In this document: in pieces, positions 1 through 42,440 of the stretch | How positions within the stretch are numbered: the first letter of the stretch is position 1 | How the letters are laid out: each line of letters opens with the position of its first letter | NCBI GenBank assembly: GCA_024709105.1 | Contig: JANJXJ010000084.1 | Coordinates: 1 to 42,440 of the forward strand | Reading direction: 5' to 3' | DNA from: Lentimicrobium sp. | GTDB taxonomy: Bacteria > Bacteroidota > Bacteroidia > Bacteroidales > Lentimicrobiaceae | DNA: 42,440 nucleotides | Notes under the pieces: model-generated | Told to the model about the DNA's origin: nothing | Databases searched by the model: none | Seen by the model: the letters and a program-made list of their open reading frames with translations, nothing else | Program-made: the position numbers and the translations under genes

Positions 1-1
1 C

Positions 2-1249
2 GCATGTATGGTTTCCGACAATCTGGGATACATTCATAAGATAGAAGATGGTAACCATTCTATTGCAAATGGTTTTATGTACGACAGCATACTTGATCTG
101 CAATTTGTTAAACCAAACTTTGGCTTTCTTGCAGCCCACAACAGCGGGCTTTGGAAGTATAATGCCGGAGAGTGGGAAAACATCTTCAATCTTCCTGATC
201 ACACCATTCATGTTCTTGATTTCCAGAGTGAGGATTTTGGTTATTTTGGCGCATATGAGCACACTGAAATCTTTCCTTTCTGGCCCGAAACAAAACTTTT
301 CTCTTACAACAACGGAGTAATTACCCAAATTCCGGATCCTTATGCAGGTTCATTTATTACTTCTTTAAACATTATTGGGGAAGACCTGGTATATACACAC
401 ACCGATGTAATTTGTACTTATTCAAATGGCCTGATAACGACTGAAACTATAGCATATCCGGACAGTATTTCGGATTTAAAGTTTATGATGCCAATTCCCA
501 TAAATTCAAACAACAGGAACAATGAATGGGAAGCTGCCTGGATGAGCGTAAAACGCCACAACGATGCGGACAGTGGAGTAATCTTTTACAAATACTTTGT
601 TGACAATATCTGGCAGGAAGTTTATGCTACCAGCAGCGGCAACTTCAACGATCTGTGTATTTTTGACTACAATCAGGTAGTAGCGGTGGGCACCAATGGT
701 TTGATTGCTGTGTACGATGGCAGCAACTGGTCTGAGATCCAGCCGCTTACCAGCGAGGAATTGCTTTCGGTACATCTCGATGAGTTTATGAACGGCTGGG
801 CTGTGGGCAGAAACGGAGTTGTATTAAAATGCGAAGCAGGCATCTGGTCGGTTTTTGAAAGTCCGGTAAATGTTGATCTCAACGTTGTCTCTTTCTACGA
901 CAATACCCTTGGATTTATCGGGGGCAATGAAGGAGCAATGCTGTGTACCAATGAAAAACTGCCGGTTGCAAATTCGTATTTCCCGGTTGCCGGCAAACTA
1001 AATTCCCTGAAGATTTATCCGAACCCGGCCGGAGAAAGCTTTTCCGTTGAGATTGAGTCGCTTTCAGCCAATGGCAGACTGTCCGTTGCTGACGTAACAG
1101 GGCGGGTAGTAATGGAAATGTTTGTTGGTTCCGTTAGCCCTGGAGCCGGCGTAATAAATGTTCCGTCAGCCAATCTTTCAAAAGGAGTTTATCTGCTGAC
1201 CCTAATCAATGGCAATGAAATAAAGACCGGCAAGGTGGTGGTGAGATAA
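2..1249 (+). CDS. Secreted propeller-like protein with T9SS C-terminal sorting domain (5' end missing)
   Basis: This is the last ~415 codons of a larger gene. The frame is open to the left edge, so the first internal ATG (position 8) is probably not the start and no signal peptide is visible. The body has short repeated units rich in G, W and F, such as the stretch reading VAVGTNGLIAVYDGSNWSEI and the later GWAVGRNGVVLKCEAGIWSV. These resemble YCF48/BNR-type beta-propeller blades. The last ~80 residues form a typical type A T9SS sorting tail: an IYPNPAGESF start, a VADVTGRVV strand, an LSKGVYLLTL strand and a final GKVVVR. The product should be exported by Sec, cross the outer membrane through T9SS, and be released or surface-anchored. 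Its substrate or role cannot be read from the sequence. It converges on the next gene with only 2 bp between stops. Confidence 0.85.
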   Translation, partial: ACMVSDNLGYIHKIEDGNHSIANGFMYDSILDLQFVKPNFGFLAAHNSGLWKYNAGEWENIFNLPDHTIHVLDFQSEDFGYFGAYEHTEIFPFWPETKLFSYNNGVITQIPDPYAGSFITSLNIIGEDLVYTHTDVICTYSNGLITTETIAYPDSISDLKFMMPIPINSNNRNNEWEAAWMSVKRHNDADSGVIFYKYFVDNIWQEVYATSSGNFNDLCIFDYNQVVAVGTNGLIAVYDGSNWSEIQPLTSEELLSVHLDEFMNGWAVGRNGVVLKCEAGIWSVFESPVNVDLNVVSFYDNTLGFIGGNEGAMLCTNEKLPVANSYFPVAGKLNSLKIYPNPAGESFSVEIESLSANGRLSVADVTGRVVMEMFVGSVSPGAGVINVPSANLSKGVYLLTLINGNEIKTGKVVVR

Positions 1250-1251
1250 GG

Positions 1252-1857
1252 CTACCTCGAAGTAAACTCATTTTGCACCGTTAAATACCCCGGATATGCA
1301 ATGGTTTGCGAACCCACCGAAATATAAGGTTTGGCCTTAAGTGTTATGCGGGTGGGTTTATTACCTGCTCCGGCCAGGTTGAGCCCAAAGTTGGCAATGG
1401 CATCGGCACTCTTTCCTTTGAGCGCCTGTTTCAAATCAACGCCAATAGTCAGGGGAATAACAGCAGTGCCTCCGTTGGCCGGAATCTGAACGCGGTTATC
1501 GTTTACACCGCTCACCATTTCAATATCGTCAATCAGCAGGGTCCATTCCAGCCTGTTGAGTCCGGCAATGGCGGAATTTGGATTTTTGGCCTCTACATTT
1601 AAGGTAAAGTTCAACGGAAGGCTGCCTCCTGAAATTGCTGCCGTAGTAATTTTTGCTGCATCCATCACTTTCAGATCTGAAAGCTGCTTCACCTGCTGTA
1701 TGTTTACTCCGGCTAGCCTGAGCTGATCCACACTGCTCAGCCTGAACTCACACTTTGCAAGGGTAGCCATCTGCTGAACCTGATTCAACACATCACATGC
1801 CGTAAAAATCATGCCTGCAACCAAAAAAACTGTCAAAAACCGGAATCTGCTTTTCAT
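1252..1857 (-). CDS. LEA14-like (LEA type 2) lipoprotein
   Basis: A 201-residue protein. Its N-terminus is a lipoprotein signal: positive MKSRFR, a hydrophobic stretch, and a lipobox GMIFTAC, so Cys20 would be lipidated and the protein anchored in a membrane facing the periplasm. The mature part reads like an LEA14/WHy domain. It has a conserved early segment about leucine-rich beta strands, then VEAKNPNSAIAGLNRLEWTL, the familiar 'N-P-N-x-x-x-x-x-x-x-x-x-x-x-L' feature of this fold, followed by a strand pair ending in IPLTIGVDL. LEA14-like domains in bacteria are small beta-sandwich proteins of unclear function, often linked to envelope stress. Upstream lies typA with its own terminator, so this gene probably has its own promoter between 1858 and 1950. 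I did not find a convincing -7 box there. Confidence 0.75.
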   Translation of the reverse strand: MKSRFRFLTVFLVAGMIFTACDVLNQVQQMATLAKCEFRLSSVDQLRLAGVNIQQVKQLSDLKVMDAAKITTAAISGGSLPLNFTLNVEAKNPNSAIAGLNRLEWTLLIDDIEMVSGVNDNRVQIPANGGTAVIPLTIGVDLKQALKGKSADAIANFGLNLAGAGNKPTRITLKAKPYISVGSQTIAYPGYLTVQNEFTSR

Positions 1858-1948
1858 ACTTCAAAATTTTTATAAAATTACCTCAAATGCAGTTAACGCT
1901 AACAAATTTCAGGCCGCAATTGACAAATTAACTTTGACATCAGCTCAT

Positions 1949-1978
1949 TAAAAACCCCGGAAGAAATTTCCCGGGGTT
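1949..1978 (-). terminator. Rho-independent terminator of typA
   Basis: AACCCCGG (1953-1960) and CCGGGGTT (1971-1978) form a perfect 8-bp GC-rich stem with a 10-nt loop. Read on the minus strand, the hairpin is followed directly by a T-run (TTTTTAATG), which fits termination of leftward transcription about 95 bp beyond the typA stop. Confidence 0.8.
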
Positions 1979-2071
1979 AATTTAGCTTACAAATTACAAA
2001 TCAGGCTCTTAAAGTCGCTGTATCTCAGTTCGTTTTATCAGAAAGAGCCAATTCTCTGCTTGAATCAATTA

Positions 2072-3874
2072 TTAAAACTTGCCGGCACGTTTGCGTTCGT
2101 GCTCATCAAGAATAATTTTTCTAAGCCGGAGCGATCTGGGAGTAACTTCCAGATATTCATCCTTGCCGATGTATTCCATAGCTTCTTCAAGCGAGAATTT
2201 GATGGCCGGGGTAATAAATATTTTGTCGTCGGAACCCGAAGCCCTTACATTGGTAAGTTTTTTGGTTTTGGTAACATTTACCAGCAAATCGTCAGGCCTG
2301 ATGTGTTCGCCGATAATCTGTCCGGCATAAACATCTTCGTTGGGATGCACAAAGAAACTTCCCCTGTCCTGAAGTTTATCAATGGAATAGGCAATGGCTT
2401 GTCCGGTTTCCATGCTGATGAGCGAACCGTTTCTGCGTCCCTGTATATCTCCCTTCCATGGTTCGTAAGCAAGAAAACGATGTGCCATAATGGCTTCACC
2501 TTCGGTGGCTGTAAGCACATTGTTACGCAAACCTATAATTCCGCGCGAAGGGATTTTAAATTCAAGATGTATACGGTCGCCTTTGGTTTCGATGGTCACA
2601 ATTTCGCCTCTGCGCTGTGTTACCAGCTCTATCGCTTTGCCCGAAAACTCCTCAGGTACGTGAATGGTAAGCATTTCCACGGGCTCATGCTCAACTCCGT
2701 CAATCTTTTTAATAATTACCTGTGGCTGGCCAAGCTGAAGTTCATAACCTTCGCGGCGCATGGTTTCCACAAGAATTGACAAATGCAGGATTCCCCTTCC
2801 ATAAACCATGAGCGACTCCGGTGAATCGGTTTCAACCAGCCTCATCGCCAGGTTTTTCTCAATTTCCTTAAACAAGCGCTCACGCAAATGCCTCGATGTT
2901 ACGAACTTACCTTCGCGGCCATAAAAAGGCGAATTGTTTATGGTAAAAAGCATGCTCATGGTTGGCTCGTCAATGTGCATGGCCTTGAGCGCTTCAGGAA
3001 CTTCGAAGTCAGCAATGGTATCACCAATTTCAAAATCATCAATACCAAGAACTGCACAGATTTCGCCGGGCAAAACATCGGTTTTGATTTTTTCTTTGCC
3101 CAGTCCTTCAAAAGTAAAAAGTTCCTTGATTTTTGACTTGAATATTCTACCGTCCTGTTTAATCAGCGAAACATTCATACCACCCCTGAGCACTCCCCGT
3201 GAAAGCCTGCCTACTGCAATGCGGCCAACATACGATGAATAATCCAGCGAGGTAATCTGCATCTGGGTATTTCCTTCGGGGAAAACCGGAGCAGGAATAT
3301 ATTCAATAATGGTATCCAGCAGATAGGCAATGTCATCGGTCGGGGTTTTCCAGTCCGGACCCATCCAGCCTTCTTTTGATGATCCGAAAACGGTAGGAAA
3401 ATTAAGCTGATCTTCGGTGGCATCAAGGTTAAACATCAGTTCAAAAACCGATTCCTGAACACCTTCGGGGTCGCAATTGGGCTTATCTACCTTGTTGATC
3501 ACCACTATGGGTTTCAGATTTAGGCTGAGGGCTTTCTGCAAAACAAAACGGGTTTGGGGCATCGGACCCTCAAAGGCATCTACCAGCAGCAAAACTCCGT
3601 CGGCCATATTGAGCACACGTTCAACCTCACCGCCAAAGTCGCTGTGGCCGGGTGTATCAATAATATTGATTTTAAAACCTTTGTATCTGACCGATACATT
3701 TTTCGCCAGGATGGTAATTCCACGTTCCCGCTCCAGGTCGTTGCTGTCGAGGATCAATTCACCCATTTCCTGATTTTCCCTGAACAGTTTTACCTGATGC
3801 AAGATACGGTCAACCAGTGTGGTTTTGCCGTGGTCAACGTGTGCAATAATTGCTATATTCCTGATTTGCTGCAT
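2072..3874 (-). CDS. typA: Ribosome-associated translational GTPase TypA/BipA
   Basis: A 600-residue EF-G-like GTPase that acts on ribosome assembly or translation under stress and in the cold. The G motifs are all present: P-loop AHVDHGKTT, switch I RGITI, DTPGH, and NKVD for guanine recognition. After these come the EF-G domain II, III and V regions and the BipA-specific C-terminal domain (for example [17 protein letters not shown] and the final [10 protein letters not shown]-like segment). The start was placed at the ATG giving [10 protein letters not shown], which is the normal N-terminus of the family. An upstream in-frame ATG at 3922 would add 16 residues of atypical sequence and lies upstream of a good -7 box at 3910-3917, so it would not be transcribed from that promoter. 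Monocistronic, with the terminator at 1949-1978. Confidence 0.97.
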
Positions 3875-3909
3875 TTTAAACGATTTTTCTGATATTTTTT
3901 TTGGAAGTG

Positions 3910-3917
3910 CAAAGGTA
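3910..3917 (-). promoter_or_regulatory. Probable typA promoter -7 box
   Basis: The minus strand reads TACCTTTG, a perfect match to the Bacteroidota -7 consensus TAnnTTTG. No clear TTTG -33 partner is seen at the usual distance. Its position, ~35 bp before the ATG at 3874, supports the shorter typA start. Confidence 0.55.
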
Positions 3918-4077
3918 GGCATTAAAACAACACTTATTTATAATGAGTATAAACTTAACAGGAATTTCATTTGACGATCTGCCTAAAAGTGCTGTTAAAT
4001 AAGGGTTTCGACATATATACTTTTATAAATAAAACTTCCGGTGTAAAGAAATTTAATGGGTTAAACATTTATTTTCC

Positions 4078-4106
4078 GAAATTTGCACATTGCCATACAT
4101 AAATAC
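4078..4106 (+). promoter_or_regulatory. Promoter/operator region of the first Rrf2 gene
   Basis: GAAATTTG (4078-4085) resembles the -7 box TAnnTTTG with one mismatch in the first T. Starting 11 bp after its first base is ATTGCCATACATAAATAC (4089-4106). This matches the element before the second Rrf2 gene at 14 of 18 positions, at the identical offset. It ends 4 bp before the ATG, so a bound protein would block transcription start or early elongation. The operator role is inferred from position and repetition only. Confidence 0.5.
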
Positions 4107-4110
4107 CACA

Positions 4111-4512
4111 ATGTCGAGAATCATAACCATTTCCGAAGCTTCTTCCATTGCCATTCACAGCATGGTTTTGATAGCACAGTCTCATGACAGCCTGAATGTC
4201 ATTAAGATAGCTGAGCGCACCGGATCCTCAAAACATCATGTTGCCAAAATTTTGCAACGTTTGGTTAAAGAAGGCTTTCTCAACAGCAACCGTGGCCCTG
4301 CAGGTGGATTTTCGCTCAGAGTGCCCGCTGATCAGGTAAGCTTGCTCGATATTTATGAAACCATCGAAGGCAGACTCAGCGAAACCAGTTGCCCGCTCGA
4401 ACACCAGGTTTGCCCCTTCGACAAGTGCCTTATGGGTGGAATTGTGACAAAAATGACCCGCGAATTCAGAAATTATATGGGTAATGAGAAACTATCTGAT
4501 TATATAAAGTAA
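4111..4512 (+). CDS. Rrf2-family transcriptional regulator, copy 1
   Basis: A 133-residue winged-helix regulator. The recognition region (about 28-60) reads LNVIKIAERTGSSKHHVAKILQRLVKEG and is followed by the conserved wing RGPAGGFSL. Near the C-terminus are Cys94, Cys101 and Cys106 (C-x6-C-x4-C), positioned like the Fe-S ligands of IscR and NsrR, so a redox- or NO-sensitive cluster is likely but not proven. The start at 4111 gives MSRIITISEA, aligned with the second copy. An alternative TTG at 4090 would add 7 residues lying within the putative operator. It is a close paralogue of the next gene, arising from tandem duplication. Family members of this type near hcp often control nitrosative-stress genes; whether this is NsrR in function is an inference. 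Confidence 0.9.
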   Translation: MSRIITISEASSIAIHSMVLIAQSHDSLNVIKIAERTGSSKHHVAKILQRLVKEGFLNSNRGPAGGFSLRVPADQVSLLDIYETIEGRLSETSCPLEHQVCPFDKCLMGGIVTKMTREFRNYMGNEKLSDYIK

Positions 4513-4530
4513 CATTTTCCCACCTTATAC

Positions 4531-4545
4531 TACTGATTTTCAGTA
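4531..4545 (+). repeat. Small hairpin between the two Rrf2 genes
   Basis: TACTGA-TTT-TCAGTA, a perfect 6-bp stem with a 3-nt loop, lies 19 bp after the first rrf2 stop. It is AT-rich and followed by an A-run rather than a T-run on the plus strand, so it is a poor terminator. It may only be an RNA-end stabiliser. Confidence 0.3.
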
Positions 4546-4579
4546 AACTAAAAAATAATTGAAAATTTCTAAAAAAAAA

Positions 4580-4612
4580 TTTGGACGGTATATAAAAATG
4601 TATGTATATTTG
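4580..4612 (+). promoter_or_regulatory. Promoter of the second Rrf2 gene
   Basis: TTTG (4580-4583), a 21-bp spacer and TATATTTG (4605-4612) match the Bacteroidota primary sigma consensus at both boxes. Transcription should begin near 4619, inside the inverted repeat at 4609-4638. Confidence 0.75.
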
Positions 4613-4638
4613 CGTATTCAAATACCTAAATACGCAAA
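4609..4638 (+). promoter_or_regulatory. Perfect 10-10-10 inverted repeat, candidate Rrf2 operator
   Basis: TTTGCGTATT (4609-4618) and AATACGCAAA (4629-4638) are exact reverse complements separated by 10 bp. The left arm overlaps the -7 box and the predicted start site lies inside, the usual geometry for a repressor site. The inner sequence forms part of ATTCAAATACCTAAATAC (4616-4633), which recurs before hcp and before the first rrf2 gene. Autoregulation by the downstream Rrf2 protein is the simplest reading (inference). Confidence 0.6.
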
Positions 4639-4649
4639 CACAAAAACTG

Positions 4650-5048
4650 ATGGCAAAAGTGGTTCACATTTCCGAAGCAGCATCGCTGGCAGTGCACAGC
4701 ATGGCATTGATTGCGGGAAGCCGTGAGATGCTCAATGTCAATCAGATAGCCGATAAAACCAATGCCTCGCGAAACCATTTGGCCAAAGTGATGCAGATTC
4801 TGGTAAAAAACAACTACCTCGATTCGGTTCGCGGGCCCAAGGGTGGTTTCTCCTTAAAAGGTGATCCAACAAAAATTACCCTGCTCGAAATTTACGAACT
4901 GATCGAAGGATCGCTCGAACATCACTATTGTGGCATCGGCGATCAGAAATGTCCGTTCAAAACCTGTGTTTTTGGCGGACTGGCCGATAAATTCTCCCGC
5001 GAATTTGTTAATTATCTCAGAAGTACAACCCTGTCGAACCTTATTTAA
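4650..5048 (+). CDS. Rrf2-family transcriptional regulator, copy 2
   Basis: A 132-residue paralogue of the preceding gene, with the same layout: HTH around LNVNQIADKTNASRNHLAKV, wing RGPKGGFSL, and Cys94, Cys101, Cys106 with identical C-x6-C-x4-C spacing. The start at 4650 (MAKVVHISEA) matches the first copy; an upstream ATG at 4602 lies inside the promoter and is rejected. Unlike the first copy it has a strong promoter with a palindromic candidate operator. Only 9 bp separate its stop from the ferredoxin gene, so the two are co-transcribed. It probably carries an Fe-S cluster and senses NO or redox state (family inference). The conserved cysteines in both copies argue that both remain functional sensors. 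Confidence 0.9.
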   Translation: MAKVVHISEAASLAVHSMALIAGSREMLNVNQIADKTNASRNHLAKVMQILVKNNYLDSVRGPKGGFSLKGDPTKITLLEIYELIEGSLEHHYCGIGDQKCPFKTCVFGGLADKFSREFVNYLRSTTLSNLI

Positions 5049-5057
5049 TACAAACTG

Positions 5058-6002
5058 ATGAAAAGAACTATCATTAAAATTGATGAAGAACTCTGCAATG
5101 GTTGCGGTAATTGTGTACCTAATTGCCACGAGGGAGCGCTTCAAATTATTGACGGCAAAGCCAGGCTCATCAGCGACCTGTTTTGCGACGGACTCGGAGC
5201 CTGCATTGGCCACTGCCCCGAAGGCGCCATCACCATGGAAGAACGTGAAGCCGAACCTTACGATGAAATTAAGGTAATGGAACTGATGGTTACAAAAGGC
5301 CGGAATACCATTCTTGCCCATCTTGAGCATCTGCGCGACCACAATGAAACGGAACTGCTGAAACAAGCCATCAGCTATATAAAAGAAAATAACATTGACA
5401 TGAGCCCCGAGGGCGGTAAACAGCACAACCACCATCACCACAATCACCAGCATAGTTTTGCAGACATTGACGAAGCCAGGGCTGCAGTTTCAGCTAAACA
5501 GGCTGGCTGCGGCGGTGGCTGCCCGGGCTCAAAACCCATTGATTTCAACATTGACCTGAATAAGGTAAACGAAGCTGCCTCAAAAACTGCTCAAGAAACC
5601 ACTTCCACTGCCGATGCTCCTTCCGAACTCAGGCAATGGCCGGTGCAACTGCACCTGCTCAACCCGCAGGCAGGATATTTTAAGAATGCCGATGTAGTGC
5701 TTGCTGCAGATTGTGTGGCTTTTTCGATGGGTAATTTCCACAATCGTTTCCTGAAAGGCAAAACCCTTGCCATTGCCTGCCCCAAACTCGATTCGAACAA
5801 AGAATCCTACATTGAGAAACTCACCGATATGATTGCAAAAAGTAACATCAACACCCTTTCGGTTATTATGATGGAAGTTCCATGCTGCGGCGGTTTATTG
5901 CAAATGGCTCAGATGGCAAGGCAGAAGTCTGGCAAAAACATCCCCCTGAAAAAGGCAATTATTGGGGTGCAGGGCGAAGTTCTGAGTGAAGAATGGGTTT
6001 AA
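5058..6002 (+). CDS. Ferredoxin-like 4Fe-4S protein with His-rich linker
   Basis: A 314-residue cytoplasmic iron-sulfur protein. Residues 13-23 hold a full cluster motif C13-x2-C16-x2-C19-x3-C23. A second motif follows, C43-DGLGA-C49-x3-C53, in which the usual second cysteine is absent, a variant common in this ferredoxin subgroup. Residues 121-133 are a histidine-rich stretch (KQHNHHHHNHQHS), followed by a C151GGGC155 motif. The C-terminal half (~195-314) is a separate domain with C219, ACPK (C241) and VPCCGG (C276, C277). Together these suggest electron transfer plus metal or extra cluster binding. It is translationally close to the second rrf2 gene (9 bp) and precedes the barrel protein by 55 bp. 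It is a plausible electron donor for Hcp encoded two genes downstream (inference). Confidence 0.85.
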   Translation: MKRTIIKIDEELCNGCGNCVPNCHEGALQIIDGKARLISDLFCDGLGACIGHCPEGAITMEEREAEPYDEIKVMELMVTKGRNTILAHLEHLRDHNETELLKQAISYIKENNIDMSPEGGKQHNHHHHNHQHSFADIDEARAAVSAKQAGCGGGCPGSKPIDFNIDLNKVNEAASKTAQETTSTADAPSELRQWPVQLHLLNPQAGYFKNADVVLAADCVAFSMGNFHNRFLKGKTLAIACPKLDSNKESYIEKLTDMIAKSNINTLSVIMMEVPCCGGLLQMAQMARQKSGKNIPLKKAIIGVQGEVLSEEWV

Positions 6003-6057
6003 ACTGATTTATTAAATTCAAAATACTTTTCAAAGCCACACACAAACACAAAAAGTT

Positions 6058-7350
6058 ATGAACACAAAAATCAGGATTGCTTTTCTTGTTTCAATGTTTG
6101 CCATTCCTTTTATGGCATCGGCACAATTCATCATTGGCGGAGAATTAAGGCCCCGAGCCGAATACCGCCACGGGTTCAAATCGCCTGCCACGGCAGATAT
6201 GGATGCAGCTGCTTTTATTTCGCAGCGCAGCAGAATCAACATGGGATTTACCAACGACAAAATGAAGGTGGGTTTTAGTCTGCAGGATGTGAGAGTTTGG
6301 GGCGATGTTGCCCAGCTGAATCTTTCCGACAACAGTTTTTCGGTGCATGAAGCCTGGGGAGAGTACTTTTTCTCACCTTCCTTTTCGGTGAAAGCCGGAC
6401 GTATGGAGCTGGTTTACGATGATGCACGTATGCTTGGAAATGTAGATTGGGCGCAGCAGGGCCGCAGTCACGACATCGGACTCATCAAATACGAAAAAGG
6501 TGTATGGAAATTCCATGCCGGAATGGCTTACAATCAGGACAAAGAACAACTGAGCGGCAGGGTTTACACCGTTACCGGAAATTACAAAACCATGCAACTG
6601 CTCTGGACAAACTATAAAAAGGGCAATCTGAATGCCAGCCTGTTGTTCCTGAACAATGGTATGCAGGACTCCGAAGAAACTGGCGAAGAAGTAAGTTACA
6701 CCACACGATACGGACAGACTTTCGGGGGAACAGCAACTTATCAGCTGAATCCATTTACACTGAACGGTTCAGTTTACAAACAAACCGGAAAAGTTACCGG
6801 AAATAAAAAACTGGATGCTATCAATTTAGCCCTGAATGCAAAATGGGCCATCAATAAGCAGTGGAGTTTAACACCAGGGTTCGAATATCTTTCGGGCACC
6901 AGTCAGGCCGATGCTGCAACACCCGGCTTCAGCGAAAACAACAGCTTCAATCCGCTTTATGGCACCAATCACAAATTCAACGGGTTTATGGATTATTACT
7001 ACGTTGGTAATCACCTGAACAGTGTGGGACTTCAGAACATCTATTTTAAAGCAGGGTACTCAAAAAATAAATTTTCGGCAGGAGCCGACCTGCATTTGTT
7101 CAGTGCTGCAGCCGATATCATCAATCAGGAAAATCCGGCTGAAATCCTTGATAAAAATCTCGGCCAGGAGCTGGACCTCCATATCGCCTACAAACTGGCA
7201 GATGCAGTAATCCTGAACGCCGGTTACTCACAATATTTTGCTACTGAATCAACCGTTGCACTCAAGGGGGGAAGCACTTCAGAAACAAGCAACTGGGCCT
7301 GGGTTTCGGTAACTTTCAAGCCAGAATTCCTTAACACCGGAAAAAAATAA
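6058..7350 (+). CDS. Outer-membrane beta-barrel, alginate-export/porin-like
   Basis: A 430-residue exported protein with a clear Sec signal peptide ([22 protein letters not shown], cleavage before Q). The mature part begins with [17 protein letters not shown] and RSRINMGF, typical first strands of the alginate-export family of barrels, and continues with alternating hydrophobic/aromatic strands separated by polar loops to the end ([14 protein letters not shown]). It should form a channel in the outer membrane. The family name is historical. In anaerobic Bacteroidota such barrels are often seen near nitrite or nitrogen-oxide genes, and passage of a small anion such as nitrite is a guess. Its gene lies between the ferredoxin and hcp. 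A hairpin at 7361-7396 separates it from hcp. Confidence 0.75.
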
Positions 7351-7360
7351 AGCATCATTT

Positions 7361-7396
7361 ATGGCTAAAGAGATTTTCATATCTATATTTAGCCAT
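7361..7396 (+). repeat. 9-bp inverted repeat in the hcp leader
   Basis: ATGGCTAAA (7361-7369) and TTTAGCCAT (7388-7396) are exact reverse complements separated by 18 bp, with a further weak AGAT/ATCT pairing inside. It could end transcription of the barrel gene weakly (no T-run follows) or be a protein site, since its right arm overlaps the hcp -7-like box. Confidence 0.5.
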
Positions 7397-7412
7397 TCAA
7401 GTACCTAATAAT
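7384..7412 (+). promoter_or_regulatory. hcp promoter -7-like box with Rrf2-type motif
   Basis: TATATTTA (7384-7391) is one mismatch from TAnnTTTG. Exactly 11 bp after its first base comes ATTCAAGTACCTAATAAT (7395-7412), which shares its first 14 bases with the rrf2-copy-2 element except for one A/G change. No good -33 box is present, so the promoter may need activation or be weak. Confidence 0.55.
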
Positions 7413-7448
7413 CATTTTACTACACAAACACTAAAAATCACAAAAAAA

Positions 7449-9101
7449 ATGAGCATGTTTTGCTATCAATGCCAGGAAGCAGCCAAAGGAACCGGCTGCA
7501 CCATCAAGGGAGTTTGCGGAAAAACTGACGATGTTTCCAATCTGCAGGACTTATTGATGTTTGTAATGAAAGGAATCTCGATTTACAGCCACGAAGCGAG
7601 AGTCAAAGGAATTGAAAATGCCCGGGTCAACAAATTTATTACCGACGGGTTATTCGCCACCATCACCAATGCCAACTTCGACCGTTCGGTGTTTATCCGC
7701 CGCATACACGAAGGGCTGGCATTGCGCAACGAAATAAAAGATATCTGCGAAAAGGCAGGTATTAAGTTTAATGAATCAGAACTTCATGAGTCGGCTGTAT
7801 GGTTTGCAGACAGTGAAGCTGAGTTTGATGCCAAAGCCATAGAGGTAGGTGTACTTGCCACCGAAAATGAAGATGTACGTTCGTTGCGCGAGTTGCTGAC
7901 CTATGGATTAAAAGGTATGGCAGCTTACACAGAACACGCTTACAATCTTGGTTTTGAAGAGCCGGCATTGTATGAATTTATGCAGCGTGGCCTTGTAGCC
8001 ACCACCAAAAACCACACCGCCGGCGAATTGGTTGGCCTGGTGATGGAATGTGGAAAATCCGGAGTAACCGCCATGGCATTGCTCGACAAAGCCAATACCA
8101 GCAATTACGGCAACCCTGAAATTACAAAAGTAAACATCGGCGTAAGCGACAAACCCGGAATCCTTATCAGTGGCCATGACCTGAAGGACATGGAGGAGCT
8201 GCTGAAACAAACCGAGGGCACCGGTGTGGATGTTTACACACACAGCGAGATGCTTCCGGCAAATTATTACCCGGCATTTAAAAAGTACAGTCATTTTGTT
8301 GGCAATTACGGCAGCTCATGGTGGAAACAAAAAGAAGAATTTGAAACCTTCAACGGACCCATTCTCTTTACCACCAACTGTATTGTACCTCCGCCAGCGA
8401 GCGCAACCTACCGCGATAAAGTTTACACCACCGGTGCAGCCGGTTTCAGTGGGTTCAAACACATTGCTGACCGTGCAGAAGGCAGATCAAAAGATTTCAG
8501 CGAAATAATAGCACATGCAAAAAAATGTGCTGCCCCCACTGAAATTGAAAAAGGTGAGATTATCGGTGGATTTGCTCATGCTCAGGTGTTTGCACTTGCC
8601 GACAAGGTGGTTGAAGCAGTAAAAACCGGTGCCATCCGCAAGTTCTTTGTAATGGCCGGATGTGATGGCCGGATGAAAGACCGCAGCTATTACACCGAAT
8701 TTGCAGAAGCACTTCCACAGGACACCGTAATTCTTACCGCCGGCTGTGCAAAATACCGTTACAATAAACTGCCGCTGGGCGATATAGGCGGAATTCCCCG
8801 TGTACTCGATGCCGGACAGTGCAATGACTCCTACTCGCTTGCAGTAATTGCACTTAAGCTGAAGGAAGTATTTGAATTGAACGATATCAATGAACTCTCC
8901 ATAGCTTACAACATCGCCTGGTATGAGCAGAAGGCTGTAATAGTGTTGCTTGCATTGCTTCACCTGGGTGTGAAAAACATACACCTCGGCCCCACCCTGC
9001 CGGCATTTTTATCGCCCCATGTTGCCAAAGTACTGGTAGAAACATTTGGAATTGCACCCATTGGCAGTGTTGACGAAGACATGAAACTCTTTCTGAACTA
9101 A
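7449..9101 (+). CDS. hcp: Hybrid cluster protein (hydroxylamine / NO reductase)
   Basis: A 550-residue class I Hcp, the length typical of strict anaerobes. The N-terminal cysteines C5-x2-C8-x8-C17-x5-C23 match the cubane [4Fe-4S] motif and not the 2Fe-2S form of enterics. All expected ligands of the hybrid [4Fe-2O-2S] cluster are seen: His243, Glu267, Cys311, Cys405 (the persulfide position), Cys433, Cys458 and Glu493. Each lies one residue before the Desulfovibrio vulgaris numbering as I recall it. The enzyme is cytoplasmic and reduces NO to N2O and, in vitro, hydroxylamine to ammonia. This makes it a detoxifying partner for the nitrite reductase NrfHA encoded downstream. No hcr reductase gene is adjacent; the ferredoxin at 5058-6002 may supply electrons (inference). 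Start at the ATG after an A-rich leader. Confidence 0.97.
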
Positions 9102-9114
9102 CAGAATTCTCAGG

Positions 9115-9180
9115 TGTGCAGGTGCCTGTTAAAACAGGGCTTAACCCATTGCTTTGGCAGGCACCCGGCACATATTTTTA
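9115..9180 (+). terminator. Long hairpin after hcp, terminator or attenuator
   Basis: Left arm TGTGC-A-GGTGCCTG (9115-9128) pairs with CAGGCACC-CG-GCACA (9158-9172), giving 13 bp with small bulges, followed by TATTTTTA. A competing smaller hairpin, CCTGTT-AA-AACAGG (9125-9138), shares the left arm. It lies 13 bp after the hcp stop and 22 bp before the next gene, so it probably ends most hcp transcripts or sets the hcp/downstream ratio. Confidence 0.65.
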
Positions 9181-9202
9181 ACAATCACAAAAAGTAAAAA
9201 TC

Positions 9203-10435
9203 ATGAGCGAACTCATCAATAACTCGGAAAAACGCAAAGCTCAGTTAAAGGAACTGATCTTAAAACTACATCAGGGCGGCCATCAGGAAGACGTAAGAAA
9301 AGAACTGATGAACAGCCTGAGCCAGATTCCTTACGGCGAGGTGGTTGAAGTGGAGCAGGAGCTTATTTCGGAAGGTTTACCCGAAGAAGAAGTTCTCAAA
9401 CTTTGTGATGCCCACTCTGCAGTTTTGCAGGGCAACATTGACCTGAGCGGATCAAAAGCAATACCCGCAGGACATCCGGTTGACGTTTTCAAACGCGAAA
9501 ACGAAGAATTGCTCAAAGTTACCGGTCAGGCCAGAAAATTGATTGCAGAAGCTGCTCATGCAAATCAAAGCGAAATTGAAAGCATCATACTTAAACTCAG
9601 GGCTCTTTTTAATGGCCTGATGGATGCCGACAAACATTATCAGCGCAAAGAATACCTGCTTTTCCCTTATCTGGAAAGCAAAGGCATCACCGGCCCTCCC
9701 AAAGTAATGTGGGGCAAACATGATGAAATCAGGGAACTCATCAAAGGGAGTCTGGAAGTGCTTCAGCAAGCCGGCATTTCATCTGAAGAATTGCAGGCAT
9801 CTGCCGAAATTGTACTTAATCAGGCCTTGTTTGGCATAGACGACATGACAGTAAAAGAAGAGCAGATACTTTTCCCGATGTCGATGGACAAACTTACTGA
9901 AGCTGAATGGTTTGAAATAAGCAAACAATCACTTGAAATCGGCTACTGTCTGTACGACCCGCAAACCAGCTGGAAACCGGAATGGGCAGGAGAAACAGGG
10001 ATAAACGAAGCACAAAAATCAGGCAGCCAGATTCAGTTGCCTTCGGGCAGCTTTTCAGCAGCAGAACTGATGGCCATACTCAATACATTGCCCATTGACA
10101 TGACCTTTGTTGACAAAGACGACAAGGTAAAATACTTTTCGCAGGGTGCAGAGCGCATTTTTCAGCGCAACCGTGCCATACTTAACCGCGATGTAAGGCA
10201 TTGCCATCCACCGGCAAGTGCACACATTGTTGACAAGATTATTGACGATTTCAAAACCGGCCGTGAATCCAGAGCTCCTTTCTGGATAAATATGGGTGGC
10301 AAAATGATTCACATTGAATACTTTGCCCTCAGGGGTGAAAACGGCGAATACCTCGGAACTCTTGAAGTTTCGCATAATGTAACCCCTTATCGCGAATTAC
10401 AGGGCGAACAAAGGATTCTTTCGTATTCAAAATAA
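9203..10435 (+). CDS. DUF438-hemerythrin-PAS protein
   Basis: A 410-residue soluble protein with three parts. Residues ~10-75 form the helical DUF438 domain (KAQLKELILKLHQGG, then EVEQELISEGLPEEEV). Residues ~88-235 form a hemerythrin-like HHE bundle: His91 (GHPVDVF), His145 and Glu150 (DADKHYQRKEYLLFPYLE), His173 (WGKHDEI) and Glu219/220 (KEEQILFPM) are good di-iron ligands. Residues ~285-405 are a PAS domain (IDMTFVDKDDKVKYFSQGAERIF) ending in a PAC-like LEVSHNVTPYRELQG. The family is associated with NO or oxygen handling in anaerobes; di-iron sites of this type bind NO and O2. Next to hcp it may scavenge NO or repair Fe-S centres, with the PAS possibly binding heme or another cofactor (inference). 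It is followed 7 bp later by the DUF2249 gene, so the two are co-transcribed. Confidence 0.9.
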   Translation: MSELINNSEKRKAQLKELILKLHQGGHQEDVRKELMNSLSQIPYGEVVEVEQELISEGLPEEEVLKLCDAHSAVLQGNIDLSGSKAIPAGHPVDVFKRENEELLKVTGQARKLIAEAAHANQSEIESIILKLRALFNGLMDADKHYQRKEYLLFPYLESKGITGPPKVMWGKHDEIRELIKGSLEVLQQAGISSEELQASAEIVLNQALFGIDDMTVKEEQILFPMSMDKLTEAEWFEISKQSLEIGYCLYDPQTSWKPEWAGETGINEAQKSGSQIQLPSGSFSAAELMAILNTLPIDMTFVDKDDKVKYFSQGAERIFQRNRAILNRDVRHCHPPASAHIVDKIIDDFKTGRESRAPFWINMGGKMIHIEYFALRGENGEYLGTLEVSHNVTPYRELQGEQRILSYSK

Positions 10436-10442
10436 AACCGAC

Positions 10443-10961
10443 ATGAACGAACAACTCATTATAACTCCCAAAACCAAAGTTTTGCAGGCCATAGAGGCAT
10501 ATCCTCAGCTGGAAGAATTACTGATCAGCTATGTGCCAGCTTTTGTAAAACTGAAAAATCCAGTGCTGCGCAAAACAGTGGCCCGCATTGCAACTTTGCA
10601 GCAGGCTGCTGCCATTGGCAATGTCCCGGTTGAAGAACTCATCAACAAACTGAGGGCAGAAATTGGTCAGGATTTATTCACACAAAACGAAAACCAAATG
10701 TACAACACCCAACAACCAGAATGGTACAATGAGTCACTGATTGCCGGTGAACTTGATGCCAGGCCTATGCTGGCCGCCGGCGAACATCCCGTAAATCAGG
10801 TAATTGCTGATCTTAAGATACTTGAAACAGGAAAAATCTACAAGCTTACAGCCCCTTTTCTTCCTGCTCCGCTTATAGACAAAGCCAGCAGCCTCAATTT
10901 TAAACACTGGGTAACCAAATCTGATGACGGAACCCACATCATTTATTTCACTGCAATTTAA
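10443..10961 (+). CDS. DUF1858-DUF2249 protein
   Basis: A 172-residue soluble protein. Residues ~5-70 look like DUF1858, a ScdA/hybrid-cluster-associated N-terminal helical domain (TKVLQAIEAYPQLEELLISYVPAFVKLKNPVLRKTVARIATLQQAA). Residues ~98-172 match DUF2249, a small TusA-like alpha/beta fold (LDARPMLAAGEHPVNQVI, then GKIYKLTAPFLPAPLIDKA). DUF2249 and DUF1858 proteins recur beside hemerythrin and DUF438 genes in anaerobic nitrogen-oxide clusters. The biochemical role is not established; repair of NO-damaged iron centres is a common proposal. It is tightly spaced with its neighbours (7 bp before, 11 bp after), forming an operon 9203-11302. Confidence 0.85.
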   Translation: MNEQLIITPKTKVLQAIEAYPQLEELLISYVPAFVKLKNPVLRKTVARIATLQQAAAIGNVPVEELINKLRAEIGQDLFTQNENQMYNTQQPEWYNESLIAGELDARPMLAAGEHPVNQVIADLKILETGKIYKLTAPFLPAPLIDKASSLNFKHWVTKSDDGTHIIYFTAI

Positions 10962-10972
10962 CACTATAAACC

Positions 10973-11302
10973 ATGGAAAACAACAAATTCAATAACAGCT
11001 CAGCATTTTCCTTCAATAGCGAAATCAATTATTCCGAAGGCGGAATAGTGAGTATGCGGGTAATGGAGAAAAGTGCCGGAAATGTGAGCCTTTTTGCATT
11101 CGACAAAGGACAGAAACTGAGCGAACACACTGCTCCCTTTGATGCAATGATACAGGTAACTGAAGGCGAAGCGGAAATAATCATTGGCGGAAATCCGAAT
11201 CATCTGCATGCCGGCGAAACCATAATTATGCCCGCCAATATTCCTCATGCGGTAAATGCCATTGAGAAGTTCAAAATGGTTTTAACCATGATTAAAGCCT
11301 GA
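10973..11302 (+). CDS. Small cupin protein
   Basis: A 109-residue single-domain cupin. The first motif around KLSEHTAPFDAMIQVTEGEAEIII carries the His/Glu pattern, although the usual G(X)5HXH is reduced to one His followed by FDA. The second motif, HLHAGETIIMPANIPHAVNAIEKFKM, keeps the P-x4-H signature. It could bind a metal through fewer ligands than usual. It is the last gene of the DUF438-DUF2249-cupin operon. Cupins of this kind are often seen at the end of hcp/hemerythrin operons in Bacteroidota, but the substrate is unknown. Confidence 0.8.
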   Translation: MENNKFNNSSAFSFNSEINYSEGGIVSMRVMEKSAGNVSLFAFDKGQKLSEHTAPFDAMIQVTEGEAEIIIGGNPNHLHAGETIIMPANIPHAVNAIEKFKMVLTMIKA

Positions 11303-11323
11303 AAAAGATAGTTTCGCTACTGG

Positions 11324-11517
11324 AAGGGGCTGTCTCAAAAGGGTAAAATTGGAGCGGAATTACAACCGAACCGCCCCGGGCGGTGAGCTCAGCGTTAGCC
11401 CCCCCGCCAATGGCTGGGAGCTAAATTCCGCTCATCATAATTGTTTGTATATCAACAATATATGTTAGGCGTAATTTTTAATTACGCCGTTTCATAGAAC
11501 TTTTGAGACAGCCCCTT
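11324..11517. mobile_element. MITE-like element, 194 bp
   Basis: Perfect 18-bp terminal inverted repeats: AAGGGGCTGTCTCAAAAG (11324-11341) and its exact reverse complement (11500-11517). The interior has no coding frame but holds further dyads: GAGCGGAATT with AATTCCGCTC, and GGCGTAATT-TTT-AATTACGCC. The GGCTGTCTCAAAAG type of end is like the termini of several insertion-sequence families, so this is probably a non-autonomous derivative mobilised by a transposase elsewhere. No convincing target-site duplication is visible. It sits in the gap between two operons and, with the terminal T-run, could also act as a transcription barrier. Confidence 0.75.
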
Positions 11518-11555
11518 TTATTCCTGTTTAATCTGCCACAATCTGACAACCTCTG

Positions 11556-13106
11556 ATGAAAACTCTGAGAAAATATCACAAATGGCCTTCCCTGATTATT
11601 GGCTTTTTCCTGCTTCTTTTTGCAATATCGGGGATCATTATGAACCACCGTAACTGGTTTTCGGGCATTAACTTCCCCAGAGGACTGATGCCACCCGAAT
11701 ACCGTTATAAAAACTGGAATCTGGCGGCTATCAAAGGCAATCTTGAGTTGGATAATGGCAGAGTCCTGGTTTATGGGAATATTGGTATTTACAGCACCGA
11801 CAGCAGTTACAAAACCTACAGCGACTTCAACCAGGGGCTGGGCCGGGGCATGGACAACCGCAAGGTATTTTCATTGTATAAAAGCAATGCCGGCCAGCTG
11901 TACGCCGGAACTTTATTCGGGCTTTACCGGTACAACCAGGCTGCAGAAAAATGGGAACAGATTTCGCTCCCCGAAAAATCACCAAGAGTTGTAAAGATAT
12001 CTGAGAATAAAACAGGAGTCCTTGTCCTCACCAGATCTCATTTGTATAAAATTGTAAATGAAACTTCTGGTAATGAAAAAATATCTGAAATAAACATTCC
12101 TTCGGCTAGTAACAGCGATGGCAAGGTGGGCCTATTCAGGACATTGTGGATTATACACAGCGGAGAATTATTAGGTTTACCCGGTAAAATATTGGTTGAC
12201 TTAGTCGGGCTGGTGCTGATTTTTATTGTTTTAAGCGGTTATTTCTACACATTCTTACCTTCAATCACCAAAAGGGCTGGAGAAGAACTCAAAAGCAGAC
12301 TTAAGAAAATAAACCGCACATCCATACAATGGCACAATAAAATTGGTTATTATGGCATAATCATCTTTATAATCACCACCTTAACGGGTATGTTTCTGAG
12401 GCCTCCCCTGCTTATACCCATTGCATATACAAGAGTTAATCCAATTCCGGGAACCATACTGATGCATCACAACCCCTGGCATGATCGGCTCCGCGATATG
12501 GAAAGCGACAGCAGCGGCAATATTATCATTTCAACCAGTGAGGGCTTTTACCGGTTTGCCCCGGAAAAAGACAGCCTGAGTATTCCGCTGCCTGTTCAGC
12601 CCGAGGTAAGTGTAATGGGAATCACTGCTTTTCAATTTCTTGATAATAAAAATCTGCTGGTAGGATCTTTCAGCGGATTATACAGCTGGAATATTGAAGA
12701 ACAATCAGTTACAAACTATATAACCGGACTCCCGGCTCAAAAAACCGGCAGAGGAAATCCGTTCGGAAGTCTGGCCATTTCAGGAATAATCAACAAAAAT
12801 GGTTTGCCGGTTGCACTTACCGAATATCAGGCAGGCTGGATTCCGCTGAAAAACTCTGGCGTAAAATCAGAAATGCCGGCATCACTGGCAAAACTGCCAA
12901 TTTCTTTATGGAATCTTTCACTAGAAGTACATACCGGCCGGATTTTTTCAGTAATTTTAGGCGATTTATATATTCTGTATGTTCCATTAATGGGACTTAC
13001 CACACTGCTTATCCTGATTACTGGCTGGTGGCTGTGGTACAAAATGCTGAAACGCAGGAAGAATCATAAAAAAAAGAACGCAAATGAAAATAAACAGATT
13101 GCATGA
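11556..13106 (+). CDS. PepSY-associated transmembrane protein with propeller-like insertions
   Basis: A 516-residue inner-membrane protein. Four membrane segments are visible at about 11-31, 210-232, 263-283 and 471-495. The segments carry PepSY-TM signatures: YHKW...IIMNHRNW at the N-terminus, IHSGELLGLPGKILVDLVGL before the second helix, QWHNKIGYYG before the third, and VHTGRIFSVILGDLYILY before the fourth. The paired histidines resemble those of heme- or iron-reducing PepSY proteins. The two large loops between helices contain propeller-like repeats (QLYAGTLFGLYRYNQ, then NLLVGSFSGLYSWNIE) instead of plain PepSY domains. It may move electrons across the membrane, possibly for metal or heme reduction (inference). 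Its 3' end overlaps the next cupin gene by 23 bp, so they are translationally coupled. Confidence 0.75.
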   Translation: MKTLRKYHKWPSLIIGFFLLLFAISGIIMNHRNWFSGINFPRGLMPPEYRYKNWNLAAIKGNLELDNGRVLVYGNIGIYSTDSSYKTYSDFNQGLGRGMDNRKVFSLYKSNAGQLYAGTLFGLYRYNQAAEKWEQISLPEKSPRVVKISENKTGVLVLTRSHLYKIVNETSGNEKISEINIPSASNSDGKVGLFRTLWIIHSGELLGLPGKILVDLVGLVLIFIVLSGYFYTFLPSITKRAGEELKSRLKKINRTSIQWHNKIGYYGIIIFIITTLTGMFLRPPLLIPIAYTRVNPIPGTILMHHNPWHDRLRDMESDSSGNIIISTSEGFYRFAPEKDSLSIPLPVQPEVSVMGITAFQFLDNKNLLVGSFSGLYSWNIEEQSVTNYITGLPAQKTGRGNPFGSLAISGIINKNGLPVALTEYQAGWIPLKNSGVKSEMPASLAKLPISLWNLSLEVHTGRIFSVILGDLYILYVPLMGLTTLLILITGWWLWYKMLKRRKNHKKKNANENKQIA

Positions 13107-13389
13107 TGCTCCCCATGTTCCATATGACCTCGACGGACATATTCTGGGACAATTTCAGGCTTTCGACGTGGTACACCTCAACCTAAAACCCGGCGAAAAA
13201 ATTGAAAAACATATCAACCCGAAGGATGTACTCTTTTTTGTAATTAATGGAAAAGCCATGCTTGAAACAGATACCGAGCGGGTTCTAATTACCAAAGACC
13301 AGTACATACATGTTGAAGGAGGCATCAACCGGGGGTTTGAGAACATTTCGATTGCTCCATTCAAGGTTTTGGTAATAAAATCAAAATAA
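13084..13389 (+). CDS. Small cupin protein, coupled to the PepSY membrane protein
   Basis: A 101-residue cupin starting inside the last codons of the PepSY gene. The first motif is LNLKPGEKIEKHINPKDVLFFVINGKAML (one His and an Asp in the metal region), and the second is QYIHVEGGINRGFENIS, where the usual His-Pro signature is replaced. The metal site is therefore incomplete. It differs from the cupin at 10973-11302 in sequence but has the same size. The overlap suggests a functional pair with the membrane protein. Confidence 0.75.
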   Translation: MKINRLHDAPHVPYDLDGHILGQFQAFDVVHLNLKPGEKIEKHINPKDVLFFVINGKAMLETDTERVLITKDQYIHVEGGINRGFENISIAPFKVLVIKSK

Positions 13390-13454
13390 GAGAAAAAAGA
13401 ACATCTGACATTTAAACCTTTTTCAGAATTAATCTTCTGATTATCAATCATCAG

Positions 13455-13486
13455 CAAATCAATTGCTAATGATTTGTTAATTTTTG
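13455..13486 (+). terminator. Weak terminator after the PepSY-cupin operon
   Basis: CAAATCA (13455-13461) and TGATTTG (13470-13476) form a 7-bp stem with an 8-nt loop, followed by TTAATTTTTG. A second small hairpin, TCAGAA-TTAATC-TTCTGA, precedes it at 13424-13441. Both are AT-rich, so confidence is limited. Confidence 0.4.
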
Positions 13487-13517
13487 TCTGTAAAATAAAA
13501 TTCAGCTTGTTTTGATT

Positions 13518-13525
13518 TATCTTTG
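13518..13525 (+). promoter_or_regulatory. -7 box before the 1616-residue T9SS gene
   Basis: TATCTTTG matches TAnnTTTG exactly, about 80 bp before the ATG. A -33 TTTG at the normal spacing was not seen. Confidence 0.4.
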
Positions 13526-13605
13526 AGGGTTAATGATATTGCTTTACAATTAATAAAGCGGTTTCATTACTTCAGAATTCACCAGAAAACGCTAAGCAGG
13601 CTGCT

Positions 13606-16600
13606 ATGACCAGAATTTTACGCATCCCTTCCATCCTGATAATTATTATCTCTTTTTTATCTGCACTGAGTTTTGTGTCAGGGCAAACGCCCGTTTTACC
13701 TGTAAAAGAGCAGGGAGGCCTCCCCTTCAGCGAAAAGCAGCGAATTCGTTCTGAGTGGTTTTTCAACGACAGATCAGACCAGGACGGGAGCATGCGAAGT
13801 TACGCCCGGGCCATGCAAAAGTTTAATGCAGAACAGGCAACCCGCAGCGACCCGCAGAATATAACTTATGCACAATGGTATCCGCTTGGTCCTTCAGAAG
13901 TGAAACATCCTGTGCTGGCTCAGTTAGGCCAAATATATTCGCTATGGGTTGACACTACTGATTATCAGACAATCTATGCAGGCAGCAACACAGGAGGAGC
14001 CTGGGTAACCCGGGATGGCGGAAACAACTGGGCCTCCATGACAGGTGATTTATTTACCACCGGTGTTTTATCCATACAGGTCAATCCAAAAGACAATAAT
14101 CATATTTTCCTGGGGACAGGCTACTGGAGTTTTGGCCGCTCATACGGCACAGGCCTGCTGGAGAGCAAAAACGGAGGCGTTACCTGGTCGCAGAATTCAT
14201 TGAATAATGACATCATCAGCAATCAGTTTGTGGTTCAGAAACACAGGATTCATCCGGCATCGCCCGATACCATGCTTGCTGTGCTTAATACTGAATTCAA
14301 TATAAAAGGTGTTGTTTTGCAAAGTACCGATGGCGGAATGAGCTGGCAAAACGTTTATGAAGCGCCCAAAGCCATGCTGTTTGCCATCAACCATCAACCC
14401 GGAAATCCCAACAGGGTTTATATAAGCGGCGACCGTTTGCTCCGCAGCGATGATGCAGGCGCTTCCTGGAATGATCTTACCTATACATTGCCATTCGATA
14501 CCAATTTTATGCCTTTGCGTCTTCAGGTGGCCTTTACCGAAAAAAATCCCGACCTGATGATGGTATATTGTGAAACACATGATACAACCGCAACTATTCC
14601 GGGGCCGAGGAAATACTTGTTCAGGTCATTTGACGGAGGGGAAACCTTCCACAGACTGCTGATGAAACACGAACCACTGGCAGGTTACTGGAAAATGCAG
14701 TTTGCCATATCCCCCTCCAGCAATAATGAGTTTTACCTGGGCGGTGTATGGCTTTTCAAATACAGAATTGAAGGCGATTCAGCGAAGTACATCTACAGCA
14801 GCGACCATAAATATCATGTTGATGTAAGAGATCTGCATATATTTCAAGGGGATACTGCTGATATAATGTTTATGGCCAATGATGGCGGCGTAAGCCGTTC
14901 CGACAACGGAGGAGAATACTGGTACGATATTACCCGCAATGGTATGCAGATTCTGCAATTACACAACATCAATACAGGCGAAAATACCGATATGATGTAT
15001 GGCGGGCCGCAGGATGCAAACCTTTCCTTTTACAATTTCAAAACCAAAGAATGGTCGAGGAATAATAAAGTGAGTGATGCTTACGAAGGTGCTGTTGATT
15101 ACAACGATCCAAAAATTGTATATCTGGTGGGAGTGCCGCCCAAAATGAACCAACCCAATATGTTTCTGAAAAAGTCAGTGGACGGAGGCCTGACCTTTGC
15201 AGTTAAAGGGATTTCAGATACCACTGAGATCGGGCGTTGGGATAAACCTATGGAAATGGATCCGGTTGACCCGAATATCATTTACATAGGTGTAAGAAAT
15301 GTCTGGAAATCGGTGGATGGAGCTGAAACTTTTACCAGGATAAGCGATTTCCCGGGTTTAAATGATCCTAAATTGAAAGTTATAAAAGTAGCACCTTCGA
15401 ACCGGAATGTAATTTATGCTGCATTTGAAAATCCTGACTGGGCGCAGCCCAATCAGCCCAAGCTTTTTGTTACCCCTGATGGTGGATCGCGCTGGATCAA
15501 TATCACCCCTTCGGGGCCCAGCATCAACTTAAACTATGCAGGAATCGGCGACATTGCCATAGATCCCCAAAACCCGCAGAGAATATGGCTGGCAATGGTC
15601 AATACCTGGCATGACCGCCGATGCTACCGCAGTGAAGACGGTGGTTTATCGTGGCACAACTTTTCGGAAGGATTGCCTGACTTGCCGGTAAACAAGATTA
15701 AATTTGTAAAAGGAGCCGGATATGATGTGCTGCTGGCGGCTACCGATGGCGGCGTATACTATCGCGACGCCCGGATGAATGAATGGGTACCTTTTGGAAC
15801 CGGTTTACCCAAAACCCTGATAGCTGACCTGGAAATCAGCTACAGCCGCAACAAAATAATTGCAGGCACTTTTGGCAGAGGCTTATGGGAAGCAGAGCTT
15901 TGCCTTCCGCTGGAAGATGAAGCCCTGGTAATCAGCGATAACCAAAGCTGGACTACCGACCGGAATGTGCTCCAGGATCTGATTATCGAACCCGGCGCAA
16001 AACTTACCCTCAAATCACATATTGAAATGGGACGGGGCAGGCAGATTATAGTAAAACCCGGCGGCTCATTCAGAATGGAAGGCGGTTCGATCAACAGCAA
16101 CTGCGCTGATCTGTGGAAAGGAATCAAAGTTTATGGCAAAGCCGGTTCTGAAGACGCAAGCGATCATGGCAGTGTATTCCTGGGTTTCGGCGCAGCGCTC
16201 AGAAATGCCATTACCGCCATCGAAACTTTTGCGGTTGATGATAACGGTGAAATTATCGCACATCAGGGCGGTGGTATTATTGAAGCCCGAAACGCTGTTT
16301 TTCAAAACAACAGAACAACTGTAATATTAAAGCCCAATCCGGCAGGCCATTTGTCAGGGTTTAAACTTTGCCGGTTTTCATCAACTGATTCTCTGACAGA
16401 TGGTTCACTACCCGGAGATTTTGTGGTTATGGAAGGTATTCATGGAATCAGCTTTCTGAGCTGCCAGTTTGAAAACAGTCTTCCGGCATCCGTTCAGCCT
16501 CAGTATCAGCGTGGTGCAGGCATCAGAAGCTTTAATTCATCATTCATTGTAGATCGTTTCAGTACCGATTCCATTCCTTTCGGATTAAATTCAGAACCAG

Positions 16601-18456
16601 TTTTCAGGTTACTTTCTGCCGGAATTTATGCTGCTTCATCACTCCCCGGCAATTTCGTTTCGGTAAAAAATGCAAAGTTCGACCGCAACCTCAGCAGCAT
16701 CTATTTTGCAGGAACCGGGCTTGCTGAAGTAAGCGGCAGCGATTTTAAAATGGGGACAACCAACACACCCGACAGCATAAAACCAGTAACCTCAGGTATT
16801 TACCTCGACCAGACCACTCGTTTTCTGATAACCGGAAATATTTTTACAGGGCCGGTTTCGAGCATTATGCCTCAATCGAAATCAGCCGGAATAGTAGTAA
16901 ACCAAAGCGGAGATAAAAACAACATTATCTCAGGGAATACTATCAGGAACCTCAATTATGCATTGCTGTTGCAGAATAACAACCGAAGCCAAACCGGAGG
17001 TTCAGGCCTCAGGATACTGAACAACTGGTTTGCTTCCAACGAATATGACATCACCATAACTACCAATCAGCCTGCTGACAATCCTGGCATTGCATTGCAT
17101 CAGGGCGCTCCTGCCCACGAAATGCTGGAGGCTGCCGGAAACCACTTCAGCTATGGCAAATGGAGGCGGGATGGAGACATTCATAATGAAGGCAAACGGT
17201 TTTTCTATTTTCATGAGATTCCTGCTGAAGGATTAAACCAGAAACCGGCCAATGCTTTTGGAATTGAACAGGTTCAGAGCAGTGGACATTGGGTAACCGA
17301 CAGTACTTACTTGCCGGAATTTATCAGAGCATATCAGCATTCACCTGAAGAAACTCTTACTGTGCTCGGCATTCAGGCACAAAACCTGCACAGCACCCTG
17401 CAAGCCAACACCGACGGCGGCAACACTCTGTCTCTGTTAAGCGATATATCATCCTCAAATGGGTACAATGCCCCTGAAATTCATGCCCGGGTAATGAAAA
17501 GCGCTTCATTCCTCAGCGATACAGCATTGCTTGAACTGGCAAAAAATTATTATTATCCCGATCATATGCTTGCTGAAGTTTTCAGCGCCAACCCGCAGTT
17601 TTTCAGGAACAAGGCATTGGTTGAGGCTTTAAATCAGCGCGAACCAGAAATGCCGGCATATATGCTGGTGGAGATTTCAAAACATTTTAAAGAATACTCC
17701 GAAAAAGAACTTGCTGAAGCAAAACTATCCTACACCGAAGCAGCGCTTAATCACTTAGTTACAACAAAACTGGCCACCTCCGGACATAGTGTCGCCGGAA
17801 AACAGGGAATTCTTGCCATGGCTGCCAATGCAGGAGAAGAAGCAGATTATGAGTCTGCAGTACTGGCAATATCGGCATATGGCTTGCTGGGTGATTCGTT
17901 AAAAACAACCCAATTGCTCACCAGACTTTCCAATGAATTTCCTGCAAAGGCCAATGAAACCGAAAAGCTGGCCTCGCTGTTGGCGATGCATGACAAATAC
18001 TTTGGATCAGGAAACGAAGCAAGGCCTGTTTCGAATGCCGACAGCCTGATGATGATTAATCTGACGAAAGAAAAAAGCCGGGGAGTAAGCGCCAGAAACA
18101 TGCTGATATACAAAGACATGATCAGCTATCGTGAGCCATACATCTTGCCTGGCCCCATGATTCCGGATACAGTGCCAGCACTGCCACCGGTTGTGTTTAC
18201 CGAAACCGGCTTCAGCATCATGCCTGTTCCGGCCAGAGAATATGTGATTGCAGATTATTTTACCGATAAAGCTTTTTCGTCTGCTGTCATTACCATCCAT
18301 TCCGTAACGGGAAAATTTATCAGGAATATCCCGCTGGATGGGCCTTACGGCCGGAAACTCATTTCTATCCACGATCTCAAACCCGGAGTTTATATTTTCT
18401 CCTATAGTGTAAACAACGAGCAAATCAGCAAACAGAAGGTCTTGGTCAGTCATTGA
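13606..18456 (+). CDS. Large secreted propeller/beta-helix protein with T9SS sorting domain
   Basis: A 1616-residue exported protein. The signal peptide covers the first ~27 residues (MTRILRIPSILIIIISFLSA...VSG). Residues ~75-770 form sortilin/BNR-type propeller blades with many Asp-box-like motifs: RDGGNNW, KNGGVTW, STDGGMSW, SDDAGASW, DNGGEYW, TPDGGSRW, SEDGGLSW. Residues ~780-1180 look like a right-handed beta-helix (repeats of short G/N-rich strands such as IISGNTIRNLNYALLLQNN). Residues ~1290-1500 are largely helical with alanine- and leucine-rich repeats. The C-terminal ~80 residues are a T9SS type A tail (FSIMPVPAREYVIADYF... LKPGVYIFSYSVNNEQISKQKVLV). Likely a surface or released glycan-binding, adhesive or degradative protein; no catalytic residues could be assigned. 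Monocistronic. Confidence 0.9.
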   Translation: MTRILRIPSILIIIISFLSALSFVSGQTPVLPVKEQGGLPFSEKQRIRSEWFFNDRSDQDGSMRSYARAMQKFNAEQATRSDPQNITYAQWYPLGPSEVKHPVLAQLGQIYSLWVDTTDYQTIYAGSNTGGAWVTRDGGNNWASMTGDLFTTGVLSIQVNPKDNNHIFLGTGYWSFGRSYGTGLLESKNGGVTWSQNSLNNDIISNQFVVQKHRIHPASPDTMLAVLNTEFNIKGVVLQSTDGGMSWQNVYEAPKAMLFAINHQPGNPNRVYISGDRLLRSDDAGASWNDLTYTLPFDTNFMPLRLQVAFTEKNPDLMMVYCETHDTTATIPGPRKYLFRSFDGGETFHRLLMKHEPLAGYWKMQFAISPSSNNEFYLGGVWLFKYRIEGDSAKYIYSSDHKYHVDVRDLHIFQGDTADIMFMANDGGVSRSDNGGEYWYDITRNGMQILQLHNINTGENTDMMYGGPQDANLSFYNFKTKEWSRNNKVSDAYEGAVDYNDPKIVYLVGVPPKMNQPNMFLKKSVDGGLTFAVKGISDTTEIGRWDKPMEMDPVDPNIIYIGVRNVWKSVDGAETFTRISDFPGLNDPKLKVIKVAPSNRNVIYAAFENPDWAQPNQPKLFVTPDGGSRWINITPSGPSINLNYAGIGDIAIDPQNPQRIWLAMVNTWHDRRCYRSEDGGLSWHNFSEGLPDLPVNKIKFVKGAGYDVLLAATDGGVYYRDARMNEWVPFGTGLPKTLIADLEISYSRNKIIAGTFGRGLWEAELCLPLEDEALVISDNQSWTTDRNVLQDLIIEPGAKLTLKSHIEMGRGRQIIVKPGGSFRMEGGSINSNCADLWKGIKVYGKAGSEDASDHGSVFLGFGAALRNAITAIETFAVDDNGEIIAHQGGGIIEARNAVFQNNRTTVILKPNPAGHLSGFKLCRFSSTDSLTDGSLPGDFVVMEGIHGISFLSCQFENSLPASVQPQYQRGAGIRSFNSSFIVDRFSTDSIPFGLNSEPVFRLLSAGIYAASSLPGNFVSVKNAKFDRNLSSIYFAGTGLAEVSGSDFKMGTTNTPDSIKPVTSGIYLDQTTRFLITGNIFTGPVSSIMPQSKSAGIVVNQSGDKNNIISGNTIRNLNYALLLQNNNRSQTGGSGLRILNNWFASNEYDITITTNQPADNPGIALHQGAPAHEMLEAAGNHFSYGKWRRDGDIHNEGKRFFYFHEIPAEGLNQKPANAFGIEQVQSSGHWVTDSTYLPEFIRAYQHSPEETLTVLGIQAQNLHSTLQANTDGGNTLSLLSDISSSNGYNAPEIHARVMKSASFLSDTALLELAKNYYYPDHMLAEVFSANPQFFRNKALVEALNQREPEMPAYMLVEISKHFKEYSEKELAEAKLSYTEAALNHLVTTKLATSGHSVAGKQGILAMAANAGEEADYESAVLAISAYGLLGDSLKTTQLLTRLSNEFPAKANETEKLASLLAMHDKYFGSGNEARPVSNADSLMMINLTKEKSRGVSARNMLIYKDMISYREPYILPGPMIPDTVPALPPVVFTETGFSIMPVPAREYVIADYFTDKAFSSAVITIHSVTGKFIRNIPLDGPYGRKLISIHDLKPGVYIFSYSVNNEQISKQKVLVSH

Positions 18457-18522
18457 TTACCTTAATCGGCATCTTCCAAATTATTTAGACCGATTCTAAT
18501 TTAGGCTTTTCTCTCAAAAATA

Positions 18523-18554
18523 TTTGACAGGAAAGCAAAAAGCACTTATTTTTG
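18523..18554 (+). promoter_or_regulatory. nrfHA promoter
   Basis: TTTG (18523-18526), a 20-bp spacer and TATTTTTG (18547-18554) match the Bacteroidota consensus fully. The start site should be near 18561, inside the dyad described next. Confidence 0.8.
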
Positions 18555-18558
18555 TATT

Positions 18559-18586
18559 AGTAAATACTATTCAGTACTTATTTACT
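18559..18586 (+). promoter_or_regulatory. Dyad at the nrfHA transcription start, candidate operator
   Basis: AGTAAATA (18559-18566) and TATTTACT (18579-18586) are exact reverse complements with a 12-bp centre that itself reads CTATTCAGTACT. The total length of 28 bp and its position just after the -7 box suit a repressor site. It is similar in size to, but different in sequence from, the 30-bp site before the second rrf2 gene, and shares only ATTCA-GTAC-TA with the rrf2/hcp motif. Confidence 0.55.
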
Positions 18587-18604
18587 GATATAATATCAGA
18601 CTTT

Positions 18605-19192
18605 ATGAGAAGACTTTTCAGAATCCTTACCCCTCCGCCCCGGTGGCAACTTCCGGTAATTTTAATGCTGGGAGTAATGACCGGCATTATACTGCTGCTC
18701 ATCAGGGCTTCCAATGCGCACTCTTATTTATCAGACGATCCGGAGACCTGCATCAACTGCCATGTGATGAATTCGCAGTACGCCTCATGGAATCACAGCA
18801 GTCACCGCGAGGTTGCCACCTGCAACGACTGCCATGTGCCGCAGGACAACGTTTTCAGAAAGTATTATTTCAAGGCCATGGATGGCATGCGACATGCTAC
18901 CATATTTACTGCCAGGGCAGAGCCACAGGTTATCAGAATCAAGCAGGCGGGCATTAATGTGGTTCAGGAGAACTGCATACGATGTCATCAGAACCTGGTA
19001 AATATGGTTAGCGTGGTTGAAGTAACCGGCGAGAATCACAAAACCGGGGCTGGCATGCGCTGCTGGGATTGCCACCGCGAAACGCCGCATGGTACGGTTC
19101 GCAGTCTGGCGTCATTCCCACATTCGCTGGTGCCACAGCTTAATTCGGTAACACCCGAATGGATCAATCAGTATTTAAAAGAAAAAAAATAA
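18605..19192 (+). CDS. nrfH: Tetraheme cytochrome c NrfH, menaquinol dehydrogenase
   Basis: A 195-residue membrane-anchored NapC/NirT-type cytochrome. One helix at ~15-35 anchors it, and four CxxCH heme sites follow at Cys49, Cys73, Cys124 and Cys153. Met55, two residues after the first heme site (CINCHVM), fits the unusual axial Met of NrfH. It takes electrons from menaquinol on the periplasmic side of the inner membrane and passes them to NrfA. The start at 18605 gives MRRLFRIL. A longer frame from 18524 would begin within the promoter and add 27 residues with no family match, so it is rejected. It is separated from nrfA by 16 bp and co-transcribed. Confidence 0.96.
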   Translation: MRRLFRILTPPPRWQLPVILMLGVMTGIILLLIRASNAHSYLSDDPETCINCHVMNSQYASWNHSSHREVATCNDCHVPQDNVFRKYYFKAMDGMRHATIFTARAEPQVIRIKQAGINVVQENCIRCHQNLVNMVSVVEVTGENHKTGAGMRCWDCHRETPHGTVRSLASFPHSLVPQLNSVTPEWINQYLKEKK

Positions 19193-19208
19193 CAGAAACA
19201 CACACAAC

Positions 19209-20678
19209 ATGGAAACAAACACTACATCAAAACGCAAACCCTGGGTAAACTGGCTGTTGTTTGCAGCCACGGTTATTGTGGTTTTTGCATTGGGACTGCT
19301 GGCCTCGTCGGTAATTGAACGCCGCAGCGAAGCCAAACTTTATTTTCAGATGGCAAAGGAAATTCCCGACTGGGAGCCACGCAATGAAGTTTGGGGAGCG
19401 AATTTCCCTCGTCAATTCGAAACCTACACCAGCACACTTGATACAACATTCCAGAGTGCACATGGTGGATCGGCGATGATAGATTATCTTGAAAAATATC
19501 CTGAGCTGGTAGTAATGTGGGCTGGTTATGCCTTTTCGCGCGACTACAATCAGGGCCGCGGCCATTATTATGCAATTAAAGACATCAGGGAAACCTTGCG
19601 CACCGATGTTCCGCAACCCGGCACCTGCTGGACCTGCAAAAGCACCGATGTGCCCCGGCTGATGAACGAAATGGGTGTTGAGAATTATTATAAAACCCCC
19701 TGGGCAGAATTGGGGCATGAGGTTGTAAATAATATCGGATGCCAGGATTGCCACGACCCGAAAACCATGGACCTGAGAATTACCCGTCCGGCTTTGGCCG
19801 AAGCATTTCAGCGTCAGGGCAGGGACATCAGCAAAGCCACCCATCAGGAAATGCGCTCACTGGTATGTGCACAATGCCACGTGGAGTATTATTTCAAAGG
19901 CGATGGCAAATACCTGACTTTCCCCTGGGACAAAGGGTTTACTGCAGAAGACATGGAAGCTTATTTTGATGAAGTTGAGCATGTAGACTGGGTACACAAA
20001 CTTAGCCGCACCCCTATGCTCAAGGCGCAGCATCCCGATTACGAACTTTATATGACAGGAGTTCATGCCGACCGCGGAGTTGCCTGCGCCGATTGCCACA
20101 TGCCCTACAAACGCGACGGAGGTATGAAATTTACTGATCATAAAATTCAATCGCCGTTAGCCAACATTGCAGGATCATGTCAGGTGTGTCATCGCGAAAG
20201 CGAAGCCAAGCTGCTGGCCAATGTTTATGACAGGCAACATAAGGTAGAAGAACTCAGAAGGATTGTTGAAACTACACTAGCCCGCGTACACATTGAAGCC
20301 AAAACCGCCTGGGATAACGGAGCTACCGAGGAAGAAATGGCACCGGTACTTAAACTCATTCGTCACGCACAATGGCGCTGGGATTATGTAGCAGCAGCCA
20401 ATGGCCTTGGATTTCACTCTCCGGCAGAAGCCCTCAGAATTTTGGGCACTTCAATTCAGAAGTCGCAGGAGGCCAGGATTCTAATGACAGAAATTTTCGT
20501 AAAGAAAGGGGTTAAAACCCCTATTGAACTGCCTGACATTTCAACAAAAGAAAAAGCACAGGAATACATTGGCCTTGAAATGCCAGCGCTGATGAAAAAG
20601 AAAAGCGAATTCCTCACTGCAGTTGTTCCTGAATGGATTGCCAAAGCTGCTGAAAGAGAATCAAAAATGAATAAATAA
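19209..20678 (+). CDS. nrfA: Ammonia-forming cytochrome c nitrite reductase NrfA
   Basis: A 489-residue periplasmic pentaheme enzyme reducing nitrite to ammonium with six electrons, and also NO and hydroxylamine. The catalytic heme has the diagnostic lysine ligand: C140-W-T-C143-K144. Four CxxCH sites follow at C178 (CQDCH), C220 (CAQCH), C293 (CADCH) and C324 (CQVCH). The calcium-site region EYYFKGDGKYLTFPWDKG lies just after the third heme site. The N-terminal hydrophobic segment (~14-32, LLFAATVIVVFALGLLAS) is a signal peptide or membrane anchor. With NrfH it forms the respiratory complex. No cytochrome c maturation genes (ccsBA/resBC) follow, unlike many Bacteroidota nrf operons; the next gene is a separate lplA behind a strong terminator. 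Confidence 0.97.
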   Translation: METNTTSKRKPWVNWLLFAATVIVVFALGLLASSVIERRSEAKLYFQMAKEIPDWEPRNEVWGANFPRQFETYTSTLDTTFQSAHGGSAMIDYLEKYPELVVMWAGYAFSRDYNQGRGHYYAIKDIRETLRTDVPQPGTCWTCKSTDVPRLMNEMGVENYYKTPWAELGHEVVNNIGCQDCHDPKTMDLRITRPALAEAFQRQGRDISKATHQEMRSLVCAQCHVEYYFKGDGKYLTFPWDKGFTAEDMEAYFDEVEHVDWVHKLSRTPMLKAQHPDYELYMTGVHADRGVACADCHMPYKRDGGMKFTDHKIQSPLANIAGSCQVCHRESEAKLLANVYDRQHKVEELRRIVETTLARVHIEAKTAWDNGATEEEMAPVLKLIRHAQWRWDYVAAANGLGFHSPAEALRILGTSIQKSQEARILMTEIFVKKGVKTPIELPDISTKEKAQEYIGLEMPALMKKKSEFLTAVVPEWIAKAAERESKMNK

Positions 20679-20699
20679 ACTGAAGGGTAACCCAAACTG

Positions 20700-20735
20700 A
20701 ACAGCTGCAGACTACTTTGCAGCTGTTTTTATTTT
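20700..20735 (+). terminator. Rho-independent terminator of nrfHA
   Basis: AACAGCTGCA (20700-20709) and TGCAGCTGTT (20718-20727) form a perfect 10-bp stem with an 8-nt loop and run into TTTTTATTTT. It lies 21 bp after the nrfA stop and separates nrf from lplA. Confidence 0.9.
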
Positions 20736-20805
20736 CCGGAAACCGGAAATCCTGAAGAAATCCATCAAACCTTTGTGCTTAAAAAATGTTTTGAAGGCAA
20801 AACAC

Positions 20806-20813
20806 TACATTTG
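20806..20813 (+). promoter_or_regulatory. -7 box before lplA
   Basis: TACATTTG matches TAnnTTTG and lies 18 bp before the lplA ATG, which would give a very short 5' leader. No -33 box at 19-21 bp was found. Confidence 0.45.
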
Positions 20814-20831
20814 CGAACTAAATTCTGAAAT

Positions 20832-21812
20832 ATGCTTTGCATCATCCGACACGAAACCGACCCTTACTTTAATCTGGCTGCCGAAGAATATGTGCTGAAA
20901 AACTTTGAGCGCGATACTTTTATGTTGTGGCGCAACGAGCCATCCATTATTGTTGGCAAACATCAGAACACCCTTGCCGAAATCAATGCCGATTATGTTA
21001 AAGAAAACAAAATCAAGGTAGTAAGGCGATTGTCAGGAGGAGGCGCGGTGTTTCATGACCTGGGAAACCTGAATTTTACCTTCATCGCTTCAGGAGAGAA
21101 TCACCAGCTGGTAGATTTCAGAAAATTCACACAGCCCATTTTGGAGGTACTTCAGAAACTGAACATCGAAGCCAAATTCGAAGGCCGCAATGACCTCACC
21201 ATAGAAGGCAGAAAATTTTCGGGCAACGCTGAACATGTTTATAAGAACAGAGTATTACATCACGGCACGTTATTGTTTTCAGCCATTATGGCCGATTTGT
21301 CGAGTGCATTAAAAGTTGATCCCGATAAATTTCAGGACAAGGCTGTAAAATCGGTACGCAGCCGGGTAACCAACATCAGTGAACATCTTAAAGAACCTCT
21401 TACGGTGCTTGAATTCAGGGAGCTGATCCTGAAACATGTGATGGAATCTACACCCGGAGCTGAACTTTATAGCTTTACCGAAAAAGATATTGCTGCCATA
21501 AGCAAACTCAGAGATGAGAAATACATAAGCTGGGAGTGGAATTTTGGATATTCACCAAAATATAACTTCAGGAAAGCGGTAAAAACCAATGGTGGAAAAT
21601 TAGAAGTAACACTCGAGGTAAACAATGGTATTATTGAAAAAGCCAGATTTTACGGAGACTATTTCAACAAGGCCGATCCTGCCGAGATTGAATCGGCACT
21701 TTCAGGAACCGCGCATAATGAGGAAGCCATCAGAGAGAAACTTTCTGGCTTTAACATTCCGGAGTATTTCCTGAATGTAAGCAGTGAAGAGTTGATTACT
21801 TCACTTTTCTAA
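20832..21812 (+). CDS. lplA: Lipoate-protein ligase A
   Basis: A 326-residue enzyme that activates free lipoate with ATP and attaches it to lysines of lipoyl domains (glycine cleavage H protein, 2-oxoacid dehydrogenases). Residues ~1-240 form the biotin/lipoate transferase fold with the diagnostic RRLSGGGAVFHDLGNLNFTFI segment (residues ~64-84) and the SGNAEH motif with HHGTLLFS for lipoyl-AMP binding. The C-terminal ~80 residues (KYISWEWNFGYSPKYNF... EIESALSGTAHNEEAI) are the lipoate ligase accessory domain, so it is a full two-domain LplA. It is separate from the nrf operon. Confidence 0.95.
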   Translation: MLCIIRHETDPYFNLAAEEYVLKNFERDTFMLWRNEPSIIVGKHQNTLAEINADYVKENKIKVVRRLSGGGAVFHDLGNLNFTFIASGENHQLVDFRKFTQPILEVLQKLNIEAKFEGRNDLTIEGRKFSGNAEHVYKNRVLHHGTLLFSAIMADLSSALKVDPDKFQDKAVKSVRSRVTNISEHLKEPLTVLEFRELILKHVMESTPGAELYSFTEKDIAAISKLRDEKYISWEWNFGYSPKYNFRKAVKTNGGKLEVTLEVNNGIIEKARFYGDYFNKADPAEIESALSGTAHNEEAIREKLSGFNIPEYFLNVSSEELITSLF

Positions 21813-21817
21813 AACCT

Positions 21818-21829
21818 GCAAACGTTTGC
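21818..21829. promoter_or_regulatory. 12-bp perfect palindrome between lplA and the DUF1338 gene
   Basis: GCAAACGTTTGC is fully self-complementary and starts 6 bp after the lplA stop, about 62 bp before the DUF1338 start. It resembles a compact dimeric-repressor site (LacI-like centre CG) but could be chance. There is no T-run for termination. Confidence 0.3.
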
Positions 21830-21890
21830 TGAACATTAGTACAGGCTGTTTGTTTAACACAGGCTTAACATATTAAACCAACCACAACTA

Positions 21891-22697
21891 ATGGAAGCAC
21901 AACAGGTATTTGACAGGCTCTGGGCCGATTATATTGCACAAAACCCCGCAGCCAAAAGAGTTTATGACCTCTTCACCGGCGAAGGAGAAACCGTTTACAA
22001 CGACCACATTGCATTTCGTACATTTAATGATCCCAGAATCAATGTAGAAGTCCTTTCTCAGGAATTTCTTAAAGTAGGCTATGAGTACAAGGGATCGTAT
22101 CATTTTGAACAGAAAAAACTGAATGCCAAGCACTTTGAGCACAAAACCTTCAAAGATGCACCCAGGGTATTTATCAGCGAACTGCTGGTAGAAGAATTTT
22201 CGCCGTTTCTTCAGGAAACCATCCGTGGAATAATAGATACCATTCCATCAGGCATGACCGGAAAAAGTGATTTGATTTACGCTGGTAATTTATGGGGCAC
22301 TCCCTCATACGAAGTTTATGAAACCCTGCGCAAGGAATCGGAGTACGCTGCCTGGGTTTATGTTTACGGTTTCAGGGCCAACCACTTCACGGTAAGCATC
22401 AATGGCCTTAAAAAATACGATACCATCAGGAAAGTGAATCAGTTTTTAAAAGACAGCGGATTCATCATCAATGCCTCAGGTGGCGAAGTGAAGGGTACAC
22501 CCGAAGAATTGCTGGAACAATCGAGCATCATGGCTGGTATTTTACCTGTTAAGTTCAAGGAAGGAACTTTTGAAATTCCATCCTGTTATTATGAATTTGC
22601 CATGCGATATCCTGATGCCGACGGAAAATTATACTCAGGATTTATTGCAAAATCGGCTGATAAGATTTTTGAAAGCACCGATTTTTACAAAAAATAA
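21891..22697 (+). CDS. DUF1338 protein, 2-oxoadipate dioxygenase/decarboxylase-like
   Basis: A 268-residue protein of the DUF1338/HglS family, iron(II) enzymes related to hydroxymandelate synthase. The better known HglS members convert 2-oxoadipate to 2-hydroxyglutarate in D-lysine breakdown. Candidate metal ligands are in the expected order: a His in NDHIAFRTF, a His in GFRANHFTVSI, and a Glu in SCYYEFAMRYPD. The protein is about 200 residues shorter than YdcJ/HglS-type enzymes, as is usual for the Bacteroidota branch, so its substrate may differ. A GxxYSGFIAKSADKIFESTDF tail closes the domain. It has its own terminator after the stop. Confidence 0.8.
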   Translation: MEAQQVFDRLWADYIAQNPAAKRVYDLFTGEGETVYNDHIAFRTFNDPRINVEVLSQEFLKVGYEYKGSYHFEQKKLNAKHFEHKTFKDAPRVFISELLVEEFSPFLQETIRGIIDTIPSGMTGKSDLIYAGNLWGTPSYEVYETLRKESEYAAWVYVYGFRANHFTVSINGLKKYDTIRKVNQFLKDSGFIINASGGEVKGTPEELLEQSSIMAGILPVKFKEGTFEIPSCYYEFAMRYPDADGKLYSGFIAKSADKIFESTDFYKK

Positions 22698-22719
22698 TTT
22701 GTTGTTGATTTAAGTGGAC

Positions 22720-22757
22720 AATCCCGGTAGTATTTTTATTGCCGGGATTTTGTTTTC
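22720..22757 (+). terminator. Rho-independent terminator after the DUF1338 gene
   Basis: AATCCCGG (22720-22727) and CCGGGATT (22742-22749) form an 8-bp stem with a 14-nt loop followed by a T-rich tail (ttgtttt). Confidence 0.8.
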
Positions 22758-22816
22758 AACTTGACATAAGTTTTGGGTGAACTTTTGAAAAACAGTTCAG
22801 AAACAATGGAAATTCA

Positions 22817-22824
22817 TACTTTTG
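22817..22824 (+). promoter_or_regulatory. -7 box before the D-lactate dehydrogenase-like gene
   Basis: TACTTTTG matches TAnnTTTG, about 50 bp before the ATG. A TTTG lies at 22784-22787 but the spacing (29 bp) is too long for a normal -33 box. Confidence 0.4.
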
Positions 22825-22874
22825 AAACATCAAATCAACAGGCTAAATTTCTTCATAACAAATAATCTACCCCA

Positions 22875-25793
22875 ATGATTCCGGTAAATAAATGGAATGA
22901 GTTGCGTGCCAGAATAAAAGGCGATCTATTTACGGGCGATACCATGCGATTGCTTTATGCAACCGATGCCTCAGCTTACCGCGAACTGCCGGCAGCGGTG
23001 TGCCGCCCCAAAGATGCAGAAGACATTCGCATTTTGATTGACTTTGCACGCAAGATGAAACTCCCCTTAATTCCCCGCACAGCTGGCACTTCGCTTGCCG
23101 GTCAGGTAGTTGGAAGCGGCCTGGTGGTGGATGTTTCAAAATACATGACCCAAGTACTGGAACTAAATATTGAGGAGCGCTGGGTAAAGGTAGAGCCAGG
23201 TGTGGTGCTTGATGAACTGAACAAACTGCTGGAACCACATGGTTTGTTTTTCGGACCAGAGACTTCTACTTCAAACCGCTGCATGATTGGCGGAATGGTG
23301 GGCAACAACTCATGCGGCTCACACTCATTGGTTTACGGCAGCACCCGCGATCATACCCTTGAAATAAAAGCCATTCTTAGTGACGGGACCGAAGCCATTT
23401 TCGGAAATACTGACAATAAAACATTTGCTGAAAAGCTGGAGTTGCCCAATCTTGAAGGAGAAATCTACCGGAATATCAACACCATCTTAACGAATCCTGA
23501 CAATCAGCGCGAAATAAGAAATGAATATCCCGATCCCCGGATTGAAAGGCGCAACACCGGATATGCATTGGATTTGTTACTTGAATCAGAGCCCTTTACC
23601 AACAACAAACCCGAATTTAACTTTTGCAGATTACTTGCAGGATCAGAAGGTACCCTTGCATTCAGCACTGAAATAAAACTTAATCTGGTTCCGCTGCCGC
23701 CTCCCGTAAAGGCACTGATCTGCGTACATTGCGCTACTCTTGATGATGCCTTCAAAGGAAATCTGATTGCACTGCGGCACCAGCCGGTGGCAGTTGAGTT
23801 GATTGACAGCTTCATTCTGGAGCGCACCAAAGACAATATTGAACAGCGGAAAAACCGCTTTTTTATTCATGGAGAACCGGCTGCAATACTCGTAGTGGAA
23901 CTGGCCCTGGAATCGCGTGAAGCCATTGACAAATTAGCTTCGGAGCTCGAAGCTGACATGCGCAAGGAAGGATATGGCTATCACTTTCCGGTGGTTTACG
24001 GCAGCGACATTAACAAGGTTTGGGCATTGCGCAAAGCCGGCCTCGGACTGTTGTCGAACGTTCCCGGTGACAAAAAACCAGTGGCAGTTATCGAAGATAC
24101 GGCTGTAAATCCTGATGTGCTGCCCGATTACATGAACGATTTCAGGGAAATGCTTTCAGGACTGGGATTAGACTGCGTTTATTATGCACATATTGCCACA
24201 GGTGAGTTGCATCTGAGACCGGTGCTCGATCTCAAAGACCCGCATGATGTTGAGCTTTTCCACACTGTTGCCCTGGAAACTGCAAAATTGGTAAAGAAAT
24301 ACCATGGCTCTTTAAGCGGGGAACATGGCGACGGCCGGCTCAGGGGTGAGTTTATTCCGCTTATGCTGGGCGATCATAATTACAGTTTATTAAAAGAAAT
24401 AAAAAGAACCTGGGACCCGGAAGGCATCTTTAATCCCGGAAAAATTACCGATACCCCCCGCATGAACACCAGCCTGAGGTTTGAACCCGGGCAAAAAACC
24501 AAAGAAATTGAAACCATTTTTGATTTCAGCGAAACTTTGGGGATTGTTAGGGCTGCGGAACAATGTAATGGTTCGGGCGATTGCCGCAAATCGGAACAAT
24601 TTGCCGGAACCATGTGTCCCAGTTATCAGGCCACACGCGACGAAAATACCACCACCAGGGCAAGAGCAAATATTCTCAGAGAGTTTCTTACCCGCTCCCA
24701 AAAAACAAATCCCTTTGATCATCAGGAGATTTACGAAATTATGGATTTGTGCCTTTCGTGTAAAGGTTGTAAATCAGAGTGCCCTTCAAACGTGGATATA
24801 GCCAAATATAAAGCCGAATTTCTCCAGCATTATTATGATGCAAATGGTGTTCCGCTGCGTACCAGAATGATTGCCTATATCACTACTTTTAACAAACTGG
24901 GAAGTTTGCTGCCACAGGTTTACAACTTTGTTCTCAAAAATGCATTTTTGTCGGGGATAATGAAAAAAGTACTCGGTTTTGCACAAAAAAGATCTATACC
25001 GCTGTTGCATAAAACCACCCTGAGAAAATGGCACAGGAAAAATCAATCCAATCCCGAAAACGGCAGAACTGTATATTTATTTGCCGATGAGTTTACCAAT
25101 TACAATGACGTTGAAGTTGGGATAAGTGCCATAAAATCACTGAACAGACTGGGATACAAAGTTATCATTCCGAACCATTTCGAAAGCGGACGCACATTCC
25201 TGAGCAAAGGTTTGTTGCGGAAAGCTGCCGGTTTAGCTACAAAAAATATTAATTTACTTACTCCCTTAATTACCGAAGATGCACCGCTGATTGGAATTGA
25301 ACCTTCGGCCATTCTCACATTCAGGGATGAGTACATTGACCTAACCCGGGGAGAATTGAAAGACAAGGCCAGAGCACTGGCCAAAAACTGCCTTTTGTTC
25401 GAGGATTTTATCATGCGCGAAGTTGCTGCCGGCAGAATTGACAAAGCGGCATTCAGGAGCGATGCAAGAAACATCAGATTGCACGGACATTGCCACCAGA
25501 AAGCACTTGCCGGAACAGCTTCTACCAGGCAGATGCTTTCATTGCCAGCGAATTACAAGGTAGAGGAAATCAAATCGGGGTGCTGTGGCATGGCTGGTTC
25601 ATTCGGCTACGAGGCTGAGCATTACCAGGTTTCCATGAATGTTGGTGAGTTGGTGTTGTTTCCAGAAGTGAGGAAAACCTCAGCAGAAACCACCATTGCC
25701 GCTCCGGGAACCAGCTGCAGACATCAGATCAGCGACGGTACCGGGCGAAAAGCCCTTCATCCGGTGGAGGTTTTCCTGGAAAGTCTGAACTAA
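22875..25793 (+). CDS. FAD-linked oxidase / Fe-S fusion, D-lactate dehydrogenase type
   Basis: A 972-residue fusion of a GlcD-like flavoprotein and a GlcF-like Fe-S protein. Residues ~37-260 hold the FAD PCMH domain (PRTAGTSLAGQVVGSGLVVDVSKY, then GGMVGNNSCGSHSLVYGSTRDH). Residues ~260-530 are the FAD oxidase C-terminal domain, including SGEHGDGRLRGEF. Two ferredoxin-like sites follow: C564...C570 with GTMCPSY, and C626-x2-C629-x2-C632-x3-C636. The last ~250 residues contain the CCG-type quinone-reductase motifs HGHCHQKALAG and SGCCGMAGSFGYE. It probably oxidises D-lactate or another 2-hydroxyacid and passes electrons to quinone at the membrane. A 2-hydroxyglutarate substrate would fit the DUF1338 neighbour, but a terminator separates the two genes. 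Monocistronic. Confidence 0.88.
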   Translation: MIPVNKWNELRARIKGDLFTGDTMRLLYATDASAYRELPAAVCRPKDAEDIRILIDFARKMKLPLIPRTAGTSLAGQVVGSGLVVDVSKYMTQVLELNIEERWVKVEPGVVLDELNKLLEPHGLFFGPETSTSNRCMIGGMVGNNSCGSHSLVYGSTRDHTLEIKAILSDGTEAIFGNTDNKTFAEKLELPNLEGEIYRNINTILTNPDNQREIRNEYPDPRIERRNTGYALDLLLESEPFTNNKPEFNFCRLLAGSEGTLAFSTEIKLNLVPLPPPVKALICVHCATLDDAFKGNLIALRHQPVAVELIDSFILERTKDNIEQRKNRFFIHGEPAAILVVELALESREAIDKLASELEADMRKEGYGYHFPVVYGSDINKVWALRKAGLGLLSNVPGDKKPVAVIEDTAVNPDVLPDYMNDFREMLSGLGLDCVYYAHIATGELHLRPVLDLKDPHDVELFHTVALETAKLVKKYHGSLSGEHGDGRLRGEFIPLMLGDHNYSLLKEIKRTWDPEGIFNPGKITDTPRMNTSLRFEPGQKTKEIETIFDFSETLGIVRAAEQCNGSGDCRKSEQFAGTMCPSYQATRDENTTTRARANILREFLTRSQKTNPFDHQEIYEIMDLCLSCKGCKSECPSNVDIAKYKAEFLQHYYDANGVPLRTRMIAYITTFNKLGSLLPQVYNFVLKNAFLSGIMKKVLGFAQKRSIPLLHKTTLRKWHRKNQSNPENGRTVYLFADEFTNYNDVEVGISAIKSLNRLGYKVIIPNHFESGRTFLSKGLLRKAAGLATKNINLLTPLITEDAPLIGIEPSAILTFRDEYIDLTRGELKDKARALAKNCLLFEDFIMREVAAGRIDKAAFRSDARNIRLHGHCHQKALAGTASTRQMLSLPANYKVEEIKSGCCGMAGSFGYEAEHYQVSMNVGELVLFPEVRKTSAETTIAAPGTSCRHQISDGTGRKALHPVEVFLESLN

Positions 25794-26190
25794 AGGAAAT
25801 ACAATCCGGTTTTAGTATTCTTTTAGCAATAAAGCCTTACCTGTCAGGGCTTAAGGCTCAATTATGAATTCTCAGAACCCTGAAAATTAATATCGCATCT
25901 GAAGGTTACTTCCAGCATAAACATTGATTAACAGAAGATATCATTTGTGTCAGGAAAATCCTGAAAAAATCCGAACCTGAGATTCCAGGTTATCCGGGCA
26001 TAAATCTCAATAGAACTTACAACAACTCCTGATGATCCATAAATACATAATAATCACGCATTAACCAAAAGTTTGCTGGAAATCAGATTTTTGATATTTT
26101 TGCAGTACAACATTTGAATGTGGCTCAGGAGATTGTTGCTTAGATTTATTCATCTCACGACCTGTTGATTCAGGTTTAAAAGTTTATATT
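25794..26190 (+). other. Intergenic region with a promoter at its right end
   Basis: Almost 400 bp without a credible gene. An imperfect dyad (TCAGGG at ~25847 with CCCTGA at ~25879) is the only hairpin seen near the 3' end of the previous gene and is too weak to call a terminator. The right part holds the promoter described separately. Confidence 0.5.
26072..26102 (+). promoter_or_regulatory. Promoter of the kinase-kinase-NtrC operon
   Basis: TTTG (26072-26075), a 19-bp spacer and TATTTTTG (26095-26102) match both boxes of the Bacteroidota consensus. The 5' leader before the ATG at 26191 would be about 80 nt. Confidence 0.75.
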
Positions 26191-29100
26191 ATGAACTCCG
26201 GGCCGGCTCACCAATCGTTCACAACCGATTTCTATGTTCAGCTGATTGATTCGCTGAAAATTCCCCTTTTTATTATTGATTCTGAAACTCTCAGATTTAT
26301 CTCTGCAAACCAGGCGGCTTCTACTTTTGCCGGCTATACAACCTCAGAAATAAAATTCCTCACTTTTGCCGATGTATTTGAGTTAAACGGCAAAAATTCT
26401 ATCTTTTCAGAGGAACTTCCGGTGAATACTACTGCGAAAATTAAACGGAAAAATGGAGAATGTATCCCATTAACTATTGAGGTTCAATCAATTAAATTAT
26501 CAGAAACACAGGTTTATCTGATAACAGTTTTACCAGCTGAAAACCCGAACAAAAGCAGTAATCTTCAGGCAAATGAAAATCATGATTTAAGCCAAAGCAT
26601 CACAGATAATCTGAGGGACATTGTTTTCAGGTTCCTGCCAGATACTACTCTGACTTTCGTAAATAAGGCTTATTGCGAAAACTTCAATCTGAAGCGTGAA
26701 GAAATTTTAGGCCGGCCATTTTTAGATTTTGTTCAAAAAGAAGAGCATTCCCGGATTAAGAATCACATCAGGCAGATTACCAAAAACAAATTACCGGTTC
26801 AATACGAGTATCTCGAAAAACTGCCTGATGGCAGCGAAATCTGGTGGGAATGGCATGATGTACCTATTCTTGACAGGGATGGGCAAGTCGTAGAAATTCA
26901 AACCACAGGCCGGCTGATCACCGAAAGGAAACTATCGGAGGAAATTCTCAGAAAAAGTGAAAAAGAGATAGCTGCTTTTTTGAATTCTGTTCCAGATCTT
27001 GTTTTCTGGGTTAATAACAAGGGGCAGTACCTTAAGGTTCTTGCCAATGACAAGAAATTACTGCTGATCCCGGCTGAAAACCTGGTTGGAAAATACATAA
27101 CAGAGCTATTGCCCGAAGAAGAAGCAAGGCAATCAATGGAAATGCTGAGAAAGGCATTTTCGAAAGGCGAAATGGTTACTTATCAGTATTCGCTTGATTT
27201 GCCTGAGGGCCGCCGGTATTTTGAGAACAGAATCATTCCGCTTTCGGATGTTGAAGCCTGTTCCATGATAAGAGACATAACCGAAAAATGCCTGACTGAT
27301 CTCTCACTAAAATGGAACAATACTTTGCTTGGCGCCATTTCAGGGAATTCGCCCTGGGCTTATTATGTTGTGGATAACAGAGATGAAAGGATTCTGTATT
27401 TTAATCAGCGGTTTGTTGATATCTGGAATCTGTCAGAAAAACAAACGTTGCTGAATGAAGGAAAATTAAATAATAAAGACATCATTAATCTTTGTGTTGA
27501 ATTGATCAGGGAACCTGAAAAATACAAAGATTCCTGCCTGAAACTCAGAAGCCTGGAATATGAAGGGCTGAGTGATGAACTGATGATTTTAAAGGATGGA
27601 AGAGTTATCAGAAGGTATTCTGCCCCGCTCAAGGATGATACAGGAAATATTCTGGGCCGGCTCTACACTTTCGAAGACAGCACTGCCGAGGTAAAAAGCA
27701 GGGAAGCATTGGCAGAGAGCGAGTTGCGCTGGAAATTTGCCATTGAAGGTAATGGTGATGGTCTTTGGGACTGGGATGTGGCAAATAGCGAAGTTTTCTT
27801 TTCTGACAATTGGTTTATCATGCTGGGGTATACACCTGGTGAATTGGAAAATAACCTGAAAACCTGGGCCGAAAGAGTGCATCCTGATGATATGGCCATG
27901 GTTAGCTCCGAAATTGAGAAATACTTTAACGGACTCACCGGAATATATGAAACAGAGCACAGGGTAAAATGTAAAAATGGAGAGTATAAATGGGTACTCG
28001 ACAGAGGCATAGCGGTTGAGCGAACCCCCGAAGGAAAACCCCTGAGACTGATTGGCACTCATCATGATATAACTTTGAGAAAAATTCATGAGGCAGAAAT
28101 AAAAGAAAAGAACCTCAAACTTGACTCCAACAACCGCCTGCTGCAGGATATTTTTGACATGATACCACTGAGGTTGTTCTGGAAAGATAAAGAAGGACGA
28201 TATCTGGGCTGCAATCAATTGCTGGCTGAAGATGCCGGCCTTGAAAATAAAGAGCAGATCATTGGCTTAAGCGACACAAAATTAGCATGGAAATCAAATG
28301 CAGAGAAATACAGAGCCGACGATCTGGAGGTGATGCAAACAGGCATACCTAAATTAAATTACGAAGAACCGCAGGCAAACGAGAATGGTCAGTTATTATG
28401 GCTGAGAACATCAAAAATCCCCATGTATAATGAGACCGGAGAAATTGCCGGTATTTTTGGTGCATACGATGATATAACAAAAGAAAAAGAGAGTGAAGAA
28501 AACCTCAGGAAAAATGAACAATTCCTTTCGGAACTGCTAAAACTGAGTAATCATTTACTTACCCTGAATGACCAGAAGGATCTTCTCAACCACATGGGGC
28601 AGAGCATCCCCGCTATGTTCAATGCACAGCACTGCTATATAACAGCGTGGGATGAAAATGAAAAAAGAACTATTCCCTTAAGCGGCTACAGCAAAACTGA
28701 TGTTGCTGACACCCCGGCAGATGAAATAAAGGAAAAAACCTTAACCAGTTCTTTGCTTGAATATGGCAATGTAATTGCCGTGGAAGATGTAACCAATTCT
28801 GAATGGTTAAGCCCCAAAATAGCGGCACATTACCCCGAAAAGTCATTGCTTGGTTTGCCCATAGCTACAGGTGGGGTGCGTTATGGTGCTTTGCTGGTGG
28901 GTTATCATCAGCCGCATAAGTTCAATTCATCTGAGATCAGCCATGCCCGCTTAGCCAAAGACATCTTTTCGCTGATTATTGCAAGATCAAATTATCAGAA
29001 CGACCTCGACAAGAGCGAAAAACTCATGCGTTCATTTATTGAAAATGCGCCTGTCGGGATTCTGGCTGCCAATTCGCAGGGCAAGTACGTTATTGGTAAT

Positions 29101-32100
29101 CAGGCTTCTGCCGACTTCTTTGGTTATAAGCTTGAAGAATTGTTAAACCTTGGCATCAGCGATGTGCTGCATCCCGATTCCGCTGAAGAGGGATGGAATC
29201 ATTTTCAGCAATTGATGGCCAAGGGCACCTCCATTACCGATGCCAAGCTGATCAAAAAAGATGGCACTGTATTCTGGAGCACGGTTCATGGAGTAAAACT
29301 ATCTGATGATCTTTTGCTCTCATTTCATTTTGATATTACCGATAAAATCAATGCCCGTGAAGCGCTGTCGGCTGAAAAAAATCTGCTTCAGACCCTGCTT
29401 GACTCCATTCCAGAAATGGTATTTTATAAAGATACCCGGCACAGGTATGTGGGCATAAACAAAGAATTTTCAAGGATAACCGGATATAGTGCAGAGGAAG
29501 TAACAGGAAAAACTGATGCAGAAATATTTGGTGATAAAGATGCCGAGTTTTACATCCTGGAAGATGAAAAAGTTATGAAAACTCTGATTCCAAGAAAAAT
29601 AGAGGACACCGTTGTTGACTCACATGGAAACAGACTGATGACAGAAACCCTGAAAGCTCCTTATTTTGATCACGAAGGCAATCTGAAAGGAATATTGGGA
29701 GTAAGCCGCGATAATACTGAGAGATTCAGGTTTCAGGAAATGCTCAAAAGCAAGGAAGCATGGATGCGGGGATTGCTCAGTTCAATGAAAGACCTCATCT
29801 TTGTAATTGACCGGGATGGAATTTTTATTGAGTTTTACAATTCCTGGAATAATACAGGTCTGTTTACAACTCCTCAAAATTTTCTGGGAAAGAATTATAC
29901 AGAAATTTTACCGGAATCACTTACATTAAAACTAACTAATGCGCTGGAAGGAATAAAATCCGGAGAAACCATGCGCTCATTCAGTTATTCTATTCCGGTT
30001 CATGGAGAGACCTTCTGGTTTCAGGCAATCATCAGCCCGATTTTAATTGACGGTGAGAACATTGATTCGTACATAGCTGTTACCCGCGATGTTACTGCCG
30101 AAACTCTCGCTACCATGCAGCTTGATGCAGAAAGAAAGTTGTTTCTTGAAGGACCAACTGTAATTTTTAAATGGAAGGTTACCGAGAACTGGCCTGTGGA
30201 ATACGCATCTCCCAATGTTGCTGAGCTGCTGGGATACTCACCCGAAGAACTTACCGACTCTGAATTCAGATATGGAGATTTGCTGCATCCCGATGACAAA
30301 GAAAAAATAGGCGATGAGGTAAGCTATAATCTGAACTTTAAAAACAACTATTTCAGCCAGGAATACAGACTAAGAAGAAAGGACGGGCATTACATTGTAA
30401 TAGCTGACCATTCTACAGTTTACCGGAATAACAGCGGAGAGGCAGTTTCCATACTTGGATACCTGCAGGATATTACCAATTCCAAAGAACTGGAAAACTC
30501 ACTGGTTTACAGAGCTGCATTACAGCAGATTCTCATGACAACTGCCGCCGGCTTTATCAATGCACCATTTGAGGAACTCGATACGGCAATTGACAATGCG
30601 CTGGCTGAAGTAGGCCGGTTTGTGGGAGCAGACAGGGCATATCTGTTTGAATACGATTTCATTAACCGAATAGCCAAAAATACTCATGAGTGGTGCAATG
30701 CTGGCATTGAACCCGAAATTGAAAACCTTCAGGACACGCCTATGGATGCGTTTGAAGATTGGCTGAAAGTGCATCAGGCTGGTAAAACAATGCTGATCAA
30801 TGATATAACAGAGCTTCCTGAAAAAGGCGTGAGGGAGATTCTCGAACCTCAGGGGATAAAATCATTGATTGCCGTACCCATGTACCATCATGACAAATTG
30901 CTTGGTTTTATTGGTTTTGATGCAGTAAATGAAATCAAATACTGGAGCGATACCGAACGGGAATTGCTCAGGTTTATGGCCGAATTATTCACCAATGCAA
31001 GAGTAAGGGTTCAGTATGAGGAAAAAATCAGGCAGAGTGAAGAAAGGTTCAAAAGTATTTACGAGAACACAACTATTGGATTGTACAGAACTACACCTGA
31101 AGGAAAAATTCTTATGGTCAATCCGGCTCTGGTGAAAATGCTCGGTTATGAATCTGAAGAAGAAGTACTAAATATTAATCTTTCGGAAAGCGGTGTATTT
31201 GAATCGGAGAGAGAAAAGTTTATCAATGAGATAAACAAAGCTGGTTTAATTTTTGGATTTGAAACCATATGGAGCAAAAAAGATGGGTCAAAGATTTTTG
31301 TAAGAGAAAGCTCCCGGGCATTTTACAATAACGAAGGCAAAATTGAATTTTTTATCGGATCGGTTGAAGATGTAACACAACGCCATCTTGCAGAAAATGC
31401 CCTGCTTGAAAGTGAAGAAAAATTCAGGCAACTGGCTGAAAATGTAGACAGTATATTCTGGATTGTTGACAATCTTTCAAAAGAAGTTCTGTACATTAAT
31501 CCGGCGTATTCAAACATATTCGGAGAAGCTGAGGCAACATTGCTCAGGAACTTTACTTTTATTCTCCAACACGCCTACCCCAACGACAAAGCAGATTTGA
31601 TAAGGAGTTTCAAAGCCTATACAAAAGGTGATGAACTAGACACCGAAGCCAGATTTCTTTCCAAGGAAAAAGAGATCAGGTGGTTCAGACTCAGGAGTTT
31701 TGCTATCAGGAATGAGGGTGGTGATATCATCAGACATGCAGGCATTGCCACCGACATCACCACCATGAAAAAGGCTGAACAATCGCTCATCGAGTCTCTT
31801 GAAACCGAGAAAAGATTAGGAATGCTGAAATCAAGGTTTGTTTCCATGACATCACACGAATTCAGAACCCCACTGGCAACCATTATGGCTTCGGCAGAAA
31901 CTTTGCAAACCTACCGTAACCGGATGACAGATGAGCAAATCAACCAAAGAATTGAAAAAATCATCAATCAGGTTCAGCATATGAAAATACTGATGGAAGA
32001 TATGCTCGACCTTTCCAGGTTAGAGTCCGACAAAAATGTATTTAACCCCAGGCCAGCCAATCTTAAAGATCTGATTAATGAGATTTTAGCTGAATTTAAT

Positions 32101-32502
32101 GCATATTCTCCCGGTCACAAAGCCGTTGTTTTTGAATGCGATGAAGAAATTCCTGCCTTCAGTTTTGACCAGAGAGTGATGCGGCAGGTTATTACAAACC
32201 TGGTTTCCAATGCCATAAAATACTCTCCGGCCCAAAAAACTGCAAAAGTTACTTTAAAAAAGCTGGCAGAAAATATTGTAATTTCGGTTGCTGATAAAGG
32301 TATTGGAATCCCTGAAAATGACATTGCAAATCTTTTCGAACCATTTTTCAGGGCTGGCAATGTAGAGAAAATTCCGGGCACAGGACTGGGGATGGCCATT
32401 GTTAAACAGGGAGTTGCATTGCACAATGGAAGAATTGAGGTGAATAGCATTGTGAATGAAGGCACAACCATAAATTGTATTTTTGAATTGAACCAGATAT
32501 GA
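26191..32502 (+). CDS. Giant multi-PAS/GAF sensor histidine kinase
   Basis: A 2103-residue kinase with no predicted membrane segment or signal peptide, so probably a cytoplasmic sensor. Reading from the N-terminus I count about 12 PAS domains, most ending in a PAC-like DIT/DVT motif (for example GTHHDITLRK, GAYDDITKEK, FHFDITDK, AVTRDVTAET, GYLQDITNSK, GSVEDVTQRH, GIATDITTMK). Two GAF domains interrupt the series at ~775-940 and ~1445-1610. The HisKA domain carries SMTSHEFRTPL with phospho-acceptor His1889. The HATPase has NLVSNAIKYSP, DKGIGIP and GTGLGMAIV. There is no receiver domain; the next gene supplies one and overlaps by 4 bp (ATGA). Ligands of the PAS and GAF domains are unknown. Confidence 0.92.
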   Translation: MNSGPAHQSFTTDFYVQLIDSLKIPLFIIDSETLRFISANQAASTFAGYTTSEIKFLTFADVFELNGKNSIFSEELPVNTTAKIKRKNGECIPLTIEVQSIKLSETQVYLITVLPAENPNKSSNLQANENHDLSQSITDNLRDIVFRFLPDTTLTFVNKAYCENFNLKREEILGRPFLDFVQKEEHSRIKNHIRQITKNKLPVQYEYLEKLPDGSEIWWEWHDVPILDRDGQVVEIQTTGRLITERKLSEEILRKSEKEIAAFLNSVPDLVFWVNNKGQYLKVLANDKKLLLIPAENLVGKYITELLPEEEARQSMEMLRKAFSKGEMVTYQYSLDLPEGRRYFENRIIPLSDVEACSMIRDITEKCLTDLSLKWNNTLLGAISGNSPWAYYVVDNRDERILYFNQRFVDIWNLSEKQTLLNEGKLNNKDIINLCVELIREPEKYKDSCLKLRSLEYEGLSDELMILKDGRVIRRYSAPLKDDTGNILGRLYTFEDSTAEVKSREALAESELRWKFAIEGNGDGLWDWDVANSEVFFSDNWFIMLGYTPGELENNLKTWAERVHPDDMAMVSSEIEKYFNGLTGIYETEHRVKCKNGEYKWVLDRGIAVERTPEGKPLRLIGTHHDITLRKIHEAEIKEKNLKLDSNNRLLQDIFDMIPLRLFWKDKEGRYLGCNQLLAEDAGLENKEQIIGLSDTKLAWKSNAEKYRADDLEVMQTGIPKLNYEEPQANENGQLLWLRTSKIPMYNETGEIAGIFGAYDDITKEKESEENLRKNEQFLSELLKLSNHLLTLNDQKDLLNHMGQSIPAMFNAQHCYITAWDENEKRTIPLSGYSKTDVADTPADEIKEKTLTSSLLEYGNVIAVEDVTNSEWLSPKIAAHYPEKSLLGLPIATGGVRYGALLVGYHQPHKFNSSEISHARLAKDIFSLIIARSNYQNDLDKSEKLMRSFIENAPVGILAANSQGKYVIGNQASADFFGYKLEELLNLGISDVLHPDSAEEGWNHFQQLMAKGTSITDAKLIKKDGTVFWSTVHGVKLSDDLLLSFHFDITDKINAREALSAEKNLLQTLLDSIPEMVFYKDTRHRYVGINKEFSRITGYSAEEVTGKTDAEIFGDKDAEFYILEDEKVMKTLIPRKIEDTVVDSHGNRLMTETLKAPYFDHEGNLKGILGVSRDNTERFRFQEMLKSKEAWMRGLLSSMKDLIFVIDRDGIFIEFYNSWNNTGLFTTPQNFLGKNYTEILPESLTLKLTNALEGIKSGETMRSFSYSIPVHGETFWFQAIISPILIDGENIDSYIAVTRDVTAETLATMQLDAERKLFLEGPTVIFKWKVTENWPVEYASPNVAELLGYSPEELTDSEFRYGDLLHPDDKEKIGDEVSYNLNFKNNYFSQEYRLRRKDGHYIVIADHSTVYRNNSGEAVSILGYLQDITNSKELENSLVYRAALQQILMTTAAGFINAPFEELDTAIDNALAEVGRFVGADRAYLFEYDFINRIAKNTHEWCNAGIEPEIENLQDTPMDAFEDWLKVHQAGKTMLINDITELPEKGVREILEPQGIKSLIAVPMYHHDKLLGFIGFDAVNEIKYWSDTERELLRFMAELFTNARVRVQYEEKIRQSEERFKSIYENTTIGLYRTTPEGKILMVNPALVKMLGYESEEEVLNINLSESGVFESEREKFINEINKAGLIFGFETIWSKKDGSKIFVRESSRAFYNNEGKIEFFIGSVEDVTQRHLAENALLESEEKFRQLAENVDSIFWIVDNLSKEVLYINPAYSNIFGEAEATLLRNFTFILQHAYPNDKADLIRSFKAYTKGDELDTEARFLSKEKEIRWFRLRSFAIRNEGGDIIRHAGIATDITTMKKAEQSLIESLETEKRLGMLKSRFVSMTSHEFRTPLATIMASAETLQTYRNRMTDEQINQRIEKIINQVQHMKILMEDMLDLSRLESDKNVFNPRPANLKDLINEILAEFNAYSPGHKAVVFECDEEIPAFSFDQRVMRQVITNLVSNAIKYSPAQKTAKVTLKKLAENIVISVADKGIGIPENDIANLFEPFFRAGNVEKIPGTGLGMAIVKQGVALHNGRIEVNSIVNEGTTINCIFELNQI

Positions 32503-33590
32503 AAACAATTCTGATTATTGAAGACGAGGCCCCGTTGCGCGAAGAAGTCGCGGAATGGCTGATTTTCGAAGGTTACAGAGTTTTTCAGGCAGAAGATGGT
32601 ACCAAAGGAATGCAACTGGCATCAGCCCTGAAGCCGGATATTATTTTTTGCGATATTATGATGCCCGGAATCGGTGGATTTGATCTGGTGAAAGAACTCA
32701 GAAAACTTCCTGAAACGAGCACTATACCAGTTGTTTTGATGTCGGCTCTATCTGAAAGACAAAACGTACGCGAGGGCATGGGCGCAGGTGCAAACGACTA
32801 CCTTACCAAACCATTCACCAGGGCGGAGTTACTGGAAACCCTGTATGCCAGGCTTAATGAAACCAAACTTCACACCGAAGCAAGTCAGGAAGTACTCAAA
32901 GACCTGAGATTCAGAATACTGAGCACTCTGCCACACGAACTAAAAACTCCCTTGCATGGCATCATTGGTTTTGGAGAGATGCTTCAGGAAACCCCCGGGG
33001 ATTACACACCGGATGACCTCCGTGAAATTGGCTCCAGTATTAAACTATCGGGAATGAGATTATCGCGGCTGGTACAAAATTATCTTACCTTTCTGACGCT
33101 TGAGTTTTCAACCCCTTCAAGCTGGGGAGTTCCGTTATTGAATGGTTTTGACATTTACCAAACTATAATTGATGAAGCTCACAGGGTTATGCCATGTTAT
33201 GGCAGAATTACTGATCTGGTTATTGATACCGCAGAAAGCAACCTTCAAGTCTCTGCTGAATTTTTTAAAAAAATCATCTTTGAATTGCTTGATAATGCCT
33301 GCAAGTTCTCAACCCCGGGAACACCGGTAACTATAGAAGGCAAAATCATTGATAACCAGTTTTATCAGATTGATTTCTGCGATACTGGAAGAGGAATGTT
33401 CCCCTCACAGATAGAATCAATCGGAGCCTTTGTACAATTCGACAGAAACCATTATGAACAACAGGGGCTTGGCCTGGGATTGGCCCTGGTTATAAAAATG
33501 GCTGAACTATCGGGCGGAAAAGTGAGGATAATCAGTGAACCCGGCAAAGGAACCTGCATAGAAATCAAATTAAAAAGAGCAAATATCTGA
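32499..33590 (+). CDS. Receiver-histidine kinase (REC-HisKA-HATPase)
   Basis: A 363-residue protein in the order opposite to classical hybrid kinases. The N-terminal receiver (residues 1-120) has the acidic pair in IIEDE, phospho-acceptor Asp52 in FCDIMMPG, and Lys in LTKPF. A HisKA segment follows with His146 in LPHELKTPL, then a HATPase with LLDNACKFS, DTGRGM and LGLGLALV. It overlaps the giant kinase by ATGA, so the two are translationally coupled. It likely receives a phosphate from the giant kinase and in turn regulates phosphorylation of the NtrC-type protein 19 bp downstream. Confidence 0.92.
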   Translation: MKTILIIEDEAPLREEVAEWLIFEGYRVFQAEDGTKGMQLASALKPDIIFCDIMMPGIGGFDLVKELRKLPETSTIPVVLMSALSERQNVREGMGAGANDYLTKPFTRAELLETLYARLNETKLHTEASQEVLKDLRFRILSTLPHELKTPLHGIIGFGEMLQETPGDYTPDDLREIGSSIKLSGMRLSRLVQNYLTFLTLEFSTPSSWGVPLLNGFDIYQTIIDEAHRVMPCYGRITDLVIDTAESNLQVSAEFFKKIIFELLDNACKFSTPGTPVTIEGKIIDNQFYQIDFCDTGRGMFPSQIESIGAFVQFDRNHYEQQGLGLGLALVIKMAELSGGKVRIISEPGKGTCIEIKLKRANI

Positions 33591-33609
33591 CAGATTTAAA
33601 CAAACTGCT

Positions 33610-34998
33610 ATGCTAACCGATGAAATAAAGATACTTGTACTCGACGACGAAACCGACCTTGCTGAAGCAATTGGTATGTTTTTAAGCGACCTGCCAAATG
33701 CCATGGTAGTACAGGCAGGCCGCCCTTCGGAGGCGTTTGCCGCCATGAACCAATACAATATAGATATTGCAATAGTTGACATCAGGCTGCCCGAAATGTC
33801 AGGGCTTGAAGTGCTTAACAACATCAAGGAAACTCATCCCGAAACCGAAGTAATAATGATTTCGGCACATGGAGACATGGATGTTGTAGTTGAGTGTATG
33901 CGAAAAGGGGCTTTTGACTATTTTTCCAAACCATTTATGCTCAAAGAGTTGCAAAGTGCTGTAGAGCGAACCCGCAAGTATGTTGAGCTAAAAAAGAGGC
34001 TGGCATCGGCTGAAAAAAAACTGGAATTCATTCATGAGAATCTGGATCCGAGATTTCACCGGAAACTTACCGGAAAAAGCAAATCAATCATTGAAATTAA
34101 AAACTGGATAGAAAAAATTACAGAGTTTGAAAACCAACCCGTATTTATTACAGGGGAAACAGGCACTGGAAAAGAAGTGGTTGCCTCTCAGATTCATGCC
34201 CGCAGTAAAAGGGCAAAACAACCATTTTTGGCCTTAAACTGTACAGCTGTTCCTGAGCAATTATTTGAAAGCGAAATGTTTGGCTATAAAAAAGGGGCAT
34301 TTTCAGGGGCTGAACACGACAAAGCGGGCTGGTTTGAGCTTGCCGACAAAGGCACCCTGTTTCTTGATGAAATCGGCGACATGCCTTTGCCCATGCAGTC
34401 AAAACTGTTAAGGGTAATTGAGGAAAAAAGTGTGTGGAAATTGGGCGCCACTTCAGCCATTGCTGTGGATGTTAGAATTGTTGCTGCTACCAACAGACCT
34501 GTTACTGATATGATTGCCAAAGGAACATTCAGAGAGGATTTGTATTACAGGCTTAACCTGTTTGAACTTAAAATTCCTCCGCTCAGGGAGCGCCCCGAGG
34601 ATATTCCTTTGCTGATAGACGAGTTTGTAAAAGAGTATTCAGGAAGTTTGAGAAAAAAGATTCATCATATTGACAAAAAGGTTTACGAAGTATTGACTGG
34701 CTACAGTTTTCCGGGAAACATCAGGCAATTGAGGAATCTGATTGAGCGGGCAGTAATCATATGCAATTCAGGAACACTTAATTTAACTCATTTTAAACAG
34801 GCGCTGCCCGGAAATTCAAGTCCGGCTCAAACAGATCAGCTGCCCGAAAGAGTTACCCTGAATCTGGACAAAAACGAAGCGCAACTGATAACAGAAGCGC
34901 TTAAACGAAGCAAAGGCAATAAAAGCAAGGCGGCAGCCATGCTGGGAATTACACCACAATCATTGCTACGCAGACTGGATAAATTCAATCTGGAATAG
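33610..34998 (+). CDS. NtrC-family sigma-54-dependent response regulator
   Basis: A 462-residue activator. The receiver (1-120) has Asp57 in IVDIRLPEMSG. The AAA+ domain (~155-390) has Walker A GETGTGK at 182-188, Walker B LFLDEIGDMPL, and the arginine-containing FREDLYYRLNLFELKIPPLRERPEDI. The sigma-54 contact loop reads G229-A-F-S-G-A234 where GAFTGA is standard; Thr to Ser is conservative and should still work. The C-terminal ~40 residues are a Fis-type helix-turn-helix (SKGNKSKAAAMLGITPQSLLRRL). It is the output regulator of this operon, activating genes with -24/-12 promoters. I found no such promoter by eye inside this window, so its targets may lie elsewhere. Confidence 0.95.
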   Translation: MLTDEIKILVLDDETDLAEAIGMFLSDLPNAMVVQAGRPSEAFAAMNQYNIDIAIVDIRLPEMSGLEVLNNIKETHPETEVIMISAHGDMDVVVECMRKGAFDYFSKPFMLKELQSAVERTRKYVELKKRLASAEKKLEFIHENLDPRFHRKLTGKSKSIIEIKNWIEKITEFENQPVFITGETGTGKEVVASQIHARSKRAKQPFLALNCTAVPEQLFESEMFGYKKGAFSGAEHDKAGWFELADKGTLFLDEIGDMPLPMQSKLLRVIEEKSVWKLGATSAIAVDVRIVAATNRPVTDMIAKGTFREDLYYRLNLFELKIPPLRERPEDIPLLIDEFVKEYSGSLRKKIHHIDKKVYEVLTGYSFPGNIRQLRNLIERAVIICNSGTLNLTHFKQALPGNSSPAQTDQLPERVTLNLDKNEAQLITEALKRSKGNKSKAAAMLGITPQSLLRRLDKFNLE

Positions 34999-35011
34999 GA
35001 TGTAATAAGTC

Positions 35012-35049
35012 AATCTGAAATCCTGAAACCAAAAAGTAAAACTCAGATT
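35012..35049. terminator. Possible bidirectional terminator between convergent operons
   Basis: AATCTGA (35012-35018) and TCAGATT (35043-35049) are reverse complements in the 52-bp gap between two convergent stop codons. The stem is short and the loop is 24 nt, so this is a weak call. Confidence 0.3.
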
Positions 35050-35050
35050 C

Positions 35051-36685
35051 TTATTTGCACTTTCGGGAAATCCCATAATTAGCCAGCACTCTGATTAAAT
35101 CATTTCGGGTTACTGGTTTACTTAACATGTCGCTAAATAAATCCGATATCTTGACTGTATTCTCCTTTTCATCGTTCAGATGGCCGGAAAAAGCCAGGAT
35201 GGGAATAGCTGCATTTTTTTGCCTGATAATTGCTGCTACTTCTGTGCCACTCATATATGGCATATTCAAATCCAGAAAAACTACACTTACATCAGGATTA
35301 TCATAGTACAAATCAAGGGCTTCCTTTCCGTTGGAAGCAAGCAAAATCTTATTACTGAATTGTTTGAGCGCATATTTATAGAAGGTGAGTTCTTCGGGAT
35401 TGTTGTCTGCTATCAGAAAAACCACCTCTCCTGTTTTTTCTTGACCGGACTCAACAGCAGTTGCATCGCCGTGGGCAACTGTAATCTGGTTATCAACATT
35501 CAAGCTGAAACTAAATATTGATCCTTTATCTTTTTCGGTTTCAAGCGAAATTTTGCCCCCCAGCATATTAACCATTTCCGAAGAGATAGAAAGGCCAAGT
35601 CCGCTTCCCTCATATCCACGGGTAGTTGCTGTACTTTCCTGCTCAAAAATATTAAACACTGATTCCGTGTGCTCCTCAGAAATGCCACAACCAGTATCTT
35701 TTACATAGAAATTTACTCTGGAATTCTCAGAATGGTATCCAAACTCGACCTTCCCCTGCCGGGTAAATTTAATAGCATTGTCGAGAAACTGCCCTATTGA
35801 TTTAGACAGAAATTCGGCATCACTGGATATCACCATGTTTTCCTGCCCTGCCGGCAGAATCATCAGTAATTCAAGCCCTTTTGCATCAGCTTTGTCTTTA
35901 TAGGAATTATAAAGTTTCTCAAATATACTTTTGAGTGCAACCGACTGGTTTACAGGATATTTATTACCACTAACAATCATAGAAATATCCATATAATCGG
36001 TCACGGTTTTTATCAGCCTGTCGGCTGAAGCATTAAGCATGGGAAGCAACTCTTCTTTTTCCTGATTGGAAGTGTCGGGATCAGTGAGAATGGAGGCAAA
36101 GCCGATGATTCCATTCAAAGGGGTTCTTATTTCATGAGAAATGTTCTGCAAAAATGCAGTTTTTAACCGGTCGGCAGCCTCTGCTTTATCACGGGCAATA
36201 ATCAGTTCCTTATTTTTTTCGACCAGCTCAGCTGTTCGGTCAGCTACTTTTTTCTCAAGCATATGGTTGTGTTCTTCCATTCCCGACATCAGAAAAACAG
36301 TAAACAGCAGATTTTTAATTCTAAGCCCTACTTCTATCAGATCAAAAGGTTTGGTAAGAAAATCGGAAGCTCCGGCTGTTAATGCCTTTTGCCTGGTTTG
36401 CGGATTGGCATCGGCTGTAAGCACAACAACTGGCATAAATGATTGAGCAACCCGGCCTGTTTTAATTTGTTCCATAATTTCAAACCCCGAAACATGCGGC
36501 ATCATCAGGTCGAGCAGCAAAATATCGGGCTTCCAGTTTTCGATAACAGAAACTGCCTGCCGGGAATCAGACACCGTATTCAGGTTGATATATCCCTGAA
36601 TGGTTAAAAATGATTCCAGAATTTCGATATTCGAATTCTGATCATCAACAATCAATATTCTGGCATCTTTCAGATCGGGTTTCAT
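35051..36685 (-). CDS. REC-histidine kinase-REC hybrid
   Basis: A 544-residue soluble hybrid kinase. The first receiver (~8-125) has the acidic pair in LIVDDQ, Asp59 in LLLDLMMPHVSG, and the TKPFDL lysine. A coiled coil (~135-172) leads to HisKA with His184 in NISHEIRTPL and a HATPase with FLDNAIKF, DTGCGIS and GSGLGLSI. The second receiver (~420-540) begins FLIADNNPEE, so one residue of the usual acidic pair is Asn428; Asp472 (VVFLDLNMP) and the SKPV lysine are present. Magnesium binding and phosphorylation of this domain may be weaker. It lies 24 bp after the large hybrid kinase and is the second gene of a leftward operon. Confidence 0.92.
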   Translation of the reverse strand: MKPDLKDARILIVDDQNSNIEILESFLTIQGYINLNTVSDSRQAVSVIENWKPDILLLDLMMPHVSGFEIMEQIKTGRVAQSFMPVVVLTADANPQTRQKALTAGASDFLTKPFDLIEVGLRIKNLLFTVFLMSGMEEHNHMLEKKVADRTAELVEKNKELIIARDKAEAADRLKTAFLQNISHEIRTPLNGIIGFASILTDPDTSNQEKEELLPMLNASADRLIKTVTDYMDISMIVSGNKYPVNQSVALKSIFEKLYNSYKDKADAKGLELLMILPAGQENMVISSDAEFLSKSIGQFLDNAIKFTRQGKVEFGYHSENSRVNFYVKDTGCGISEEHTESVFNIFEQESTATTRGYEGSGLGLSISSEMVNMLGGKISLETEKDKGSIFSFSLNVDNQITVAHGDATAVESGQEKTGEVVFLIADNNPEELTFYKYALKQFSNKILLASNGKEALDLYYDNPDVSVVFLDLNMPYMSGTEVAAIIRQKNAAIPILAFSGHLNDEKENTVKISDLFSDMLSKPVTRNDLIRVLANYGISRKCK

Positions 36686-36709
36686 GGCTTTGCTTTTTGA
36701 ATGTTAATT

Positions 36710-39700
36710 TTATACAATAAACTCATCAATTATTGAAAGTAAGTCGTTTACCTCGAACGGCTTGGTGAGGTATTTCTGCACTCCGGCATTCAGCAGTTTT
36801 TCCTTTTGCTGCAACATGGCATTAGCAGTAACTACTGCTACAGGAATATGTTTGGTTCTGAAATCGGAATTCAGAATCTTAAATACCTCTGAACCATGGA
36901 TATCGGGCAGATCAAGATCAAGCAGAATCAAAGCCGGGCTGGTTTCTATTGCCAGCTGCAATGCATATTTACCATAGCGGGTAGATATTAAATTAATCCC
37001 CGGTCTGGCATTGTTCAGAATATTTTCAACAAGTTCAATATTGGAATTGTTGTCCTCAATGTACAAAACCAACCCCTTATTCCCTGCAACTGCAGCAGCC
37101 TCCTTTATTTCAACCGGCTTCTCCTTAAAAATAGCCTGCTGCCGGTAAGCAGCCGGTATCTCAAACCAAAATTCAGCGCCTTCTCCTTCTACACTTTCCA
37201 CGCCAATTCTGCCATTCATCATTTCCACCAGTATTTTAACAACTGCCAATCCCAATCCGGTTCCTTCAATATCGGTCTTCTCAGCTGCAGCTCTTTCAAA
37301 CGGAACAAATATTTTCTCAATATCATCCTTTTTTACTCCGGGCCCGGTATCTTTGATGCACACTTTAATCATTTCATGATTTGCATCTTCTTTCTGAAAC
37401 ACCGAAACATGAATAAAAACTTTTCCGCCTCTTACATTATACTTTATTGCATTGTGCAGCAGGTTAAGTAACACCTGATTTAACCGCTGACGGTCAGCCT
37501 TAACATACAATTGACTTGCCGGTGGCAAGGTAATTTCAATTTTTTCGTTATCGGCAATAGGTGACAGAGAGTCATTGACTTCATGAATAAGCTGGATTAT
37601 ATCAACGGGTTCAAGTGATAAAGATATCCGGCCTGATTCAATACGTGAAATGTCAAGTACCTCATTTATCAACTGCAATAAGTGTTTTCCGCTTTTCATG
37701 ATGTGACCGACTCCCCTGCTTTGAACCTTGTTAAGTTCACTCATTTCGAGCAATTGGGCAAAACCAAGAATAGAATTCAACGGGGTTCTGAGTTCGTGAC
37801 TCATTCTCGACAAAAACTCACTTTTGGCCTTATTGGCCTTTTCGGCTTCAATACGTGCCTTATTTAATTCTGCTTCGTTATTGATTCTTTCCGTTATGTC
37901 GCGTGCAGCAGCATAAACCAGATCACCTTCAGGTACACTGCGCCATTCAATATACCGGTATGAACCATCGCGATGGCGGTAACGATTTATAAAGCTGATT
38001 ACCGGATTGTTATCACTCAAAATGGAGATTGAATCTATAGTATGCTGCATATCATCGGGGTGCACAAAATCAAGGAAAGCCTTACCTTCAATTTCTTTTA
38101 CCGGCATTCCCAAAATGCGTTCCCAGGCCTTGTTAACTTTGATAAACCTGCCATTTAAGTCAGCTATACAGAGCAAATCAAGAGCAAGGGTAAAGAAACT
38201 TTCGAGTTCATCGGTTTTTGTTTTTAACTCCTGCTCAATCTTTTTGCGGTTTTCAATCTCAGACATCAGGTTAACATTTGCCTTTTCAAGTTCTGAGGTT
38301 CTTTTTGCAATCCTGATTTCAAGATTCTGATTCAATTCAATAATTTCTGCTTCTGCATTTTTACGGTCGGTAATGTCTTCTTTTACTGCCAGATAAGAGC
38401 TTACCTCTCCCATTTCATTTCTAACCGGTGTAATGGAGATAGATTCCCAAAAATGGCTTCCGTCTTTTCTGCTGTTTATCCATTCTCCTTTCCAGGTCTG
38501 ACCAGTCCTTATGGATTCCCACATAGCTGCATAAGTAGCATCATTGGTTAAACCCGATTTCAGAATTCTTGCATTTTTCCCGATTATTTCTTCATGTAAA
38601 TATCCGGTTGTAGAAAAAAACGCACTGTTCGCATATTCTATATTGGCCTCCAGATCAGTAATAAGGATGGAAACCGGACTTTGTTCCATGGCAATGGTAA
38701 GCTTTTTAATTTCACTTTCCTGAATTCTTCGCTCAGTTACATCGCGCACAAACCTGAGTACACGGGTTTCATCCAGCTTTACAAGCCTGCCCTCGAAGAA
38801 TTGCATTTTATTATTTTGGAAAAATGGATACTCATAAGTGATAACCACTTCCTTTTCAAGACATTCATTAATATTTTTCAAATGCAGGCTGGCTATTGTT
38901 GGATCAAAAATGTCTTTTATATTTTTCCCCACATAGGATTTAAAACTATCATCACCGGTGCGGCGGGAGGAGCCAAGGTATTCAAGATAGTTACCATCAG
39001 CATCGGAAACAAATATAAAATCGGGCATGGCTTCAACAATAGCATTGAGCCTCAGATTCTGGCTTTTAATTTTTTCTTCAGCTTGTTTTATTGAAGAAAT
39101 GTCAAGCATTGATGCTGCCAGAAATAAATTGTTTCCCGCTTCATCCTTTACCAGATTCCCATTCATTAGCGATGGGAAGGTGCTTCCATCTTTTCTAACA
39201 TGACCTACTTCTGCTGAAGTAAAACCTCCCTCGGTGAATAATTTCTGAAGCAAATAATTAACTTCTGGCAAATGTTCTACTGCGTGAAGAAAAGTTAATG
39301 GTTTCCCCAGAAGTTCATCTACCTCATATCCATGCATCTTTGCAAATGCCTCGTTCACATAGAGAAGTTCGCCGTTGATACCGGCCAGCGCAGATCCATA
39401 ATTTGCCTGATCGGTCATGGTGCGGAACTTAATTAATTCTTCCTGAGCATGGTGCCGCTGTGTAATGTCAGTATCAGAACCCCGGTAACCGATCAGATTT
39501 CCAGCTTTATCCTTTACAGGAACTCCATCGGTTGAAACCCAGATAATTTCCCCGTTTTTGCAAAGCACAGGATTCTCAAAACCACTGATGGGTTCAACCA
39601 ATGGAAGCAGAGAAAGTGCTTCCTGCTTAAAATACTCCCGTTGTTCGGGAGGCATAAGATCATAAAAGTACTTTTTACCTACCAGTTCATCCGGACTGTA

Positions 39701-41821
39701 CCCGATGATCATTTCGCAAAACGGACTGATAAAAGTATACTTCCCTTCCAGATCAACTTCCCAGATAAAGGTGCGGCTTTGGGCAGCCATCTCACTGAAA
39801 CGCTTTTCGCTTTCAACAAGCAATTCTTCAACTTTCTTCTTTTCAGTGATATCTTCCTTTATAGCTATAAAATGTGTAACATCGCCATGCTCGTCAAAAA
39901 CAGGACCAATGGTGGAAGCTTCCCAATAAAGCTCCCCATTCTTTTTCTTGTTATGAAAAATACCATTCCACTCTTTCCCTGACATTATGGTTTTCCACAT
40001 AGCAGAATAATCATGTTGCGGGGTGTCTCCTGTTTTTAAAACTCTGGGATTATTACCAACCAGCTCTTCAGCAGTATATCCTGAGGATTCGCAGGCTTTG
40101 GGATTTACATATTCAATTTCGCCTTTCAAATTAGTTATTACAATACTCAACGGGCTTTGCTCAACAGCTCTCTGTAATTTCCTCAGGTCATGTTCAAGCA
40201 TCTTGCTGTTATGAATATCAACAAGGGTTCCTCTTCCTCCCGATAACTTTCCGTCCTTATATACCGGAGTGGTTGATGATCTTACCCATCTGGCAGAACC
40301 ATCGCGGGCCAGATACCTGTATGAAAAATTGCTGTGCCGGGCAATTCCAAGATCCTTAAAATAACTCAGAACATAAGGCCTGTCTTCGGGATGTACAAAT
40401 GACAGAAAGCTTTTCCCCTCCAGTTCTTCGGGCTGATAACCCAGCACTTTAGAAACTGTCGGACTAATATATTTTATAACTCCCTCAATGGTAATTTCAT
40501 AAATAACATCATTGATAGACTCTACCAGATTCCGGTACAACTGCTCGGATCGGATAAGTTCCTGCTCCAGTTGTTTTCTTTGGGTGATGTCTCTTACCAC
40601 AAATACAAACTTTTGAACAATCCCCTGCTGATCGGTTATGGTTTCGCCATTCACCTCAATATCAAAAATGTGTCCATCTTTGTGAATGGCTTTGTACTCT
40701 TCAGCGCCAAACCTTATACCCAAAGGCATAGTCTGCATACGGGAAAAAACTTTTGCATGGCTCTCCGGTGCCAGAAAATCAACCAGAGTTTTATTTTCAA
40801 AATCATCAGACTTTATATAACCGAATATTTGTGTAACCCTGGAAGAAGCATAAAGTACTTTTCCTTGATTGTCAGTAACAACAATCAGATCGGGAGATGC
40901 TTCAAGAATGGATTGATTCAGCAATTCCTTGCTTCTGATAACATCTTCAAGCTGCATATTTATATTCAGATCGGCTATGGTGCCCGATATACCGTTTTTC
41001 CTCCCGTCAAGTGTGTGCGGATTAACCCAAACTCTTGCCCAGCTGGGCTCTCCGGCATGATTAAGCAACCGAAAATCACCGGAAAAAGGCAGGCCTTTTA
41101 ATACATTTTCCTTAATCTGTGCTGCAATGTGCAGGTCTTCAGCCACAAAAAAATCCAACCAGGATTTTCCCACTATGTCTTCCGGCTTAAAACCGGAAAA
41201 TTTCTCGACAACCGGACTGATATATACTAATCTGCTTTCGGAATCTGCTTCAAAAACTATTTCGTTTAAAGATTCTATCAGAGTTCTGAATCTGGATTCG
41301 CCGGAAGCTATCTGAGAACTTTTTAATTCACGTTGTATATATGAATCTAAACGCGACACAATCTCTTCCAGCATTTGATGCTCTTCTTCAAGAAAAGAAA
41401 AACGATTAGATTCTCCAGATAACTCATTAAAAAAAACCTGAATATCAATTTGTGCATTATTTTCACCCGTTTTGGAAGTTTTGAGCATTGATTCAGACAA
41501 CTGAAAATTATCAGAAAAATACTCTTTTCCGAAAACGGAAAGTTTACAGCTTACCAATTGCGGAAACGCAAAACCCGAAGTAATAATATTTGCTATTTGC
41601 TGGAAAGCCTGCTCAGGATTCAAAGTTGAGTCATCCAGCACTCTGGTTACAAATTGCAGACAGGTCAGTTCCTTGATTCTTTCAGCCAGCAAAAAAGATT
41701 GTTTTTCCGACAAGGCTCTTTCTTCATGCAGCTGATTCATGAGTTCAGCAGACAGAGCCCGGAGATCCTCCACCTCTTTTTTCAGCGATTCAAGCGTATT
41801 ATGCAGGTTATTCTTTGTCAT
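36710..41821 (-). CDS. Large 9-PAS hybrid histidine kinase
   Basis: A 1703-residue kinase without membrane segments. The N-terminal ~60 residues are a coiled coil, followed by a ~100-residue domain of a type common before PAS arrays in Bacteroidota kinases (CLQFVTRVLDD... QAFQQIANII). Nine PAS domains follow, with PAC ends such as VVRDITQRK, AIKEDITEKK, SDTDITQRH, FVRDVTERR, AVKEDITDRK and AARDITERI. A coiled coil with repeated EL/EI heptads precedes the ninth PAS. HisKA His1342 is in RMSHELRTPL. The HATPase has NLLHNAIKYN, DTGPGV and GTGLGLAVV. The C-terminal receiver has Asp1635 in LILLDLDLPD and LTKPF. PAS 4 and PAS 8 are strikingly alike, suggesting an internal duplication. It heads the leftward operon with a -7 box at 41865-41872. 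Confidence 0.93.
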   Translation of the reverse strand: MTKNNLHNTLESLKKEVEDLRALSAELMNQLHEERALSEKQSFLLAERIKELTCLQFVTRVLDDSTLNPEQAFQQIANIITSGFAFPQLVSCKLSVFGKEYFSDNFQLSESMLKTSKTGENNAQIDIQVFFNELSGESNRFSFLEEEHQMLEEIVSRLDSYIQRELKSSQIASGESRFRTLIESLNEIVFEADSESRLVYISPVVEKFSGFKPEDIVGKSWLDFFVAEDLHIAAQIKENVLKGLPFSGDFRLLNHAGEPSWARVWVNPHTLDGRKNGISGTIADLNINMQLEDVIRSKELLNQSILEASPDLIVVTDNQGKVLYASSRVTQIFGYIKSDDFENKTLVDFLAPESHAKVFSRMQTMPLGIRFGAEEYKAIHKDGHIFDIEVNGETITDQQGIVQKFVFVVRDITQRKQLEQELIRSEQLYRNLVESINDVIYEITIEGVIKYISPTVSKVLGYQPEELEGKSFLSFVHPEDRPYVLSYFKDLGIARHSNFSYRYLARDGSARWVRSSTTPVYKDGKLSGGRGTLVDIHNSKMLEHDLRKLQRAVEQSPLSIVITNLKGEIEYVNPKACESSGYTAEELVGNNPRVLKTGDTPQHDYSAMWKTIMSGKEWNGIFHNKKKNGELYWEASTIGPVFDEHGDVTHFIAIKEDITEKKKVEELLVESEKRFSEMAAQSRTFIWEVDLEGKYTFISPFCEMIIGYSPDELVGKKYFYDLMPPEQREYFKQEALSLLPLVEPISGFENPVLCKNGEIIWVSTDGVPVKDKAGNLIGYRGSDTDITQRHHAQEELIKFRTMTDQANYGSALAGINGELLYVNEAFAKMHGYEVDELLGKPLTFLHAVEHLPEVNYLLQKLFTEGGFTSAEVGHVRKDGSTFPSLMNGNLVKDEAGNNLFLAASMLDISSIKQAEEKIKSQNLRLNAIVEAMPDFIFVSDADGNYLEYLGSSRRTGDDSFKSYVGKNIKDIFDPTIASLHLKNINECLEKEVVITYEYPFFQNNKMQFFEGRLVKLDETRVLRFVRDVTERRIQESEIKKLTIAMEQSPVSILITDLEANIEYANSAFFSTTGYLHEEIIGKNARILKSGLTNDATYAAMWESIRTGQTWKGEWINSRKDGSHFWESISITPVRNEMGEVSSYLAVKEDITDRKNAEAEIIELNQNLEIRIAKRTSELEKANVNLMSEIENRKKIEQELKTKTDELESFFTLALDLLCIADLNGRFIKVNKAWERILGMPVKEIEGKAFLDFVHPDDMQHTIDSISILSDNNPVISFINRYRHRDGSYRYIEWRSVPEGDLVYAAARDITERINNEAELNKARIEAEKANKAKSEFLSRMSHELRTPLNSILGFAQLLEMSELNKVQSRGVGHIMKSGKHLLQLINEVLDISRIESGRISLSLEPVDIIQLIHEVNDSLSPIADNEKIEITLPPASQLYVKADRQRLNQVLLNLLHNAIKYNVRGGKVFIHVSVFQKEDANHEMIKVCIKDTGPGVKKDDIEKIFVPFERAAAEKTDIEGTGLGLAVVKILVEMMNGRIGVESVEGEGAEFWFEIPAAYRQQAIFKEKPVEIKEAAAVAGNKGLVLYIEDNNSNIELVENILNNARPGINLISTRYGKYALQLAIETSPALILLDLDLPDIHGSEVFKILNSDFRTKHIPVAVVTANAMLQQKEKLLNAGVQKYLTKPFEVNDLLSIIDEFIV

Positions 41822-41864
41822 AAAAAGTCTTGCCTTTTATAATATTCTAAAATTAGTTTACTTT

Positions 41865-41872
41865 CAAAGATA
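41865..41872 (-). promoter_or_regulatory. -7 box of the leftward kinase operon
   Basis: The minus strand reads TATCTTTG, a full match to TAnnTTTG, about 45 bp before the ATG at 41821. No -33 box at the usual spacing was seen. Confidence 0.5.
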
Positions 41873-42440
41873 ACAAATCTTCAATATAAATAAATAGCAA
41901 TCTGCAAAAAAAGTAACTGATTTAAACTGCTATATTTCAGCATATTTAAAACACGTTAAGTTAATAATCCAAAGCCAGGCATTTTCACCTTGAATATCCA
42001 GTCATGAAAATGTTTTTATCTATTTTATCCTCTATGTATATTTTATTTACATTCAATAAATCAAACCCATTCCGTTTTCGGAATATTCTAAATTTTGTAT
42101 ACTTTTCTTTTAAAGCATTGAGAATCTGTGCACTCCATGATATTGTTTCCGTTTTCGTACTTTATTTTAATCACAGACATTCAATCTCTTATTAATAACT
42201 AACTGATTAATAATGATTTACAAAATCTGGCATAAAAATAGCAAGTAGCAGGCAGCAATTGTTATGATTGCCAAAACTGGTTTTAGTTGAACATGAAGCT
42301 CAGGCTTCAAATTATGGAGAGTGTAACAACCGGGCGGGCATAGTTTGCTGAATACAAGTAAATGATGCAAATTTTTGATTGTTGTTGATTGAGTTGAGCC
42401 ACATTATTGAACGACAAGAGAAAATCGCCCGGTTTTGCAT
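41873..42440. other. AT-rich intergenic DNA with inverted repeats near the edge
   Basis: No credible gene was found. A 63-codon plus-strand frame at 42004-42195 has low-complexity, F/I/L/S-rich content typical of AT-rich non-coding DNA. The last 200 bp are less AT-rich and contain three dyads: AAAAC-TG-GTTTT (42273-42284), TGAAGC-TCAG-GCTTCA (42294-42309), and the long-range pair AACCGGGCG/CGCCCGGTT listed separately. The change in composition and structure suggests the start of a different element beyond the window. Confidence 0.5.
42328..42434. repeat. 9-bp inverted repeat enclosing 89 bp at the right edge
   Basis: AACCGGGCG (42328-42336) and CGCCCGGTT (42426-42434) are exact reverse complements. 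Being GC-rich in an AT-rich surround, they stand out. The element could be the end of a MITE, a structured RNA, or an attC-like hairpin. The window stops 6 bp later, so its full extent is unknown. Confidence 0.45.

Follow-up and report, generated by a model that had tools for sequence, protein, structure and literature searches.

A repeated motif at three promoters of a Lentimicrobium sp. contig very probably serves as a switch for Fe-S Rrf2 repressors, placed over the start of their own genes and of adjoining NO-defence genes. Within the window (the whole stretch of DNA analyzed, 42,440 nucleotides), its features considered here lie on the plus strand. The locus comprises rrf2A (4111..4512; PF02082, E 4.6e-26), an Rrf2-family regulator that the tree places outside clade B (clade A here), and rrf2B (4650..5048), placed by the tree in clade B. 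These are followed by the gene of a ferredoxin-domain (4Fe-4S) protein (5058..6002), the usual partner of rrf2 and hcp, then by an outer-membrane barrel gene (Alginate_exp; 6058..7350) and by hcp, encoding the hybrid cluster protein (7449..9101; NF003658, 845 bits against a cut-off of 367). Genes for a DUF438-hemerythrin-PAS protein (9203..10435), found elsewhere behind the operator too, and a DUF1858 protein (10443..10961) are probable further operon members; a cupin (10973..11302) is elsewhere a frequent partner behind the operator. Judged from sequence, the motif likely serves a group of NsrR-like Rrf2 repressors of Bacteroidales as their operator, with autorepression. In the window, the regulon would take in rrf2A, the rrf2B operon, and hcp, with nrfH as a doubtful member.

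The preliminary description had placed the motifs at 4089, 4616, and 7395, each starting 11 bases from the first base of a −7-like box, and had the second agreeing with the first and with the third at 14 of 18 positions each; direct reading and comparison confirmed the letters, coordinates, offset, and matches. The conserved element starts two bases earlier, giving operators at 4087-4106, 4614-4633, and 7393-7412. The rrf2B promoter carries the Bacteroidetes sigma-A box TAnnTTTG exactly (TATATTTG, 4605..4612), and its operator GTATTCAAATACCTAAATAC (4614..4633; predicted start site ~4617) completes a near-perfect example of a 29-bp element, TAnATTTGCGYATTCAAATACYKAAWTAC, which consists of the −7 box, a palindromic core (here 4614-4625), and a third half-site (4629-4633). 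The boxes of rrf2A (GAAATTTG, 4078..4085) and hcp (TATATTTA, 7384..7391) are each one base off TAnnTTTG, and the leading G of the former is common to the rrf2A promoters of congeners. They precede degenerate operators, ACATTGCCATACATAAATAC (4087..4106; predicted start site ~4090) and CCATTCAAGTACCTAATAAT (7393..7412), respectively. The logo of 43 aligned sites reads GYATTCAAATAC...AAWTAC, with conservation reaching ~+17. Five of six pairs in the core obey dyad symmetry in 27 of these sites and four of six in the other 16; the 12-bp inner dyad was the most symmetric span tested, and a 20-bp outer dyad uses the same left arm. In a flavobacterium, the TAnnTTTG box is described as spanning −12 to −5 (PMC9723704), and by that spacing the operator falls on the transcription start. 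Action of the element as RNA in the 5′ leader is scarcely credible: part of it should indeed be transcribed, but with the predicted start inside the core, the transcript would lack roughly half the dyad.

All three sites exceed chance at the fixed register, as the preliminary description had held. A matrix built on 21 selected relatives of the rrf2B box ranked them as the top three of the 42-kb window, at 44.9, 18.6, and 15.9 bits; the rrf2B score is circular, since that site belongs to the matrix, and the best of 20 Markov-shuffled windows gave 14.5 bits. Scored without the box, the hcp (11.1 bits) and rrf2A (9.9 bits) cores are not exceptional in the window: unrelated places reach 16.6 bits (35261) and 13.6 bits (36619, minus strand), and shuffled windows yield 1.2 matches of at least 11 bits each. 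The weight of these two copies therefore rests on the fixed register, where a matrix built on 30 sites of other genera gave p ≤ 1e-6 for rrf2B, 2.5e-5 for hcp, and 6.8e-5 for rrf2A (all p ≤ 7e-5).

Those values also speak against a reading that accepts the rrf2B site, takes the rrf2A and hcp copies in the window for decayed or chance resemblances, and has hcp expressed by read-through from the rrf2B promoter. We give this reading appreciable weight while thinking it rather less probable than its negation. Both copies lack bases invariant in the 43 aligned sites, and their cores alone are inconspicuous. The hcp copy is missing from eight of nine close congeners (p120 0.36 or more), with a weak one in G002 (p120 0.006). 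Of 12 congeners, own genome counted, roughly half have a poor rrf2A site or none, and L026 shows no core by eye near the rrf2A box. On the other side, the rrf2A site is strong in congeners G001, G005, and G013 (20.6 bits), and the separate hcp of G074 has a site as well (L073, 17.3 bits).

Searches of the own genome lead us to claim no further targets there. The narrow profile R1, with 150 of 5503 first-look candidates scored, reported the rrf2B site as its sole confident match (E 6.7e-9) and did not report the rrf2A and hcp copies; the next match was partial (E 0.005). A 13-base pattern was not enriched in the own genome at one mismatch (19 places versus 28 for the control), and both exact matches fall in the window; a longer pattern was mildly enriched (34 versus 20). 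A candidate in G000 (C162:28412), before the gene of a cation-transporting P-type ATPase upstream of a cbb3-type oxidase gene, was rejected, being absent in nine congeners with a homologue. A weaker relative had also been proposed before the barrel gene near 6016. The letters exist, but no −7 box is visible, and the registers with starts from 6001 to 6038 all score −5.0 or less; we rejected this site, and the barrel gene is left without a supported operator in front.

The nrf genes had been suggested as a further place to scan. Upstream of the nrfH-like gene (likely start codon at 18605), the window lacks a standard operator in the fixed register but has a related operator-like element, ACTATTCAGTACTTATTTAC (18566..18585), displaced relative to the −7 box: it lies 19 bases beyond the first base of the TATTTTTG box at 18547. 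A GTAC-centred operator-like element occurs in 12 of 14 congener nrfH upstreams, own included; taken singly, the elements score weakly, the best p within 130 nt of a sequence ranging from 0.002 to 0.8 and being 0.025 in the own genome.

Relatives tie the element to the Rrf2 protein. Among 80 Rrf2 loci picked by protein alone, it was present at 45 Rrf2 genes, where the 120 nt upstream had to contain a box with 9 or more of the 10 core bases; a Markov background satisfied box and core in 2 of 4000 cases. At other ORFs of the same loci it occurred in 4 of 404, all four being the ferredoxin gene of an rrf2 operon. Within 60 nt, at the gene's own promoter, 43 of 46 clade-B genes have the element versus 1 of 34 clade-A genes. 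A pattern search of 393 genomes of the order found 62 places, versus 7 for a reversed-pattern control, and 54 of the 59 genomes with the element carry this Rrf2. Put differently, the element occurs in 54 of 150 Rrf2-bearing genomes (the other 96 have no exact pattern match) versus 5 of 243 without Rrf2, and the corresponding numbers for the 7 control genomes are 4 and 3. These counts and p-values overstate independence, the sequences being kin, and as the gene that most often comes first behind the element is rrf2, part of the co-occurrence follows from the arrangement itself; in G156 and G080, the element lies on a different contig from the sole listed Rrf2. A stricter pattern matched 7 of 395 genomes of the class, two of which (G000, G181) belong to the order. 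Outside the order, the match in G542 (L227) heads rrf2-ferredoxin, and those at L222, L226, and L228 do not (L223 left out).

The same distribution bears on a rival reading in which a sigma factor recognizes the element as an extended core promoter, made up of a special −7 box, the discriminator, and the first bases of the transcript. The element's contiguity with the −7 box and the conserved spacing would fit, but we find this very unlikely, as the element is largely limited to one gene set and to Rrf2 genomes, has just those four ferredoxin genes among the other ORFs, and combines a dyad-symmetric core with conservation continuing to ~+17.

First genes behind the element were classified at 61 of the 62 places as rrf2 (37), ferredoxin (7), napA (1), or none of these (16). 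Gene runs behind it include hcp at least 20 times, ygbA at least 9, nrfA at least 4, and norB at least 3, all lower bounds given that many of the stretches are short. The operons encode ferredoxin, Hcp, NO reductase (qNor), YgbA, NrfHA, or NapA, and contain the NO-detoxification genes of an NsrR-type regulon (hcp, qNor, ygbA, nrfA, napA in relatives); ygbA is an NsrR target. The preliminary description had staked its proposal on enrichment upstream of rrf2 and hcp orthologues, and the element indeed heads rrf2 and ferredoxin-hcp operons and one napA. By tracking the Rrf2 protein and heading NO-defence genes, it supports the proposed reading as a putative nitrosative-stress operator. Upstream of a NorB-linked third Rrf2 of congeners lies a different inverted repeat and not the operator described here.

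Both window proteins are Rrf2-family members by PF02082 (92 and 93.8 bits, cut-off 30) and TIGR00738 (85.1 and 89.3 bits, cut-off 73.3), and neither Rrf2A nor Rrf2B has a cNMP_binding or HTH_Crp domain. The AlphaFold model of Rrf2B (pLDDT 84.5) adopts a winged-HTH Rrf2 fold and matches 37 PDB chains at E ≤ 0.001, titled RsrR, CymR, IscR, NsrR, a B. cereus Rrf2 protein, and putative DNA-binding or transcriptional regulators. Glu9, His16, Cys94, Cys101, and Cys106 of Rrf2B are invariant in both alignments (15 and 30 sequences). Across 88 sequences, Glu occupies residue 9 in 85 and not in 3, the SEA-x5-H pattern is missing in 6, and the 6/4 Cys spacing holds in 86.

We propose that an Rrf2 dimer, of one or other paralogue, presumably carries a [4Fe-4S] cluster through the three Cys and perhaps also the N-terminal Glu9. 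The dimer would bind GYATTNNAATAC and the third AWTAC half-site, from about −3 to +17 over the transcription start, and would repress rather than activate by blocking RNA polymerase. Once NO or some other nitrosative signal had damaged the cluster, the protein would release the DNA and rrf2B-ferredoxin-barrel(-hcp) would be expressed; rrf2A and hcp would have their own promoters with weaker operator copies.

So far, nitrosative-stress control in Bacteroidales is known through HcpR, in gut and oral species. HcpR is a Crp/Fnr regulator of hcp in Bacteroides and Porphyromonas (PMC1274295, PMC13370916), so such a protein might bind the site, with the Rrf2 genes merely its targets; G066, which has the napA site, encodes an HcpR-like protein alongside an Rrf2. 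We nevertheless judge this quite unlikely. At E ≤ 1e-15, no HcpR-like protein was found in the own genome or 18 congeners, and the two regulators avoid each other: of 99 genomes, 3 have both, 43 Rrf2 only, 25 HcpR only, and 28 neither. HcpR is described as a haem-binding activator of an unrelated family with other sites (PMC1274295, PMC13370916, PMC12750200), and those given in PMC1274295 (GTAACnnnnGTTAC and others) are unlike the element here. In other Bacteroidales, the same (ferredoxin-)hcp genes have HcpR-like neighbours; cNMP_binding and HTH_Crp domains are present in eight regulators located close to hcp in genomes lacking Rrf2, and relatives without this Rrf2 often have an HcpR-like gene in its place.

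If the Rrf2 operator reading is right, it gives a predicted regulon and a precise operator for many environmental Bacteroidales, and shows a repressor in the place of an activator at a single conserved operon, where an unrelated regulator does the job in better-known relatives. More tentatively, at somewhat less than even chance, NO defence may run on interchangeable switches, the HcpR activator or an undescribed promoter-start Rrf2 repressor clade, with a duplicated Rrf2 pair splitting the operators into a clade-B form (GYATTCAAATAC), a clade-A form (GTATTTAATTAC), and a third before nrfH (YYATTYARGTAC). The paralogue operators contrasted for this split are GTATTCAAATAC and GTATTTAATTAC. If true, the split would represent a small two-repressor circuit visible at different stages in living lineages, and a paralogue pair with slightly different operators offers a natural case for the divergence of regulator specificity.

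Among known systems, RsrR, IscR, and CymR are among the best PDB fold matches of Rrf2B, with targets and operators that differ from those of the clade here; the IscR equivalog TIGR02010 gave 46.1 and 49.9 bits, below its cut-off of 207.55. Rrf2 genes adjoin clade II nosZ in metagenomic scaffolds, tying Rrf2 to nitrogen-oxide genes there too, and the passages on them describe no operator (PMC6264515). The published NsrR operator consensus, gATGyAT-N5-ATrCATc (PMC1274295), shares the half-site GYAT with our element but differs from the 43-site logo when compared by eye: GYATTNNAATAC has a 4-base centre between GYAT and ATAC, an extra half-site, and a position on the start. The proteins score 34.5 and 34.4 bits with the NsrR equivalog NF008240, below its cut-off of 182; their Cys spacing is 6/4 versus 5/5 in ScNsrR, and the candidate fourth ligand is Glu9 versus Asp8 in NsrR (PMC5411485). 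NsrR, a [4Fe-4S], NO-responsive repressor, is still the nearest known system, with the Rrf2 fold, three Cys, an acidic N-terminal residue, an overlapping target set (hcp and NO-related genes), and an autoregulatory layout in common.

Direct reading of the window bore out the coordinates, letters and spacing of the three motif sites, which lie upstream of rrf2A (4111-4512), rrf2B (4650-5048) and hcp (7449-9101). A ferredoxin-domain gene (5058-6002) and a barrel gene (6058-7350) separate rrf2B from hcp, and beyond hcp come genes for DUF438-hemerythrin-PAS, DUF1858 and cupin proteins. The ferredoxin-domain protein contains a His-rich linker, HNHHHHNHQH (5424-5453), for which metal binding is possible. 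The preliminary description had called a shared motif from these three copies, one of which is nearly perfect, and the call was correct. On comparative grounds, the element is real, strongly conserved and operator-like, and belongs to an NsrR-like Rrf2 clade whose binding is predicted.

TATATTTGCGTATTCAAATACCGAAATAC or a near copy occupies the rrf2B promoter in 15 genomes of the genus (those with a fetched rrf2B locus, the window's own included) and in several families of Bacteroidales, and the flanks diverge between those genomes. An alignment of 21 hand-chosen rrf2B-type boxes, which excluded sites lacking the exact layout (e.g., L036, L040 and L049), has 15 of 29 columns invariant. Among 80 Rrf2 loci found by protein and not selected by motif, a TTTG box with a core matching at ≥9/10 positions lies within 120 nt upstream in 45, although 13 of the 80 (L229-L241) come from or near the genus and the cases are thus not independent. 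Markov shuffles of the same upstream regions yielded box and core in 2/4000, and the 120 nt before other ORFs (≥200 aa) of these loci in 4/404, each being a ferredoxin gene after rrf2. The logo, built from 43 sites with standard spacing and ≤60 nt from the start codon (L271, far upstream, and L308, with other spacing, were dropped from the 45), reads T A n A T T T G C G Y A T T C A A A T A C Y K A A W T A C, and information drops on either side.

Across 393 Bacteroidales genomes, the TANNTTTGNGYATTNNAATAC pattern was found at 62 places in 59 genomes, and its reversed control at 7 places. An Rrf2B homologue (E≤1e-15) is encoded by 150 of these genomes, and the pattern occurs in 54 of them versus 5 of the 243 without one (Fisher p 2e-20, uncorrected for relatedness); the seven control genomes comprise four with and three without Rrf2. 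In the five Rrf2-less genomes, the gene immediately behind the pattern is never rrf2, ferredoxin, hcp or napA; in one of them, G181, a ferredoxin homologue lies 1.7 kb further on. The next gene at 61 classified places is rrf2 (37), ferredoxin (7), napA (1) or none of these (16, one being the opposite strand of the napA site), and the remaining place, in G065, is upstream of rrf2. Runs headed by such targets contain ferredoxin (41), rrf2 (37), cupin (23), hcp (20), ygbA (9), hemerythrin (7), barrel (7), nrfA (4), DUF1858 (4), nrfH (3), norB (3) and napA (1) genes, all lower bounds, as many fetched stretches end soon. Pfam and NCBIfam searches on example loci identified NorB-type NO reductase (L179, L185), NapA (L170), NrfH and NrfA (L155), and YgbA_NO (L179). 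An operator-like site was also seen upstream of a DsrO/NrfD-like gene pair (L168:2185-2220).

A tree was built from 88 Rrf2 proteins; it is biased by the many members fetched by motif and has few columns. Clade B, supported at 100/97, gathers 49 rows and includes Rrf2B of the window but not Rrf2A. When the 80 protein-found loci were typed by best BLAST hit, the operator was present within 60 nt in the gene's own promoter for 43 of 46 B-type versus 1 of 34 A-type genes, 15 of the latter closely following another gene. Ferredoxin starts were found at six A-type loci, and five of these promoters carry the box and then a related core; GTATTTAATTAC follows the −7 box in four clade-A ferredoxin promoters (L267, L283, L293, L308), the clade B form being GYATTCAAATAC. 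Because clade-A ferredoxin promoters carry the box and a related core, the operators of the two clades seem, from few sites, to be of one kind and to differ at the centre.

Using a matrix of 30 sites from outside the genus, applied at fixed register after the box, the rrf2B site (4614-4633) scored 30.8 bits (p≤1e-6), the hcp site (7393-7412) 9.8 bits (p 2.5e-5) and the rrf2A site (4087-4106) 7.0 bits (p 6.8e-5). A weaker relative proposed before the barrel gene was unsupported, with −5.0 at its best register. Among 12 rrf2A promoters scored within the genus, six reached p≤1.4e-4 at fixed register (G000, the window's genome, with G012, G013, G005, G001 and G017); the L028 promoter scored well with the register shifted by one base, and the rest were poor or absent. 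No hcp site was detected in 8 of 9 close congeners (p over 120 nt ≥0.36; 82-87% protein identity). In the ninth, G002 (L053), a site placed almost as far from hcp as the window's matches weakly (p 0.006). Sites like the clade-A form lie upstream of hcp in two more distant congeners, L074 and L077 (p about 0.002 for each), and a separate hcp of G074 has a clear site (p 5e-5). The L074 and L077 sites, GTATTTACCTACTTTAATAC and GTATTTAGTTACTTTATTAC, lie ~100 nt upstream of hcp with no obvious −7 box. We read the rrf2B promoter as the main driver of hcp, with putative barrel-hcp read-through and with hcp's own site as an extra, changeable one.

The window's nrfA (19209-20678; 63% identical to L155 NrfA) is preceded by an nrfH-like gene (likely start 18605), identified by position, congener similarity and haem motifs. 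The standard operator was not found upstream of this gene. Within the nrfH upstream set (L342-L356), a consensus YYATTYARGTACYKNATTAC element occurs in 12 of 14 congener sequences, the window's own (18566-18585) included, and is absent from L353 and L354. It resembles the operator save at G0 and A8, sits further downstream of the −7 box and has GTAC at its centre; the AAGTAC form is common to it and the window's hcp copy. Individually, these elements score weakly, the window's own at p 0.025 over 130 nt. TATATTTGCATTCAAATAC is also immediately upstream of nrfH in G011 (L345). Further upstream, a TTATTTAnAnnnATTCTAATTTA-like stretch (18481-18505) recurs in L343, L344, L346, L347, L350 and L352, and is a candidate site for another regulator or upstream promoter part.

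In Bacteroides and Porphyromonas, hcp is known to be regulated by HcpR (PMC1274295, PMC13370916, PMC12750200). In 17 hcp loci from Bacteroidales genomes without this Rrf2 (L309-L325), eight have a Crp/Fnr-type gene beside hcp or ferredoxin-hcp, the one in L321 being one gene away. With an HcpR-like threshold of E≤1e-15, which also picks up other Crp/Fnr members, 99 relatives divide into 3 with both regulators, 43 with Rrf2 only, 25 with HcpR only and 28 with neither (p 5e-6); outside the genus, the counts are 3, 27, 25 and 25 (p 2e-4), both uncorrected for relatedness. The window's genome and its 18 congeners gave no HcpR-like match at this threshold. A third, distant Rrf2 gene stands beside a norB-like NO reductase gene in congener norB loci (L360, L361, L362, L364, L365). 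Upstream of its −7 box is a large inverted repeat of another sequence, about TTTAATCGGATA...TGTCCGATTAAA, and this gene is possibly part of a separate Rrf2-NorB switch. The window's genome has no match to the congeners' norB at E≤1e-30.

In Flavobacterium psychrophilum, TAnnTTTG is placed at −12 to −5 (PMC9723704). By analogy, the operator would span about −3 to +17, and would therefore suit a repressor. E9, H16, C94, C101 and C106 are invariant in alignments of 15 and of 30 Rrf2 sequences; among the 88, residue 9 is not Glu in three, the SEA-x5-H pattern is missing in six, and the 6/4 Cys spacing holds in 86. Judged from these alignments, Rrf2A and Rrf2B each carry the residues that an Fe-S sensor would be expected to have. 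An Rrf2 fold is seen in the AlphaFold model of Rrf2B, with low confidence near the Cys loop. Work on ScNsrR gives its [4Fe-4S] ligands as Cys93, Cys99 and Cys105 with the partner's Asp8, and reports that NO breaks the cluster down (PMC5411485). Given the gene set behind the operator, NO would be the signal.

The portions seen of the open-licence literature on Rrf2/NsrR in Bacteroidetes, with hcp, NO, nosZ or regulon, contained no description of this operator or clade; one published study links scaffolds bearing clade II nosZ to Rrf2 genes (PMC6264515). The proposed action would resemble that of an NsrR operator, but the proteins score below the NsrR equivalog cut-off and the site departs from the NsrR consensus, and we therefore file the system under the Rrf2 family, as a variant.
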